Part shown: positions 1-64,000 of the stretch, piece after piece
Position numbering within the stretch: position 1 is the first letter of the stretch
Layout of the letters: each line of letters starts with the position of its first letter
Source of the DNA: an uncultured Bryobacteraceae bacterium
GTDB taxonomy: Bacteria > Acidobacteriota > Terriglobia > Bryobacterales > Bryobacteraceae
Assembly: GCA_937924525.1 (NCBI GenBank)
Contig: CALDSU010000014.1
Span: 1-64,000, forward strand
Direction of reading: 5' to 3'
Length of the DNA stretch: 64,000 bases
The notes under the pieces: generated by a model
The model's database searches: none
Seen by the model: the letters and a program-made list of their open reading frames with translations, nothing else
Told to the model about the DNA's origin: nothing
Program-made: the position numbers and the translations under genes

Positions 1-94
1 GGCGGCCCTCACAACCATCAACAAGGAAATCGAACTGGCGGGCGGCGGCACCACGTCGCCCCGCCAGATCGTCATCACCCCGAAAGGAATCTGA
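1..94 (+). CDS. C-terminal fragment of an unidentified, probably phage, protein
   Basis: An open frame runs from the window edge (frame of base 2) to a TGA at 92-94, giving about 30 residues that end in ...RQIVITPKGI. It stops two bases before the next start codon, so it is probably the preceding gene of the same phage operon. The charged helix followed by a short basic strand loosely resembles the tail of gpW-like head-tail joining proteins. That match is too weak to name it. Only the very end is in the window. Confidence 0.4.
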   Translation, partial: AALTTINKEIELAGGGTTSPRQIVITPKGI

Positions 95-96
95 AC

Positions 97-447
97 ATGA
101 AGAACTTCGTGCAGGAAGGCAAGACCATTACGGTCACTGCACCCGCAAACGTCGCCAGCGGCCAGTTGGTCGTGGCCGGCTCGATTGTGGGCGTGGCCGC
201 GTTCGATGCCGCCTCGGGAGCCGAGGTGGAGGTCACGATGGAGGGCGTCTTCGAGTTGCCCAAGGTGGCCACGGACGTCATCGCCCAGGGCGACAAACTC
301 TACTGGGACTCCGGCCAGGCCAAGCTGACCAAGGCTGCCGGCACGGGTAGCAAGCCCATGGTGGGCGTGGCGACGGCCGCCGCCGGCAATGGCGTCACCA
401 CCGTGAACTGTCTGTTGATGCCCACCGCCCAGACCGGACCCGCGTAA
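97..447 (+). CDS. DUF2190-type phage capsid decoration (cement) protein
   Basis: The protein is 116 residues, small, glycine/alanine/valine rich and predicted all-beta, with no signal peptide. It opens with MKNFVQEGKTITVTAP and continues with a segment like ASGQLVVAGSIVGVA and a later GDKLYWD. These are hallmarks of the DUF2190 family, whose members stabilise phage heads and usually sit between the head protease and the major capsid gene. An AAAGGA motif lies 8 bases before the ATG. The usual partners (portal, protease, major capsid) are not in the window to the right, so they must lie to the left or be lost. The family call is by recognition of pattern; function in this strain is inferred. 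Confidence 0.7.
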   Translation: MKNFVQEGKTITVTAPANVASGQLVVAGSIVGVAAFDAASGAEVEVTMEGVFELPKVATDVIAQGDKLYWDSGQAKLTKAAGTGSKPMVGVATAAAGNGVTTVNCLLMPTAQTGPA

Positions 448-463
448 CCAACCGGAGGAGGCC

Positions 464-682
464 ATGCCAACGATCACCCCAGCCGAGCCGATCCTGACGC
501 TCGAGGAGGCTGCGGAATACCTGCGTGTCTCCAAGGCGCACCTCTCGAACGCGATCAACGGCAAGGTGCCGGGCGTTCGTCCTCCTCGTGTTTTCCGCGT
601 GGGCCGCCGCATCCTCATCCGGCGCGAATGGCTGGACCGCTGGATTGAAGAGGGTCACCTGGAGGCTACCAGCGAATGGTAG
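464..682 (+). CDS. excisionase-family helix-turn-helix DNA-binding protein
   Basis: This is a 72-residue protein with the MerR/excisionase-type winged helix (HTH_17). The helix-turn-helix starts at LTLEEAAEYLRVSKAHL (about residues 11-27) and is followed by a basic wing and RREWLDRWIEEG, which is the typical end of this domain. A strong GGAGGAG ribosome-binding site lies 6 bases before the ATG. It sits directly upstream of the integrase, with its 3' end near the integrase start. Known family members bind att-site DNA as recombination directionality factors, or act as small regulators. Here the excisionase role is the natural reading but is not proven. Confidence 0.8.
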   Translation: MPTITPAEPILTLEEAAEYLRVSKAHLSNAINGKVPGVRPPRVFRVGRRILIRREWLDRWIEEGHLEATSEW

Positions 683-735
683 TATCCGGGTCATGCCAAG
701 AGTCAATGCCTTCGACGCAGGAAAGAGGCAACAAA

Positions 736-1884
736 ATGCGCCGAAAGCGTTTCCAGAAAGGCAGCCTGCAAGCCCGCAAACACGGGCGGCATCGCGTGTG
801 GGTTGCCTCCTGGTGGGAAGACGGCAGCCGCCGGTCCAAGGTGCTCGGGCTGTACTCGAAGATGTCGAAGGGGGAAGCGCAAGCCGCGATGGCGGCCATC
901 CTCCAGCCGATCAACGAAGGCACGGCGCGGGGCCCCAGGCCGGTGTACACGTTCGGGCAGTTCGTCGAGGACGTGTACCTGCCGCATGGCCGCCGCGGTT
1001 GGAAAGAATCGACCGCGGGGACATCGGAGCAGATCATCCGAAAGCATCTCCTTCCGGAGTTCGCCAACGATCTGCTCCACACGATCCGGAGAGACCAGTT
1101 GCAGGACTTCCTCGACCGCAAGGCGGCGGAGTTGTCCTTCAGCGTGGTGGCCCATCTGCGGTGGTTTCTGAACGGCATCTTCAAACTCGCATTGTCGGAC
1201 TCGATCATCTCGGGGAATCCGGCGGCAGAGTTGAAGATCCCCAAACGATGTCAGCCGGGGCGTGCGATGCGCCCACTGACGGAAGAGGAGGTTCACACAT
1301 ATCTGGAGGCCTTCGACCTCCGGGAAAAGTTGATCGCAAGGCTCGCGATCTTCGAGGGCATGCGCCCGGGCGAAATCCTGGCCCTCCGGTGGAAGTCGGT
1401 GGCGGGCGGAATCATCCGGGTGGAGGAGCGCGTCTACAAGCGGAAGTTCAACACGCCGAAGAACGGCAAGACCCGCGAAGGGGCGATCTCCGACGGCACG
1501 CTCGGGTTGTTAAACGAGTGGGCCGAACTGGCGCAGGACCCGAGTCCGGACGGTTTCGTCTTTCCGTCCGAGAAGGTCACCACGCCTATTTCGCTCGACA
1601 ACCTCTGGCGCAGGAACATGCGTCCGGCGCTCGAGGCCATCGGCATGGAGTGGGCCACCTTTCAGGTGTTGCGCAAGACCAACGCCAGCTTGTCGAAGAA
1701 GGCGGGCGTCGATCCGAAGGTCGCCTCGGACCAGAGGGGCCACGGGCTCGGCGTCAGCCTGGAGGTCTATACGAGCTCCGACCTGGAGCAGAAGCGAGCC
1801 GCACTTCGGGCTCTCGAAGCCGCCGTCCGGCAGAAGGAGTCCAAACCGCAACCCGAGCCGTCAGCATGGCGCAAGTCGGCTTAA
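736..1884 (+). CDS. tyrosine-type site-specific integrase
   Basis: This 382-residue phage-type recombinase has an N-terminal arm-binding region, a SAM-like core-binding domain (about residues 70-160) and a C-terminal catalytic domain. Visible catalytic positions are the first Arg in EGMRPGEILALRW, a Lys in the KNGKTR beta-hairpin, the second Arg in FQVLRKT, the His in QRGHGLGVS and the nucleophilic Tyr in EVYTSSD. The HxxR histidine is replaced by Gln. The ATG at 736 is preferred because AGAGG precedes it; an in-frame ATG at 676 would add 20 residues and overlap the excisionase gene. It lies next to tRNA-Gly, consistent with integration at the tRNA 3' end. Confidence 0.9.
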   Translation: MRRKRFQKGSLQARKHGRHRVWVASWWEDGSRRSKVLGLYSKMSKGEAQAAMAAILQPINEGTARGPRPVYTFGQFVEDVYLPHGRRGWKESTAGTSEQIIRKHLLPEFANDLLHTIRRDQLQDFLDRKAAELSFSVVAHLRWFLNGIFKLALSDSIISGNPAAELKIPKRCQPGRAMRPLTEEEVHTYLEAFDLREKLIARLAIFEGMRPGEILALRWKSVAGGIIRVEERVYKRKFNTPKNGKTREGAISDGTLGLLNEWAELAQDPSPDGFVFPSEKVTTPISLDNLWRRNMRPALEAIGMEWATFQVLRKTNASLSKKAGVDPKVASDQRGHGLGVSLEVYTSSDLEQKRAALRALEAAVRQKESKPQPEPSAWRKSA

Positions 1885-1940
1885 TGGAGTAAACGGAGTA
1901 CAGAGGAATCGGTGGGCGTTCCTAAGTGTTTGAAAAGTGG

Positions 1941-2012
<72 letters not shown>

Positions 2013-2158
2013 TCGCGGGAACACCTTTAGTTTAGGAGGAACGGAGGGTCCGTGTCCAGGGGCAAACGGGCGCCCGGCTCGCTCCGGTGGACGAGGACCG
2101 ATCGCATCCGGCGGGCCCGGTCACCGAAGTGAGGCAGCCTCCCTGCCCCCGGCTGCCG

Positions 2159-3076
2159 TCAAAGGCGGGGCGCGTAGTAGCCTTTGCGCGCGCGGATGAC
2201 CAGGTCTTTCCGCCCGGGCACCTTCACCTCGATGGCGTGGTACAACCCGTCGGCCTGAAGCGGAACCGGCTGGTAGAAAATGTTGTACTGGTGCCGAAGT
2301 TCGTTGGCGATGTTCTCGAAGGACTGCGCCAGGTCCTGCACCTTGAACGGGAAGAACGCCTGCCCGCCGGTCTCCGCGGTCAGGTATTTCAGCACCTTGT
2401 CCCCGTCGGTCTCCGTGCGGGTGATGTTGGTCGAGATCGAGTAGATGACGACATCGGCCTTTTGCGCCAGTTCCAGGGCCTGGTCGCGCGTGACGCGGCT
2501 TTGGTTGTCATCGCCGTCACTGACGATGATGATGGCCCGCCGAAACTTGTGCCGGGGCTGGTCGCGAATCAGCCGGTCACGGCAGGCGTAGAAGATCGCG
2601 TCATAGAGGGCGGTGCCGCCCCCGGGGCGCAGCCCCCGGATGCCCTGCGCGAGCCTTTCCGGATCGTCCGTCATATCGGTCACAATTTCGGCGGAGGTGT
2701 CGAAGCTGACCAGCATGGCCTTGTCCTGGCGGGGGCGCATCACGGAGTTGATGAACTCAATCGCGGCCTCCTGCTCGAAGCGGAACCGGTCGCGGATGCT
2801 GTTGCTGGTGTCAATCAGGATGGCGAGGCGGAGCGGCAGATCGGTCTCCGCGGTGAACTCGGCGATGGTCTGCTTTTTCTTGTTTTCGAACACCTGGAAA
2901 TCTTCTCTTCCAAGGTCCGTGACGAAGCGTCCCTTCCGGTCCGTTACCGTGAAGAGCAGGTTGACGCGCGTGACATCGACCACAATGGGCGGCAACTGGG
3001 TGGTTTCGATTTTGGCGTCGGGCGCCTGGGCGGCGAGCCCGCCGGTGAACACCAAAAGGGCAGCCAACGTCCTCAT
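2159..3076 (-). CDS. secreted VWFA-domain protein of the acidobacterial type
   Basis: The protein is 305 residues with a signal peptide (MRTLAALLVFTGGLAAQ). A short N-terminal beta region ends in VTDLGREDFQVFENKKKQTI, which is characteristic of the acidobacterial VWFA-related family (TIGR03436). It is followed by a von Willebrand A fold with the MIDAS motif DTSNS (residues 89-93), a later GGGTALYDA threonine, and SDGDDN. The metal site appears intact, so it may bind a ligand or partner protein in the periplasm or at the surface. The partner is unknown. It follows the pseudouridine synthase gene by only 4 bases and is probably the last gene of the minus-strand run. Confidence 0.85.
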   Translation of the reverse strand: MRTLAALLVFTGGLAAQAPDAKIETTQLPPIVVDVTRVNLLFTVTDRKGRFVTDLGREDFQVFENKKKQTIAEFTAETDLPLRLAILIDTSNSIRDRFRFEQEAAIEFINSVMRPRQDKAMLVSFDTSAEIVTDMTDDPERLAQGIRGLRPGGGTALYDAIFYACRDRLIRDQPRHKFRRAIIIVSDGDDNQSRVTRDQALELAQKADVVIYSISTNITRTETDGDKVLKYLTAETGGQAFFPFKVQDLAQSFENIANELRHQYNIFYQPVPLQADGLYHAIEVKVPGRKDLVIRARKGYYAPRL

Positions 3077-3080
3077 ACCT

Positions 3081-3980
3081 TCATTCTAGTTCGATCTCGC
3101 GCAGCCACTCCGCCAGTTCGGCAGGCAACGGAGAAATCACCTCGCGGGTTTCGCCGGTGGTGGGCTGGGCGAACCGGATACGCCAGGCGTGCAGAAAAAA
3201 GCGCGCGTGGCGGCTCGCGGGGGCTCCGTAAAGCCGGTCACCGGCGACGGGGTGGCCCAGACTGGACAAATGCACCCGGATCTGGTGGGTGCGCCCGGTG
3301 GCGATCCGGACCTTGAGCAGGGTGTAGCCCGCATAGCGCTGCTCGACGCGGTACTCGGTAAGCGCCCGCCGGCCGCTCCCCAGGCGCGCCGTCATGCGCA
3401 CCCGGTGTACCGGGTCACGAGCAATCGGCGTCTGAATGCGCCCGGCGTCCCCGGCGATCCGCCCGTGCACCAGCGCGAGATACAGTTTGCGGACCGAGCC
3501 GGAGGCGAACTGCGCGGCCAGCGCCCGGTGGGCCTGGTCGTGCTTGGCGACCAGCAGCACGCCGCTGGTCAGCCGGTCCAGCCGGTGGACGATTCCCGGC
3601 CGCCACTCTCCGCCCAGCGAGGAGAGCCGCACGAAACGGTGCAGCAGCGCATTCACCAGGGTTCCCTGGCGTACGCCCGCACCCGCGTGCACTACCATGC
3701 CGGCAGGCTTGTCAATCGCGACCACGTCGTCGTCCTCGTACAGCACCCGCAGCGGGATGTCTTCCGGCGTCGCGCAGAGCGGCTCGGGCGGAGCAGGCTC
3801 GACCTCAACGAGGTCGCCCGCGCGCAATTCGGAGGAGGCCTTCCGGAGCCCGCCGTTTACGCGCACGCGCGCGCCGCGAATCCAGGCTTGCAGACGCGAC
3901 CGGCTGAACTCGGGAAGCCGGCGTTGCAGGTAGTGATCCAGCCGCTGCCCGGCTTCCGAAGGAAGAACGGAGAATCGCAC
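3081..3980 (-). CDS. rluD: RluA-family 23S rRNA pseudouridine synthase (RluD-like)
   Basis: A 299-residue enzyme that isomerises uridine to pseudouridine in RNA. An N-terminal S4 RNA-binding domain (RLDHYLQRRLPEFSRSRLQ, about residues 13-31) precedes the catalytic domain. The catalytic domain carries the signature HRLDRLTSGVLLVAK with the nucleophilic aspartate, and RTHQIRVHL further on. Full-length RluC/RluD-type proteins with S4 domains have about this length. The start codon directly abuts the stop of the hybrid kinase gene (no gap), suggesting cotranscription. Which uridines are modified cannot be told from sequence; RluD is the best guess among RluA, RluC and RluD. Confidence 0.88.
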   Translation of the reverse strand: MRFSVLPSEAGQRLDHYLQRRLPEFSRSRLQAWIRGARVRVNGGLRKASSELRAGDLVEVEPAPPEPLCATPEDIPLRVLYEDDDVVAIDKPAGMVVHAGAGVRQGTLVNALLHRFVRLSSLGGEWRPGIVHRLDRLTSGVLLVAKHDQAHRALAAQFASGSVRKLYLALVHGRIAGDAGRIQTPIARDPVHRVRMTARLGSGRRALTEYRVEQRYAGYTLLKVRIATGRTHQIRVHLSSLGHPVAGDRLYGAPASRHARFFLHAWRIRFAQPTTGETREVISPLPAELAEWLREIELE

Positions 3981-6900
3981 TCACCGGGATTGTAACGAGG
4001 GAAGAGCTGAAGAAGAGAGCCCGGTCGGAGGCACGCCGGCGAAACGGGCCACCTGCTTGCGCAGTTCTTCGGCCCGCAGGGGCTTGGTCACACAGTCGTC
4101 CATGCCCACCTCCAAACACTGGGCTTGCTCCTCCAGCATGGCGGCGGCGGTGAACCCGAGGATCGGGGTGCGGGCGCCCTGCTGGCGCTCCCGCTGGCGG
4201 ATCTGGCGTGTCGCATCGGTGCCGCTGAGCGACGGCATGTGCACATCCATCAGGATCAAGTCGAAGGACTGGCGCTCCCACTCCCGGACGGCGTCGGCCC
4301 CATCAGGGACCACCACGGTTTCGTAGCCCCAACTGGCAAGCAGCCGTTTGGCCAGCTTCTGGTTTACGGGGTTGTCCTCGGCGATCAGAATCTTCGGCGG
4401 GCGCGCGGAAACCTCCGCGGAGGAGGCAGCGGCCGGCGGGCGGCCGTTTCGCCGCTGGGCGGCCGGCAAGGGAATCACGAACGAAAACGTGCTGCCCCGG
4501 CCGGGAGAGCTTTCGACCCAAATCCGGCCGCCCATCAATCGCACCAGGCTGGCGGCGATGCTGAGCCCCAAGCCGGAGCCCCCGAAACGCCGCGTCGAGG
4601 ATCCGTCGCTTTGCACAAAGGCGTCGAAGATGGCCTCTTGCTTGTTTTGGGGGATCCCGATCCCCGTGTCCCGAATCGAAAAGCGCACCATGGACGGTCC
4701 CGCGGCAAGGGACTCCGCCTCCGCCACGAGTTCGATCTCGCCGGCTTCGGTGAACTTGATGGCGTTCGCGGTCAGGTTCCGGAGAATCTGCCGCAGGCGG
4801 ACCGGGTCGCCGGAGACCCACTCCGGCAGGCGAGGGTCCCAGCGCAGGTGGCAGCCGAGTCCTTTGGCGGCCGCGGCTGGCTGGAGACCGGCGAAGACGG
4901 ATTCCACCGTGCTCCGCAAGGGGAAGGCGACGCCTTTCAGCGCGAGCCGCCCGCTTTCGATCCGCGAAAAGTCCAACAGGTCGTTGAGCAGCGCCAGAAG
5001 GGAGGATCCGGCCTGGTGCGCCAGCGTGAGGTTCTCCCGCTGTTCCGGGGTCAGCGGGCCGGCCAGCGCCAGTTCCGTCATGCCCAGCACTCCGTTCATG
5101 GGAGTGCGTAACTCATGACTGATATTGGCCAGAAACTGCCGCTTGAGGTGATTGGCTTCATTGGCTTTTTCCAGCAGCGTTTCAATCTCGCGGCTCTTGG
5201 CTTCGATCTCGCGCGTGCGCTGGCGAACCGCTTCCTCCAGGCTCTGGCGCCGCGCCAGGTGGACGTTTTCGCGCCACCGCCAGAGCATTCTGCCCAGTCC
5301 TGCCGCCACGGCCAGCGTCAGCAGACGAAACCACCAGGCGCTCCACCACGGCGCGGGGACCTCAAAGGCGGCGATGGTGACGGGTTCGCTCCAGCGGCCG
5401 TGGGGCCGCCGCACCGCGGCTTCCAGCCGGTAGTTGCCGGGCCCCAAGCGTTCCAAGGCCGCCTCCCCCCGGTCCGTTTCGATCCACTCGCCGCCCGAAC
5501 CCGTCAGGCGATACCGGTATTGAAACTCCCGTTCGTTCTCGAAGAGCGGCGCGGCAAAGCGGAAGCGTACCGGAAAGCCGCGGAGCGCTTCGTGCAATTC
5601 CGCCGGCCGGCCTCCGGTCTCCAACGAGGAGATCACCACGCGGGAAGGGTCCGTCTGCCGCACGCCGAACCCCGGCTGAAAACGCGCCAAGCCCTGGTTG
5701 GTGCCAATCAACACGGAGCCGTCGGCGTCCTGCCAGAATGCGTTCAACACCGTATCGGCGGACACCATCCCATCTCCCCGGCCGAAGCGGCTCCAGGCAA
5801 CCCCGTCGAACACCGAAACTCCGTTGTCGGTCCCTGCCCAGATCCTGCCGTGCCGGTCGGTCTCCAGAAGGCTGAGGTCGTCCGAGCCTAGAGGCCATGG
5901 CGCGCGGAAGTGGGTGATCGCCGGGGCGCCCGCCCCCCAGCGCAGCCGGCTGATTCCCTGGGGCGGGCCGTAGCCGATCCACAGATCGCCGTCGGGTCCC
6001 TCGGAAAGAAACACCAGCTCGCGATCACGCAGCCCTATTTCCTGGGCGTAGGTCTTCCAGACGCCTCCGTCCCACCGCGACAGGCCGAGCCGTCCGGCGG
6101 CCCACAGAGTTCCATCGCGCGTGCGCAAGATGCGGTAAACGCTTGCGGGATATGGGGCGTCAACCGGAACGAAGCGCCAGGGCGCCCGGCCCGGAACCGC
6201 GAAGACGCCGCCACGCGTCGACAGCCAAAGCTCGCCGCGTCCCAGACGGTGAAAGGCGATCGGCTCGTCGTTGGTTAGTCCGTGGCGGGGACCGAACCGG
6301 CGCAGCGCACCCGAAGCCAGTTCCAACCGGTAAATTCCCTGGCGCGCCGTCCCGATCCATAAGCCGCCCGCCCCGTCCAACATCAGAGTGCGGATCGGAT
6401 GGTTGTCAAACGAGCGAACCGGCTCCCACTCCCCTCCCCCGGGTTTCCAGACGCTCAAACCGAAACGAGTCCCGACCCAAAGCCACCCGCGCTCGTCCCG
6501 GGCGACACTGGTCACCGTATTCGAGCCCAGCCGCTGGCCGGTGCCGGAGGATTGCCAAGCTCCTCTTCCTTGCAAACGGGCCAAGCCGTTCGACGCCATG
6601 CCAATCCACAGGACGCCGCCACGATCCCAATACACGGCGCTCACCGAACCGCGGGGCAGTCCTTCCTGCTCCCGCAGCCAGGGCGCGGGCGCACTCCCCA
6701 GAATCCTCACGCCGAATTCGGAAGGAACCGCGAGATGGCCGCCGGGATCCAGCGCCAGGGTGGCCGGCGAAGTGCCCGGAATGGCTTCCGGCCAGCGCGT
6801 GAACGTGTCCGCCCCCGGAGCGCGACGCCACAACTCGTGCTGGCTCCGGACCCACCAGGCGCCCCCGCCGTCCCGTTTCAAGGCCGTCCACTCGCCGTCG

Positions 6901-7538
6901 GGGAGACCTAGTTGGCGGCTGGCGGCGCGCAAGACCCCGCCCCTGAGCACGCACAAGGATTTCCCGCAGATCGCCCAAAGCGTCCCCTGCTCGTCCCACT
7001 CCAGGGCGCCGACGCCGACGCCGCCTGCCTCGGCCGGAACGGCGACCCGCCGCAGGCGGCTTCCCGGCCTCGCTTCTCCGATGAACAATCCGCCGGCAGC
7101 CCCCACATAGAGTAAGCCCGCCCGCGCCCGGATGCTATCGGCCACAGTGACCGATACGGGTTGCTCCGCCGGCAGGAGATGAAACCGCTCGCCGGCCCGG
7201 TAGAACAACCCCTGCCTCGTGCCCACCCACAGGGTCCCGCCTTCGTCCTCGTGCAGCGCGTTTACCGGCGCGCCGGCCAGTCCCGACTCCGGACCGAACT
7301 CGCGAAACCACCCGCCGTCGTAGCGGCATAACGATTCCCGCGTGCCGATCCACAGATAACCCTCCCGATCCTGCCACAACGTCCGGATGGACTCCCGCGA
7401 AAGCCCTTGGCCACGCCGGTAGTGCTCGAAAGAGAACTCCCAGGCCTGGCCATGCGCTCCGGTTGGCCACATCCAGAGAGCGGCTCCCAGAAAGGTCTGC
7501 GCGGCAACCACAGCCCTAGTTGGCCGGCTTAGGCCCAC
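3981..7538 (-). CDS. hybrid sensor histidine kinase with ligand-sensing beta-propeller
   Basis: This is a very large one-protein phosphorelay of about 1185 residues. A signal peptide or anchor is followed by roughly twelve propeller strands with repeated LWIGT-type motifs (about residues 30-620). Next come a Y_Y_Y immunoglobulin-like domain, a single membrane segment (WWFRLLTLAVAAGLG, near 715-735), a coiled coil, and a HisKA domain with the H-box ISHELRTPMNG. The C-terminal part holds an HATPase domain with NAIKF, DTGIGI and GGSGLGLS boxes, and a receiver domain with AED, LMDVHMP and KPL residues. No DNA-binding domain is present, unlike the Bacteroidetes versions. The longest frame begins at a TTG at 7598; the GTG at 7538 gives a better signal peptide. 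It probably senses a periplasmic polymer or sugar. Confidence 0.88.
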   Translation of the reverse strand: MGLSRPTRAVVAAQTFLGAALWMWPTGAHGQAWEFSFEHYRRGQGLSRESIRTLWQDREGYLWIGTRESLCRYDGGWFREFGPESGLAGAPVNALHEDEGGTLWVGTRQGLFYRAGERFHLLPAEQPVSVTVADSIRARAGLLYVGAAGGLFIGEARPGSRLRRVAVPAEAGGVGVGALEWDEQGTLWAICGKSLCVLRGGVLRAASRQLGLPDGEWTALKRDGGGAWWVRSQHELWRRAPGADTFTRWPEAIPGTSPATLALDPGGHLAVPSEFGVRILGSAPAPWLREQEGLPRGSVSAVYWDRGGVLWIGMASNGLARLQGRGAWQSSGTGQRLGSNTVTSVARDERGWLWVGTRFGLSVWKPGGGEWEPVRSFDNHPIRTLMLDGAGGLWIGTARQGIYRLELASGALRRFGPRHGLTNDEPIAFHRLGRGELWLSTRGGVFAVPGRAPWRFVPVDAPYPASVYRILRTRDGTLWAAGRLGLSRWDGGVWKTYAQEIGLRDRELVFLSEGPDGDLWIGYGPPQGISRLRWGAGAPAITHFRAPWPLGSDDLSLLETDRHGRIWAGTDNGVSVFDGVAWSRFGRGDGMVSADTVLNAFWQDADGSVLIGTNQGLARFQPGFGVRQTDPSRVVISSLETGGRPAELHEALRGFPVRFRFAAPLFENEREFQYRYRLTGSGGEWIETDRGEAALERLGPGNYRLEAAVRRPHGRWSEPVTIAAFEVPAPWWSAWWFRLLTLAVAAGLGRMLWRWRENVHLARRQSLEEAVRQRTREIEAKSREIETLLEKANEANHLKRQFLANISHELRTPMNGVLGMTELALAGPLTPEQRENLTLAHQAGSSLLALLNDLLDFSRIESGRLALKGVAFPLRSTVESVFAGLQPAAAAKGLGCHLRWDPRLPEWVSGDPVRLRQILRNLTANAIKFTEAGEIELVAEAESLAAGPSMVRFSIRDTGIGIPQNKQEAIFDAFVQSDGSSTRRFGGSGLGLSIAASLVRLMGGRIWVESSPGRGSTFSFVIPLPAAQRRNGRPPAAASSAEVSARPPKILIAEDNPVNQKLAKRLLASWGYETVVVPDGADAVREWERQSFDLILMDVHMPSLSGTDATRQIRQRERQQGARTPILGFTAAAMLEEQAQCLEVGMDDCVTKPLRAEELRKQVARFAGVPPTGLSSSALPSLQSR

Positions 7539-7625
7539 ATCCCTCGTATCGGAATAAATGCCGGAAAGCGTTAGAAAAAACCGGGCGCCGCGGGGCAAGG
7601 CGCGCCGTCCCCTCGCCCGGATTCC

Positions 7626-8542
7626 CTAGCCGACCTTCCGCTTGCGGAATTCGTCCACCGTCACCGCCAGGATGATCACGGCGCCGATCATCGCCTGTTG
7701 CAGATACGGCGAGACGCCCAGCAGGTCGCTGCCGTTCGACAGCAGGCCCATGATGAACGCCCCCATCAGCGTGCCGACGACGCTGCCTTCCCCGCCGTGC
7801 AGACTCCCGCCGCCGATCACCACCGCGGCAATGGCCTGCAATTCGTAGCCCTGGCCGGCGGTGGGCTGGCCGGTCATCAGCCGCGACGCCTCGATCATGC
7901 CCGCCAGCCCGGTGAGCGCTCCCCCAATCGCGTACACCGCCGCCGTGTGGAACCGCACCGGGATGCCGGCGTACCGGGCAGCTTCCGGGTTGCTGCCGAT
8001 CGCGTAGGCATACCTGCCGAGCCGCGTGTGTTCCAGCAGAAAGTGCACCAGCAGCGCGCAGCCCACCAAAATCCAGAGGACGAAAGGAACGCCCAGCACG
8101 TTGCCCTCGCCCAGAAACGAAAACCCCGACGGAATGCGATGCACCGGCAGACCGTTGGAAATGATCAGCGTCACGCCGCGCACGATGCCCATCATGCCGA
8201 GCGTGACGATAAACGGCTCAATGCGCAGGCGCGTGATCAGAAAGCCATTGGTCAGCCCGCAGGCCAGTCCTACGCCGACGCCGCACAGCACCCCCAGCGG
8301 GATCGGCACGCCCTTTTCCAACGCCATCGCGCCCATCAGCCCCCCCAACGCGAGCACCGAGCCCACCGACAGGTCAATGCCGCCGGCGACGATGATCATC
8401 GTCATGCCCAACGCCATGATATTGATCACCGCCGTCTGCCGGACCACGCTCGACAGGTTGGTGTTGGTCAGAAAATGCGGCGAAGCGACGGAAAGAAAAA
8501 GAAAGAGAAAAATCAGACTGAAGAACGGGAGCAGACGTTGGA

Positions 8543-8546
<4 letters not shown>
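7626..8546 (-). CDS. ribose/sugar-type ABC transporter permease
   Basis: A 306-residue membrane protein of the BPD_transp_2 family (RbsC/XylH type), with eight to ten hydrophobic helices. The conserved region GGIDLSVGSVLALGG and the cytoplasmic loop near IGSNPEAARYAGIPV are both present. It imports a pentose, hexose or similar small solute together with the ATPase encoded just upstream. The start overlaps the ATPase stop by four bases (ATGA), a strong sign of translational coupling. No periplasmic binding-protein gene lies next to it in this window, so the substrate is open. Confidence 0.88.
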
Positions 8547-10048
<1,502 letters not shown>

Positions 10049-10102
10049 CCGGAAGCTTCCAGTGTAAGACGAACGGCGGCGTCGAACGGCCGGACGGGCT
10101 GA

Positions 10103-11422
10103 TCAGCCCACCAGCATCAGCCGGACGTCCATCACGTTGGTTCCAGTGGGACCGGTCTTGAGCAGGTCCCCAAGCTGGTCGAAGAAGACGTAGGAGTTGT
10201 TGTCGGCCAGATAATCCACCCCGGACAGGCCCCGGGCCTGCGCCCGCGCGACCGTCTGCCCGTCGGCGATGGCGCCGGCGGCGTCGGTAGGTCCGTCGGT
10301 GCCATCGGTCCCGCCGCTGAGCGCCAGCACGCGTTCCATGCCCGCCAAATCGAGCGCGGCGGCCAGCGCGAACTCCTGGTTGCGTCCGCCCTTGCCGCCG
10401 CCGCGGATCGTCACCGTGGTTTCTCCTCCCGTGATTAGGCAGGCGGGCGGCCTGACGGGCTGCCCGGAGGCGCGAATTTGCTTGACGATGGCGGCGTGCA
10501 TGCGGGCGATCTCCCGCGTTTCGCCTTCGATGAACGTCGACAGGATCAGCGGCCGGTAGCCCAGTTCGCGAGCCCGGCGCGCGGCCGCCTCCACCGCCAG
10601 CCGGTTGCTGCCGATCACCAGGTTGTGCGTGCGGCGAAAGACCGGATCGCCCGGTTTCGGCGTCTCCTCAATTTCGCCGCGCGCGCCCGCCTCCAGGCGC
10701 TGGCGCACGGCAAGGGGAACGCGATCCAGCAGCGCGTGGCGGCGCAGGATCTCCAGCGCATCGGCGAACGTAGACGAATCCGGCGCGGTCGGCCCCGAGC
10801 CGATCACGTCCAGGTCGTCGCCAATCACATCGGAAAGCAGCAACGCCACCACCGTGGCGGGCGCGGCCAGGCGCGCCAGTTGTCCGCCCTTGAACGCCGA
10901 CAGGTGCTTGCGCACCGCGTTGAGTTCGTGGATGTTGGCGCCGCAGGCCAGCAGCAGGCGGGTCGTTTCCTGCTTTTCGGCCAGGGTGATGGGCTCGGGC
11001 GGCAGGGGCGTCAAGGCGGATGCGCCGCCCGAAATCAGCGCCAGCACCAGGTCGCGGCCGGTGGCGGCGCGCGCCAACTCCGCGATGCGGCGTGCGCCGG
11101 CGACGCCGTTCTCGTCGGGCACCGGATGCCCGCACTCCTGTAACTCGATCCGGCGCAGCGTGGCTAGGTGGCCGTACTTGGTGTTCAGGTGCCCGGCGGC
11201 GATCCGCGCGCCCAACAGGCTCTCCACCGCTCGGCCCATCGTCGCGGCGGCTTTGCCGGCGCCCAGCACGTAGATCCGCTCATAGCGGTCCAGGGGAAAC
11301 CGCAATTTCCCGACGCGGAGCACGCCGCCGGCCACCTGCGCGTGGCGGCGGATCGCGGCGCCGGGGTCGGCGGCGGCAAGCGCCGCGCGAAAGATTCTTG
11401 TCGCGTCTCTCCTCAGGTTCAT
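10103..11422 (-). CDS. gckA: glycerate 2-kinase (MOFRL family)
   Basis: A 439-residue protein with an N-terminal DUF4147 domain (GAGKAAATMGRAVE, and later ALISGGASAL) and a C-terminal MOFRL domain with LSGGTDGTDGPTDAAGA. These enzymes phosphorylate D-glycerate to 2-phosphoglycerate, feeding lower glycolysis in the serine, glyoxylate or sugar-acid degradation routes. The ATG at 11422 begins 3 bases after the aroK stop; an in-frame TTG at 11428 would overlap that stop. It sits between shikimate kinase and the sugar ABC transporter genes on the same strand. Confidence 0.88.
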   Translation of the reverse strand: MNLRRDATRIFRAALAAADPGAAIRRHAQVAGGVLRVGKLRFPLDRYERIYVLGAGKAAATMGRAVESLLGARIAAGHLNTKYGHLATLRRIELQECGHPVPDENGVAGARRIAELARAATGRDLVLALISGGASALTPLPPEPITLAEKQETTRLLLACGANIHELNAVRKHLSAFKGGQLARLAAPATVVALLLSDVIGDDLDVIGSGPTAPDSSTFADALEILRRHALLDRVPLAVRQRLEAGARGEIEETPKPGDPVFRRTHNLVIGSNRLAVEAAARRARELGYRPLILSTFIEGETREIARMHAAIVKQIRASGQPVRPPACLITGGETTVTIRGGGKGGRNQEFALAAALDLAGMERVLALSGGTDGTDGPTDAAGAIADGQTVARAQARGLSGVDYLADNNSYVFFDQLGDLLKTGPTGTNVMDVRLMLVG

Positions 11423-11424
11423 AG

Positions 11425-11952
11425 TCAAAATACCGGCAGAGCCAGGATGGCGTCGACCGCCACGCCCGGGTCCTCACTGGTGATCTCGATGCGAAAGTCG
11501 GCCCGCGCGTAGCTGGCGCGGCGGGCGTGATAGAGAGCCTCGCAACGCTCCGCGTCACGGGCCAGCGGCCGGTGCGTCGCCTGGGCGACGCGCTGGCGAA
11601 TCAGTTCGAAGGGGCAATCCAGCCAGATACTGACGCCGTTGTCGCGGATCAATTCATAATTGCGGTCCTGTGCGAACGCGCCTCCGCCCAGGGCGATGAC
11701 GAACGGGACGCCGCGCCCGATCTGCTGCACGCGAGCGTGCAGCGCTTCGGTTTCGATTTCGCGAAAGACGGGTTCGCCAAGGCTTTCAAAAATCTCCGAG
11801 ATGGAGATCTGCTGGCGCGCCTCAATGTCGTCGTCGATGTCGGCGAAGGACCAGCCCAGCCGCGCGGCCAGGTGCCGGCCGATCGTGCTCTTCCCGCAAC
11901 CCATGAAACCCACCAGGTAGAGGCCGGGAGTCCGTTTGAGCTTGGTGATCAT
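11425..11952 (-). CDS. aroK: shikimate kinase
   Basis: A 175-residue P-loop kinase that phosphorylates shikimate at the 3-OH in aromatic amino-acid synthesis. Residues 12-24 (LVGFMGCGKSTIG) form Walker A, and ADIDDDIEAR carries the shikimate-binding aspartate. FREIE and LGGGAF contain the conserved Arg and Gly-rich shikimate-contact loop, and HRPLARD supplies the lid arginine. The length matches AroK/AroL. The ATG at 11952 overlaps the dehydrogenase stop in ATGA. No other aro genes are nearby. Confidence 0.9.
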   Translation of the reverse strand: MITKLKRTPGLYLVGFMGCGKSTIGRHLAARLGWSFADIDDDIEARQQISISEIFESLGEPVFREIETEALHARVQQIGRGVPFVIALGGGAFAQDRNYELIRDNGVSIWLDCPFELIRQRVAQATHRPLARDAERCEALYHARRASYARADFRIEITSEDPGVAVDAILALPVF

Positions 11953-12734
11953 GCGGAATCCTCTTGCACAGCATGAATTCTTCGCAACCGCGCTTCCACC
12001 AGCCGCGGCGCCAGCCGGTACAGGCCGGCCAGCCAGCGGCCGAGCGGGGGAGTCACCACCAGGCGGGCCTCGCGTTCCAGCCCGCGGACCATGGCCTCGG
12101 CGCACTCTTCCGCCGAGACCGCGAAGCGTTTGCCGGAGACCAGCCGCGCGGGCGGCGCGCCGCCCAGCGCGTGTTGCTGAAATCCGGTGGCGACATAGCC
12201 CGGACACACGGCCATCACCCGCACGCCGCTGCCAGCCAGTTCCATGCGCAGCCCGTCGCTCAGCGAAAGCAGCGCCGCCTTGCTGGCGCTGTAAAGCGTA
12301 AACCAGGGCAGCGGGATCTGCCCGGCGATGGAACTCACGTTGACGATGACGCCGGACCGCTGGGCGCGCATCAGCGGGATCACGCGCCGCGCCAGATCCA
12401 CCGGCGCGAACCAGTTCAACTCAAACAACTGCCGCCCCAAAACGGGCGGGGTTTCCCAGGTGGGCGCGTACAGACCGACGCCGGCGTTATTGATCAGGAC
12501 GTCGATGCGGCCCCAGCGCTCCGCCGCACGCTGGACCAGGGCGGCGCGAAACTCTTCGTCGCACAGGTCTCCCGCCACCCGGAAGTCTGCGGGGGCGGCT
12601 GTCTCCCGCAGCGCCGCCTCCGAGCGCGCGGTCAGCGCCAGTCTGGCGCCCCGCGCCCGCAACGCCGCGGCCGTGGCGGCGCCGATGCCCCGCGACGCGC
12701 CGGTGATCAGGATGACTTTTCCGGCCAGCTCCAT
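11949..12734 (-). CDS. short-chain dehydrogenase/reductase
   Basis: A classical SDR of 261 residues. The cofactor motif TGASRGIGAATA is at about residues 12-23, the structural NNAG is present, the catalytic Ser lies in VSSIAGQIP, and YSASKAAL gives the catalytic Tyr and Lys. The Arg/Ser-rich region after the first beta strand suggests NADP preference. A C-terminal extension with hydrophobic and arginine-rich segments (GRWLAGLYRLAPRLVEARLRR) could tether it to the membrane. The substrate is unknown. It is translationally coupled to aroK downstream. Confidence 0.88.
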   Translation of the reverse strand: MELAGKVILITGASRGIGAATAAALRARGARLALTARSEAALRETAAPADFRVAGDLCDEEFRAALVQRAAERWGRIDVLINNAGVGLYAPTWETPPVLGRQLFELNWFAPVDLARRVIPLMRAQRSGVIVNVSSIAGQIPLPWFTLYSASKAALLSLSDGLRMELAGSGVRVMAVCPGYVATGFQQHALGGAPPARLVSGKRFAVSAEECAEAMVRGLEREARLVVTPPLGRWLAGLYRLAPRLVEARLRRIHAVQEDSA

Positions 12735-12785
12735 CCGCCCTTACGTTCCCACGTTCGCCGGATCCGGCACAAGCGCGCCCGGGCG

Positions 12786-13943
12786 TCAGTTCTCCAGGTA
12801 ACGGCGCAGGTCGTCGGCGCGGAAGCAGTGGGCGAAGGCGGTTTCCCGCGAGATCTTGCCGCGGCGGACCAGCTCGGCCAGCGCCTGTTCCATCGTCATC
12901 ATGCCCTCGGCGCGGCCGACCGACATCTGGGACCGCAACTGATGATCGTCGCCTTTGCGGATCAGCGCCCGGACGCCGTCGGTGCCCAGCAGCACCTCGC
13001 ACGCCGGGAAGCGCTGGAGCGGGTCGACGCCGGGCACCAGTTGTTGCGCCACGACGCCGGCGATGGCCAGCGAAAGCTGCTGGCGAACCTGCGGCTGGCC
13101 GGCGGCGGGAAACGAGTCCAGGATGCGCGAAACCGCCTGCGGAGCGTCGTTGGTGTGCAGCGTCGAGAACACCAGATGGCCCGTTTCGGCGGCGGTCAGC
13201 ACGGTGGCGATGGTTTCGGCATCGCGCATTTCGCCCACCAGGATCACGTCCGGCGACTGGCGAAGGATGCTGCGCAGCGAACCGGCGAAGCTGGGTGCGT
13301 CGTGGCCGACCTCGATCTGCTCCACGATGGAGGAGCGGTTCACGTGCACGTACTCGACCGGGTCCTCGATGGTGACGATGTGGTCGCGGCGCCGGCCGTT
13401 GATCTGGTCGAGGAGCGCGGCGAGCGTGGTGCTCTTGCCGCAGCCGGTTGGTCCGGTGACCAGCACCAGACCCTGCCGCCGCTCGGTGAGCCGGGCGAGC
13501 GCCGGCGGCAGGTGCAGCGATTCGAGCGACGGGATCCGCGCGGGCAACAGGCGAAAGCAGGCCGCCAGCGTCCCGCGCTGATAATGCAGGTTGGCGCGAA
13601 ACCGGCCCACGCCCTCGCGCAGAAAACAAAAATCAATGGTTTTGTTCTTTTGCAGTTCTTCGTACTGGCGCGGCTCCAGCAACGGCAGCACCAGTTCCCG
13701 GGTGTCCTCGCCGGAGAGCGGCGCGGCGGCGGCCGCGGCCAGCGCGCCGGAAATCCGCAGGACCGGCGGGGCTCCGGCCACCAGCAGCAGGTCGGACGCG
13801 TGCTGGCGCGCGGCCTGCGCCAGCAGCCGGTCGAGGGAACTGGAGTCGGCGCGCGGACCCGGCGTGTCCCTGGCCGAGGCGGGCGCGGCGGCGCGATTCA
13901 ATTCCGCCACCAAGCGGGCCAGTTTGTCGTCGTACTCTGGCAT
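12786..13943 (-). CDS. pilT: type IV pilus retraction ATPase PilT-like
   Basis: A 385-residue secretion-ATPase family protein. An N-terminal PAS-like domain (about residues 30-130) is followed by the RecA-like core. The core has Walker A GPTGCGKSTT, an Asp box around VEYVHVNRSSIVEQIEVG, a Walker B region VILVGEMRD and a His box ETGHLVFSTLHT. PilT proteins power pilus retraction for twitching or DNA uptake. The residue 1-35 extension (NRAAAPASARD) is longer than in the Pseudomonas protein. No pilus structural or assembly gene lies in the window, so this copy is either an isolated PilT/PilU or part of a scattered set. Confidence 0.9.
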   Translation of the reverse strand: MPEYDDKLARLVAELNRAAAPASARDTPGPRADSSSLDRLLAQAARQHASDLLLVAGAPPVLRISGALAAAAAAPLSGEDTRELVLPLLEPRQYEELQKNKTIDFCFLREGVGRFRANLHYQRGTLAACFRLLPARIPSLESLHLPPALARLTERRQGLVLVTGPTGCGKSTTLAALLDQINGRRRDHIVTIEDPVEYVHVNRSSIVEQIEVGHDAPSFAGSLRSILRQSPDVILVGEMRDAETIATVLTAAETGHLVFSTLHTNDAPQAVSRILDSFPAAGQPQVRQQLSLAIAGVVAQQLVPGVDPLQRFPACEVLLGTDGVRALIRKGDDHQLRSQMSVGRAEGMMTMEQALAELVRRGKISRETAFAHCFRADDLRRYLEN

Positions 13944-13970
13944 GCCCTCAGACGGTTTGACGCAAGCGCG

Positions 13971-15332
13971 TCACGCATCGTGGGAAGAAATCACGCGGGC
14001 GCGGAGACGGCCGCGCGCCAGGCGGATGCCGACCTCGGCGCCCGGGGGCGCCTGGCTGGCGCGGGTAAGCGCTTCGCCCGCGGCGCCCGTCACGATCGCG
14101 TAACCCCGCTCGAGGATGGCCAGTGGACTGAGTTGCTCGAGCTTGGCCCGCACCGCGCCCAGGCGCGCCCGGCGGGAGGCCAGTTGCAGGCGCGCGGCCT
14201 GGATCGCCCGGGCGGTCGCGGCTTCCTGGCGGCGGCGGGCGCGCTCCAGCCGCGGGCGCGGGTCCGCCTCCCGCACCGCGGCCTCCAGCGACCGCACGCG
14301 GAGCCGGCGGGCATCGATCCCTTCCCGCAGGCGGTGGCGGAGCCGGTAAGTCAGTTCATCCACCCGCTGCATCCGGCGCCCCACCTGCCGGTGCAGCAGC
14401 GCCGCGGCCCGATCGACGCCTTGCTGGTGCAGGCGGCGCGCGAGCATCGCCAGCCGGTATCGCAGCAACTGAGCCAGCTTTTCCCGCAGCCCGGCCACCA
14501 GGGCGGCGACCTCGTCTTTGCGGCGCACCACCAGTTCCGCGGCCGCCGAAGGCGTCGGCGCGCGCAAGTCCGCGACAAAGTCCGCGATGGTCACATCGGT
14601 TTCGTGACCGACCGCCGAGATCACCGGCACCCGGCAGTGGGCGATCGCCCGCGCCACCCGCTCTTGGTTGAACGACCAAAGATCCTCGAGCGAGCCGCCG
14701 CCCCGCGCTACAATCACTACCTCCGCCCAGCCGGACTCGCTGAAGTAGTCCAGCCCGCGGCAGATTTCTTCCACCGCGCCCTCCCCCTGCACCTGCGCGG
14801 GGAACAGCCGCACGTGAAGGCCGGGAAAACGGCGGGTGAGAATCTGGACCATGTCGGAGATCACCGCGCCGCGCGGCGAAGTGACCAGTCCAATACGCTG
14901 CGGGAACGGCGGCAGCGGACGTTTGCGTTCCCGCGCGAACAGACCCTCGGCCGCCAGCCGCGCCTTGAGTTGCTCGAACGCCAGTTGCAAGGCGCCATAA
15001 CCCTGCGGCTCCAGCGTTTCGACGACCAGTTGGATCTCGCCCCGCTGCTCCCACACGTCCACCCGCCCGCGGGCGAGCACCTGCACGCCGTCCTGCGGCT
15101 TGAACTTTAACAGCCGCAGCGTTGATTTGAAGCAGACACAGCGGATTTGCGCTTCTTCATCCTTGAGCGTGAAGTAGTAGTGGCCGCTGGGCCAAAGCTT
15201 GGCCGAGGAGATTTCGCCGCTCACCCAGACGTCGTGAAATTCTTCGTCAATGAGGGCGCGGACGGTGGCGGTGAGCTCGCTGACGCGGTAAATGCGCCGC
15301 GCGGGAACGAAATCCAGAGAGAACTGTTCCAC
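13971..15332 (-). CDS. xseA: exodeoxyribonuclease VII large subunit
   Basis: A 453-residue subunit of the single-strand exonuclease ExoVII. An N-terminal OB fold (YRVSELTATVRALIDEEF to about residue 100) precedes the catalytic XseA domain, with GLVTSPRGAVISDM, RGGGSLEDLWSFN and AVGHETDVTIADFVAD. A long arginine-rich coiled coil follows (about 290-400), then a C-terminal beta segment. It starts at GTG 15332, because no ATG fits the OB-fold start. The small subunit xseB is not adjacent in this window. pilT follows 27 bases downstream. Confidence 0.92.
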   Translation of the reverse strand: MEQFSLDFVPARRIYRVSELTATVRALIDEEFHDVWVSGEISSAKLWPSGHYYFTLKDEEAQIRCVCFKSTLRLLKFKPQDGVQVLARGRVDVWEQRGEIQLVVETLEPQGYGALQLAFEQLKARLAAEGLFARERKRPLPPFPQRIGLVTSPRGAVISDMVQILTRRFPGLHVRLFPAQVQGEGAVEEICRGLDYFSESGWAEVVIVARGGGSLEDLWSFNQERVARAIAHCRVPVISAVGHETDVTIADFVADLRAPTPSAAAELVVRRKDEVAALVAGLREKLAQLLRYRLAMLARRLHQQGVDRAAALLHRQVGRRMQRVDELTYRLRHRLREGIDARRLRVRSLEAAVREADPRPRLERARRRQEAATARAIQAARLQLASRRARLGAVRAKLEQLSPLAILERGYAIVTGAAGEALTRASQAPPGAEVGIRLARGRLRARVISSHDA

Positions 15333-15368
15333 TGGAGGTGAGTATAGCGGGCTCGGAGCGGCGTGCTC

Positions 15369-16547
15369 TTAGGGCGCGGCGCCGCGCAGGTCCGCTTCCC
15401 ACACGTTGCCCTCCGCGTCCGACGCCAGCACCAGCCAGGGAGCGTCATGGGGCAGCGCCGCTTTGGACCCCGTGAGGTTATTCAGCCGGCCCGCGCCCTC
15501 CAGCAGCGGGCGGGCGGCGGGGCTCAGGTCAACCCGGTGAGGGTCGGCATGCTGCCAGACGATGAGACGGCGAGGCTGGGCGCGATCGCGAAGATGCACG
15601 GTATGGGCGAGCCATAGCCCGGGCGGACGCTCGCTGAGCAGCACGATCGGACGGGTGGGTTCCTCGGTAGGGGTGCGCAGTCCGTACGGAAGATCGGTCC
15701 ACTCTCCTCGCGGGCTGCGCTTGCGCAGCACGAGTTGGGGCTGGCCTACCTGATCCACTGAGTTCTTCGTAGCCGCCCAAAGAGTCCCGTCCGCGGCCAC
15801 GGCCAGATTGAAGTGGTCGTCCGCCGTCTTGCCCCCCTGGGCAACCGTCTCCACCGGAGGCCAGGCAGCCGGATCCGGGCCGCGGAGGAGGCGGAAGTAA
15901 ACGGCCTCGCGATTCTGATCCGACCACACCACGCCCACGCCGCCCGGTAGAGCGGCCGCCGCGCAGATGTCGTCTTCGTGGGTTTCGTGCTGACTGACCA
16001 CGGCGGGAGGATTCCATTGCGTTCCGTCCCGATCGCGGGAGATGCGCACCCAGATGCGCCGCCGCCATCCGTAGGCGATCCACCATCGGTCGCGGGCGTC
16101 CCGGGTGATCGTCGCCGTCTCCAGGTCCGGCTTGCCATCCACCTCCGGCATCGCGAACCGTGCCGGCTCGGCGGCCAGGCGGTAGGTCGCGGTCCGGCGA
16201 TCCCACTTCAGCAGGACGAACGCCAGGCGCTTCGGGTCCACCAGCACGGCGCCCACGGAGTCCCCTTTAGCCCAGACGTCTGCCTGGCCCGGCAGGCCTT
16301 GAAGCGGGCGATCCAGCGCGGTCTCCCGCCGCCAACCCGCGGACGTTCGCTTCCAAACGCCGCTTCCGCCGCGCACCGGCAGCCAGGCCCACCAGGAACC
16401 CTGGGCGTACCAGATCTTGGATTGCGGCTTGTCCTGGGTCGGGTTCGCCACGTCCACCCGGATGGCGGGTTTGCCGGTCCCGGCCCTCAGGGGCTCGAGC
16501 AAGCAACAGAGCGCGAGCAGCCCGATCGTCTTCCGGCGCACGGTCAT
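15369..16547 (-). CDS. secreted propeller-like protein of unknown function
   Basis: A protein of about 392 residues with an exported start (MTVRRKTIGLLALCCLLEP) followed by repeated Trp/Asp-rich short strands such as GVVWSDQNREAVYFRLL and DGTLWAATKNS. This is the look of a six- or seven-bladed beta-propeller (sialidase/Kelch-like fold). No catalytic motif was recognised. The frame is open further upstream, but the signal peptide fixes the start at 16547. It lies 36 bases before the xseA start and divergent from rimP. Confidence 0.5.
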   Translation of the reverse strand: MTVRRKTIGLLALCCLLEPLRAGTGKPAIRVDVANPTQDKPQSKIWYAQGSWWAWLPVRGGSGVWKRTSAGWRRETALDRPLQGLPGQADVWAKGDSVGAVLVDPKRLAFVLLKWDRRTATYRLAAEPARFAMPEVDGKPDLETATITRDARDRWWIAYGWRRRIWVRISRDRDGTQWNPPAVVSQHETHEDDICAAAALPGGVGVVWSDQNREAVYFRLLRGPDPAAWPPVETVAQGGKTADDHFNLAVAADGTLWAATKNSVDQVGQPQLVLRKRSPRGEWTDLPYGLRTPTEEPTRPIVLLSERPPGLWLAHTVHLRDRAQPRRLIVWQHADPHRVDLSPAARPLLEGAGRLNNLTGSKAALPHDAPWLVLASDAEGNVWEADLRGAAP

Positions 16548-16692
16548 CACGCGGAGGTTAGCAGGAAATGGCATCCGGGGGACAGGCTTCTGTCGCGCCA
16601 GTCAAGACAGTTTGCCTGCGCTTTTGTCTTGCTCGGCGCCGCACGGTGCGATTCCCCCGTTGCCTGCATCGAGCCACCTGATGCGGGGCCGG

Positions 16693-16720
16693 TTGCGTTT
16701 TCCCGTCGCCGCGCTACAAT
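16693..16720 (+). promoter_or_regulatory. sigma70-type promoter of the rimP-nusA-infB operon
   Basis: TTGCGT at 16693-16698 and TACAAT at 16715-16720 are spaced by 16 bases, close to the vegetative consensus. Transcription would begin near 16727, giving a leader of about 88 bases that contains the hairpin at 16744-16764. Confidence 0.65.
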
Positions 16721-16743
16721 TGTGAGGGCGTTGTCGAAGGGAG

Positions 16744-16768
16744 AAGTGGGCGGAGAGCCCACTTTTTT
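16744..16768 (+). terminator. leader hairpin with U-tract upstream of rimP (attenuator-like)
   Basis: The 8-bp stem AAGTGGGC/GCCCACTT closes a 5-base GGAGA loop and runs into TTTTTT, the form of an intrinsic terminator. It lies after the apparent promoter and 47 bases before rimP. Similar hairpins are known in rimP leaders of other bacteria and are thought to let NusA or other factors tune the operon. Confidence 0.65.
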
Positions 16769-16814
16769 GTTGGAGTCCGCCATCACCGCTGGCCGGCGAC
16801 GCCAGTAGCCCGGG

Positions 16815-17279
16815 ATGAAGAACGCAGTGGTTTCGCGCGTGGAAGAGATCGCGACCCGTGTGGGCGCGGCCGAGGGTATCGAAATCGTCGAAGTGGAGTT
16901 CAAGGGGAGCGGCGCTCACCGGTTCCTCCGGATCTCGATCGACAAACCCGAGGGCGTCAATCACCACGACTGCGAGCTCATCTCCCAACAGGTGGGAACC
17001 ATCCTCGATGTCGAGGACGTCATTCCGGGAGGGTCCTACACGCTCGAAGTCAGTTCCCCGGGCGTGGAACGCAAGCTCCGGAAGCTCAGCGACTTCGACA
17101 GGTTCCGCGGCAAGAAGGCCAAGCTCGTGTTTCGCGAACCGGTCGGCGGCGCCTCCCATTGCGAAGGCGTGATCGAGGGAGTGGAAGGAGAACTGGTCCG
17201 GTTCACCACCGCGAAGGGCGAGCTGTTGGCGGTGCCTTTCGATCGGATCTCGCGCGCCAACCTCAAGTTCGACTGGTAA
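16815..17279 (+). CDS. rimP: ribosome maturation factor RimP
   Basis: A 154-residue 30S assembly factor. The N-terminal alpha/beta domain contains VVEVEFKGSGAHRFLRISIDKPEGV-like strands. HHDCELISQQVGTILDVEDVIPGGSYTLEVSSPGVER is present as separate conserved blocks, with the family hallmark being EVSSPGVERKL. A C-terminal SH3-like barrel ends in FDRISRANLKFDW. The order rimP-nusA-infB is the classical one. It follows the promoter and leader hairpin described above. Confidence 0.93.
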   Translation: MKNAVVSRVEEIATRVGAAEGIEIVEVEFKGSGAHRFLRISIDKPEGVNHHDCELISQQVGTILDVEDVIPGGSYTLEVSSPGVERKLRKLSDFDRFRGKKAKLVFREPVGGASHCEGVIEGVEGELVRFTTAKGELLAVPFDRISRANLKFDW

Positions 17280-17312
17280 ACCCGAAGCTTCCAAAACACA
17301 TTCAGGCATCCT

Positions 17313-18842
17313 ATGGCATCGATCTTTCAGTCCATCGAATTGCTTAGCAAAGAAAAAGGCATCGACCCCCAGATTGTCCTGGACGCCGTGAAGGACGCGA
17401 TTCTGGTCGCGGCGCGCAAGCACTTCAAATCGACCGAAGACTATGTCGTCGAGCTAAATTCCGAGACGGGGGGACTCGAACTGTTCGCCGTCAAGACGGT
17501 GGTGGAAGAAGTGGCCGCGCCGGGGCGCGAGATTTCGCTCGAGGAGGCGCGGGCGATCGATCCGGCGGTGGAACTGGGCGGCGTGATTCGCTTTCCCAAA
17601 CCCACCGACATCCTGGGGCGCATTGCGGCTCAAACGGCCAAGCAGGTGATCTTTCAGAAGGTGCGCGAGGCGGAGCGCGAGACCATCTACAACGAGTATT
17701 CCGGGCGCGCCGGCGAACTGGTGAACTGCACAGTCAAGCGCATCGAGGGCAGCGATCTGGTGGTGGATTTGGGCAAGACCGAAGCCCGCCTGCCAAAGAA
17801 GGAGCAATCGCGCCTGGAGAGTTTCTCGGTGGGCGACCGGATCCGCTGCGTAATCCGGATGGTGGACAAGTCCAGCAAAAACCCCGGCGTGACGGTTTCT
17901 CGCGCGGCGCCGGAACTGGTGATGCGCCTGTTCGAGCAGGAAGTGCCGGAGATCTACGACAACACGATCGTGATCAAAGGCTGCGCGCGCGAAGCGGGAG
18001 AGCGTACGAAAATCGCCGTGCATTCCCGGGATCGCGATGTCGACAGCGTCGGCGCGTGCGTGGGGATGAAAGGCATGCGCGTGCAGTCGATTATCCGCGA
18101 GTTGCGAGGCGAGAAGATCGACATCATTGAGTATTCCGAGGATCCGGTGGTATTCGCCACCCACGCCTTGAGTCCCGCCAAGATCACGCGCGTATCGATT
18201 ATCGACGCTGCGCAGAAACATATGGAAGTGATCGTTGACGATTCCCAGCTTTCCCTGGCGATCGGCAAAAAAGGGCAAAACGTCCGGCTGGCCGCGAAGC
18301 TGCTGGGCTGGCGGATCGATATCAAGAGCGAAGAGGAGAAGCGGCAGGAAGTGGAGAGCGCGATGGCCGCCCTCGTTGCCCCCGGCGCTCCTGTTTCCGT
18401 CCTGCTGGATCACGGACTGCCCGAGAGGGTAGTCGAGCAACTGATCGAAGCCGGGATCGGCACGGTAGAAAAGCTGGGCGCCATGACGCCCGAGCAACTG
18501 GAGGAAATCGAGGGGATCGGCCCGGCGCTGGTCGGGCGCATCCAACTGGCGGTGAATCAGTATTACGGCCAGTTCGAACCGGAGGAGGATTTCGGCGAAT
18601 CCGCCGCCGGCGAGCCTGCGATGGCCGAAGACGGTGCGGAAGCCGCGGAAACTGGGGCAGCCGGAATCACCGAAGAAGCAGCCGAAATCAGAGAAGAGGC
18701 AGCCGCCGCGGAGGCGCTGCCGATCAAGGAGGCGGAGGACGCCGAGTCTCGCTCGGAAGCCATGTCCGAGTCTGATACGATAGAAGCGTCGGATTCCCAA
18801 TCCACACCTAGCGAAGGAGAGAGCGGGCGTAGCGAGGGGTGA
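17313..18842 (+). CDS. nusA: transcription termination/antitermination factor NusA
   Basis: A 509-residue RNA polymerase-binding factor. Segments are an N-terminal polymerase-binding domain (1-125), an S1 domain (about 135-200, GRAGELVNCTVKRIEG), and two KH domains (GACVGMKGMRVQSIIREL, then SLAIGKKGQNVRLAAKL). A helix-hairpin-helix region follows (VEKLGAMTPEQLEEIEGIG, about 385-403). The tail from about 430 to 509 is strongly acidic and alanine/glutamate rich, and replaces the second acidic repeat of E. coli NusA. Its stop overlaps a possible infB GTG start by four bases. Confidence 0.95.
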   Translation: MASIFQSIELLSKEKGIDPQIVLDAVKDAILVAARKHFKSTEDYVVELNSETGGLELFAVKTVVEEVAAPGREISLEEARAIDPAVELGGVIRFPKPTDILGRIAAQTAKQVIFQKVREAERETIYNEYSGRAGELVNCTVKRIEGSDLVVDLGKTEARLPKKEQSRLESFSVGDRIRCVIRMVDKSSKNPGVTVSRAAPELVMRLFEQEVPEIYDNTIVIKGCAREAGERTKIAVHSRDRDVDSVGACVGMKGMRVQSIIRELRGEKIDIIEYSEDPVVFATHALSPAKITRVSIIDAAQKHMEVIVDDSQLSLAIGKKGQNVRLAAKLLGWRIDIKSEEEKRQEVESAMAALVAPGAPVSVLLDHGLPERVVEQLIEAGIGTVEKLGAMTPEQLEEIEGIGPALVGRIQLAVNQYYGQFEPEEDFGESAAGEPAMAEDGAEAAETGAAGITEEAAEIREEAAAAEALPIKEAEDAESRSEAMSESDTIEASDSQSTPSEGESGRSEG

Positions 18843-18868
18843 TTCCCCTCGACAATTCTTCCCCTGTT

Positions 18869-21817
18869 ATGAGTAAGATCCGGATCAATGTGCTGGCGCG
18901 CGAGTTGGAAGTGAAGTCCCACCTCATTCTCGAAGCGCTCCCGGAACTGGGCGTTGCCGAGAAGATGACCCACTCCAGCTCGATCGATGAGGATCTGGCT
19001 GCGAAGATCCGCCGGCATTTTGGAGCCGAGGGTGAAGTCCCGCCCGCACCGGCCGCCGAAGGTCCGAAAGAAGAAACGGCCGCGCCCGTTGCATCCGGCG
19101 CGCCCGCCATGGAAGAGACTGCGCCACCGGCCGGGGAACCCGCGCCGCCCCCCACTATGGAGACCCCAGCACCGGCCGCTGAGCCACCATCCAGCGCGGA
19201 AGCGCCCCTTGAGCGGCTGGCGCGGCCCGCAGCGCCCATCCGGCCCCCGCTGGCCTCAAGTCCGGCGGGCCCCGGCGGAGTTCCGCCGCGCCCGCCCGCG
19301 CGGCCGGTGTCGCCTTTGGTTCCGCCGGCCGGCCGGCCCGGGGTCCTGCCGCCCCGGCCTGCTCCGGGATCGCCGCGGCCGGGACAAGTACTTTCGGGGC
19401 CGCTGGTTTCGGGGCCCCGGCAACCGATTCCGGGGGAGCCGCCCGAAGCGGGGCGTCCGGTCGTAGTGCCTCGCACGCCCCCTGCCGGCAGGCCGGCGGG
19501 ACCGGCGCAGCCGGAATCAGCCCCGGCGGCTTCCGCCGTTTCCAGCCAAGTGGAGCCACCCGCGCCGCGACCGGGTCCGGCAAGGCCGCCGGCCGCTCCG
19601 GGCATTCCACCGCCGAAACCGGCTGCGCGTCCGCCGCTGGCAGGGCAACCCGCGCAGCGTCCGGTGGTACCGCCCCGCCCGGATCTGGTCGCCAGACTCA
19701 CCCAGCCGCGGTTGGCGCCGGGACAACCGGTGGCCCCGCGCCCGGGCGTTCCCCTCCGGCCGTCCGCGCCGCCCGCGCCTGGACAGCCAATCTACAAAGG
19801 CCCCATCCGTCCGGGCCAGCCGGTAGTCGCCAGGCAGACGCCGGGCCGTCCTGGCGCGCCCGCTGGCCGGCCCGGCGGCCCGCGCCCCATGCACCCGACC
19901 TCCCGCGCGCGGCTGGAACCAGGCGCGGAGCTGCCTCCTCCTTCGGAAGTCAATCGCCGGCAACAACAAAGACCCCGGGCGCAGCGGGAGCGCGTGGAAG
20001 AAGAGCGTTCTCTCCGGCCGGTTCCCCGGCGCGAGGCTCCCAGCGGACCGCCTCCCATTACCCGGGAGATCACGATTTCCGAGGGCATTACCGTCAAGGA
20101 ACTCTCGGAAAAGCTCGATACGCGCTCCAGCCTGGTGATTAAGCGCCTGGTGGACCGCGGGATTTTCGCCACGATCAACCAGCCGCTGGACTCCAAACTG
20201 GCTCAGGATCTGGCTCGCGACTTCGGCGCCTCGGTCAAGCAAATGACTTATGAAGAAGAGGCGATGCAGGGCGTCGAAGAGACCGAGATCGAAGGCGATC
20301 TGGTCCGGCGGGCTCCGGTGGTCACCATCATGGGGCACGTCGACCACGGCAAGACGTCGCTGCTCGATGGAATCCGGGCCACCAACGTCGCCGCCCGGGA
20401 GGCCGGGGGCATCACGCAGCATATCGGCGCTTATCAGGTAGAGAAAAATGGCCGGAAAATCGTGTTCATCGACACGCCCGGCCATGAGGCGTTCACGCGG
20501 ATGCGCTCGCGCGGCGCCCGCGTGACCGACATTGTCATCCTGGTGGTCTCCGCCGACGACGGCGTGATGCCGCAGACGCTGGAGGCGATCGACCATGCCA
20601 AGGCCGCCAAAGTGCCGATCATCGTGGCGATCAACAAGATCGATAAGCCGGATGCCCAGCCCGAGCGCGTCAAGCAGCAGTTGGCGGACCGCGGCCTGCT
20701 GGCCGAAGATTGGGGCGGCGACACCGTGATGGTGCCGGTTTCGGCCATGACCGGCCAGAACCTGGATCTGCTGCTGGAGATGATCCTGCTGGTCGCCGAT
20801 ATGCAGGACCTCAAGGCGAATCCGGCCCGTCCCGCCATGGGCACGGTGCTGGAGGCCAAGCTCGACCGCGGCCGCGGTCCGGTGGCGACCGTACTGGTGC
20901 GCAACGGCACCTTGCGCGTTGGCGATTTTTTCATCTGCGGGCTGGTGTTCGGCAAAGTCCGGGCGATGCTCAACGACTTGGGTGAGCAGGTCCGCGAGGC
21001 CGAGCCCGCTACTCCGGTCGAGGTCCTGGGTCTCGAGTCGCTGCCGGAAGCGGGAGATTCCTTCCAGGTGGTGACCGATACCGCTAAGGCGAAACAGATT
21101 GTGCTCTTCCGCGAGGCCAAAGCCCGCGAACAGGCCTTGGCCCGGTCGGGACGGCTGACCTTGGAGCAGTTCCACAAACAGTTGAAGGAAGGGGAGGTCA
21201 AGGAACTCTCCATCATTCTCAAGACGGACGTCGGCGGCTCGGCCGAGGTCCTGACGGACACCCTCCAGAAGCTATCCAACGACAAGGTGAAGGTGCGAGT
21301 GATTCATTCGGGCGTGGGCGCCATTACCGAATCCGATGTGCTCCTGGCCTCGGCCTCGGACGCCATCGTGGTCGGCTTCAACGTCCGCCCGGAACGAAAC
21401 GCCGCCCAGTTGGCGGAGCAGGAAAAGATCGACATCCGGCTGCACACCATCATTTACAACCTGGTGGACGAGATCAAGAGCGCGATGTCCGGGTTGCTGG
21501 CGCCGGTGTTCAAAGAGGTGTACCGGGGCAAGGCGGAAGTACGGGAGACGTTCCGGATTTCCAAAGTGGGCAACGTCGCCGGCTGTTACGTGCTGGACGG
21601 CGTGCTCACCCGCTCGAGCGATGCGCGGGTGATCCGCGACAACATCGTCGTGTTCACCGGCAAGATCGGCTCCCTGCGCCGGTTCAAGGACGACGTAGCG
21701 GAAGTGAAGAGCGGCATGGAGTGCGGCATCACCATCGAGAACTTCCAGGACATCAAGCAGGGCGATGTGATTGAAGCGTTCCAGTTGGAGCGCGTACAGA
21801 GCGACATGTTCGCCTGA
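18869..21817 (+). CDS. infB: translation initiation factor IF-2
   Basis: About 982 residues. The N-terminal IF2_N helix ([19 protein letters not shown]) is followed by a linker of some 330 residues made largely of Pro, Ala, Gly and Arg. A second IF2_N-like module follows ([21 protein letters not shown]), then the GTPase domain with [17 protein letters not shown] and NKID motifs, and the beta-barrel and C-terminal initiator-tRNA-binding domains. The start is uncertain. ATG 18869 matches the family N-terminus, but a GTG at 18839 overlaps the nusA stop (GTGA) and would add 10 residues. IF-2 delivers fMet-tRNA to the 30S subunit. Confidence 0.94.
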
Positions 21818-21851
21818 CCGGCGGCCGGACGGCGCCGGACGAGAGTGACCG

Positions 21852-22139
21852 ATGCCCGCGATTGGCGTCCTGCTGTTGGAACTCCGGCTGGACTCGGCTC
21901 ACTCGCTGAAAGAGAAACGCCAGATCGTCCAGAGCCTGAAGACCAGACTGCACCATAAATTCAACGTGGCGGTGGCGGAAATCGATCACCAGGATACCTG
22001 GCAGCGGTCTGTGCTCGCGGCCGTCACCGTGGCTTCGGCGCGGGAGCCGGCTGCCCATGTTCTGGACCAGGTGGAACGCGAGGCGACCTATCTTTTGGCC
22101 GAACAGCTTGCCAACGCTACGGTGGAATGGATTGAATAG
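21852..22139 (+). CDS. DUF503 (YlxP-like) family protein
   Basis: A 95-residue protein beginning with a short strand (IGVLLLELRLDSAHSLKEKRQ) and continuing KTRLHHKFNVAVAEID, both diagnostic of the DUF503/YlxP family. Members form a ferredoxin-like fold and are almost always found between infB and rbfA, as here, implying a minor ribosome-linked role. Function is not established. It starts 34 bases after infB. Confidence 0.88.
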   Translation: MPAIGVLLLELRLDSAHSLKEKRQIVQSLKTRLHHKFNVAVAEIDHQDTWQRSVLAAVTVASAREPAAHVLDQVEREATYLLAEQLANATVEWIE

Positions 22140-22177
22140 TAGGTAGGGACGCCGTTGGCGCGTCCCGCTGGCGGTCC

Positions 22178-22546
22178 ATGGATCAGCATCGCAGCGAGCG
22201 GGTTTCTGAGTCAGTCCGGGAAGAGCTGGTGGAATTGATTTCCTTCGAGCTCGGTGATCCTCGCCTGGAAACGGTTGAAGTGCTTGGGGTTATCGTGGCT
22301 CCCAACGGACGGGACGCGACCGTGCGCGTCGGCATCCGAGGCGACCAGACCGCGCAGCGGCGGGGTTTGGCCGCGCTCGACCACGCCATCCCCTATCTTC
22401 GCCGCCAGTTGGCGCTGCGCCTCGCGCTCCGGCGGGTTCCGGAACTGCACTTCACGCTCGACCCCCACCCCGACGCCGAGGATCGTGTCGCCCTCCTGCT
22501 GAAGAGGGCGAAAAAAATGCGGTCGCGCACCGAAAACCTCTCCTAA
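22178..22546 (+). CDS. rbfA: ribosome-binding factor A
   Basis: A 122-residue KH-fold protein that binds 16S rRNA late in 30S maturation. The start RSERVSESVREELVELISFELGDPRL and the end ALRRVPELHFTLDPH are typical conserved blocks of the family. Its stop is followed immediately by the apbE start (22547), so the translation operon reads into the apbE-hem genes without a gap. Confidence 0.9.
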   Translation: MDQHRSERVSESVREELVELISFELGDPRLETVEVLGVIVAPNGRDATVRVGIRGDQTAQRRGLAALDHAIPYLRRQLALRLALRRVPELHFTLDPHPDAEDRVALLLKRAKKMRSRTENLS

Positions 22547-23551
22547 ATGAAACACAGTGTGGTAGTTTTGTTTCTTACGGCGGTTCTGGGTGGAGCGGCT
22601 TCGGCAGCGGAGCCGTTGCGCATCGAAGGCAGTCTGGACGCCATGGGCACGGCCTACACGCTCGTGCTGTACGACGAAAACCGCCAGCGCCTGGAGACGG
22701 CGCTGGAAGATGCGTTCGAGGAGGTCCGACGTTTGGATGCCTTGCTGTCGAATTACCGGCAAAATAGCGAGTGGAGCAAAGCCAACCGGCTTGCTGCGAC
22801 ACAGCCGGTGGTCCTGTCCGCCGAGTTATTCTCGCTGCTGTCCGCCTGCCAGGAATACAGCGCCTTGAGCGAGGGAGCTTTCGACATTACCGTGGGCCCG
22901 TTGATGAAGGTGTGGGGGTTTTACAAAGGCAGCGGGCGCTTGCCCCATCGGGCCGAGGTGCGCACCGCGCTGCGGAGCGTCGGCTACCGGAACCTGGAGC
23001 TGAACCCCGCCGCGTCCACGCTGCGTTTCCGGCGGCCGGGAGTGGAAATGGATCCGGGCGGAATCGGCAAGGGTTACGCCGTCGACCGGGTCGTGAAGGT
23101 GCTTCAGGAGCACGGTATTCGCTCGGCGTTGGTTTCCGCGGGCGGCAGCACGATTTTCGGGCTGGGCCACCCACCGCATGACGCGGCCTGGAAAATCGCG
23201 ATCCGCGACCCCAAGAACAAGCGCCTCACGGTGGAACAACTCGAGCTGCGGGATCAATCCATGTCCACGTCCGGAACGTACGAGAAGTTCTTCCGGGCCG
23301 CGGGACGCACGTTCAGCCACATCATGGACCCCCGCACCGGCTGGCCGGCGGAGGGCATGTTATCGGTGTCCGTGGTGGCGCCGCGCGCCATCGACAGCGA
23401 AGCCTGGACCAAGCCCGTGTTCATCAATGGCCGCCGGTGGGCGGCCTCCCACCTGCCTGCGGGTTTCCGGGCGTTGGTGTGCGAAGACGCCTCTCCCCGC
23501 CGGCAGTTCGCTCAATCAAGGATGGAATCTCCATGCGTATGGCTCCCATGA
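22547..23551 (+). CDS. apbE: FAD:protein FMN transferase (ApbE family)
   Basis: A 334-residue exported enzyme with a signal peptide (MKHSVVVLFLTAVLGGAASA). ApbE transfers FMN from FAD to a threonine in periplasmic or membrane redox proteins such as Nqr/Rnf subunits. Visible conserved blocks are GTAYTLVLY, DPGGIGKGYAVDRV, VSAGGSTIFGLG and MSTSGTYEKFF, followed by SHIMDPRTGWPAEG with the catalytic-site residues. The start abuts the rbfA stop and the stop overlaps a hemE ATG (ATGA). No flavinylated target is encoded in the window. Confidence 0.9.
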   Translation: MKHSVVVLFLTAVLGGAASAAEPLRIEGSLDAMGTAYTLVLYDENRQRLETALEDAFEEVRRLDALLSNYRQNSEWSKANRLAATQPVVLSAELFSLLSACQEYSALSEGAFDITVGPLMKVWGFYKGSGRLPHRAEVRTALRSVGYRNLELNPAASTLRFRRPGVEMDPGGIGKGYAVDRVVKVLQEHGIRSALVSAGGSTIFGLGHPPHDAAWKIAIRDPKNKRLTVEQLELRDQSMSTSGTYEKFFRAAGRTFSHIMDPRTGWPAEGMLSVSVVAPRAIDSEAWTKPVFINGRRWAASHLPAGFRALVCEDASPRRQFAQSRMESPCVWLP

Positions 23552-24570
23552 GTAGCCGTTTCCTCGACGCTTGCCGCCGTCGCCCAACCGACGTTCGTCC
23601 GGTGTGGTTTATGCGCCAGGCCGGGCGGTACCTGAAGCCCTACCGGGAGATCCGGGCCCGGCATTCCATCCTCGAGATGTGCAAGCGGCCCGACCTGGCG
23701 GCCGCGGTGACCCTCCAGCCCATCGAAATTCTCGATGTCGATGCCGCGATTATCTTCGCCGACCTGCTGTTGCCGGTCGAGCCGATGGGGCTGCGGCTGC
23801 GGTTCGTCGCCGGCGAAGGGCCGGTCATTGACAACCCGGTGCAGACGGCGAACGACGTGGATGCGCTCTCCACTTCGAATACGGACGAGCTGGGATATGT
23901 CGGCGAGGCCATCCAGCAGGTGGTGCGCGCCCTCTCCGGCAAGGTGCCGGTGATCGGCTTCGCCGGCGCGCCGTTCACCATGGCCAGCTACATGATCGAA
24001 GGCGGCTCGTCGCGCACGTTCGTCAAGACCAAGCAATTGATGTACTCGAACGAAACGCTGTGGCGCCGGCTGCTGGGCAAGATCGTGGACGTGGTGGCCC
24101 CGTACGCGGCGTCGCAGGTCGCGGCCGGAGCGCGGGCCATCCAGATTTTTGATTCGTGGGTGGGCGCCCTGGCCCCGGATGACTACGTGCGGTACGCGGC
24201 GCCATACTCGCGGGCGCTGATCGAACGGATCCGCGCCACCGGCGTGCCCGTCATTCACTTTGGCACCGGCGCCTCGGGCTTCTTCCGGGAGTTGCATGCC
24301 GCCGGAGGCGATGTGCTCGGCGTCGACTGGCGGATCAATATCGACCAGGCATGGATGGACATCAGCTACCGTTCCGCCATTCAGGGCAACCTCGATCCCA
24401 CCGTGCTGTTTGGACCGCTCTCGGAAATCAGGCAGCATGTGACGGACTTGCTGAAACGGACGGGCACGCGGCCGGGACACATTTTCAACCTGGGCCACGG
24501 CATCCTGCCGGAGACCCCCGTCGAGAACGTGCGCGCCACCGTGGAGATTGTGCGGGAGTTTCGCCCCTGA
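23533..24570 (+). CDS. hemE: uroporphyrinogen decarboxylase
   Basis: A 345-residue TIM-barrel enzyme that converts uroporphyrinogen III to coproporphyrinogen III. The signatures PVWFMRQAGRYLKPYR (substrate-binding Arg residues) and IDNPVQ are present, with a GFAGAPFTMASYMIEGGSS block and NLGHGILPETP near the end. The start is either ATG 23533 (AAGGA ten bases upstream) or ATG 23548, which overlaps the apbE stop. It is followed 6 bases later by hemY. Confidence 0.94.
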   Translation: MRMAPMSSRFLDACRRRPTDVRPVWFMRQAGRYLKPYREIRARHSILEMCKRPDLAAAVTLQPIEILDVDAAIIFADLLLPVEPMGLRLRFVAGEGPVIDNPVQTANDVDALSTSNTDELGYVGEAIQQVVRALSGKVPVIGFAGAPFTMASYMIEGGSSRTFVKTKQLMYSNETLWRRLLGKIVDVVAPYAASQVAAGARAIQIFDSWVGALAPDDYVRYAAPYSRALIERIRATGVPVIHFGTGASGFFRELHAAGGDVLGVDWRINIDQAWMDISYRSAIQGNLDPTVLFGPLSEIRQHVTDLLKRTGTRPGHIFNLGHGILPETPVENVRATVEIVREFRP

Positions 24571-24576
24571 ACGCCT

Positions 24577-25977
24577 ATGACCCCGGTCGTCATCGTCGGA
24601 GGCGGCATTTCCGGGCTCTCCACCGCCTATTACTTGAATCGCGCCGGGGTGCCCTTCACGCTGATTGAAAAGGCTAACCATCTCGGCGGCGTCATTCGCA
24701 CCGAGACCGTGAACAACTGCCTGATCGAAGGAGGCCCCGACTCTTTCCTGACGCAGAAACCGTGGGCGCTCGAACTGATCCGGGACCTGGGGATCGCAAG
24801 CCAAGTCATGGGCTCCAATGACGACGAACGGGAGACTTTCATCTGGAAAGACAGCCAGCTGGTGCCCCTGCCCGAAGGCCTGCAATTCCTGATTCCCACG
24901 CGGCTGGGGGCGATGCTCGGCACGCCGCTGGTCGGCTGGGGCACCAAGATCAAGATGGGGTTGGAGTATTTCCGGCGGCCGGCTCCGGCGGTCGGCGAGC
25001 GTTCGGTAAGCGAATTCGTTCGTGACCATTACGGCCAGGAGGCGGTGGATTACATCGCCGAACCGCTGCTGGCGGGGGTCTACGGCGGCGATTGCGAAAA
25101 GCTGAGCATCAACGCCGTGCTGCCGCGCTTTGTGGAGCTGGAGACCAAATATGGCAGCCTGACCAAGGCGACGCTGGAGGCGATGGCCCGCGCTTCCGGC
25201 GACGGCGACGGGAAAGCGCCTCTGTTCAGCACCCTGCGCAACGGTCTCGGCTACCTCGTCGAAAAGATCCTCGACGCGATCGCGGAGAACATTCAAGGCA
25301 TTCGAGGGACGGTGCGCACGCTGGAATCCACGCCGGGGGGCTTCCGCGTCAAGGTCGAGGACGAATGGATCGACGCGGAAGACGTCGTGCTGGCCTGCGA
25401 GGCGCACGCCGCGGCGGCCATCACCACCCAAGCGTTTCCCGCGCTGGCCGCGGACCTGGACGCCATTCCGTATTCGTCCTCGATGACCGTGGCCGTGGGT
25501 TTTGATATTCGCGACATACCCAGGATTCCCAAGGGCTTCGGTTTCCTGGTTCCGAAGGTCGAGCGCAAGCGGGTGGTGGCGTGCACCTTCGTCGGCAACA
25601 AGTTCCGCAACCGGGAAAGCGAGAATACGTTGCTGCTCCGCTGTTTTTTGGGCGGCGCCGCCGATGAGGCGATCCTGGCCGAATCCGACGCGGCGGTGAC
25701 CGCCATCGTCCTGGCCGAACTGAAAGAGAAGATCGGCATCGACCTCCCGCCGCTGTTCGTCCGCATCCACCGCTGGCCGCGTTCGATGGCGCAGTACACC
25801 TTGGGCCATCAGGAGCGCGTGCAGAACATCGAAGCCATGCTGGCCCGGACGCCCGGCCTTTACGTCGCGGGCAACGCCTACACCGGCATCGGCATTCCCG
25901 ACTGCGTCCGCATGGGCAAAGCGGCGGCGCAGGCCATCATCGAACGCCGGAACCGCGCGGCTTCCCGTCTGCCCTGA
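24577..25977 (+). CDS. hemY: protoporphyrinogen/coproporphyrinogen oxidase, HemY type
   Basis: A 466-residue FAD enzyme. The dinucleotide motif VVIVGGGISGLSTAYYL is at the N-terminus. EGGPDSFLTQKP and EPLLAGVYGGDCEKLS are family blocks, and the C-terminal AGNAYTGIGIPDCVRMGKAAA contacts FAD. HemY-type enzymes oxidise protoporphyrinogen IX in the classical pathway, or coproporphyrinogen III in the coproporphyrin-dependent branch. Only neighbouring genes elsewhere could tell which, because neither hemN nor hemH is in the window. Confidence 0.9.
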   Translation: MTPVVIVGGGISGLSTAYYLNRAGVPFTLIEKANHLGGVIRTETVNNCLIEGGPDSFLTQKPWALELIRDLGIASQVMGSNDDERETFIWKDSQLVPLPEGLQFLIPTRLGAMLGTPLVGWGTKIKMGLEYFRRPAPAVGERSVSEFVRDHYGQEAVDYIAEPLLAGVYGGDCEKLSINAVLPRFVELETKYGSLTKATLEAMARASGDGDGKAPLFSTLRNGLGYLVEKILDAIAENIQGIRGTVRTLESTPGGFRVKVEDEWIDAEDVVLACEAHAAAAITTQAFPALAADLDAIPYSSSMTVAVGFDIRDIPRIPKGFGFLVPKVERKRVVACTFVGNKFRNRESENTLLLRCFLGGAADEAILAESDAAVTAIVLAELKEKIGIDLPPLFVRIHRWPRSMAQYTLGHQERVQNIEAMLARTPGLYVAGNAYTGIGIPDCVRMGKAAAQAIIERRNRAASRLP

Positions 25978-26040
25978 ACAGCGCCTTGTCTCCACGGGCG
26001 GCGGAACCAGGCGCGCCAGGGGCGAAGCGCTCCTGTTGAA

Positions 26041-26742
26041 TTACCGCTCCGTGAGCCGGAGGCGCCCGAACGCCGCCGGCGTGTGGTACGACGGGTTATT
26101 CACCGGCTGCCACACAATGTATTGGCGATGGGGGGGCGCGCCTTCGATCCGGTAGAGGTTCAGACGCAGTTCCTGGCCCGCCGCCGGCGCCCGCGGATCC
26201 AGCGCGCTCCACGGGAACCGCATTTCGCAAAACCACATTTTTCGTTCCCGGTCGACGCGCACCTTGTATTGCATTCCGGAATCCCAGAGCCAGTTCAGTT
26301 TGGGCCCTTTGCCCGGGATATACTGCACGTCGATGTCGACGAATTCGCCCTGCGGGGTGACCTCGATCTCCTTGTACCGGTTGATGTCCTGGAAATCATG
26401 GCCGATGAAGACCTCCACCACGTCATAGTCCCAGATGCCCCAGGTTTCCTTCTCCGGCGTCGGTTTGGGGGTCAGATGCATCGATTCGTAGTTTGCCGCA
26501 AACAGAAAATACAGACTGGCGTTGGTCCAGCGGCTGCGGATCTCGGTCCGGGCGGCGGGCAGTGGCTGGCCCCAAGGGTCGGTGGCCGCGACCGCCGGTT
26601 CGACGTCCCGCCAGGGGGCCGCGCTGGGGTCCGCGGTCAACTCGAAGTCCGCCGGGGCGCGGACACTCTTCATCACCCCGGTTCCCTCCGCCCAGAGCGG
26701 CAAGGCCAAAGCGCCAACCAGGAGCAAACGGTACAGGGCCAT
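26041..26742 (-). CDS. secreted carbohydrate-binding family 9-like protein
   Basis: A 233-residue exported protein (signal MALYRLLLVGALALPLWA) with a single beta-sandwich domain. Recognisable strands include TEIRSRWTNASLYFLFAANY, DYDVVEVFIG (around the metal-binding acidic residues) and RYKEIEVTPQGEFVDI. MRFPWSAL comes near the end. Proteins of this CBM9-like type bind sugars, or are co-expressed with exported sugar enzymes. It is downstream of the two paralogous secreted proteins. Confidence 0.7.
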   Translation of the reverse strand: MALYRLLLVGALALPLWAEGTGVMKSVRAPADFELTADPSAAPWRDVEPAVAATDPWGQPLPAARTEIRSRWTNASLYFLFAANYESMHLTPKPTPEKETWGIWDYDVVEVFIGHDFQDINRYKEIEVTPQGEFVDIDVQYIPGKGPKLNWLWDSGMQYKVRVDRERKMWFCEMRFPWSALDPRAPAAGQELRLNLYRIEGAPPHRQYIVWQPVNNPSYHTPAAFGRLRLTER

Positions 26743-26786
26743 CACCCGGCGAGTATCCCACAGCAGGACGGGCCAGCGGAATGGGC

Positions 26787-27629
26787 CTACTGATTCCGCC
26801 CCTCGACCTCGCCGCCCGGGATCATCTGCGAATCGCTCGAAAACCTGCGGTAGTTGCCGTATCGGATCTCCTGCTCCAGGTGAAAATTCTTCACCATGCC
26901 CAGCTTGGCGGTGCCCGCGACCTGGATCAGCGACGGAACCCACATCCCCTGCTCTTGCCGCTGCGCAAAAACGAACCGGGCGCCGCGCTGCACCCGGACC
27001 AGGAATAACCCAAACGAAACCGTGTCGACCACCTCGGCCTCCGCTTTCACCCACTGGAAGTCTTCCTGGTCGATCCAAATCCTGCCGCGCACCTTCTTGA
27101 GAATCTCCGCGCGCCTTGCCCTGGGTTCGTAGCCGGGTTTGGGTTCGGCGTCGATCACCCACACCTGGTGGTTTTGGATGCTCTCCTCCCCCACCAGGCG
27201 GAAGTTGTACGCTTCCGGGACCTCACGGGCGAACTCGCGGTTCTGGCCCCGCTGTTTTTCGAAATCCCGCAATCGTTTCTCCCGCTCCCGCGGGCTCTCG
27301 CGGAGCCGGGCGGCCAATTCCCGGTCGAACTTCTTCTGCTCCTTCGCTGCCTCCTCCGGACTCAAGGGCTGATCGTCCTTCCGGATCAGGCGCTTATAGG
27401 GCGATCCTTCAACAATCACCACATCGTAAGTCTTCGCTTCCCGGTCGCTCACCGCGCCCTTCCTGTCCAGACGCCGGACCTCCACCCTCTCTTCAAAGGT
27501 GAAGTCTTTGAGCCGCGCCCAATTGGACTCGTCGCGCGACACCGACCGCCGCACAATATCCCGGGGATCGCTTTCCGCAACGAGCGCCGGAGCGGCGAAC
27601 GCCGCAAACACCAGCAGGGTTGCCCACAT
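26787..27629 (-). CDS. secreted protein of unknown function, tandem paralog B
   Basis: A 280-residue exported protein (signal MWATLLVFAAFAAPALVA). The first domain holds DFTFEERVEVRRLDRKGAV and VEGSPYKRLIRKDDQPLS. A central lysine/glutamate/arginine-rich coiled coil spans about residues 95-150, and a C-terminal beta domain carries GRIWIDQEDFQWVKAEAEV. The beta domain pattern resembles LolA/LppX-type lipoprotein carriers. It is a clear paralog of the gene upstream on the same strand (27667-28488), with matching blocks throughout. No enzymatic motif is seen. The longer open frame starting at 27728 is rejected because the signal peptide begins at 27629. Confidence 0.6.
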   Translation of the reverse strand: MWATLLVFAAFAAPALVAESDPRDIVRRSVSRDESNWARLKDFTFEERVEVRRLDRKGAVSDREAKTYDVVIVEGSPYKRLIRKDDQPLSPEEAAKEQKKFDRELAARLRESPREREKRLRDFEKQRGQNREFAREVPEAYNFRLVGEESIQNHQVWVIDAEPKPGYEPRARRAEILKKVRGRIWIDQEDFQWVKAEAEVVDTVSFGLFLVRVQRGARFVFAQRQEQGMWVPSLIQVAGTAKLGMVKNFHLEQEIRYGNYRRFSSDSQMIPGGEVEGRNQ

Positions 27630-27666
27630 ATGTCGATCAGTAGACGCGTCCGCGGCGCCTCTGGCT

Positions 27667-28488
27667 TCACTTCCGCGCAGTCTCAGCTGGCGGCTTCCGG
27701 AATCCGGAGTAGAGGATTTGCTGATCAATGCGGTAATGCTTGATCAACCCCACGCGGGCGTCCGCCTGCAAGTCGATTTTCGTCTGCACCCAATGCCCCT
27801 CGGCGGTCCGGGACTGCTCCACGACGGCGCGCGACCCTTTGTGCACACGCACGAGAATCCATCCGAATGAAAACGTGTCGAACAACTCGGCTTCCGCCCT
27901 CACCCACTGGAACTCTTCCTGATCGATGTACAACTTGCCCTTGAGGTGCGGGAAGATTTTGGCCCGGCGGTCCCGCGGCGAGTAACCCAGCCGCGGCTCG
28001 AACGAGGTCACCCAGGTTTTCCGCCCGTTCACAGTCTCTTCCCCGATCACCCGGAAGGTAAACGCGTCCGGCACCTCGCGGAGCGCGGCGCGGTTGCGTT
28101 CGCGGGCTTTTTCCGCCTCTTCCAGGCGTTTCCGGCGCTGCTCGGGAGTCTCCCGCCGCCGCTCTTCGGCGACCGCTCTCAGCTTGTCCTCTTCGAAACC
28201 GACTTCTGCCTCGGAGAGCGGCTTCCCATCCTTTTCCAGCAGCCTGCGATAGGGAGAGCCCTCCAGGAACAACACTTCGTGGGCTTTCTGCTCCGTCTTC
28301 TCGACCCGCCCGTCTCCATCCAGGTGCTTGATGATGATCCGCTCGTAATACTCGTAGTCCAGAATGCGGGGCCAGTTGTCCCGGTCCGCCAGTTGAGTCT
28401 TACGAATCAATGTGTTTCCATCCGGAAACGACGCCGGCAGGGCCTGCTGCGCGGCCATGAGACCTGCCATCATCCAAAGGATCGGCAT
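27667..28488 (-). CDS. secreted protein of unknown function, tandem paralog A
   Basis: A 273-residue exported protein (MPILWMMAGLMAAQQALPA). The layout matches its neighbour: a beta region with DYEYYERIIIKHLDGDGRV, the block LEGSPYRRLLEKDGKPLSE, a charged coiled coil (residues 85-135) and a beta domain with GKLYIDQEEFQWVRAEAE. The paralogs keep the same order of motifs but the identity outside the blocks is modest, so the duplication is old. The gene is divergent from the cytochrome lipoprotein at 28564, with 75 bases between starts. A GTG at 28494 is an alternative start. Confidence 0.6.
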   Translation of the reverse strand: MPILWMMAGLMAAQQALPASFPDGNTLIRKTQLADRDNWPRILDYEYYERIIIKHLDGDGRVEKTEQKAHEVLFLEGSPYRRLLEKDGKPLSEAEVGFEEDKLRAVAEERRRETPEQRRKRLEEAEKARERNRAALREVPDAFTFRVIGEETVNGRKTWVTSFEPRLGYSPRDRRAKIFPHLKGKLYIDQEEFQWVRAEAELFDTFSFGWILVRVHKGSRAVVEQSRTAEGHWVQTKIDLQADARVGLIKHYRIDQQILYSGFRKPPAETARK

Positions 28489-28545
28489 ATTCACAGGTTA
28501 ACTTGGCTGCCCCTGGCTGATCCGCGACCCTGGCGCGTTTCATCA

Positions 28546-28551
28546 TACAAT
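28546..28551 (+). promoter_or_regulatory. possible -10 element of the propeller/HEAT/cytochrome gene
   Basis: TACAAT matches the vegetative -10 consensus. A transcript from it would start near 28558, about 6 bases before the ATG, so the message could be almost leaderless. No good -35 is visible. Confidence 0.35.
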
Positions 28552-28563
28552 CGGAAGCGGTCC

Positions 28564-31533
28564 ATGCGGAGTTCCAGTTCTTTGGCGCTTGCCTTTCTGG
28601 GTTTTTGGCTCTCATCGTGCGGGCGGTCGCCTTCGGCCGGCGCCCTCTCCCCCCAGGAGTCGTTGAAAGCGATGCAACTCAGCGAGGACTTCCGGGTCGA
28701 GTTGTTCGCCGCGGAACCCGATGTGGTCGACCCGGTCGACCTGGCCTTCGACGAGTTCGGCAGGGTTTACGTAGCCGAGATGCTGGACTACCCCGACGAT
28801 CCTCCGCCGGGCAAGCCGCCCCGTTCCCGCATCCGCCTGCTCGAAGACGCCGACGGGGACGGCAAGTTCGAAAAGAACACGATCTTCGCCGATCAGGTGC
28901 TGGAGGTCGCCGGCCTGATGCCGTTTCGGGGCGGTCTGCTGGTGCCCTCGGCGCCGGACATCCTGTTCATGAAAGACACCGATGGCGACGGCAAAGCGGA
29001 TGTCCGGGAGGTTTGGTACACCGGGTTTCCGAAAGTCAACCCCGAGGGCCGAATCACCAATTTCCGCTACAATATCGACAACTGGGTATACGCCGCGAAC
29101 AACGGGGCGAACGGCACCATCCTGTCAAAGATCAACCCGCAGCATCCGCCAGTGCTGGTGCGGGGCGCGGACTTCCGCTTCGATCCCATCCGGCACCGCG
29201 CCGAGCCCGCCTCCGGACCCACGCAGTACGGAATGGCGATCGATAACTGGGGCAACCGTTTCCTGACTCAGAACACGGTCCATGTCCGCCATGCCGTGGT
29301 GCCCATGCAATACCTGCTGCGAGCGCCGCTGTTGGACGCGGGGGACGTGTCGTTGAACATTTACAAGTATGAGGCGGCGCAGGCTAAGGTGTACCCGCTG
29401 ACCAAGCCGCAGGAATGGCGCGAGAAACGCACCCGGCTCCGCCAGGCGCGCTACGACGAGAACAAGCTCAACCGGATCGAGCAGGTGGGCGGCTACTTCA
29501 CCGCGGCCACGGGCGGCACGATTTACAACGGCGACGTCTTCCCGGAGGAGTACGTGGGCAACCTGTTCACCGGCGAGGTGAACGGCAACCTGATTCACCG
29601 CGACATCCTGACGCCGGACGGCGTCACATTCCGCGCGGCGCCCGCCCGCGAAGGCGTCGAATTCCTGGCTTCCACGGACGTGTGGTTCCGGCCCTGCAAC
29701 TTCGCCAACGCGCCCGACGGGTTGCTGTATTTCGCCGACATTTACCGCGAGTTCATCGAAACGCCCGAGTCCATTCCCGAGGAAATCAAGAAGGGAATGA
29801 ATTTCTACAGCGGGGATACGCTGGGCCGCATTTACCGCCTGGTCCCCAAGCAACCGCGCAGGCAGCGCAGCCTGAGGACCAACCTCGGCCGCCTGCCGGT
29901 GGCGGAACTGGTCCGCGAACTGGAGAGTACAAACGGCTGGAACCGGTTCACCGCGCAGCGCCTGATTGTGGAGCGGCAGGACAACAGCGCCGCGCCACAC
30001 CTCAAGGAACTGGCGGCGAAATCGAAGAGCCCGCTGGGCCGGATGCACGCTCTGTGGACGCTCCACGGACTGGAGGCGCTGGAAGCGCCGCAGGTCGAAG
30101 CCGCTTTGCGGGATCCGCATCCCGGGGTGCGGGAACAGGCCATCCGCATGGCGGAGCGCTTCCTCCCGGCGCTTGGTCCGGCGCTGCTGCGCATGGCCAA
30201 AGATCCCGAAATTCGCGTGCGGTATCAACTGGCGTTCACCTTGGGCGAGCTGCGCCAGGGAGACAGTCTGCCGCTGCCGGTGTTGCATACGTTGGCGGAC
30301 CTGGCAGCGGCGCACCAGCATGACAAATGGTTCCAGAAAGCCGTGTTAAGCTCCGTCGCGGGCAGCCCCGCGGAGTTCCTGCCGCTGCTCGTGTCGCGCC
30401 GCCAGTCCGGTTTGCTGCCGCAACTGGCGGCGTTGATCGGCGCCCGCGGCAAGCCGGCGGAGATCGGCCAGCTGCTGAGGGCGGTTTCGTCCTCGCCGGA
30501 GCCGGGTCCCGCGCTGGCGGGACTCGCCCGCGGCTTGCGCCTGAGCGGCGCCCGCAAGCTCTCCGTGCCCTCCGCCGAACCCCTGCTGGGACGTCTGTTC
30601 GCTCACCCCGACGGGAAGATCCAGGACGCCGCCTGGGAGGTGGCGCGCTACCTCGCCATGCCAAACCTGATCAATGCCGCGTTCCGGGAAGCCGTTGACG
30701 AGCAGACTGCGCCGGAGCGCAGGGCGCGGGCGCTGCGGGCGCTCCGGGGCGCGGATTTCGCCGCGGTGCAGCCGGTGACGGCCAAAGTGCTGGCGTCGCC
30801 CGCGCCCGCTGCGGTCCAGGTGGCGGCCATCGAGTGTCTGGCCTCATTCGAGGATCCCGGGGTTCCTGCCGCGCTGTTGGCGAACTGGCCAGCCTACGCG
30901 CCGGACGCCCGCACCAGGACCGTCGCCGCGCTGCTCACTTCCCAGGCCAGGATTGACGCGCTGCTGGAGGCGCTCAATCGCGGCGACATCGAAGTCGCGG
31001 CCCTCGACCTCGCCGCCCGCGCCCGCCTCCTCGAAACCGGAGAGCGCGCCCGCAAGCTGCTGCGCGCCCAGGAAGGCGACCGGATGAAGGTGGTCGAGGC
31101 GTACCGGGAAGCCACCACGCTCCCCGGCAACGTGGAGCGGGGCAAAGTTCTTTTTGAGGAAAACTGCGCCCGCTGTCATATGCCGCGCCGCGAGGGCGGC
31201 CGCATCGGTCCGGACCTGTCCGGCGTCAACAATAAGTCGAAAGAGGAATTGCTGACCTCCATCCTGCACCCCAGCTATGCCATCGATCCCCGGTATACGA
31301 ACTACATCGTCACCACCCGGGACGGCCACATGTACGACGGGGTGATCGCGCACGAAACCCCCGCCGTGCTGACCCTCCGGGGCGGCACCGAAGAAGGCGA
31401 CCAGGCGATCCTGCGCAAGAACATCGCCGAGATCCGCGCTTCCACCATTTCGCTGATGCCGGAGGACTTCGAGAAGACGATCAGCAAACAGGGCTTTGCC
31501 GACCTTCTGGCCTATCTGCGTGCGGGGCTGTAG
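28564..31533 (+). CDS. PVC-type membrane dehydrogenase: beta-propeller, HEAT repeats, cytochrome c
   Basis: A 989-residue lipoprotein with lipobox FWLSSCGRS (Cys 19). Residues about 40-420 form a sugar-dehydrogenase-like propeller (TIGR02604) with YVAEMLDYPDDPPPGKPPRS and NRFLTQNTVHVRHAV. Residues 420-800 are HEAT-type helical repeats. The last 150 residues carry a haem c site CARCH (near residue 866) in the TIGR02603 context GRIGPDLSGV, with a distal Met in ISLMPEDF. Such proteins are thought to oxidise sugars or alcohols in the periplasm and pass electrons to a cytochrome chain, but no substrate has been shown. Confidence 0.85.
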   Translation: MRSSSSLALAFLGFWLSSCGRSPSAGALSPQESLKAMQLSEDFRVELFAAEPDVVDPVDLAFDEFGRVYVAEMLDYPDDPPPGKPPRSRIRLLEDADGDGKFEKNTIFADQVLEVAGLMPFRGGLLVPSAPDILFMKDTDGDGKADVREVWYTGFPKVNPEGRITNFRYNIDNWVYAANNGANGTILSKINPQHPPVLVRGADFRFDPIRHRAEPASGPTQYGMAIDNWGNRFLTQNTVHVRHAVVPMQYLLRAPLLDAGDVSLNIYKYEAAQAKVYPLTKPQEWREKRTRLRQARYDENKLNRIEQVGGYFTAATGGTIYNGDVFPEEYVGNLFTGEVNGNLIHRDILTPDGVTFRAAPAREGVEFLASTDVWFRPCNFANAPDGLLYFADIYREFIETPESIPEEIKKGMNFYSGDTLGRIYRLVPKQPRRQRSLRTNLGRLPVAELVRELESTNGWNRFTAQRLIVERQDNSAAPHLKELAAKSKSPLGRMHALWTLHGLEALEAPQVEAALRDPHPGVREQAIRMAERFLPALGPALLRMAKDPEIRVRYQLAFTLGELRQGDSLPLPVLHTLADLAAAHQHDKWFQKAVLSSVAGSPAEFLPLLVSRRQSGLLPQLAALIGARGKPAEIGQLLRAVSSSPEPGPALAGLARGLRLSGARKLSVPSAEPLLGRLFAHPDGKIQDAAWEVARYLAMPNLINAAFREAVDEQTAPERRARALRALRGADFAAVQPVTAKVLASPAPAAVQVAAIECLASFEDPGVPAALLANWPAYAPDARTRTVAALLTSQARIDALLEALNRGDIEVAALDLAARARLLETGERARKLLRAQEGDRMKVVEAYREATTLPGNVERGKVLFEENCARCHMPRREGGRIGPDLSGVNNKSKEELLTSILHPSYAIDPRYTNYIVTTRDGHMYDGVIAHETPAVLTLRGGTEEGDQAILRKNIAEIRASTISLMPEDFEKTISKQGFADLLAYLRAGL

Positions 31534-31599
31534 AGCCGGTCCGGGCCGGGGCTTCGCTCCGGCGCAAAGGGGGAGTACACTGCCGGGCAGAGGTATCGG

Positions 31600-32523
31600 A
31601 TGACGCCCTCCCGCCGGGAATTCTTCGCCGCCGGGGCGCTGGCCGCAGCAGCCCCGGCGCCGGCTTCGGCCGCCTCGCCGCTCCCCACCGTTTCGTTCGG
31701 ATCCGCCCGGGTGACGCGCCTGATCGTGGGTTCGAATCCCTTGTACGGTTATTCCCACTTCAACCAGATCCTGGACCGCCACATGCGGGACTGGATGACG
31801 GCCGAGCGGCGCCGCGAAACGGTTCAGCGCGCGCTGGCTGCGGGCGTCAACACTTGGCAGACCCACTGGAGCGCGCTGTCGATGGAAGATTGTGACGCGC
31901 TCCGCGCCGCCCAGCCGGGCTTGAACTGGTTTCTGCTGAGCATGCGCGAACTGCACCGCAGCCCCGCGCTGCTGGCGGAAGCCGTCCGCCGCAAGCCCCT
32001 TGGCATCGCCCATCACGGCAACATGACTGACGACCTGTTCCGGCAAGGGCGCAGCCACGAGGTCCGTGAGTTCACCAAACGCGTGCGGCAGACCGGGGTG
32101 CTGGTGGGGGTCTCCGCGCACAACCCCAGGGTGATCGAAACGATCGAGGAGCAGAACTGGGATGTCGATTACTACATGACCTGCTTCTACCAGGTCAGCC
32201 GCACGCGCGAGGAGCTCCGGGCGCTGTGCAACGGAGAAGCGCCCCTGGGCGAAACCTACCTGGAGCGCGATCCCGACCGCATGGCGTCCGTCATCCGCAT
32301 GACCAGGAAGCCGTGCCTGGCGTTTAAGATCCTGGGCGCGGGGCGGGCCGGGTTCAGCGGCGAGCAGGTGGAGCGCGCCATCCGGTTCGCCTTCGCGCAC
32401 ATCAAGCCCAGCGACGCGGTGATCGTGGGCATGTACCCCCGCTTCAAGGACGAACCGGAAGAGAACGCCGACATCGTCCGGCGGGTGCTGGCGGGCGGCG
32501 GCGCTTCTCCGGCGACCTCCTGA
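31600..32523 (+). CDS. Tat-exported aldo/keto reductase-like barrel protein
   Basis: A 307-residue protein with a twin-arginine start (SRREFFAAGALAAAA). The body reads like a TIM barrel: VTRLIVGSNPLYGY as first strand and loop, ETVQRALAAGVNTW, GVLVGVSAHNPRVIETI and SDAVIVGMYP. This is the layout of aldo/keto-reductase-related barrels, but the family Asp/Tyr/Lys/His set was not matched with confidence. It follows the cytochrome lipoprotein by 66 bases and may be exported with it. The substrate is unknown. Confidence 0.5.
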   Translation: MTPSRREFFAAGALAAAAPAPASAASPLPTVSFGSARVTRLIVGSNPLYGYSHFNQILDRHMRDWMTAERRRETVQRALAAGVNTWQTHWSALSMEDCDALRAAQPGLNWFLLSMRELHRSPALLAEAVRRKPLGIAHHGNMTDDLFRQGRSHEVREFTKRVRQTGVLVGVSAHNPRVIETIEEQNWDVDYYMTCFYQVSRTREELRALCNGEAPLGETYLERDPDRMASVIRMTRKPCLAFKILGAGRAGFSGEQVERAIRFAFAHIKPSDAVIVGMYPRFKDEPEENADIVRRVLAGGGASPATS

Positions 32524-32623
32524 AGGCGCGGACGGGAGCCTTCGCGCAGCGGCGGGCGCCGGACGCGCCGGCCCGGGCGAAGGATCTGGTATCTTCAAAG
32601 TCTGGGAGTTTTTTCCCGCCAAA

Positions 32624-33088
32624 ATGATGAGCTCACCCAGCAACCAGCCGGAACGGATTGTGTTCCATGAACTGACCGAGGCCTACCTCCAAGCCGAGCG
32701 GGACCGCGAGGCGCTGCGCCGGCGGCATGGCCTGACGCTGGTCAGCGAGCAGGACGACGGCACGGGCATCCACCGCCTGCCGGAGGGAGTGTTCGGATTC
32801 ACCTACGCGCCTTGTCTCAGCGATTCGCCGCTGTTCCGGAAGACCGGCTTGCGCGCGTTTGAGGTGCACAAGCACTCGGGGGACGAGTTCGTCATCGGGT
32901 TTGTGGACCCGGCGAGCGCGGAAAGCCTGAAGTCGGCCGCTGAGGCTTTCGAGTTAGACCTTTTTCCAGGACCGGAGGCGACCGCCACCCAGATTGTCGA
33001 GGTGCCCATGTCGCGCGTGCTGCATTATAAGCTCCACTCGCAGCGCGAGTTCGGCGCTTTGCATCTGCGCGTCAGCCCGGCGCGGTAA
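32624..33088 (+). CDS. hypothetical protein directly upstream of glycogen synthase
   Basis: A 154-residue soluble protein with no signal peptide. It has a helical N-terminus (FHELTEAYLQAERDREALRRRHGL) and a mixed alpha/beta body containing FEVHKHSGDEFVIGFV and VPMSRVLHYKLHSQREFGALHL. The C-terminal motif has two histidines and a serine. I do not recognise the family. It lies 8 bases before glgA on the same strand, so it is likely in the same transcript. A GGGAG site precedes the ATG pair. Confidence 0.5.
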   Translation: MMSSPSNQPERIVFHELTEAYLQAERDREALRRRHGLTLVSEQDDGTGIHRLPEGVFGFTYAPCLSDSPLFRKTGLRAFEVHKHSGDEFVIGFVDPASAESLKSAAEAFELDLFPGPEATATQIVEVPMSRVLHYKLHSQREFGALHLRVSPAR

Positions 33089-33096
33089 CCGAACGC

Positions 33097-34533
33097 ATGG
33101 CGCGAATTCTCATGGCGGCCTCCGAGGCCAGCCCCTTCGCCAAGACCGGCGGACTGGCCGATGTGTTAGGCGCCTTGCCGCAGGCGCTCGCGCGCCGCCG
33201 CCATGAGGTCGCGGTGTTGCTCCCCCGGTATCGCTCCGTGGCCCTGGACAGCGCCGTGCGAGTTGCCGACCCGTTCCCCATCTGGCTGGCCCGCAGGTTC
33301 TATCCGGCTACCTTGTGGCGGCTGGAGCGGGGCGGGGTCCTCTATTACTTCGTCGATTTCCCGCCTGCCTTCGACCGGGACGGTTATTACAGCGGCCGCG
33401 ATGGGGATTTCCCGGACAACCATGTCCGTTTCGCGCTCCTGAGCCGGGCGGCGCTGGAACTGGTCCGGTCCATCTTCCGGCCGGAGGTCATCCACTGCCA
33501 CGACTGGCAGACCGGTCTCGTGCCGGCGTATTTGCGGGGCCGGTTCGCGCTGGATCCGACGTTCGCCGGTCTGCGCACGCTGTTCACGATTCACAACCTC
33601 GGCTACCAGGGCTTCTTTCCCATGGCGGTCTGGACGGACCTGGACCTGGAAGCCAGCCAATTGACCATGTACGGCGCCGAACTGAACGGGGGACTCAGCT
33701 TCCTCAAGGCGGGCATCTTCTACGCCGACGCGATCAGCACGGTCAGTCCGGGCTATGCGCGTGAAATCCAGACTCCGGCTCTCGGCTTTGGTCTGGACGG
33801 CCTGCTGCGCGCCCGCGCCGATTCCCTCTCCGGCATCGTAAATGGCGTCGATTACCAGGAGTGGAATCCGGAAACCGACCCGCATATCGCCGCCAACTAT
33901 TCGGATGCCGACCTGTCCGGGAAGCGGATCTGTAAGCAGGACCTGCTCCAAACGTTTGGACTGCCGGCGGATGACCTCAACATTCCCGTGGCCGGCATGG
34001 TGACCCGGTTCGCTCCCCAGAAGGGCATTGATCTGATTCGCGCGGTGGCGGAAGACGTCATCGCCGCGGGAGTCAAACTGGTCGTGCTCGGCAGCGGCGA
34101 AAGCGACGACGAGCGCTTCTTCCGGGATTTGGCGCGCCGGCATCCCCGCAGCGTGGGCGTCTGGATCGGATTCGACAATCGCCGCGCCCATCAGGTGGAG
34201 GCGGGGGCGGATCTGTTTCTGATGCCCAGCCGGTACGAGCCGTGCGGGCTGAACCAGATCTACAGCCTCCGTTATGGGACGCTCCCGATTGTCCGCGCCA
34301 CCGGCGGGTTGGATGATACCGTCCGGGAGGGTACTGGCTTTAAGTTTTGGGATTTCTCCGCTTGGGCGTTTTGGGAAGCGATCCGCTACGCCCTGCGGGT
34401 GTTTCAGGATCGCGAGCGGTGGACGGCCATGATGCGGAACGCCATGCGCGAAGATTTCTCCTGGGACCACTCGGCGGCGGAGTACGAGGCGCTGTACCAC
34501 CAACTGCTCCGCCAGGCGCGGCCGGCTGGCTGA
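33097..34533 (+). CDS. glgA: glycogen synthase (ADP-glucose type)
   Basis: A 478-residue GT5 enzyme that elongates alpha-1,4-glucan from ADP-glucose. The ADP-glucose motif KTGGL is at residues 16-20, following MARILMAASEASPF. Later blocks are HDWQTGLVPAY, FTIHNLGYQGFFP and FAPQKGIDL. The C-terminal donor-site region has PSRYEPCGLNQIYSLRYGT and TGGLDDTV. The length matches bacterial GlgA (about 480). glgB, glgC and glgP are not in the window. Confidence 0.93.
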   Translation: MARILMAASEASPFAKTGGLADVLGALPQALARRRHEVAVLLPRYRSVALDSAVRVADPFPIWLARRFYPATLWRLERGGVLYYFVDFPPAFDRDGYYSGRDGDFPDNHVRFALLSRAALELVRSIFRPEVIHCHDWQTGLVPAYLRGRFALDPTFAGLRTLFTIHNLGYQGFFPMAVWTDLDLEASQLTMYGAELNGGLSFLKAGIFYADAISTVSPGYAREIQTPALGFGLDGLLRARADSLSGIVNGVDYQEWNPETDPHIAANYSDADLSGKRICKQDLLQTFGLPADDLNIPVAGMVTRFAPQKGIDLIRAVAEDVIAAGVKLVVLGSGESDDERFFRDLARRHPRSVGVWIGFDNRRAHQVEAGADLFLMPSRYEPCGLNQIYSLRYGTLPIVRATGGLDDTVREGTGFKFWDFSAWAFWEAIRYALRVFQDRERWTAMMRNAMREDFSWDHSAAEYEALYHQLLRQARPAG

Positions 34534-34602
34534 ATCCTTCGGCTCGTGCCAGCATCTGTATGAAAGGCAAGGCTTAGCTTTTGCGCATTGGGAGGGCCAT
34601 GA

Positions 34603-34932
34603 ATGGCGAGTGAACATACGCTTCATTTCACGGACGCAGGTTTTGATCAAGACGTACTGAGCTCATCGGAGCCCGTGCTAGTGGACTTCTGGGCGGAGTG
34701 GTGCGGTCCCTGCCGGCAGATGTCTCCGACGATCGATCTGATCGCCCAGGAGTACGCCGGGCGGGTCAAGGTGGGCAAGTTGAACGTGGACCATAACGGA
34801 CAGACGGCGATGCGCTACAACATCCGCGGCATCCCCACCCTGTTGCTGTTCAAGGGCGGTAAGGTGGTCGACCAGCGGGTCGGCGCGATGGGCAAGTCGG
34901 AAGTCCAGAAAATGCTGGACGCTCACCTCTAA
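34603..34932 (+). CDS. trxA: thioredoxin
   Basis: A 109-residue cytosolic thioredoxin with the active site WCGPC at residues 33-37, the preceding DFWAE, and the cis-proline loop RGIPTLLLF. The end (AMGKSEVQKMLDAHL) is that of the classical TrxA. A GGGAGGG ribosome-binding site precedes the ATG. It is 69 bases after glgA and convergent with the sugar isomerase gene. It reduces disulfides using electrons from thioredoxin reductase. Confidence 0.93.
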   Translation: MASEHTLHFTDAGFDQDVLSSSEPVLVDFWAEWCGPCRQMSPTIDLIAQEYAGRVKVGKLNVDHNGQTAMRYNIRGIPTLLLFKGGKVVDQRVGAMGKSEVQKMLDAHL

Positions 34933-34945
34933 GATCATCTTCGAG

Positions 34946-34978
34946 GGGCCGGCGGCGAGCGCTTCCTCCTGCCGGCCC
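34946..34978. terminator. possible bidirectional hairpin between convergent genes
   Basis: GGGCCGGC (34946-34953) and GCCGGCCC (34971-34978) form an 8-bp perfect stem with a 17-base loop between trxA and the isomerase gene, which converge here. No T-run follows, so this is a weak terminator candidate. Confidence 0.3.
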
Positions 34979-35003
34979 GCGCAGCCTTCTCCACGCCAGC
35001 CAT

Positions 35004-35864
35004 TCAAACCGCAGCCAAGGTCTGGTTGAGCTTTTTCAGCAAGCCGGGGATGGCGGTGCGCGCGTCCTCTTTACTTTCGTATTCCAGGGCGGCGTATCCG
35101 CGGTATCCGGCGGCGGCCAGCAGGCGGGCCACCCTCGGCCAGTCGCAAGGCTCTACCTTCCCATCCGCGCCGCGCACCTCCACCTTCATCTGCACATTCA
35201 CCGCGTACGGCGCGCACATTTCCATCTGGGCGTACGCGTCCCGGCGAAAGTTGCCCGAATCCAGGTTGATGCCCACCCAGGGCGAATCCGTCTTCCGGAC
35301 GATCTCGACAATGCGCTCCGCGCGCTCGGTGATGCCCCCGTGGTTCTCCAGGCCCAGGATGACGCCCTTGCGTCCGGCGTAGTCGGCGGCCCGCTTCAGA
35401 ACCTCCACCACCCATCCCACCGCCTGGTCTTCTGTCGCGCCCTGGGGAACCACGCCGCCAAACACGCGAATATGGCCAGCCCCGAGTTTTTCGGCCACGT
35501 CAACCCACCGTTGGATGCCCGCGGCTTCGGCTGCTTGCGCCTCCGGCGTCGGACGGCACATGTCGGACCGCACCGAGATGCTGTAGAGATGCACTCCCGC
35601 GCGGTAAGCATGGCGCTTCAGCGGCAGCAGAAACCCGTCGGAAGTGTCGGGGAACCAGTAGACGGTCAGGTCGAGCCCGGCGACGTCGTGGGCGACGCAA
35701 ACGTCGGCCAGGTCCGCGTAGGACATGACTTTACTTTCCAGTTCCTTCCGAAACGAGTACGCGCACAGGGCCGAGCGCAGGCGGGTTTTGCCTCCCGCGG
35801 CAGGCGCGGCGGCCAGCGGCGCGGCCGCGCCGGCGCTTACGGCGATCCATAGTCTTCGAGTCAT
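35004..35864 (-). CDS. exported sugar phosphate isomerase/epimerase-like barrel
   Basis: A 286-residue xylose-isomerase-like TIM-barrel protein (AP_endonuc_2 superfamily) with an exported N-terminus ([22 protein letters not shown]). Recognisable strands are DVCVAHDVAGLDLTVYWFP, ILGLENHGGIT (metal-binding Glu and His) and WVGINLDSGNFR (metal-binding Asp). Proteins like this epimerise or isomerise sugars in catabolic clusters. The start overlaps the queE stop by four bases (ATGA), an odd neighbour for a sugar enzyme. A longer frame upstream overlaps queE and is rejected. Confidence 0.7.
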   Translation of the reverse strand: MTRRLWIAVSAGAAAPLAAAPAAGGKTRLRSALCAYSFRKELESKVMSYADLADVCVAHDVAGLDLTVYWFPDTSDGFLLPLKRHAYRAGVHLYSISVRSDMCRPTPEAQAAEAAGIQRWVDVAEKLGAGHIRVFGGVVPQGATEDQAVGWVVEVLKRAADYAGRKGVILGLENHGGITERAERIVEIVRKTDSPWVGINLDSGNFRRDAYAQMEMCAPYAVNVQMKVEVRGADGKVEPCDWPRVARLLAAAGYRGYAALEYESKEDARTAIPGLLKKLNQTLAAV

Positions 35865-36532
35865 AGGCCTCTCCGGTTTCCCCACAAGTCTACATGCAAG
35901 CGGGGACTGAAACGAAAGCCTTCCCGCTTGCAGATCTCGGCCAGCCACAGACTGCGTTCATGCAGCACGACCGCATCCGTGCCTTCCGGCATCAGCACCA
36001 CCCGGTCCGGGAACGCTTTCAGCGAGGCGGTCAGCGCCACAACTTCGCCGATGTCCTCCGGCTGGCGGATCACGAATTTCAACTGATATTCGTAGCGGCT
36101 GATGAGTTTCCGCAGGACTTCGGGCTGCATCCGCAGGCGGTCGTGCGCCGCCGCCCAGCGTCCCTCGGGCGTCGAATTCGCCAGTTTCGGGCTCACGCTC
36201 ATCAGGTCGCAGACTACGGGCGCGTATACCGTGCCGGCGGTCTCGATGGTGATGTGATAGCCGCGCTGCCGCAGCGCCTCGGTCAGCGGCGTCACCTCCG
36301 GCGCAATCATCGGTTCGCCGCCCGTGACCACGACATACCGGGCCGGATGCGCGCCCGCGGCCGCGATCACCGCCTCGACGGCCATCTCCTCGCCCTCCGG
36401 CTCCCAGGATGTGTACGGCGTGTCGCACCATGCGCAGCGCAGGTTACAGCCGCTCGTGCGGACAAACACCGAGGGCACGCCGACCAGCATGCCCTCTCCC
36501 TGGAGAGAATAGAAAATTTCCGCGATCTTCAT
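35861..36532 (-). CDS. queE: 7-carboxy-7-deazaguanine synthase (radical SAM)
   Basis: A 223-residue radical-SAM enzyme. QueE converts carboxy-tetrahydropterin to 7-carboxy-7-deazaguanine in queuosine synthesis. The [4Fe-4S] motif is [11 protein letters not shown] with Cys at 29, 33 and 36. [19 protein letters not shown] is the typical N-terminus, and VVTGGEPMI is the SAM-binding block. It starts four bases inside the queC stop (ATGA). queD and queF are not in the window. Confidence 0.93.
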
Positions 36533-37215
36533 CGAACCGTCCGTAGCGGGTCCGCGACATCGGCCTCCGCGAAGCCTTTGGCGCGCAGCAGGCAGGAATC
36601 GCACGCGCCGCACGGTCGCCCGTCTTCCGCAGGGTCATAGCAGGAATGGGTCAGGCCCGGATCGAGCCCGGCGTCGAGCGCCGTCCGGACGATGTCCGCC
36701 TTCGTCAGTTCCAGCAACGGCGCGTGAATCCGCAACCGTGTTCTCCCTTCCACTCCGGCTTTGGTCGCCAGATTGGCCATCTTCTCAAAAGCTTCGATGA
36801 ATGCGGGCCGACAATCCGGATACCCGGAGTAGTCGAGCGCGTTCACTCCGATGAAAATGTCGGCTGCTTCCAACACCTCGGCCCACGCGAGCGCGAACGC
36901 CAGAAAAATCGTATTCCGGGCTGGCACGTAAGTGATGGGAATCTCCCGGCCCATTTCGGCGGCCGAGCGTCCCTTTGGCACCGCCCAATCGTCGGTGAGG
37001 GCCGAGTGGCCGAATGCCCGCAGATCGATGCGCACGATGCGGTGTTCGGCCACCCCGAGCGCCGCCGCCACCCGTCGGGCGGCTTCCAGTTCGACCCGGT
37101 GCCGTTGGCCATAGTCGAACGACAGCGCATAGCACTGGTAGCCCTGCCGGCGCGCCAGCGCCAGGCAGGTGGAAGAATCCAGGCCTCCACTCAACAAACA
37201 AACGGCCCTTGGCAT
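36529..37215 (-). CDS. queC: 7-cyano-7-deazaguanine synthase
   Basis: A 228-residue PP-loop ATPase that makes preQ0 from 7-carboxy-7-deazaguanine, ammonia and ATP. The PP-loop is [12 protein letters not shown] (residues 5-16). The zinc-binding Cys cluster [17 protein letters not shown] is at the C-terminus. preQ0 is the precursor of queuosine in tRNA and of some DNA deazaguanine modifications. Coupled to queE by a 4-base overlap. Confidence 0.93.
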
Positions 37216-37218
37216 CGC

Positions 37219-38403
37219 TCAGCTCCGCGGCAGCTTGACCGCCAGAAAGTAGCCCGCGATCGGGAACAGCACCAGCCCGGCGAAGGCGTGCTGCATCGAC
37301 CAGTGATCGGACACCCATCCCACCGCGGGAATGAACAGCAGACCGGCCAGCCCCCAGGCGAAGCCCATCATCAGCGCCGAAACCGTGCCCGCCTGCGACG
37401 GGACCAATTCCTGGCCCATCACCACATTCACCGGGATGGTGAACAGCAGCACCAGTCCGCCCAAAACCAGGCCGGCGGAGGAAACCCAGCCCGAAGTCAA
37501 CACGAACAACCACAGAAAGGGCGCCGAGCCGGCCATCGACCAGAGGATGACCCGCCGTCCGCCGAAACGATCGGCGAGGCTGCCGCCCAAAAAACCGCCC
37601 ACCGCGCCGCACAGCAGGTAGCCCGACGTGAGGTAGCTGGCTTCCTGGAAAGAATACCCCCGTTGGCGCGTGAGGAACAGCGGCAGGAACTGTGCGAAGG
37701 ACACCTGTACAATGGACCGGACGAACACGAGCAGATACAGGAGCGTGAGTGGCTTCCAGACCTCGCGGAGGGCGTTCCAGTCCACGTGCGCCCGTGGCCG
37801 CTCCTCCGGGGAGAACCGCAGCCGCCCCAGGAGCACGGCTGAGATCAGCACTCCCGGCAGCGATGCCCACAGCACGCCGCGCAGCCCGAGGGCGGAGGCC
37901 AGAGCCGAATAGTAGACCGGCCCCAAGGCCAGGCCCAGCGTTCCCGAACTGATGAAGATGGCCATAGCGCGGCCGCGTCCGGAGTCCAGCCCGATGGTCG
38001 CCTGGGCCGCGGCCTGCGGATGAAACGCGGCAATGCCGGCGCCCCCCAGAAACACCATCGCCAGCAGCGCCGGGAAGTGGGGCGCCCATCCGAGGCCGCA
38101 CAGAAACAGCGCCGCCACCGCAGGCGCCAGCACGCTGAACATCCGGCTGTGGAAGCGGTCGGAGAGCCAGCCGTAAGCCGGTTGCAGCAGCGAGGACGAC
38201 AAGACCAGGACGCCGCCGAGCCAGCCCGCTTGCGTCAGCGAGAGGCGGTATTGTTCCACCAGCAAGGGCTGGAGGACGCCCAGGCCAATGGAATACAGAT
38301 CCACCGCGAAGTGCGCCAGGCAAAACAGGACGAGCACTTCGAACGGGCGAACGCGAGGCGGAGACGGAGCGGGAACACTCAGGACCCCGGCTGGAGACGG
38401 CAT
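37219..38403 (-). CDS. MFS transporter, fosmidomycin-resistance (Fsr)-like
   Basis: A 394-residue protein with twelve membrane segments. The first reads LFCLAHFAVDLYSIGLGVLQPLL, typical of the Fsr/YfcJ-like branch. The loop between helices 2 and 3 has GWLSDRFHSR, and LADRFGGRR follows helix 8, the conserved MFS DRFGRR pattern. Relatives export fosmidomycin, but the native substrate is unknown. It ends 3 bases upstream of queC. Confidence 0.82.
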   Translation of the reverse strand: MPSPAGVLSVPAPSPPRVRPFEVLVLFCLAHFAVDLYSIGLGVLQPLLVEQYRLSLTQAGWLGGVLVLSSSLLQPAYGWLSDRFHSRMFSVLAPAVAALFLCGLGWAPHFPALLAMVFLGGAGIAAFHPQAAAQATIGLDSGRGRAMAIFISSGTLGLALGPVYYSALASALGLRGVLWASLPGVLISAVLLGRLRFSPEERPRAHVDWNALREVWKPLTLLYLLVFVRSIVQVSFAQFLPLFLTRQRGYSFQEASYLTSGYLLCGAVGGFLGGSLADRFGGRRVILWSMAGSAPFLWLFVLTSGWVSSAGLVLGGLVLLFTIPVNVVMGQELVPSQAGTVSALMMGFAWGLAGLLFIPAVGWVSDHWSMQHAFAGLVLFPIAGYFLAVKLPRS

Positions 38404-38449
38404 GCGGTAATGCCGTTATTATACCGGCCGGCGGTCCCCCGGCCCGGTG

Positions 38450-38971
38450 CTAGCGCGCCGCCTGCGCCGCCGCCGGCGCAACCAGATGCGACAGGCCCCG
38501 ATTCGGCGTCAGGCACAGCCGCACATCCAAGGTGTGACCTTCGAAGGCGAACGGCACAATCAACCATTCCTCCTTGCCCGCGCTCCGGGCGGAAAAACTC
38601 ATGCCGTAGATGACCGTGGGGATGCTGAGGCCCAAAGGTCCGAGATGCTCCTCCGCGGCGGTCTTGAAGTTGCCGATAATCATGTTGGTCAGCTCCGCCA
38701 TGGCGTCCAGGACCTCCTCGTTGACTTCGGCGAACTCCGTCATCAGGAAGCGGGACGACAGCTTGCACGCCGCGTCCCCCGAACAACACAGGCTGCCCGT
38801 GCCCATCCAGGCGCCGGCCAATCCGATCAGGCTGATGATGCCGTGGGACGGGCCGGGTGGATTGCGGTCCACATAGGCGGCTCCCACCTCCACTTCCATG
38901 CCCAGCATCGTCTGACAGACTTCCTGGGTAATCGCCGTCACGGTGTTTACCATGTGTTCGAACTGCATCAT
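38450..38971 (-). CDS. CheX-family phosphatase/chemotaxis-like protein
   Basis: A 173-residue CheX/CheC-type protein. The active-site motif ExxN is in MAELTNMIIGNFK (Glu93, Asn96), preceded by MTEFAEVNEEVLDA, the layout of CheX, which dephosphorylates CheY. It is encoded 26 bases after a free CheY-like receiver, so the two probably form a local signalling pair. No kinase, receptor or flagellar gene lies in the window. The C-terminal 30 residues form an alanine-rich tail. Confidence 0.75.
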   Translation of the reverse strand: MMQFEHMVNTVTAITQEVCQTMLGMEVEVGAAYVDRNPPGPSHGIISLIGLAGAWMGTGSLCCSGDAACKLSSRFLMTEFAEVNEEVLDAMAELTNMIIGNFKTAAEEHLGPLGLSIPTVIYGMSFSARSAGKEEWLIVPFAFEGHTLDVRLCLTPNRGLSHLVAPAAAQAAR

Positions 38972-38997
38972 GTCGTTTGCCTCCGCGGGGGGCCGCC

Positions 38998-39369
38998 TCA
39001 GAACAGGCCGTCCAGTTTCTGCTTGATCTGGTCGGCGGTGAAGGGCTTACGCACGTAGCCGTTGGCGCCCCGTTGCACGGCTTCCATCACCTTGGCTTCG
39101 CCGCCCTCGGTCGTAATCATGATCACCGGGATTTTCGCCCAGTCGGCGCTGCCCCGGATCTGCCCCAGCAACTGGAGTCCGTCCATGTTCGGCATGTTGA
39201 TGTCGGTCAGCACCAGTTGCACCGGATGCTGGCGAAGCGCGGCCAGGGCCTCCACGCCGTCACCCGCCTCCAGGACCTTCCCGACCGGAACCTGCGCCTG
39301 AGTCAGCATCCGCTGCACGATCTTCCGGATGGCCGCCGAGTCGTCGACGATCAACACGTCCAGTGGCAT
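38998..39369 (-). CDS. stand-alone CheY-like response regulator
   Basis: A 123-residue single receiver domain. The acidic pocket Asp9-Asp10 (VDDS), phospho-acceptor Asp56 (LTDINMP) and Lys108 (VRKPF) are all present. Two-residue signal switches Thr (ITTEGG) and aromatic (GYVRKP) resemble CheY. The ribosome-binding site AGGAGAGG precedes the ATG. It has no output domain and is followed by the CheX-like gene, its likely phosphatase. Confidence 0.9.
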   Translation of the reverse strand: MPLDVLIVDDSAAIRKIVQRMLTQAQVPVGKVLEAGDGVEALAALRQHPVQLVLTDINMPNMDGLQLLGQIRGSADWAKIPVIMITTEGGEAKVMEAVQRGANGYVRKPFTADQIKQKLDGLF

Positions 39370-39479
39370 CTCTGCACCTCTCCTTGGGATTCTATTGCTG
39401 CCAGCGCAGGCCGGAGCAGCGCGAAACCCTTCCCCTGTTTCATCGGTCGGGAAGGCGAAAATTTGAGGAAGCGGAAACG

Positions 39480-40469
39480 TCAGCGGCGGCCCAGCGCGGC
39501 CGCGATGGCCTGGGCGATCTTCTCGCCGTGAAACCGCCCGTTCTCGATGAAGATCTCGTTGGTGTGCATGCCCGCCACGATCACCCCCGCCAGGTAGATC
39601 CCCGGCCGGTCGCTTTCCAGCGTCTCCGGGTGCGTCCGCGGGCGCTGGGTGACCGGATCGAACTCGATGCCGGCCTGGCGTAGAAACTCCACGTCCGGCC
39701 GGTAGCCGGTCATGGCGAACACGAAGTCGTTGGCCAGCGTCACCGGCCCGTCCGGCGTCTCCAGCAGCACTTCCTTCTCGCGGATTTCCACCACCCGCGA
39801 ACGGAAAAAGGCCCGGATTTCCTGGTTCTGGATCCGGTTTTGCAGGTTCGGGCGGATCCAGTATTTCACGTGCCGGTGCAGCCCCTCGCCGCGGTGCACC
39901 AGAGTCACGCGCGCCCCGGTCCAATGCAACTCCAGCGCCGCGATGGCGGCCGAATTCTTACCCCCCACCACCAGCACGTCATGCCCGTAGTAGGGGTGCG
40001 CCTCCTTGTAGTAGTGAATCACCTTGGGCAAGTCCTCGCCCGGCACGCCCAGCAGGTTCGGCACGTCGTAGTAGCCAGTGGCCAGGATCACCTTGCGGGC
40101 GCGATACGTCCGGCACTCCCCGTGGCGGTCCCGCGTGGCGACCTCGAACGCCAGGTCCCGGCCCCGCACGTCCTCCACGCGCTCGTACTGCCGAATGACC
40201 AGCTGAAAGTGCTCGGCCACCCGGCGGTAGTACTTCAGCGCCTCGGTCCGGGTCGGTTTCTCGTTCAGGCTGGTCATCGGAATGCCCCCGATTTCCAGCA
40301 GCTCCGGCGTCGTGAAGAACACCATGTTCGTGGGATAGTGGTAAAGCGAGTTGACGACACAACCCTTGTCGATGAGAACCGCGCTCACCCCCCGCCGGCG
40401 GAGTTCGATGCCGCAGGCCAATCCCGTGGGACCCGCGCCGACCACCAGCGCGTCGTAGTCCGCGGTCAC
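39480..40469 (-). CDS. YpdA-like bacillithiol-disulfide reductase-type flavoprotein
   Basis: A 329-residue thioredoxin-reductase-like flavoprotein. It has an N-terminal FAD motif (ALVVGAGPTGLACGIEL), YHYPTNMVFFTTPELLEIG, and a second dinucleotide motif VLVVGGKNSAAIAAL for NADPH. The CxxC redox motif of thioredoxin reductase is absent. This is the pattern of YpdA, which reduces bacillithiol disulfide; a stand-alone flavin oxidoreductase role is the alternative. The start is a GTG (40469) overlapping the alaS stop by four bases. The true substrate is unproven. Confidence 0.7.
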   Translation of the reverse strand: MTADYDALVVGAGPTGLACGIELRRRGVSAVLIDKGCVVNSLYHYPTNMVFFTTPELLEIGGIPMTSLNEKPTRTEALKYYRRVAEHFQLVIRQYERVEDVRGRDLAFEVATRDRHGECRTYRARKVILATGYYDVPNLLGVPGEDLPKVIHYYKEAHPYYGHDVLVVGGKNSAAIAALELHWTGARVTLVHRGEGLHRHVKYWIRPNLQNRIQNQEIRAFFRSRVVEIREKEVLLETPDGPVTLANDFVFAMTGYRPDVEFLRQAGIEFDPVTQRPRTHPETLESDRPGIYLAGVIVAGMHTNEIFIENGRFHGEKIAQAIAAALGRR

Positions 40470-43105
40470 AGCATCCTCTCGACCATCGGATAGACACCGG
40501 ACAGCGCGCCCGCCAGCGCGCTCACGTCCTTGCCGCCCGCTTCCGCCATGTCCGGACGACCGCCGCCTTTGCCGCCGACCGCCTGCGCGACCGCCCCGGC
40601 CAGCTTTCCCGCGTGCACTCTCCCGGCAAGGTCCTTGGTCACCGCCGACACGATCGCGATCTGGCCGTCCTCGGCCGCGGCCAGCACCACCACCGCCGTT
40701 TTCCACTTGTTGCGCAGGGCGTCGGCCAGATTCCGAAGCTGGGCGCGATCCAACCCGTCTACCCGCGCGGCCAGCACGCGCGCCGGTCCCAGCGTCCGGG
40801 CCTGCGTCTCCAGGTCCGCCGCCGCGCCCTGCGCGATCCGCGTCTTGAGCTGTTCCAGTTGCTTTTCCAGCGCGTGCTGCTGCGCCAGCATTCTCTCGAC
40901 CTGCTCCACCAGTTCCGGCTCGCCGACGCGGAGCAGGTGGGCCAGCGCCTGCAACGTTCCGTGCGCCTGCTGGTACCGGCGGACGGCGGCCTCACCCGTA
41001 ATCGCCTCGATGCGGCGCACGCCGGCCGAAATGCTTCCCTCCGAGACGATCTTGCAGACGCCGATATCGCCCGTGCGCGCCACGTGCGTGCCGCCGCAAA
41101 GCTCCTTGCTGAAGTCCGCCACGGAGACCACCCGGACCTCCTCGCCGTACTTTTCGCCGAACAGCGCCATGGCGCCGGCGGCGATCGCCTGCTCGAGCGG
41201 CAGCACGGCCGTGGTCACTTCCGCGTTCCTCAGGATCTGGTCGTTCATCAGGCGCTCGATCTCTTCGAGCTCGGCTGAATCCAGCGCCGAGTAATGCGTG
41301 AAGTCAAACCGCAGCCGCGGCGGCTCCACCACGCTGCCCGCCTGCTTGACGTGGGTCCCCAGCACCTGGCGCAGCGCGGCGTGCAACAGGTGCGTGGCGG
41401 TGTGATTCCGCATGGTCGCCAGCCGCAGGGCGGGGTCGACGCGGGCCACCACTTCTTCGCCCAGGCGGAGGGGCGCCACCGCGCGGATCCGGTGCACGCT
41501 CAAACCCGGCACGGCCGGAAACACCGTCGTCACCACCGCCACCGTTTCCCCGGTGGCCGGGCGCACCAGCCGTCCCTGGTCGCCAACCTGGCCGCCGGTC
41601 TCGGCGTAAAACGGCGTCTGGTCCAGCACCAGTTCCGCCTCGACCCCCGCGGCCACCTCGTCCACCGGTTCGCGGTTGACCAGCAAACCGGTCACCACCG
41701 AACCCGCCTCCAGCCGGTCGTAACCCAGGAAGCGGGTTTTGCCCTTCGCCAGCAGATCCTGATAGGCCGTGGCGATCGCCCCTTTCTCGGCGCCCTTCCA
41801 ACTGGCCCGGGCGCGTTCGCGCTGCCGCTGCATCTCGGCCGCGAACCCTTCGCGGTCGATCGCGATGCCGCGCTCGCGGGCCATGTCTTCCTGCTCGTCC
41901 AGCGCCAGGCCGTAGGTGTCGTAGAGCTTGAACGCCACCGCGCCGGGCAGCACCGGCTGGACCAGCGCCTTCACTTCGTCCGTGAACACTTTCTCGGCCA
42001 CCAGGAAGGTCGTGGCGTAGCGGTGCTCTTCATCCTTGACGACGCGCGCCACGCGCGTCATGCTCTCCATCAGTTCCGGGTACGCGGGCCGCATCCACTC
42101 GGCCACGAAGTTCGCCAGGCGATAGAGATACGCTTCCTCGACGCCCGCCCTGCGCGCGTGCCGCATCGCCCGCCGCATGATCTTGCGGAGCACGTAGCCG
42201 CGGCCGTCATTGGCCGGCAGTACGCCGTCGTGAATCAGGAAGGCCGCGGCGCGCGCGTGGTCGGCGTTGATGCGCAGGGCGGTGTCCACGCGCGGGTCCG
42301 CGCCCACCTCGACGCCGAACAGTTCCGCGGCTTTTTCCATGATGGGCCGCAGCAGGTCGCAATCGTAGTTCGAGTAATAGCCTTGCAGGATGGCCGCCAA
42401 CCGCTCCAGCCCCAGCCCGGTGTCGATCGACGGCCGCGGCAGCGGCGTCATCCGGCCGTCGGCGTCGCGGTTGAATTGCATGAACACCAGGTTCCAGATC
42501 TCGACGAAGCGGCCGCCCGCGTCGTCGGGGAACTGTTCGTGCTCGCGCCCGGGCTCGGCGGCTTCCGGCCCCAGGTCGTAATGCAGCTCCGAGCACGGCC
42601 CGCACGGGCCGGTGTCGCCCATCTGCCAAAAATTGTCCTTTTCCCCGCAGCGGAAGATCCGCTCCCCGGGAACGCCCGCCACTTTCTTCCACAGCTCTGC
42701 GGCCTCATCGTCTTCCCGAAAGACCGTGACATACAGGCGGTCTTTCGGCAGGCCGTAATCCCTGGTCACCAGATCCCAGGCGAACGCGATGGCCTCCGCT
42801 TTGAAGTAGTCGCCGAAGGAAAAGTTCCCGAGCATCTCGAAGAAGGTGTGGTGGCGGCGGGTGTAGCCGACATTTTCCAGATCGTTGTGCTTGCCCCCCG
42901 CGCGCACGCACTTCTGCGAAGTCGCCGCCCGCCGGTAGTCGCGTCGCTCCAGGCCGAGAAACACATCCTTGAACTGGTTCATGCCCGCATTGGTGAACAG
43001 CAGCGTCGGGTCGTTGGCGGGGACCAGGGAGGAACTCTTCACCACGCGATGGCCGCGCGCGGCAAAAAAGTCCAGAAAACGTTGGCGTATCTCGTGACCG
43101 GTCAC
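40466..43105 (-). CDS. alaS: alanyl-tRNA synthetase
   Basis: An 879-residue class II synthetase charging tRNA-Ala. The N-terminal aminoacylation domain opens with IRQRFLDFFAARGHRVV and has NDPTLLFTNAGMNQFK. The editing domain carries the zinc-type HTATHLLHAAL and, much later, ELCGGTHVARTGDIG. A C-terminal coiled coil and DHHA1 domain (GGGRPDMAEAGG) end the protein. Length and order match bacterial AlaS. Its stop overlaps the GTG start of the flavoprotein gene downstream. Confidence 0.95.
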   Translation of the reverse strand: MTGHEIRQRFLDFFAARGHRVVKSSSLVPANDPTLLFTNAGMNQFKDVFLGLERRDYRRAATSQKCVRAGGKHNDLENVGYTRRHHTFFEMLGNFSFGDYFKAEAIAFAWDLVTRDYGLPKDRLYVTVFREDDEAAELWKKVAGVPGERIFRCGEKDNFWQMGDTGPCGPCSELHYDLGPEAAEPGREHEQFPDDAGGRFVEIWNLVFMQFNRDADGRMTPLPRPSIDTGLGLERLAAILQGYYSNYDCDLLRPIMEKAAELFGVEVGADPRVDTALRINADHARAAAFLIHDGVLPANDGRGYVLRKIMRRAMRHARRAGVEEAYLYRLANFVAEWMRPAYPELMESMTRVARVVKDEEHRYATTFLVAEKVFTDEVKALVQPVLPGAVAFKLYDTYGLALDEQEDMARERGIAIDREGFAAEMQRQRERARASWKGAEKGAIATAYQDLLAKGKTRFLGYDRLEAGSVVTGLLVNREPVDEVAAGVEAELVLDQTPFYAETGGQVGDQGRLVRPATGETVAVVTTVFPAVPGLSVHRIRAVAPLRLGEEVVARVDPALRLATMRNHTATHLLHAALRQVLGTHVKQAGSVVEPPRLRFDFTHYSALDSAELEEIERLMNDQILRNAEVTTAVLPLEQAIAAGAMALFGEKYGEEVRVVSVADFSKELCGGTHVARTGDIGVCKIVSEGSISAGVRRIEAITGEAAVRRYQQAHGTLQALAHLLRVGEPELVEQVERMLAQQHALEKQLEQLKTRIAQGAAADLETQARTLGPARVLAARVDGLDRAQLRNLADALRNKWKTAVVVLAAAEDGQIAIVSAVTKDLAGRVHAGKLAGAVAQAVGGKGGGRPDMAEAGGKDVSALAGALSGVYPMVERML

Positions 43106-43185
43106 AGGGAATCCTTCTGCCAGGGGGAAAAGTGTTGCTGGACGCTATTGTATCGCGGGGCCGCGTCCAGCCCCGGCGCGCACCC

Positions 43186-45108
43186 TCAAGGCTGCAGATT
43201 GCCAAGGGCGCGAAGGGGGATGCGCAGCAGCCGGATGTCTTCCATGTTTTCGGCGTGAATCACGTACAGCGAGTCTCCCTGTTCCAGCAACTGGGCATAG
43301 TGATAACCGGCGTAGCCGGGGTCTTTGCCCGCGAAGCGATATACGGTCGGCGCGTCGCGCAGGACGGCCATCGCCGTGAAAACCCGTCCGTCCGCGGACA
43401 GAGACAGGCACTGCGGAATGCGGACGCCGTCCGGGTTGGGATTCGAAACCATCGCATACCGCCCGTCGCGCAGGCGGAGCACGTGGAACTTGGCGCCGGC
43501 GTCCGGGAAATCCGTGCGGACCGGCGGCGTCCAGGTGCGGCCCTGGTCGCGGCTGCACGAGCGGTACAGCCGGCCGGACTTGCGGTTGTCGCGCAGCGCC
43601 GCGGCCAGCGTACCGTCCGGCAGCGTCCACCAGACCGGCTCGTCCATCCGCGCGCCGTCCTCGGGAGCAGGCAGCGCGAAGAATTGCCAGTCCCCGGGCG
43701 CCGCGAGGCCGCCGCTGGCCATCGTGGTGCGCATTCGCCGGTCGCGCCGCGCCATCATCCACTCCCCGGACGCCAACCGCTCGGGCGGAAAGTTGTTGAT
43801 GGTGTCGCGCGCGATCACCACCGGGGCATCCCAGGCGTCCCGCGCCGCGTTCCACCGGTAGCCGCGCAGTTCGAGGCCCGGACCGAACAGCGGCCGGACG
43901 GCTTCGTCATACGCGGCCAGCGCCCATAATTCCCCGGCGCGGATCCAAAAGCCACGCGCAAAGTAGCGCATGTTGGCTTCGTCTTCCCGGGGCGTCAGCA
44001 TGCGCGGCGCGGACCAGTTCACCGCGTCGTGGCTGGTGGCGAAGCGCACGTGCTGGCCGGCGTGCAGGTCGCGGATGCGGTTTGAGCTCCACATCGCCCA
44101 GAAGCGCCCCCCGAAGTGGGTCACGTAGGGATGCATGTTGAAACCGGCCTCGTGCTCGACCGCGCGGAAGATCGTGATCAATTCTCCCGGCAGGCGCGGC
44201 AGTTCGGAAAAGTCCGCTGCCCGGCCGGCCGGCAAGCGCAGACCCGGCGCGCCGAACAGGTGGGCGCCGGCTTCCATCCGCCGGATGAATCCGGCCAGGA
44301 TCCGCCCGAGTTCCGCGGGCTTCTCGGCCGGCAGCGGATGCGAAGCGCCCGCGATCCACCGCAGTTCGATGTTCGGCCGCTCGCAAATGCCGATGGCCTC
44401 CGGCGCCGGCGTGGGCCGTCCCCGGTCACCCCACACCTCCAGAATCGGCAGCGCCGTCTTCCGCAGCAATTCGGCGCCGTCCCAGCGACTCCAGAGCTGC
44501 GCGAAGGTTTTCCGCTGCTCCTCAGTCCAACCGCCCGTCACGCGCAGCCGCTCGGCTTCGCGCGCGCGGTTCATCTCTTCAGTGAGCGTGGGGTTGGCCG
44601 GCCGGCCGAACACTTCCTGGGCCTGATGACGAGTCCATCCTTCCACCGACAGCACCCCCAGGATGCGCGCGGGCCAGGCGCGCCCCATTTCGAGCGCAAT
44701 CATGCCGCCGATGCTGTGGCCTCCCACGTAGAAGCGTTCGAGTTTTCGCACATCGGCGATCCGCATGGCGTCCGCGGCGAACTGTTCGATGGAACCGCGC
44801 GCCGGCGGCGGCCAACTCTGCCCGTGTCCGCGCACTTCGGCCAGCACCAGCGTCCAGCCCGGGTCCAGTTCCGGGATCACGCGTTCCCACTGGCGGCTGT
44901 CGCTGAAGCTGCCCGGAATCAGCATCAGCGCCGGACCACGTCCTTGCCGGTACAGGTAGGAAATCTTCCCCTCGTCCACAGCGAGGAATTGGCGCGTGAA
45001 TCCCGGCAAATCCGGGCCGGGGTTGTTCTGCGCCAGCGCCGGCGGGACCCCGAGAGCCAAACACACCCCACCGAGAAGGAGACTGGCTGCGCCCTTGAAT
45101 CGAGTCAT
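43186..45108 (-). CDS. exported fusion of alpha/beta-hydrolase and sialidase-like propeller
   Basis: About 640 residues with a signal peptide (MTRFKGAASLLLGGVCLALGV). The N-terminal half is an alpha/beta hydrolase: the nucleophile elbow is GHSIGG, an acidic position lies in LEVWGD, and the His in AGASHPLPAE near residue 260 completes a triad. The C-terminal half, from about residue 280, is a BNR-type propeller with the Asp box SRDQGRTW. The combination suggests a secreted esterase with a sugar-binding or hydrolysing partner domain. Catalytic sialidase Arg residues were not identified, so sialidase activity is not claimed. Start chosen at the signal peptide; a ribosome-binding site is weak. 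Confidence 0.7.
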   Translation of the reverse strand: MTRFKGAASLLLGGVCLALGVPPALAQNNPGPDLPGFTRQFLAVDEGKISYLYRQGRGPALMLIPGSFSDSRQWERVIPELDPGWTLVLAEVRGHGQSWPPPARGSIEQFAADAMRIADVRKLERFYVGGHSIGGMIALEMGRAWPARILGVLSVEGWTRHQAQEVFGRPANPTLTEEMNRAREAERLRVTGGWTEEQRKTFAQLWSRWDGAELLRKTALPILEVWGDRGRPTPAPEAIGICERPNIELRWIAGASHPLPAEKPAELGRILAGFIRRMEAGAHLFGAPGLRLPAGRAADFSELPRLPGELITIFRAVEHEAGFNMHPYVTHFGGRFWAMWSSNRIRDLHAGQHVRFATSHDAVNWSAPRMLTPREDEANMRYFARGFWIRAGELWALAAYDEAVRPLFGPGLELRGYRWNAARDAWDAPVVIARDTINNFPPERLASGEWMMARRDRRMRTTMASGGLAAPGDWQFFALPAPEDGARMDEPVWWTLPDGTLAAALRDNRKSGRLYRSCSRDQGRTWTPPVRTDFPDAGAKFHVLRLRDGRYAMVSNPNPDGVRIPQCLSLSADGRVFTAMAVLRDAPTVYRFAGKDPGYAGYHYAQLLEQGDSLYVIHAENMEDIRLLRIPLRALGNLQP

Positions 45109-45202
45109 GGCTGGGAGAGGAAAAAGCACGCCATACCCCACGCCCAACCGCGCACCCGGGCGTTGGTCCGCCGCGCGGGTTCGAGTTCCGGCTTGCCGCC
45201 CC

Positions 45203-46492
45203 TCAGATCTTGTACTTGTCGTAATCGAACGGCTCGTTCACCAGGTGGAACTTCGGCTCGCCCGGCATCTGGAGATAGTAGGTCTTCAGCGGCGTCCGCT
45301 CGAAGTCCGTCAGCTTGCGCGGTTCCGCGCGCCCGTCCACCCACTCGTAGATGGGCACTTCCCACGGATTAAAGGTGTCGCTCAACCCGCGCTCCACCGC
45401 CGTGCGGTACAGGTTGACGTTCCCCGGTTCATGCCCGCCCAAATACAGGCCAATGATGTCCAGGCGGAACTTGTCCTTGGAAAACATCACGAGGTTCGTC
45501 AGGTAGTCGTTCCCGATGCCGAAGCCGTCGCCGCTGCGCCCGTAGATGCCCTCGATCATCGCCAGGCCCGTCTTGAGCACACTCATGTTGTCGAGCGTCT
45601 TATGCGCCCAGATCTCCTGATGCATCGGGCTCAGCGGATGCGGGCTCTGATAGCGCGAGTAGTTCAGCTTCAGGTGCCGCTCGAAGAATTTGTTGACCAC
45701 CTTCTCCACGTTGGGGTCAATGTCCGGCTTCATCCAATCCGGCACGCCGGTCACCATCTGCCAGCCGGGGCAGAAGCGGACAAACGGCAGCACGACCAGC
45801 CCCTGCTCGTTCTTGACCGATTGGGTCAGGCACATGCCGTGCGCTTTCCACTTGGCGATATTCAGCAGCCAGGTGTCCGGTTCGTTGACCGGCGCGTAGT
45901 GCGGGATGCGCTTGTACACCACCGCGTCCGGCACTTGGCTCCAGGTCATTTCGTAGCCATCCTTGAAATTCCGGACCCGGCGCTCGCACTCGTTCATCTC
46001 GATGCCCAGGCGCTCGTTAATGTCTACGAAGCCCCGGTAGTTCCAGGCGGGGAAGTTATTGGCCTCGATAAAGTGGAACTTTTTGAGACCCAGTTCCTGA
46101 AGGCCCATCACCATGCCCTCGTAGAACTGCGGATCGGTGCCGGTGCCCCAGTTCTCCTCGTCGGGCCGCCCCTTGGTGCGTACGCTGCACACATTGGGCT
46201 TCAGCACAATGCGATGCGACACCGGAATGCCGGGCTTATCCAGGGGAACGAAGATCTCCCGGGCAAGTTGGAGCCCTTCCCGCCGCTTGGCCTCCTCGTG
46301 CATCTTGTGCGGCACCTTCGTTCGGCGGATGAAGACCGCTTTCGGGTTGGCCTCGATGAACGGGTGGAGTCCGAAATAAGCTTGCGGCAAACGGCTGGAC
46401 GCCGCGGGCAGCGCACTCGCGGTCACTGCTCCCGCGGCCGCCAGCGATCCGGTTCGAAGAAGGTCTCGGCGGCTCAGTTCCATGGTGTCCAT
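45203..46492 (-). CDS. Tat-exported DUF362-domain protein
   Basis: A 429-residue protein with a twin-arginine start (SRRDLLRTGSLAAAGAV). The body contains VSHRIVLKPNVCSV, a DUF362-type block (VLKPN) followed by ECERR and WLLNIAKWKAH. DUF362 proteins are often ferredoxin-linked, but the two CxxCxxCxxxC clusters are absent here, so no Fe-S centre is predicted. The start overlaps the neighbour upstream by one base at 46492. Function unknown. Confidence 0.65.
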   Translation of the reverse strand: MDTMELSRRDLLRTGSLAAAGAVTASALPAASSRLPQAYFGLHPFIEANPKAVFIRRTKVPHKMHEEAKRREGLQLAREIFVPLDKPGIPVSHRIVLKPNVCSVRTKGRPDEENWGTGTDPQFYEGMVMGLQELGLKKFHFIEANNFPAWNYRGFVDINERLGIEMNECERRVRNFKDGYEMTWSQVPDAVVYKRIPHYAPVNEPDTWLLNIAKWKAHGMCLTQSVKNEQGLVVLPFVRFCPGWQMVTGVPDWMKPDIDPNVEKVVNKFFERHLKLNYSRYQSPHPLSPMHQEIWAHKTLDNMSVLKTGLAMIEGIYGRSGDGFGIGNDYLTNLVMFSKDKFRLDIIGLYLGGHEPGNVNLYRTAVERGLSDTFNPWEVPIYEWVDGRAEPRKLTDFERTPLKTYYLQMPGEPKFHLVNEPFDYDKYKI

Positions 46493-47190
46493 TAGTCTAT
46501 CAGAGCCGCCTTGGCCCCGGCGGGCCTCTTCTCCGCGTTCTCCCCGGCTGCCTGCTCGCCGGGAGCAACCGCGAGCAGCGCCTGGCCGACCGCCCGCAAC
46601 TGCTCGATCTGCTCGGATTCGAACGTGAAGCTCTCACAGGCCAGATCCTGGCCGGTGTGCGTGCTCTTGGCCACCCCGGTCCGCGCGTGCTCCTCGGTGC
46701 CGAGCAGGATGTGATACAACTCATGGGCCAGCACGCGCGCCAACCCCCGCCCGTATATCCGGTCCCGCATTTGTTGCTCCTGGCCGAAAAGTTCGGCGCG
46801 CAGGCATAGCAGCACACGGTTGCAATCTACCTGCGCGAACGGCAGAACCCGCCCCTCTTCGACGAAAGCCGATCCGAGCGGCTTGCCTCCGGGAAGCCAG
46901 CGCTTCGCCAGGAGAAGATCAACCCCCTCCACCCGGCAGCCGCCCTTTATCCGCACCACGACAATCTGAGGATAGGTTTCTCCGTAAATTCTTGAATCCA
47001 TTGTCCGCCACACGAAGTTCAGCCCCGCGGGCGAGAAGAGGCGGGCAATCTCCAGCCGCATCTCCGCCAGGATCTCCGGACTGATGCTGGATGGATCCCG
47101 GTCCAGAAATAGCGCAACGGTGGATGCTTCGTGCGCCTGCGCCACGCTGCACCCCGCGAGCAGGCCTGTCAACGCCAACGCTGCGAACAT
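46492..47190 (-). CDS. exported protein with an HExxH metallopeptidase-like motif
   Basis: A 232-residue lipoprotein or exported protein (MFAALALTGLLAGCSVA, lipobox LAGCS). The central segment VLAHELYHILLGTEEHARTG has His-Glu-x-x-His and a third His 7 positions later beyond a Gly (HExxHxxxGxxxH), like metzincin-type zinc sites. The catalytic fit is unproven. It lies next to the DUF362 gene with a shared end-to-start junction. A GGGAGGG site precedes the ATG. Confidence 0.55.
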   Translation of the reverse strand: MFAALALTGLLAGCSVAQAHEASTVALFLDRDPSSISPEILAEMRLEIARLFSPAGLNFVWRTMDSRIYGETYPQIVVVRIKGGCRVEGVDLLLAKRWLPGGKPLGSAFVEEGRVLPFAQVDCNRVLLCLRAELFGQEQQMRDRIYGRGLARVLAHELYHILLGTEEHARTGVAKSTHTGQDLACESFTFESEQIEQLRAVGQALLAVAPGEQAAGENAEKRPAGAKAALID

Positions 47191-47339
47191 AGGGCCCTCC
47201 CGAATGTTACAAATTAATTACATCCTGCTTGAGTGTAGACACAATTCGCCGCCGATGTCTAACCTTTTTCTTCGGTTTTTCCTTCTCGCGCGGTGAGCTC
47301 AAAGCCCAAGGCCACGCTGCAGGATTGCGCTCCAGATTC
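47191..47339. other. intergenic spacer between divergent genes
   Basis: AT-rich stretch (TTACAAATTAATTACA near 47206-47221) that should hold promoters for both the HExxH gene and the riboswitch transcript. Nothing clearly matching a -35/-10 pair was found for the plus strand. Confidence 0.4.
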
Positions 47340-47540
47340 CGGCATGCTACGCTGCGGGCGCTGGCGGTTCGCGAACCGAAAGTCCGGTCCGCGTCGCAAG
47401 AGGGAACCCGGTGAGATTCCGGGACTGCCCCGCAGCGGTAAGCAGGAACGAACCCCGCACCAAGCACTGGCCTTTCCGGGCTGGGAAGCCGCGGGTAGTA
47501 GGCAAACACGGCCTGCAAGTCCGAAGACCTGCCGACAGCC
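47340..47540 (+). promoter_or_regulatory. cobalamin riboswitch
   Basis: The conserved core GGAACCCGGTGAGATTCC is followed by GGGACTGCCCCGCAGCGGTAA, and 70 bases later by the B12 box AAGTCCGAAGACCTGCC (47518-47534). These are the diagnostic blocks of the adenosylcobalamin class. The RNA lies upstream of a TonB-dependent receptor on the same strand, so expression of the receptor should fall when cobalamin is plentiful. Both ends are approximate; the left boundary near 47340 is inferred from the usual length. Confidence 0.93.
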
Positions 47541-47555
47541 CGTCCTCCGGGACGG
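47540..47555 (+). promoter_or_regulatory. hairpin after the B12 box (expression platform or L13 partner)
   Basis: CCGTCC (47540-47545), loop TCCG, GGACGG (47550-47555) forms a perfect 6-bp stem just after the riboswitch core. Its loop could be the kissing-loop partner of the core. No U-tract of terminator quality follows (ATTTCTAAAG), so control is more likely at translation. The receptor ribosome-binding site GAGGGAAAGG lies about 25 bases downstream. Confidence 0.5.
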
Positions 47556-47593
47556 ATTTCTAAAGAAAGCTTAGGCTTCGAGGGAAAGGCCGA

Positions 47594-49996
47594 ATGCGCA
47601 CCTTACTCTGTGGGCTGCTAGGCAGCCTCGTTTGGTCATGCCCGCTCGCGGGCGAATCCACCCAGACAGTTCAGGGAGTTCTCTCCGACCCATCGGGCTC
47701 GGCGCTGCCGGGCGGCGTGGTGGCGCTGCTGTCTCGCGCCGGATCCAGCCGACGCGTCACCACCACCGATGGGCACGGACATTTTTCGTTTCCGCAAGTG
47801 CCGCCGGGCGACTATTGGCTGGAAGCGGCGGCGGATGGTTTCAATCAGACAGCGAGCCCGGTGACGGTTCGCGACCGGGAAGTCGCGCTGGAAATCCGGC
47901 TGGAAGTCCGCCAGGTGCGGACCGAGGTGGTCGTCACCGCGACGGGACTGGCGCGTCCGGCCGCGGAAGTAGCTCGGGCGGTGGACGTGCTGCATAGCGA
48001 TCAGATCGGACTTCGCGCGGAAACTTCGCTGGGAGAGGCGCTGCAAACCATGCCCGGCTTGCGCGTGCAGCAGGTGGGCGGACCGGGGGCCCTGACCCGC
48101 ATTCTCTCGCGCGGCTTGCGCGCCCAGGACACGGCGGTCACTATGGACGGGCTGCGCTTCCGCGACGCCGCCACCACGCAGGGTGACGCCACGCCTTTCC
48201 TCGAGAACCTCTTTCTGGTGGGGACCGAGCGGGTCGAGGTGATGCGCGGCACCGGATCTTCGCTGTACGGCAGCCACGCGTTGGGGGGTGTCGTCAACCT
48301 GGTCAGCGACACCGGGGGCGGACAGACGCGCGGAAGCGTCAACTTGGATGGCGGCGGGCTCGGCTGGCTCCGGGGACAAGCCAAATTGGCCGGAGGCCTC
48401 TGGCGCGACCGGATCACGTACTCCGGCGGCGTGCAGCACCTCAACGTGCGCCACGGCGTGGATGGCGACGACCCTTTCCGTAACACGACCACACAAGCCG
48501 CGGTGAACGCCTATCCGTTCGGCGCCCGTTTCGGCGGGAGGCTGTGGTGGGGAGACAGTTTCGCCCTCCTCAACGACACGCCTTATGCCGCTCCGGCGTC
48601 TCTGCTGCCGCCGCGCGGCGTCATCCGGGCCGTTCCGGTCTCGCTGGCGACGCAGCGTCTCATCGAAAGCGGGCAGCCGTTTTCCTGGGCGGGCGCCAAC
48701 CTGGCGCCGAATCTGAACGACCCCGATAACCGCCGCGCGTCCCGGTTTCGTTCGGCGGCGCTCACGTTCGAAAAACCGCTCAACCCGCGCCTGCTGATCG
48801 GCTCGTCGTATCAAAACGTCTCCACGCGGCGGATCTTCGAGGACGGGCCGGCCGGCGTCCGTTTCGAGCCGAACTTCCGCACGCTCACCCGCATCACCGG
48901 CGGCGTGGATACCTGGACGGCGCGGGCGGCCTGGAACCCAGTCTCCTGGGCGTCCACGGCCGCCGGCTACGAGTGGGAACGCGAAACCTACGACAGTCCG
49001 TATAAGGACTTCCACCCGGACCCCGCCCGGCGGGAGGCGTACCGCTCGTCGGCGCGGCAGCGCAGTCAGGCGGCGTTCGCGCACCAGGAACTGCACGCAT
49101 TCCACGACCGGCTCCTGCTCTCTTTTTCCGGCCGCGTGCAGGATTTCCGCTTGCGCCGCCCGCGGTTCGAAGGCGGCAGGCTGCGCTACGACCAGGCGGA
49201 GGCGATCAGCCCGCCGCGCGCCTGGACGGGAGATACCGCCGTGGCGTATCGGATCGCCGGGACCGGAACCAAGTTGCGGGCGCACGCGGGCAGCGGGTAT
49301 CGTGCGCCCTCGATCTACGAACGGTTCGGCGCGACTTTTTTCGACGGCACCTTCTCAGCGCTCGGTGATCCGCGCCTGCGCCCCGAGCGGTCCCGGGCGT
49401 TTGACTGGGGCGTAGACCAGTATCTGGCCCGGCAGCGGGTACGCCTGAGCGCCACGCACTTCTACACGGACCTGCGGGAGACCATCTTCTTCGACTCGAC
49501 GGGAATCCTGAACCCGGCCACCGACCCCTTCGGCCGCTCCAGCGGCTACCGCAACGCCGGAGGCGGCATCGCCCGGGGGGTCGAAACCAGCGCGGAGATC
49601 GCGCCCGGCTTCGGCGCGCGGGTCCAGGCGGCGTATACCTACGCCGACTCGACGGTGCGCGTCTCCCAGGTTCGCGACCACGACTTCTTCCGCGCCACGC
49701 TCCAGTCCCGGCACCAGGGAACCATCGTGTGGCTCCAGCGGTTCGGTAAGCGCTGGGACGCTTCGTTCGATGTCTGGCTGGCCAGCGAACACGCGCAGAT
49801 CTTCTCGCGGCGGGCGTTCCTGTTTCCCGGCGCGCGGAAGGCCGACGCCGCCGTCCACTACACGCATCCGTTTTCCGACCGCACGCGCTGGCGGCTGTTC
49901 GCCAAGTGCAGCAACGTGTTCGCCAGCGAGTACCTGGAGAACGGTTTTCGCACGCCGGGGCGCTGGGCGATCGCCGGGATGAGTTGGGAGTTTTAG
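47594..49996 (+). CDS. TonB-dependent outer-membrane receptor (cobalamin type by context)
   Basis: An 800-residue receptor. The signal peptide is followed by a carboxypeptidase-regulatory-like domain (VQGVLSDPSGSALPGGVVALL, residues about 25-105). Next are a plug with ETSLGEALQTMPGLRVQQVGGPG and GSSLYGSHALGGVVNL, and a 22-strand barrel ending in the aromatic residue Phe (SWEF). It transports corrinoids or another ligand with energy from TonB. The riboswitch directly upstream gives the ligand assignment, since receptors for vitamin B12 (BtuB) are the common targets. No btuC, btuD or btuF is nearby. Confidence 0.85.
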   Translation: MRTLLCGLLGSLVWSCPLAGESTQTVQGVLSDPSGSALPGGVVALLSRAGSSRRVTTTDGHGHFSFPQVPPGDYWLEAAADGFNQTASPVTVRDREVALEIRLEVRQVRTEVVVTATGLARPAAEVARAVDVLHSDQIGLRAETSLGEALQTMPGLRVQQVGGPGALTRILSRGLRAQDTAVTMDGLRFRDAATTQGDATPFLENLFLVGTERVEVMRGTGSSLYGSHALGGVVNLVSDTGGGQTRGSVNLDGGGLGWLRGQAKLAGGLWRDRITYSGGVQHLNVRHGVDGDDPFRNTTTQAAVNAYPFGARFGGRLWWGDSFALLNDTPYAAPASLLPPRGVIRAVPVSLATQRLIESGQPFSWAGANLAPNLNDPDNRRASRFRSAALTFEKPLNPRLLIGSSYQNVSTRRIFEDGPAGVRFEPNFRTLTRITGGVDTWTARAAWNPVSWASTAAGYEWERETYDSPYKDFHPDPARREAYRSSARQRSQAAFAHQELHAFHDRLLLSFSGRVQDFRLRRPRFEGGRLRYDQAEAISPPRAWTGDTAVAYRIAGTGTKLRAHAGSGYRAPSIYERFGATFFDGTFSALGDPRLRPERSRAFDWGVDQYLARQRVRLSATHFYTDLRETIFFDSTGILNPATDPFGRSSGYRNAGGGIARGVETSAEIAPGFGARVQAAYTYADSTVRVSQVRDHDFFRATLQSRHQGTIVWLQRFGKRWDASFDVWLASEHAQIFSRRAFLFPGARKADAAVHYTHPFSDRTRWRLFAKCSNVFASEYLENGFRTPGRWAIAGMSWEF

Positions 49997-50009
49997 CCCC
50001 GGCGAAGGC

Positions 50010-50566
50010 ATGCGCCTGCTGAACTTCAACGTGGAAGCGCAGTGCGTGCCCAGCCGCGCGGCGGTGCTCACCGGCCGCTACGCCGTACGCACGGGCAATG
50101 GCTCGGCGCCGCGCGAGACGCCCCTTTACGGTCTCACGCCATGGGAGTACACCCTCCCCGAAATGCTCGCCGACGCCGGCTATGCGACGGCGATGTTCGG
50201 CAAGTGGCGCCTGGGCTAGACGCCGGGCCGGTAGCCCACCGACGAGTGGTACGGCATTCCGAACTCGTCCAACGACGCCTTCTGGCCGCACAACAGCCGT
50301 TTCCGGCCCGGAGCGCACCCGTTCGTCCAGTATGCGCAAGGGCTCGAGTCCCGGCGCGGGCAGCAACCGCGGGCGGTCAAGTGGTCATCTCTCCGGCTAA
50401 CGAGATCTGCGGCGTGAAGCGGCGCAACTGGAAGATGGTGACGCGGCAGGTGGAGCGCGGCTTCGGCGAACCGATCAGCCAGTACAGTTTTCCCCCGTGG
50501 TACGACCTGCACACGGATCCGAAGGAGGAGTCTCCGCTGGACCCGCGCTTCGTGGAAAATCTTTGA
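50010..50566 (+). pseudogene. arylsulfatase pseudogene with internal deletions and stop codons
   Basis: The first frame reads LLNFNVEAQCVPSRAAVLTGRY, containing the sulfatase CxPSR motif, and continues GYATAMFGKW. It then meets TAG at 50217 and again at 50232. The later half of the frame resembles a sulfatase (PTDEWYGIPNSSNDAFW, PFVQYAQGLE). The C-terminal part (CGVKRRNWKMVTRQVERGF, DPKEESPLDPRFVENL) lies in another frame. The whole is about 180 codons against roughly 450-500 in a sulfatase, so the middle is deleted. The N-terminal homology begins just after the TonB stop, so the 5' end is lost too. Confidence 0.8.
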
Positions 50567-50698
50567 GTCCGCTGGCCCGCCGGGCAGGCGATGGTGGACC
50601 ATCAGGCATCCTGAAGCGCGAGCCTCCCATCCGGCCCGGGCACGCCCGACCCGTATGTTCCCGGCGGGTGAACCGGCGACTTGCCGGAACTGGCGGCT
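50567..50698. other. intergenic, no recognised feature
   Basis: No gene or clear hairpin is seen between the pseudogene and the mdh promoter. GC-rich with short CCGG-type repeats. Confidence 0.4.
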
Positions 50699-50704
50699 TA
50701 TAAT
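50699..50704 (+). promoter_or_regulatory. -10 element upstream of mdh
   Basis: TATAAT, a perfect -10 consensus, lies about 53 bases before the mdh start. The -35 region is poor (CGACTT at 17 bases spacing), so this would be an extended or activator-dependent promoter, if used. Confidence 0.5.
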
Positions 50705-50723
50705 CGAGTTTGAACCGTGGTAA

Positions 50724-51689
<966 letters not shown>

Positions 51690-51702
51690 GCCCCCGGTGA
51701 CG

Positions 51703-51761
51703 CCGCGGCCCGCGCCTGCCGGCCGGAGGCGAAGCGGGCCGCGGGAAAACCCTCCGGCCGG
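51703..51761. repeat. two interlocking 11-bp inverted repeats after mdh
   Basis: CCGCGGCCCGC (51703-51713) pairs with GCGGGCCGCGG (51734-51744). The loop of this hairpin holds CCGGCCGGAGG (51719-51729), which pairs perfectly with CCTCCGGCCGG (51751-51761). Because the second pair begins inside the first loop and ends beyond it, the two hairpins either exclude one another or form a pseudoknot. No poly-T follows, so an ordinary terminator is not indicated. Confidence 0.6.
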
Positions 51762-51809
51762 AGTCGCTAGAATAAAAGTTTCATTTACTCCACAGTCAGG
51801 AGATCATCC

Positions 51810-53096
51810 ATGTCGGACGAATTCGCGCGGCGCGACTTCCTGAAGAAGTCCGCGGCCGCCGCGGCCTTTGCGGCGCCGGCGGTCCATTCCGCCCGCGGGG
51901 CCAACGGCAAAATCAATATCGGCTGGATCGGCGCCGGCACTCGCGGGTATCACTGCATCCAGGTGATGGCCGAGGCCAACAAAGACAAGGTGCAGGTGCT
52001 GTCGGTCTGCGACACCTACCAGGGCAACCTGAACCGCGGCAAAGACCGCATCCAGACCATCTGGGGCAATACGCCCAAGACGTACGTCGACTATCGGGAG
52101 GTCCTGGCCGACCGGAACGTCGACGCGGTCTTCATCATGACGCCTGAGCATCTGCATTACCCGATGATGCTGGCGGCGCTGAAAGCCGGCAAGCACGTTT
52201 ACGTGGAGAAACCGCTGGCGCACACCATCGAGGAAGGCGCGGAACTGGTGGCGGCGGCTCGGAAAGCAGGCAAGGTCGTGCAGGTGGGCACCCAGAACCG
52301 TTCGTCGGCTCTCTACCAGCGCGCCCGGCAGATGGTGCAGGAGGGCATGATCGGCGACTGTCACTACGTTCGCGCGTTCTGGTACCGAAACTCGCCGGCG
52401 ACCAACCCCGCCTGGCGGTACTCGATTCCCGACGACACCACCCCCGAAAACACTGACTGGGACCGTTTCCTCGGCGACGCCCCCAAGCGCCCCTTCGACA
52501 AGCGCCGCTATTTCCAGTGGCGGCTCTACTGGGATTACTCCGGGGGCATCTCGACCGACCTGCTGGTGCACCAGACCGACATCACGAATTTTGTGCTGGG
52601 CAAAACCGTGCCGCTCACCTGCATGGCGTCCGGCGGCATCTACCGCTGGACCGATCCCAGCGACGACCGCGACGTGCCGGACACGCTGAGCGCCATCTAC
52701 GATTATCCGGACAAGTTCCACCTGAACTACAGTTGCTACTTCGGCAACGACCATTACGGCTACGGCGAGCAGTTCTGCGGCAACGAGGGCACCATCGAGG
52801 TAATCAGCCGCCAGGATCTGCATTTCTATCCGCAGTTGCTCCGCGGCCAGGCCTCGGAGAAGGTGAAGGCGCGCCGGGAGATCCACTTGAACGGGATGAA
52901 GGATTTCGGCGAGCCGGACGGCTTGCGACGGCACATCACCAACTTCATCGAAGCGATCCGGGGCAATGAGAAGCCCGTCGCGCCGGTGGAAGCGGGTCAC
53001 CAGGCGGCCATTTCCGGGCACATGGCGACGCAGTCGTTCAAGTCCGGCAAGAAAGTGAAGTGGGACGAGAAGGCGGAAAAGCTCGTCATGTTATAA
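51810..53096 (+). CDS. Tat-exported Gfo/Idh/MocA oxidoreductase
   Basis: A 428-residue NAD(P)-dependent dehydrogenase with a twin-arginine start (ARRDFLKKSAAAAAFAAPAVHS). Residues about 30-150 form the Rossmann fold (INIGWIGAGTRGY, HVYVEKPLAHT with the catalytic-region EKP). The C-terminal alpha/beta domain follows, with SSALYQRARQMV and an NEGTIEVI block. These enzymes oxidise or epimerise sugars and inositols, often bound to glucose-fructose-type cofactors in the periplasm. A strong SD (CAGGAG) precedes the ATG. The substrate is unknown. Confidence 0.85.
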   Translation: MSDEFARRDFLKKSAAAAAFAAPAVHSARGANGKINIGWIGAGTRGYHCIQVMAEANKDKVQVLSVCDTYQGNLNRGKDRIQTIWGNTPKTYVDYREVLADRNVDAVFIMTPEHLHYPMMLAALKAGKHVYVEKPLAHTIEEGAELVAAARKAGKVVQVGTQNRSSALYQRARQMVQEGMIGDCHYVRAFWYRNSPATNPAWRYSIPDDTTPENTDWDRFLGDAPKRPFDKRRYFQWRLYWDYSGGISTDLLVHQTDITNFVLGKTVPLTCMASGGIYRWTDPSDDRDVPDTLSAIYDYPDKFHLNYSCYFGNDHYGYGEQFCGNEGTIEVISRQDLHFYPQLLRGQASEKVKARREIHLNGMKDFGEPDGLRRHITNFIEAIRGNEKPVAPVEAGHQAAISGHMATQSFKSGKKVKWDEKAEKLVML

Positions 53097-53124
53097 GCGG
53101 GCGCGCCCGGATAGGGGAAGCCGA

Positions 53125-53153
53125 GGGGGGCCGGTTCGATCCGGCCCCCTTTT
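53125..53153 (+). terminator. intrinsic terminator
   Basis: GGGGGCCGG (53126-53134), loop TTCGAT, CCGGCCCCC (53141-53149) form a 9-bp stem followed by TTTT. It separates the exported oxidoreductase from the MFS transporter gene. Confidence 0.75.
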
Positions 53154-53177
53154 CTGTTAGGATTTGGGGTTCCTGCT

Positions 53178-54350
53178 ATGACCAGCTCACCTGCCGCCCT
53201 CTCGCGCCCGCGCCTGATTCTGGCCGCGATTTTCGCCATCCTCGTGTACGGCATGATCGCGGCGATGCTGGGCACGCTGCTTCCCGAACTTTCGAAGAAG
53301 TTCAACCTGACCCCGGACGAAATGGGGACCATCGCGTTCGCCCAGGCGCTCGGTCTGATCGTCGCCTCGGTGTCGGTGGGGCCGCTGATCGACAACAAAG
53401 GGAAAAAGACCGGACTGCTGCTGGGCCTGGCGCTGATCGCCGCTTCGCTGTTCATGCTGCCGAACGCCACGGGCTACAGCATGATCCTCGTCTGGATCGC
53501 GACCCTCGGTCTGGGCGGCGGCATCATCGTCACGGCGGCCAACGCCCTCGTCAGCGACATCGGCGAGGAGAAGCGGGCCACGGTGCTGAACCTGCTCAAC
53601 CTGTTCTTCGGTCTCGGCGGCCTGCTGACTCCCTTGCTAGGGGCGAACGTGTTCACGGGCAACGCCATTGCGTTGTGTTATTTCACGGCGGCCCTGACGG
53701 CGCTGACCCTGGCGCTGCACACGTTCACGCGCATGCCGCCGCCTTCGGGCGAGCGCGGCTTCAAGGCGTCCGAAGCCGGGTCGCTGCTGGCCCGCCCCCC
53801 GCTCTACCTGCTATCGCTGTTCCTGTTTTTGTACGTGGCGTGCGAAGTGGGCGTGTGGAACTGGCTGGCCAAGCACCTGATCGCGCAGGGACTGCCGGAG
53901 AGCACGGCGCTAAACATCCTGTCGCTCGGCTTCGCGTTGGGTCTGCTGCTCGGGCGCGTGGCGGTGTCGCCGATCCTCATCAAGGTGCCCGCGCCCACGG
54001 TGACGCTGGCGGCGGCGGTATTGATGATGGTGACGACGTACGGCATGCTCCAGACGGCGGATCCCACCGCCGCTGCGGCGTTGGTGTTCCTGGCCGGGAT
54101 CGCGATGGCGCCGGTCTTTCCGACGACGCTCGCCATGGTGGGCGACGCGTTTCCGCGCATGACCGCCACGGCCATGGGCATCGTGATCACCAGCGGGTGG
54201 ATCGGCCTGGCGGTGAGTTCGAAAATCATCGGCGGCATCGCCGGAACCGACGCGGCGAAGCTCAAGACCGCGCTGCTGGTGCTGCCGGCGGCTTCCGCGG
54301 TGATGATCGTGGTCAACCTGGCGTTGCGGCCCATGCTGCGCAAGGCGTGA
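53178..54350 (+). CDS. MFS sugar transporter (FucP-like)
   Basis: A 390-residue membrane protein with twelve hydrophobic helices. LLGLALIAASLFML and GLGGGIIVTAANALVSD are typical of the FucP/sugar-MFS branch, and GPLIDNKGKKTG follows helix 2 in place of the usual DRxGR motif. It likely takes up a monosaccharide or its breakdown product. It lies between an exported oxidoreductase and a nitrilase-type gene, a setting suggesting carbohydrate use. It follows the terminator by 24 bases and converges on the nitrilase gene. Confidence 0.78.
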   Translation: MTSSPAALSRPRLILAAIFAILVYGMIAAMLGTLLPELSKKFNLTPDEMGTIAFAQALGLIVASVSVGPLIDNKGKKTGLLLGLALIAASLFMLPNATGYSMILVWIATLGLGGGIIVTAANALVSDIGEEKRATVLNLLNLFFGLGGLLTPLLGANVFTGNAIALCYFTAALTALTLALHTFTRMPPPSGERGFKASEAGSLLARPPLYLLSLFLFLYVACEVGVWNWLAKHLIAQGLPESTALNILSLGFALGLLLGRVAVSPILIKVPAPTVTLAAAVLMMVTTYGMLQTADPTAAAALVFLAGIAMAPVFPTTLAMVGDAFPRMTATAMGIVITSGWIGLAVSSKIIGGIAGTDAAKLKTALLVLPAASAVMIVVNLALRPMLRKA

Positions 54351-54367
54351 CGGACGGCGGCGCTCTG

Positions 54368-55237
54368 CTACCCCAGGCGCGCCAGCGGGCCGTACAACTC
54401 CGGACGCCGGAAGCGGAACAGATACTCCGGCTCGGCGCGAGCCGCCGCTAACCCGGCCCGCTCGAAAGAAACCACCAGCAGGCCGGCCGCAGGCCCGCCA
54501 AGTACTTTGCCGCGCGGATCCAGAGCGGCCGCGCCGCCGGGGAACGTCTGATGGACGCCCGCGCAGCGGACCGTGCCGGTGTAGTTGGCGGCCAGCCCGA
54601 AAACGCCGTTCTCGGCGCAGCGGGCGCGCAAAGCAGGCAGCGCCCAGTCCGCCCAGGCTTCCAGCGTGCCGGGCGGAGGATCGGCGGCGAACGGAAATAA
54701 TACCAGGTCGACGCCCTGCACCGCGAGCAGGCGCGCGGACTCCGGCAGCAGAGCATCGAAGCAGATATTCACGCCGATGCGGCCCAGCGGAGTCGCCGCC
54801 ACCGCCAGTCCCGCGCCGCCATTGTAGAACGGCATCTCGAACAGGGGGATGTGCAGCTTCCGCCAGACGCCGAGCAGACCATCCGGTCCGGCCAGCACCT
54901 GGGTGTTGTGGAGCACCGGACCGGCGTCCTCCAACAGTCCGGCAGCCAGCAACACGCCAGTGGCGGCGGCCAGGCGCACCAGCGCCTCCGTAGCCGGTCC
55001 GGGAACTGGCTGGGCAAGGGCGCGCGCCGCCGCCAGCGCCTCGCGCAGCCAGGCGGCATGGTCGCCCCCCGGATGATTCGGCAGAAAGCCGGTGAGCGAC
55101 AGCTCGGGAAACAGCGCCAGTTGCGCGCCGGCCCGGGCGGCCTCCCGGGCCGCTTCTTCGATCAGCGCCAGATTCTCTTCCACCGCGCCGGTCTGGCTCG
55201 GGACCGGAATGGCCGCCGCGCGCACCGTGTCCAGCAT
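54368..55237 (-). CDS. carbon-nitrogen hydrolase (nitrilase superfamily)
   Basis: A 289-residue enzyme with the Glu-Lys-Cys triad: Glu45 in LFPELSLTGF, Lys in VWRKLHIPLFE and Cys in GVNICFDALLPE. This is the fold of amidases, N-carbamoyl hydrolases and NAD synthase-type glutaminases. No signal peptide was seen. It lies 30 bases after the Gfo/Idh/MocA gene on the same strand. The substrate could be an amide of a sugar-derived acid; this is speculation from context. Confidence 0.88.
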   Translation of the reverse strand: MLDTVRAAAIPVPSQTGAVEENLALIEEAAREAARAGAQLALFPELSLTGFLPNHPGGDHAAWLREALAAARALAQPVPGPATEALVRLAAATGVLLAAGLLEDAGPVLHNTQVLAGPDGLLGVWRKLHIPLFEMPFYNGGAGLAVAATPLGRIGVNICFDALLPESARLLAVQGVDLVLFPFAADPPPGTLEAWADWALPALRARCAENGVFGLAANYTGTVRCAGVHQTFPGGAAALDPRGKVLGGPAAGLLVVSFERAGLAAARAEPEYLFRFRRPELYGPLARLG

Positions 55238-55267
55238 CGTCGTGCTCCGAAAGCAGCGGGGCCGCCC

Positions 55268-56314
55268 TTATGTCTCGTCCAGTTCGCCCCACGGATCCAC
55301 CGGCTGCCCCGAACCGGCCGACCGTTCCGAGGCCAGGCAGATGCGGTGCGTCTCCACCGCGTCCCGTACGCTGCAATGCGACTCGGTGTCGTGGCGAATG
55401 CAGTCGACCAGGTGGGCCATCTGGTCGACAAACGGATGGTGGCTGACCTCCGCGGTGTCCGGCAGAATGGTGGGAATCGCCGCCCAGGAAGTCTGGCCCG
55501 GCCACCGCTTGCTGAACACTTCGTTGTTGCGGACTGAACCTTCGTCGCCCTGCAACAGGATGTTGAAGAAATACGGATGGGCGGATTCGATCGAACAACC
55601 GATCTTGCCCAACACGCCGCTGGCGAACCGCATCAGCGTGACGCTGTTGGTGTCGTAGTCGTAACCCAGGCGGTTGCGCGCGCTCGTATTCGCCATCGCG
55701 AACACTTCCGTCACCCGCGATTGGACGAACCAGCGGGCCGCGTCCACCGCGTGGCAGCCTGCCGAGAGCAGGTTGCTGCCGCCGTATTCCTTCCGCCGCA
55801 TCCATGCGTAGCCGGTGTACCAGTCGCCAATCCCGCTCAGGTAGTCGACGCCCGCGTAGTACAACTGTCCCAGCAGTCCGTCGGCCAGCATGGCCTTGAT
55901 GGTCTTGAACAGGGGATTCCAGCGCAGGACGAAGCTGACCACCGATTTCACCCGGGCCTGCGCAATGGCGCTGTCGAGCGCCAGCAGATCGCGGTAGTTG
56001 AGCGCGATGGGTTTTTCCACGCAGATGTGCTTGCCCGCCGACGCCGCCGCGATCCCCTGCGGCGCGTGCAGGTGGTGGGGCGTGCAGATGGTCACAATAT
56101 CGACTTCCTCGCGCTGGAGGATCTCGTCCAGGTCCGTCGCGGCGAAGCAGCGGGTGAGGCCGTGCTGGCCGGCGACCGCCTCGGCGCGCGCGCGGTCGCG
56201 GCTCAGGATCGCCACCACCTCCGTATGCGGGTTTTTCTGAAACGCTTTGATGTGCTCGCCGGCCACCCAGCCGGTGCCGAGCACGGCGACTCCCATTTTG
56301 CGATCGATCATCAT
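55268..56314 (-). CDS. Gfo/Idh/MocA oxidoreductase, cytosolic
   Basis: A 348-residue dehydrogenase with no signal peptide. The Rossmann start is MGVAVLGTGWVAGEHIKAF and CVEKPIALN is the conserved EKP block. The C-terminal domain includes YLSGIGDWYTGYAW and SAGCHAVDAARWF (catalytic-region His). It has the length of inositol or scyllo-inositol dehydrogenases. The start at 56314 overlaps the upstream stop (ATGA); 56311 is an alternative. It is the third gene of the operon. Confidence 0.83.
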   Translation of the reverse strand: MMIDRKMGVAVLGTGWVAGEHIKAFQKNPHTEVVAILSRDRARAEAVAGQHGLTRCFAATDLDEILQREEVDIVTICTPHHLHAPQGIAAASAGKHICVEKPIALNYRDLLALDSAIAQARVKSVVSFVLRWNPLFKTIKAMLADGLLGQLYYAGVDYLSGIGDWYTGYAWMRRKEYGGSNLLSAGCHAVDAARWFVQSRVTEVFAMANTSARNRLGYDYDTNSVTLMRFASGVLGKIGCSIESAHPYFFNILLQGDEGSVRNNEVFSKRWPGQTSWAAIPTILPDTAEVSHHPFVDQMAHLVDCIRHDTESHCSVRDAVETHRICLASERSAGSGQPVDPWGELDET

Positions 56315-57180
56315 CCCTCCCTGGTCCATTCCTGATAAAGCCGGTCGATTTCCTGCCGCGTCCAGGCGCCGCGCCAGGCGCCAACACGCCAGCGGAAGCG
56401 AATGCTCTCGCCTTTTTCGAGCGGAAACGAGTCGGTAAAGGTGGGCGCGGCGCTCAGGTAGCCGAACTTGTCGTTCATCACGAAGAAAGGCGACGGGTGC
56501 CGGGGGTTGGCGGGATGATTGAAGATCCCCACGCCCGCCAGGCCTCCGGGCGCTTTGCCGTGATACGCGCACCAGAGAGCGGGCTCGCCGCTCGCCTTGT
56601 TGAAATCGGTGGTGCCCGCCGAGTTGATCACCTCGCCGAAATCCATGCTGGGCGCGACGCGAATGCCCAGGCCGTTGTAGGGGTGTTTGCCGGCGCTCAG
56701 CAGCACCGTGGTTTCCGCGGTGAGTTCGCTGTCCCAGTCGAGCAGGTTGACGGGTTGCGGGGACCGGACCGCGGCGAGCATCCGCTGCTCGCGCAGCAGC
56801 ACCGCGCCCTCGGCTTCCCACCGGAGGCGGCTCGCCAGGCGGCGGTCGCCCCGCGAGCCCCAGCCTTCGTGCACGATCTGCCCGTGGCGTCCGGGGTTGG
56901 TCTCGCCCCAAAAATCGAACCCGTTGATCGCCGACCAGGCCAGCATCAGCCCGCGATGGTGCACATGGTCTTCCGGGCCATCGAGCGACACCACCGTTCC
57001 GTCGGGCGCCTTGAGCGGATGCACGTAGGTCTTGGGCCGGTCCGCACCGTAGCGATAGCTGAACAGGTGCCGGGAGCCGTCGTAAAAGGCCACCTCCGCC
57101 CGTCCGTCGTCCTTGAGGCGGGCCGCGCGGGCGGCGGCCGCTCCCGCCGCTGCGGCGGCGATCCATGCGCGCCGGGTCAT
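56311..57180 (-). CDS. exported DUF6807 (PmoA-family) protein
   Basis: A 289-residue protein with an exported, arginine-led N-terminus (MTRRAWIAAAAAGAAAARAA). The body has DGPEDHVHHRGLMLAWSAINGFDFWGE, the His-rich DUF6807 signature. Database labels for this family include a methane-oxygenase name that is misleading, as it resembles no part of particulate methane monooxygenase. It lies between two sugar-type oxidoreductases and overlaps both by four bases, so it belongs to the same pathway. Function unproven; possibly a sugar-acting hydrolase or lyase. Confidence 0.7.
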   Translation of the reverse strand: MTRRAWIAAAAAGAAAARAARLKDDGRAEVAFYDGSRHLFSYRYGADRPKTYVHPLKAPDGTVVSLDGPEDHVHHRGLMLAWSAINGFDFWGETNPGRHGQIVHEGWGSRGDRRLASRLRWEAEGAVLLREQRMLAAVRSPQPVNLLDWDSELTAETTVLLSAGKHPYNGLGIRVAPSMDFGEVINSAGTTDFNKASGEPALWCAYHGKAPGGLAGVGIFNHPANPRHPSPFFVMNDKFGYLSAAPTFTDSFPLEKGESIRFRWRVGAWRGAWTRQEIDRLYQEWTREG

Positions 57181-58418
57181 ACCATGCGGATCTCCTCGCG
57201 CTCCGCGTCCCACACCGCTACTTTCCGCTCCAGCAGCGACCGCATGGCCATGATCAGCGGCACCTGCACCGCGTAGCCAAGTTCCAGGTCGCCCACCGGC
57301 GCCTGGCGGGTGCGGATGCACTCCAGCCAGTCGCGGAGGTGATTGTCTTCGAACCGCTGCGAATTCAGCACCCGGTTGGCCCCTTTCGCTCCCGGCATGG
57401 AGCGCAGCACAATCCCCCCGAACGACTGATCGAAGGTAAGCGTGCCTTCCGACCCGCGGATCACCGCGTCCATGCCGGTGCTGTTGCCGACGGTCCCCAG
57501 CACGGCGACGCTCGGGCCGTCGGGATACTCGATGAGCAGGTCGGAGGTATCGGGCACGTCGCGCTCGCCGTTGTAGAGATACCGCCCGCCGACCGCCACC
57601 ACGCGCGAGGGCATGCGGGGAGGTCCCAATGCTTTCAGGATCTGGGTGAGCGGATGCGGATAAAGGTCCGTGATCGGTCCGCCGGAATAGTCCAGGTACA
57701 TCCGCCATTGGAAGAAACGGGAGACCGCGAATTCGCGCCGCGGCGCGTCCGCCTGGAACGCGTCCCAGTCGAGGCCGCGGCCGGGTTGCGCCTTGGGATC
57801 GTCGACCGGCATGCCGCGCTCGCCCGAATCGCCGCGGCGGAAGTAGCCGGTCTGGGCGTGCAGCACTTTGCCGATGGCGCCCTTTTGAATTTCCTGGGCG
57901 GCCTGCGTCCAGATCGGGTCCGACACCCACTGCGCGCCCACCTGGAACACGGTCTTGCGCTGCCGCGCCTCGGCGACCAGTTGTTTGAGCAGGTCGAACT
58001 GGGCCCAGTGCGTCAGCGGCTTTTCGCAATACACATCCTTACCCGCCCGCACGGCGGCGAGGGCATGGTGGACGTGTAAACGATCCGGTGTCGCGATGAT
58101 GACGCCGTCGGGCGCAGCGTCGCGGAGCATGGCCTCCAGGGTGGGATACGCTTTGGCGCCAAGCGCGACCGAGAGGCGTTCGAGGCGCGGCTGGTAGATG
58201 TCGGCGACCGCCGTCACCTCGACCGGATAGCCGCCGTCGCCCAACGCCTTGGCGCGCCGCGCCAGGTGCGAGCCCCGCCCGCCGCAACCGACCAGGCCCA
58301 CCTTGAGCTTTGCCGGGGCCTGGGCCGCGGACGCGGCCGGCGCGACGCCAGCCACGCCCAGCGTTTGCAGAAACCGCCGCCGCGCTGCCCCGCGCGGCTG
58401 AGGTGACAATTCCGACAC
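57177..58418 (-). CDS. Tat-exported Gfo/Idh/MocA oxidoreductase
   Basis: A 413-residue enzyme with a twin-arginine-type export signal (GAARRRFLQTLGVAGVAP). The Rossmann domain contains LKVGLVGCGGRGSHLARR and VYCEKPLTHW. The C-terminal domain has PGRGLDWDAFQADAP, RMYLDYSGGPITDLYPH and SEGTLTFDQSF. Typical of exported sugar or inositol dehydrogenases with tightly bound NADP. First gene of a three- or four-gene operon (57177, 56311, 55268, perhaps 54368). Confidence 0.83.
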   Translation of the reverse strand: MSELSPQPRGAARRRFLQTLGVAGVAPAASAAQAPAKLKVGLVGCGGRGSHLARRAKALGDGGYPVEVTAVADIYQPRLERLSVALGAKAYPTLEAMLRDAAPDGVIIATPDRLHVHHALAAVRAGKDVYCEKPLTHWAQFDLLKQLVAEARQRKTVFQVGAQWVSDPIWTQAAQEIQKGAIGKVLHAQTGYFRRGDSGERGMPVDDPKAQPGRGLDWDAFQADAPRREFAVSRFFQWRMYLDYSGGPITDLYPHPLTQILKALGPPRMPSRVVAVGGRYLYNGERDVPDTSDLLIEYPDGPSVAVLGTVGNSTGMDAVIRGSEGTLTFDQSFGGIVLRSMPGAKGANRVLNSQRFEDNHLRDWLECIRTRQAPVGDLELGYAVQVPLIMAMRSLLERKVAVWDAEREEIRMV

Positions 58419-58495
58419 GATGGACCTCCTGTTGGCTTCGCCTGAAAGCTATCATCCGGTCCGGCGGGTGTCAACGCTCCGGGCGTCCCGGAAGG

Positions 58496-59470
58496 CTAGG
58501 TCTGCCGGCCCGGCGAGGCCGCGCGCTGCTGGCGCGAGCGGATTTCGCGGATCGCGTAAATGCGGCGGTCCTGGCTCTCAAAGTAGGTGCGGATCATCAC
58601 CTCGCCGAGCAGCCCGGTCGAGAACATCATCAGGCCCGCCAGCAGCAGGATGACGCCCGCAATCATCAGCGGTCCGTGCTCCAATTCGATATGCCGGCCC
58701 ATCACCTTAAGCATCGCCAAGTAGCCCAGGATCAGCCCCCCCAGCGTCGTGCCCGCCAGCCCGATGGTGCCGAAGAAGTGCATCGGCCGTGTGAAGTAGC
58801 GCAGCAGGAACTTGACGGTCAGGATGTCCAGCATCACGCGGAAAGTCCGCGAGAGCCCGTAGTGCGAATCGCCCGCGGCGCGCGGCGTGTTGCGGATCGG
58901 CACCTCGGCGATGCGCGCACCGTAGAAACTGGCCAGCGCGGGAATAAACCGGTGCAGCTCGCCGTAAAGCTGCACATCCTTCAGCACCTCCGCGCGATAC
59001 GCCTTGAAGGTGGTGCCGAAATCGTGCAGTTCGATGCCGGACGCCTTGGCCATCAGCCAGTTGGCGATCCGCGACGGGAGCTTCCGCGTCACCGCGTTGT
59101 CCACGCGATCCTTGCGCCAGCCGCTGGCGATATCGTAGCCTTCGTGGATCTTTTCGAGCAGCGCGGGAATGTCCTCCGGGGCATGTTGCAGGTCGCCATC
59201 CATGGCGAGGATGACGTCCCCCTGGGCTTGGTGGAAGCCCGCTGACAGCGCCGCGGTCTGGCCGAAATTGCGCCGGAGCCGGATCACCTTCAGGCGAGGA
59301 TCCGTCTCGACCAGGTTCGCCAGCAACTCGAAGCTGCGATCGGTGGAGGCATCGTCGACAAAGAGGATCTCGTACGGCTGCGACATCGCCTCCAGGACGG
59401 CGGTCAGCCGGTCGTACAGCGGCAGAATCGACGGCTCTTCATTGTGGATCGGAATGACGATCGACAGCAT
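58496..59470 (-). CDS. membrane-anchored family-2 glycosyltransferase
   Basis: A 324-residue GT2 enzyme of the dolichyl/undecaprenyl-phosphate sugar transferase type. The donor-binding region has FVDDASTDRSF and DGDLQHAPEDI (DxD-like). FGTTFKAYRAEVL carries the family loop. Two C-terminal membrane helices (about residues 230-300) anchor it. It transfers a sugar to a lipid carrier or glycan. It is 19 bases downstream of a second GT2 gene on the same strand, so the pair may act on one glycan. Confidence 0.85.
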   Translation of the reverse strand: MLSIVIPIHNEEPSILPLYDRLTAVLEAMSQPYEILFVDDASTDRSFELLANLVETDPRLKVIRLRRNFGQTAALSAGFHQAQGDVILAMDGDLQHAPEDIPALLEKIHEGYDIASGWRKDRVDNAVTRKLPSRIANWLMAKASGIELHDFGTTFKAYRAEVLKDVQLYGELHRFIPALASFYGARIAEVPIRNTPRAAGDSHYGLSRTFRVMLDILTVKFLLRYFTRPMHFFGTIGLAGTTLGGLILGYLAMLKVMGRHIELEHGPLMIAGVILLLAGLMMFSTGLLGEVMIRTYFESQDRRIYAIREIRSRQQRAASPGRQT

Positions 59471-59489
59471 GGCGCGCTTCTTCAGTCTA

Positions 59490-60212
59490 TCAGGCGTGAC
59501 GCCGGTCCCTGCCGGTGAGCGCGGGCAGCAGGACCAGGCGCGCGTACAGCCGGAGCAACTGGTAGAGCGTCACGAAGAGCGACTTGAAACGGAAAAACTG
59601 GCTGCGCCCGTGCAGTCGCGGGTAATGGTGGACGCCTACCTCCTCGACGCGCGCGGCGCTCAACTCCAGCTTGCGCACCAGTTCGACGCAAATGGTCCCA
59701 CTGGTCGACGTGAGGCGAATCTCGTCGAGGAGGCTGCGCCGGATGAGGCGGAAATCGCAGTCGATGTCGCGAATGCGGATGCGGAAGATGAAACGGGCGA
59801 ACCGATTGTAGAGGTTGCCGATCAGGATGCGGTGCCAGGGATCGTTGCGTTCCAGCTTGTACCCGTTCACCAGTCCCACGTCCGGCGCCATCCGGTCCAG
59901 CAGTTTCGGCAGTTCGCCGGGGTCGTACTGGCCATCCCCGTCGGTATAGAATACGAACTCGCGGGTGGCGGCGGCGAAACCGGAACGCAACGCACCCCCG
60001 TAGCCCCGGTTCCGTTCGTGCGTGAGCACACGTAACCGGGGCCCGTACTGGGCCTGCAACTGACGGAGAACATCGGCCGTGTGATCCTGGCTGCCGTCGT
60101 TGACGACGATGACTTCGAAGTCCTCGACGTGGCTGGTCAACACCCGAAACGTCTTTTCGATCAATCCCGGCAGGCTATCCCCGTCGTTATAAGCCGGGAA
60201 GAACACGGACAA
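59490..60212 (-). CDS. family-2 glycosyltransferase (DPM1-like)
   Basis: A 240-residue soluble GT2 with VFFPAYNDGDSLPG, VVNDGSQDHTADV (donor Asp), YTDGDGQYDPGELPKLLDRM (DGD/QYDP) and IRDIDCDFRLIRRSLL. No membrane helices are seen, in contrast to its partner. The start is taken as TTG 60212, giving MSVFFPAY, because the upstream open frame has no good ATG. It is divergent from the aminotransferase gene with a 36-base gap. Confidence 0.8.
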   Translation of the reverse strand: MSVFFPAYNDGDSLPGLIEKTFRVLTSHVEDFEVIVVNDGSQDHTADVLRQLQAQYGPRLRVLTHERNRGYGGALRSGFAAATREFVFYTDGDGQYDPGELPKLLDRMAPDVGLVNGYKLERNDPWHRILIGNLYNRFARFIFRIRIRDIDCDFRLIRRSLLDEIRLTSTSGTICVELVRKLELSAARVEEVGVHHYPRLHGRSQFFRFKSLFVTLYQLLRLYARLVLLPALTGRDRRHA

Positions 60213-60248
60213 ACTGTGGAAGATACCCTGTATTGTAAAATACGCGGT

Positions 60249-61430
60249 ATGTCCGAGTCGAACGGATTTTACCGCATCCAGAAGTTGCCGCCCTACGTTT
60301 TCGCCGTCATCAACGAGATGAAGGCGAAAGCGCGGGCAGCCCAGTTGGATGTGATTGACCTCGGCATGGGTAATCCGGACGGCGCCACGCCGCGCGCGGT
60401 GGTTAGCAAACTGGTGGAGGCGGCGCGCAACCCGCGCAACCACCGCTACTCGCAATCCAAGGGCATCCCGAACCTGCGGGAAGAGATCGTCAAGCGTTAC
60501 CAGGCCAAGTACGGCGTCAGTCTGGATGCGAACTCGGAAGCGATTGTCACCATCGGGGCGAAGGACGCCCTGGCGCACCTGCTGTTCGCCGTCATCGGCC
60601 CCGGCGACGCGGTTGTCTCGCCGAACCCCTGTTATCCGATCCACCAATACGGCGTGATCATGGCGGAAGGCCATGCCTGCATGCTGGCCATGCCGTCGCC
60701 CGAGGAATTTCTGAACCGGCTGCACGACCTTTACCGGACCTCCGCGCGGAAGCCGAAACTGATGCTGATCTCGTTTCCGCATAACCCGACCACGTGCTGC
60801 GTCGACCTGGACTTCCACAAGGAGATCATCCGCCTCGCCCACGAACATGGGTCAATGGTGGTGCACGATTTTGCCTACGCCGACATCTGCTTCGACGGCT
60901 ATCAGGCGCCGAGCATCTTGCAGGTGGACGGCGCCAAGGAAGTGGCCGTCGAGATCTTCTCGATGTCGAAGAGTTACAACATGGCGGGCTGGCGGGTGGG
61001 GTTTTGCGTGGGCAATGCGAAGATGATCGGCGCGCTGGCCCGGATTAAAAGCTACCTGGACTACGGCGTCTTTCAACCCATCCAGATCGCCTCCATCATC
61101 GCGCTGCGGGAGTGCGACGAAGATACCCGCAAGATCTGCGCCGTCTACCAGAAGCGGCGCGACACGCTGGTGCATGGCCTGAACCGCGCGGGATGGCCGG
61201 TCACGGCGCCGAAGGGTTCCATGTTTCTGTGGGCGGCGATTCCCGAGCGGCACCGGCATCTGGGCTCGCTTGACTTCGCCAAGAAGTTGATGGAAAAGGC
61301 GCTGGTGGCCGTTTCCCCGGGCATCGGCTTCGGCCCGCTGGGGGAGGGCCACGTGCGGTTTGCCCTGGTGGAGAACGACCACCGGATCCGGCAGGCGGTG
61401 CGCTCCATCAAGCAGTTCCTCAAGGAGTAG
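60249..61430 (+). CDS. alanine/valine-type PLP aminotransferase (AlaC-like)
   Basis: A 393-residue fold-type I aminotransferase. The N-terminal IDLGMGNPDGATP is typical of the alanine/LL-diaminopimelate group. GAKDALAHLLFAV and ISFPHNPTT are followed by FSMSKSYNMAGWR, with the PLP-binding Lys. Similar proteins are annotated AlaC, valine aminotransferase or DapL; sequence alone cannot decide. It begins 36 bases after the divergent GT2 start. Confidence 0.82.
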   Translation: MSESNGFYRIQKLPPYVFAVINEMKAKARAAQLDVIDLGMGNPDGATPRAVVSKLVEAARNPRNHRYSQSKGIPNLREEIVKRYQAKYGVSLDANSEAIVTIGAKDALAHLLFAVIGPGDAVVSPNPCYPIHQYGVIMAEGHACMLAMPSPEEFLNRLHDLYRTSARKPKLMLISFPHNPTTCCVDLDFHKEIIRLAHEHGSMVVHDFAYADICFDGYQAPSILQVDGAKEVAVEIFSMSKSYNMAGWRVGFCVGNAKMIGALARIKSYLDYGVFQPIQIASIIALRECDEDTRKICAVYQKRRDTLVHGLNRAGWPVTAPKGSMFLWAAIPERHRHLGSLDFAKKLMEKALVAVSPGIGFGPLGEGHVRFALVENDHRIRQAVRSIKQFLKE

Positions 61431-61432
61431 CC

Positions 61433-62824
61433 ATGCGGCGGCGCGATCTGCTCGCGGCCGGACTGGCCGGCCCCGCCTGGTTGCGCGCGCCGCGGCGCCG
61501 GCCCAATATCCTCTTCCTGTTCACCGACGACCAGCGGTTCGACACGATCCGCGCTCTCGGCAACCCGGAAATCCGCACCCCGGCGCTCGACCGCCTGGCC
61601 CGCCGCGGGACGGCGTTCACGCAGGCGCATAACATGGGCGGCGCGGCGCCCGCCGTCTGCGTGGCCAGCCGCGCGATGCTGCTGAGCGGGCAGACCATGT
61701 TTCGCGCCGACGCCCATGTCGAGGCGGCCTCCCGGGGCCGGGACGCGCCGTGCGACCTGTTTCCGGAACACTTTCGCCGCCACGGTTACGTGACGTTCGG
61801 CACGGGCAAATGGCACCATCGCGCGCCGCGGTACGCCCGCTGTTTCTCCGCCGGCAGCGAGATCTTTCTGGGCGGCATGTCGGATCACGACCAAGTGCCG
61901 GTCCATGATTTCCGCCCTGCCGGCGCATACCCGCAAGAGCCCGACCGGCTGGGCGCCCGTTTTTCCTCGGAACTGTTCGCGGACGCGGCCATCCGCTTCC
62001 TCGCACAGCAGGACGGCGCGGCGCCGTTTCTGGCCTACGTGTCGTTCACCGCGCCGCACGATCCGCGCCACGCGCCACCGGACTTCGCCGCTTTGTATCC
62101 GCCCGGACGGCTGTCGGCGCCGGCGAACTTCGCGCCGCAGCATCCTTTCGACAACGGGGAACTGAAGATCCGCGATGAACTCTTGGCGCCTTTTCCCCGG
62201 ACCGCAGCGGTGGTCCGCGAGCACCTGGCCGCCTACTACGCCATGATCACGCACCTGGACACCCAGATCGGCCGGGTGCTGGACGCGCTGGACCGCAGCC
62301 GCGCCGCCCGCGACACCCTGGTGATCTTCGCTTCCGACAACGGACTGGCGTTGGGGCAGCACGGTCTGTTCGGCAAGCAGAGCCTGTACGACCACAGCGT
62401 GCGGGTGCCACTGATGTTCGCCGGTCCGGACGTGCCGCGGGGCCGCCGGACGGACTCGTTGTGCTACCTGCTGGATCTGTTCCCCACCCTTTGCGAGTTC
62501 GCTGGTCTGGAGAGGACGCGCACGGTGGAAGGGGTCAGCCTGTGGCCCGCCATGCGCAACCCGGGCGCGCGCGTGCGCGACTCGCTCCTGCGGGGCTACC
62601 GGAATTTCCAGCGCGCCGTCACCACCGGCGATTGGAAACTGATCCGCTACTACCCGCCCGCCGAGCCTCGCACCCAACTTTTCCATTTGCGCCGCGATCC
62701 GGGAGAACGGCGAGACCTGGCCGGAGATCCCGCGCACGCGGCGCGGGTCCGCCACTTGAGCGGGCTGCTGGCAGAGTGGATGAAGCGCGCCGGCGATCCG
62801 CTGGCGGCGGCTACGTCCGGATAA
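61433..62824 (+). CDS. exported sulfatase (CxASR type)
   Basis: A 463-residue sulfatase with an arginine-led export start (MRRRDLLAAGLAGP). The formylglycine motif is CVASR (VCVASRAMLLSGQ), the CxAxR variant of CxPxR. PNILFLFTDDQRFDTI provides the metal-binding Asp pair, and TFGTGKWHH and FASDNGLALGQHGLFGKQS complete the site. The end (LFHLRRDPGERRDLAGDP) is the usual sulfatase C-terminus. It follows the aminotransferase gene by 2 bases. No formylglycine-generating enzyme is in the window. Substrate: a sulfated sugar or alcohol, not identifiable. Confidence 0.9.
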   Translation: MRRRDLLAAGLAGPAWLRAPRRRPNILFLFTDDQRFDTIRALGNPEIRTPALDRLARRGTAFTQAHNMGGAAPAVCVASRAMLLSGQTMFRADAHVEAASRGRDAPCDLFPEHFRRHGYVTFGTGKWHHRAPRYARCFSAGSEIFLGGMSDHDQVPVHDFRPAGAYPQEPDRLGARFSSELFADAAIRFLAQQDGAAPFLAYVSFTAPHDPRHAPPDFAALYPPGRLSAPANFAPQHPFDNGELKIRDELLAPFPRTAAVVREHLAAYYAMITHLDTQIGRVLDALDRSRAARDTLVIFASDNGLALGQHGLFGKQSLYDHSVRVPLMFAGPDVPRGRRTDSLCYLLDLFPTLCEFAGLERTRTVEGVSLWPAMRNPGARVRDSLLRGYRNFQRAVTTGDWKLIRYYPPAEPRTQLFHLRRDPGERRDLAGDPAHAARVRHLSGLLAEWMKRAGDPLAAATSG

Positions 62825-63410
62825 CCCGGCGGCCTTCGATGCGGTAACGGCCGCTCAGCACCAGCGCGATCGCCTCGGCGTAGAGACGGTGTTCCTCCCG
62901 CAGCAAGCGCGCGGAAAGCGTTTCCGGAGTATCGGTGTCCTCGACGGCGATCGCGGTCTGCGCCACGATCGGTCCGTGGTCCAGGTGCTCGTCGACAAAG
63001 TGGACCGTGCACCCGGTTACCTTGACGCCGTACTCGATCGCCTGCCGTTGCGCCTCCAGGCCGGGAAACGCCGGCAGCAGCGAGGGGTGAATGTTGAGGA
63101 TGCGCTGCGGCAGTTGCTGGATCAACCACGGACTGAGCAGCCGCATGTAGCCGGCCAGGCAGACCAAGTCCACCTGGTGGTTTTGCAGCGTCGCGAACGT
63201 CAGGCGGTCATGCGCTTCGCGGTCCATGCCCTTCGAGGGGATGCACACGGTGGGCAGGCCGCGCTGCCGGGCGATCGCCAACCCACGCGCGTCGGGCCGG
63301 TTGGAGATGACGATGGCGATCTCGGCGTCCAGCGAGCCGGCCTCAATGTGGCCGGCGATCGCTTCCAGGTTGGAGCCGCGGCCGGAAATCAGGATCCCCA
63401 AGCGTTTCAT
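62811..63410 (-). CDS. purN: phosphoribosylglycinamide formyltransferase
   Basis: A 199-residue folate-dependent transformylase in purine synthesis. ILISGRGSNLEAI binds the phosphate, and NIHPSLLPAFPG carries the catalytic Asn and His, with the Asp in LDHGPIVAQ. It starts inside the purM stop (ATGA at 63407-63410). Its 3' end overlaps the convergent sulfatase gene by 14 bases. Confidence 0.93.
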   Translation of the reverse strand: MKRLGILISGRGSNLEAIAGHIEAGSLDAEIAIVISNRPDARGLAIARQRGLPTVCIPSKGMDREAHDRLTFATLQNHQVDLVCLAGYMRLLSPWLIQQLPQRILNIHPSLLPAFPGLEAQRQAIEYGVKVTGCTVHFVDEHLDHGPIVAQTAIAVEDTDTPETLSARLLREEHRLYAEAIALVLSGRYRIEGRRVIRT

Positions 63411-64000
63411 TGGTAGAGTACGCGTCCCTTGCCGCGCGGAGTTTTCACGATGTCCCCGATGATCCAGCAACGCTCCCGCAGCCGCTTGAGCGCGCGCACC
63501 GCCGCGTCCGCGTCGCGCGCCGCCACGGCCAGAATCATCCCCACGCCCAGGTTGAACGTCCGCCGCCAGTCTTCTTCCGGCGTTTCGCCCAGCCGGCGCA
63601 GGAGTTGGAACACCGGCCCGGGCGTCCAGGAACCGGTCAGAATGCGCGCGGACCAACCGGCGGGCAGCATCCGCGGCGTGTTGTCGGTGATCCCGCCCCC
63701 GGTGATGTGCGCCGCGCCCTTGACCAGACCGGCCTCGAGCAGCGCACGGAGGGGTTTCAGGTAACTGCGGTGGACCTTCAACAACTCCTCGCCCAGCGTG
63801 CAACCCAGTTCCGCGACGTGCGTGTCCACCCGATAGCCGGCGACGTCGAAAAAAATCCGGCGCGCCAGCGAATAGCCGTTGGTGTGCAGGCCGGTCGAAG
63901 GCAGGGCCAGCAGAACGTCGCCGGCGCGGATCGAGCCTCCCGTCAGCAAGCGGTTCCGCTCGGCGGCGCCGACGATGAAACCCGCGACGTCGTACTCTCC
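63407..64000 (-). CDS. purM: phosphoribosylformylglycinamidine cyclo-ligase (partial)
   Basis: The C-terminal 197 codons of PurM; the gene continues past the right edge. Visible blocks are YDVAGFIVGAAERNRL and GDVLLALPSTGLHTNGYSLAR, then HITGGGITDNTPRMLP and NLGVGMILAV, all conserved in PurM. It closes formylglycinamidine ribotide to aminoimidazole ribotide. Overlaps purN by four bases, the order purM-purN being common. Confidence 0.94.
   Translation of the reverse strand, partial: GEYDVAGFIVGAAERNRLLTGGSIRAGDVLLALPSTGLHTNGYSLARRIFFDVAGYRVDTHVAELGCTLGEELLKVHRSYLKPLRALLEAGLVKGAAHITGGGITDNTPRMLPAGWSARILTGSWTPGPVFQLLRRLGETPEEDWRRTFNLGVGMILAVAARDADAAVRALKRLRERCWIIGDIVKTPRGKGRVLYQ

Follow-up and report, generated by a model that had tools for sequence, protein, structure and literature searches.

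LolA proper (PF03548) is an exported protein without a lipobox, and LprG and LppX are lipoproteins. RseB and MucB carry a LolA-like N-terminal domain. The LolA fold superfamily (CATH 2.50.20) is recognised by a single curved antiparallel half-barrel with an N-terminal helix. An excerpt of a published account describes the superfamily as unified by a hydrophobic ligand held in the pocket of the curved sheet under variable lids, with functions that vary widely and include the enzyme VioE (PMC6363788). In an excerpt of a study of Flavobacterium johnsoniae, only LolA1 of three LolA homologues affected gliding and amylase secretion (PMC11885536), so LolA-fold homologues need not share one role. Among open-licence PMC texts, no title or start of an abstract dealt with the family described below.

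Here we describe two adjacent genes of an uncultured Bryobacteraceae bacterium, found in a window of 64,000 nucleotides (the whole stretch of DNA that was analysed), whose products P1 and P2 are predicted to adopt this fold:

27667..28488, minus strand: P2, a predicted exported LolA-fold protein with a charged helical hairpin (273 aa; open reading frame, family search, AF2 pLDDT 82.7, pTM 0.75)
26787..27629, minus strand: P1, the P2 paralog (280 aa; PF17131 E 2.9e-5, under the cut-off; AF2 pLDDT 77.4, pTM 0.72)

The two genes are co-directional, with an intergenic gap of 37 bp from P2 to P1, and an alternative GTG start for P2 lies six bases upstream, at 28494. P1 and P2 are 42% identical over 248 aa (E 9e-70), which is paralogy far beyond chance, and copies in other genomes are mostly nearer to P1 than to P2. 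Both open reading frames and their coordinates were confirmed, and both proteins show the blocks reported in the preliminary description in the same order: EGSPYxRL, then a charged helical block, then DQE(E/D)FQWV. Over 44 aligned rows of the family, the helices are preceded by a signature of approximately G-x-P-Y-x-R-L and followed by one of approximately W-I-D-K-x-x-Y-x-W-V-R-x-E-A-E. Both proteins begin with a hydrophobic stretch, the signal peptides being judged by eye, and neither contains a single cysteine; P1 and P2 are most likely exported, soluble periplasmic proteins.

Sequence profiles give a partial link to the described families. The family profile (A3) comprises 40 of the 44 aligned rows, with L035, L062, L067 and the hairpin-less L051:2787 left out. 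PF17131 (LolA_like, outer membrane lipoprotein-sorting protein) matches 21 of these 40 members with E-values of 0.01 or lower, the best being 2.6e-6, and MucB_RseB matches two at the same threshold (best 6.3e-4); the unrelated families PA_decarbox and Stathmin each match one. P1 scores 24.2 bits against PF17131 (E 2.9e-5), below the gathering score of 30 bits; P2 has no PF17131 match and no credible Pfam or NCBIfam family, and PF17131 does not exceed its cut-off anywhere in the whole genome. The part matched in sequence by PF17131, 4z48 and MucB is the stretch directly after the hairpin (P2 ~140-168). Searches of PDB sequences gave nothing significant with the A3 profile (best E 0.037 and 0.11) and nothing better than E 0.38 with P2 in phmmer. 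No PF03548 match was found for P1 or P2; the profile comparison with LolA models that had been proposed gave one sub-threshold PF17131 match for P1 and none for P2. Nor did hhalign link the A3 profile to single LolA sequences, either that of this genome (probability 1.0%) or that of E. coli (0.2%).

The canonical LolA of the genome lies elsewhere, at G000:C9 (PF03548 E 1.7e-21), with a marginal second match at C4 (E 6.6e-5). Together with the missing PF03548 match and the lack of cysteine, this rules out that P1 or P2 is a canonical LolA or LolB. P1 and P2, having no cysteine, cannot carry the lipobox of LolB, and a lipobox-like pattern near the N terminus occurs in four of the 40 relatives.

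AF2 models, which had been suggested as a check, were built from a three-row alignment of P1, P2 and L034, a relative from a Terriglobia MAG. They reached pLDDT 83 for P2 and 77 for P1, and their best structural matches are proteins of the LolA superfamily. Foldseek returned 1421 PDB matches to the P1 model at E ≤ 10 and 12 at E ≤ 0.001: 4z48 (titled DUF1329; E 1.1e-5), Porphyromonas gingivalis LolA3 (two chains), NE2245 (two chains), 3bk5, MucB (two), RseB (three) and a LolA-LolB complex, with 3buu also named among them. All 12 appear, in part by their titles, to be of the LolA fold type. E-values of the best four entries run from 1.1e-5 to 1.2e-4, and the TM-scores of the 12 are low (0.18-0.35 by query length) at rmsd of 8-21 Å, for which the hairpin insertion may be one cause. 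In the VIA comparison, the best four matches gave Z 10.2, 10.1, 9.9 and 9.4 for P1 and 9.5, 9.5, 9.0 and 8.5 for P2, with 168-182 residues aligned at rmsd 5.1-7.3 Å. Porins follow close behind the LolA-type entries (Z up to 8.4 for P1 and 7.1 for P2), which cautions that generic beta sheet contributes to the score. The N-terminal helix and single curved half-barrel of CATH 2.50.20 are thus present in predicted form, at low TM-scores and high rmsd. The early guess of a lipoprotein-carrier fold gains support at the level of the superfamily, from the weak PF17131 matches in 21 of 40 members and from the Foldseek E-values of 1.1e-5 to 1.2e-4.

Compared with individual systems, P1 and P2 share with PF17131 and the structures 4z48, 3bk5, 3buu and 9tp6 a predicted half-barrel over nearly the full length. 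They differ from PF17131 in score, P1 falling under the cut-off and P2 having none, and in possessing the charged hairpin, which is largely absent from L078, an in-genome homologue. LolA proper belongs to the same fold superfamily, but P1 and P2 have neither its PF03548 match nor a profile link to single LolA sequences. RseB and MucB show weak profile and fold matches to the family; in contrast to them, P1 and P2 have no match to the RseB C-terminal domain, and the models contain no further domain. LprG and LppX have the same fold (VIA Z 6.4-7.4, rmsd 3.5-4.5 Å over 140-150 residues), whereas P1 and P2 lack cysteine and are only 10-16% identical to them.

The structural mark of the family is the hairpin itself:

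28063..28212, minus strand: P2 charged helical hairpin, residues 93-142 (AF2 helices 93-111, 115-137 and 139-142)
27210..27359, minus strand: P1 charged helical hairpin, residues 91-140 (AF2 helices 91-109 and 113-140)

Both models run in the order N-terminal helix, three strands, two helices forming the hairpin, and remaining strands. Over the 40 members, the hairpin helices (P2 93-111 and 115-142) are 57% and 53% charged, and V, I, L, M, F and W together make up only 13% and 16% of their residues. A solvent-exposed hairpin fits such helices, rich in charge and poor in apolar residues, better than a classical coiled coil. Of the coiled coil originally described, the charged helical block therefore stands, while the strict coiled coil is doubtful because there is little hydrophobic seam. 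The A3 profile and L078, from which most of the hairpin is missing, align nearly end to end and on both sides of the hairpin (hhalign, 216 columns, probability 97.4%, E 1.5e-11; a control alignment of the profile with the CBM9-like protein of the window reached 0.1%). Since L078 does without most of the helices and is nevertheless aligned across both sides, the best reading of the helices is that they are inserted into a single domain. The models indicate that P1 and P2 each form a single half-barrel of the LolA type, in which a highly charged helical hairpin of ~50 residues follows strand 3 as an insertion; this layout was read from the order of elements and from whole-model alignments, not from coordinates or strand pairing. 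Homologues without most of the hairpin are L078:1207-2028 (G000:C17) and L051:2787-3596, which are sisters in a quick tree.

The family is widespread. Of 61 near genomes searched with P2, 49 contain homologues (E ≤ 1e-5), and the A3 profile matched 190 of 200 genomes of the same bacterial family (138 of 140 good assemblies), often several times per genome, and 133 of 297 genomes of the phylum. Going by the best E-values listed, 10 genomes among the 190 and 33 among the 133 match more weakly than 1e-20, and these matches may represent hairpin-less homologues. In further groups of this phylum, the domain with the hairpin makes up the C-terminal half of seven longer proteins (L081:2023-3495, L082:2184-3944, L083:2221-3702, L084:2257-3855, L085:1461-2984, L095:1673-3151 and L100:2224-3792), which measure 490-586 aa with start codons unchecked. 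The N-terminal half of L085 weakly matches PF17131 (E 0.0074), and all seven may be double LolA-fold proteins.

Downstream of the hairpin, the alignment contains a conserved hydrophobic segment:

27832..27882, minus strand: P2 conserved hydrophobic segment, residues 203-219 (40-member alignment; putative lid)
26979..27029, minus strand: P1 hydrophobic segment, residues 201-217 (by alignment with P2 203-219)

P2 positions 206, 208, 211, 212 and 215 are V, I, L, M, F or W in 97-100% of the 40 members. A low-confidence stretch of the P1 model (207-209) falls inside the segment. From this conservation, the segment is read as a putative lid over a greasy pocket.

We consider it somewhat probable (roughly 55%) that P1 and P2 are periplasmic carriers or holdases of the LolA/LolB/LprG/RseB superfamily, with the charged hairpin as a docking arm. 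The half-barrel of each protein would hold a hydrophobic group, possibly a lipoprotein acyl chain or a lipid of the envelope, and the conserved segment 203-219 would cover it as a lid. The charged hairpin would dock to a membrane or protein partner, and the group would then pass to a membrane acceptor, the presumed direction of transport. P1 and P2 would act in parallel to the canonical LolA of the genome and not in its place. The same genome also encodes L077:712-1851 (G000:C5), in which LLPAC resembles a lipobox and which weakly matches DUF4292 and LolA_like. It shares four bases with the start of the gene for a MacB_PCD/FtsX permease (1848-2948) and is a candidate lipoprotein of the LolB kind, encoded next to an ABC permease. 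With a canonical LolA and such a candidate present, P1 and P2 are unlikely to be the main Lol factors. A bolder extension, which we put forward only tentatively, is that the family constitutes a second class of periplasmic carrier, common throughout this bacterial family and often present in several copies per genome; the hairpin would serve as an address tag for the acceptor and each paralog would handle a different set of lipids or lipoproteins in parallel to LolA.

A role other than transport, as a ligand-binding scaffold, an enzyme accessory or a VioE-like enzyme that shares the fold and binds a ligand other than an acyl chain, is possible but doubtful. The diversity of superfamily functions in the excerpt cited above, VioE included (PMC6363788), would allow for it, and the longer fused forms in other groups suggest uses besides shuttling. 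Genomic context is also compatible with it. Among 97 nearest neighbours of family genes, 80 were chosen for a Pfam tally, with genes called by a GC-position heuristic; the 17 left out were edge-cut, doubtful or overlong calls, the G110 and G261 tandem loci and two rows from the window. No lipid-transport family occurs among the 25 commonest of the 107 families in these 80 neighbours, and there is no recurrent lipid-transport context. Against a non-transport role stands the hydrophobic segment, whose strong conservation would suit a lid closing a greasy pocket. No family occurs in more than four of the 80 neighbours; adenylosuccinate synthetase is the most frequent with four, its gene purA adjoining the family gene in L041, L050, L058 and L069. 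A conserved operon was rejected, there being no recurrent partner beyond these four purA genes.

It is unlikely that P1 and P2 are stress sensors of the RseB/MucB kind, which would sense mislocalised lipid or lipoprotein and bind a membrane regulator through the hairpin without carrying cargo. The 12 Foldseek matches at E ≤ 0.001 include chains of MucB and RseB, the MucB_RseB profile matches two of 40 members, and MucB is among the top PDB sequence matches of the A3 profile, albeit at E 0.11. Both proteins, however, end after the beta domain with no match to the RseB C-terminal domain, and the 25 commonest neighbour families (of 107, in the 80 neighbours) include no sigma or anti-sigma family. 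Response-regulator and kinase domains were each found three times in the 80 neighbours.

A dedicated two-part relay or heteromer of P1 and P2, with carrier and acceptor in the style of LolA and LolB and serving the neighbouring exported proteins, is very unlikely. Two flanking genes are relevant here:

26041..26742, minus strand: CBM9-like protein (CBM9_1, PF06452, E 1.3e-7, over the cut-off; ~44 bp after P1, co-directional)
28564..31533, plus strand: divergent PVC-type haem-binding CxxCH protein (TIGR02604, TIGR02603, DUF7133 with E 1e-117, HEAT repeats)

The haem-binding protein is apparently a lipoprotein by its N terminus. P2, P1 and the CBM9 gene are perhaps one transcription unit; a promoter scan found none, and terminator-like sites numbered 6 against 3.0 expected. 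The adjacency, shared direction, 37 bp spacing and 42% identity of the pair favour a relay, as do both trees, which lean towards joining P2 with copies from genomes G028 and G007 and not with P1; this would make the split of P1 and P2 old. In the quick tree (55 rows) that grouping has SH-aLRT 98; in a careful tree of 31 of the 44 rows, from which 13 had been dropped for being divergent, long or near-identical, it stands at 92/93 with the bootstrap not settled. A clade of P1 and P2 costs 14.1 log-likelihood units in the careful tree and is not rejected (p-AU 0.185), so recent local duplication is neither shown nor excluded.

The side-by-side pair, however, was found by the P2 search in only one of the 61 near genomes, that of the window itself, although many assemblies are fragmented, so that further tandems may have escaped the search. 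In G028 and G007, the P2-like copy stands without a second one beside it. At least two other tandems exist among the phylum matches listed (G110:C64 and G261:C11), and both cluster by genome in the quick tree, with long branches. Neither P1 nor P2 has a cysteine for a LolB-type anchor, and the neighbours are not conserved. In the available flanks of 41 related loci, some of them on short contigs, neither the CBM9 gene nor the cytochrome gene (that of the haem-binding CxxCH protein) has a homologue at E ≤ 1e-8. CBM9 homologues occur in 27 of the 61 near genomes; in the 23 others that contain a P2 match as well, the listed positions are on different contigs or at least 67 kb apart, a comparison that used P2-search matches without the further profile-found copies. 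A functional link to either gene was rejected on this non-conserved association, as was a conserved tandem carrier pair, which would recur with its neighbours in other genomes. The preliminary description had taken the neighbour pairing as a clue to function, proposed a co-occurrence analysis with PVC-type lipoproteins and named absence of the pairing in other genomes as a refutation; by that standard the neighbour argument fails, with the tandem in one of 61 near genomes and no CBM9 or cytochrome homologue in the 41 flanks. The pair is a tandem whose age is uncertain and not a conserved two-part system, and its side-by-side layout looks incidental.

Finally, the arrangement initially described, two separate beta domains joined by a coiled coil, is highly improbable: the order beta, charged helix, beta is real in the sequence, but whole-model alignments run to single half-barrel chains and the homologue without most of the helices aligns across both sides.

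The finding is real but modest: a wide clade of the LolA fold superfamily, marked by a hairpin insertion and unnamed in the libraries searched. It assigns a protein family whose members P1 and P2 are nameless above Pfam and NCBIfam cut-offs, and which 190 of the 200 genomes from this bacterial family match, to the LolA fold superfamily, with the hairpin as its clear structural mark. If carriage of lipids or lipoproteins is true, the family would show a diversification of envelope transport beside the canonical Lol pathway.
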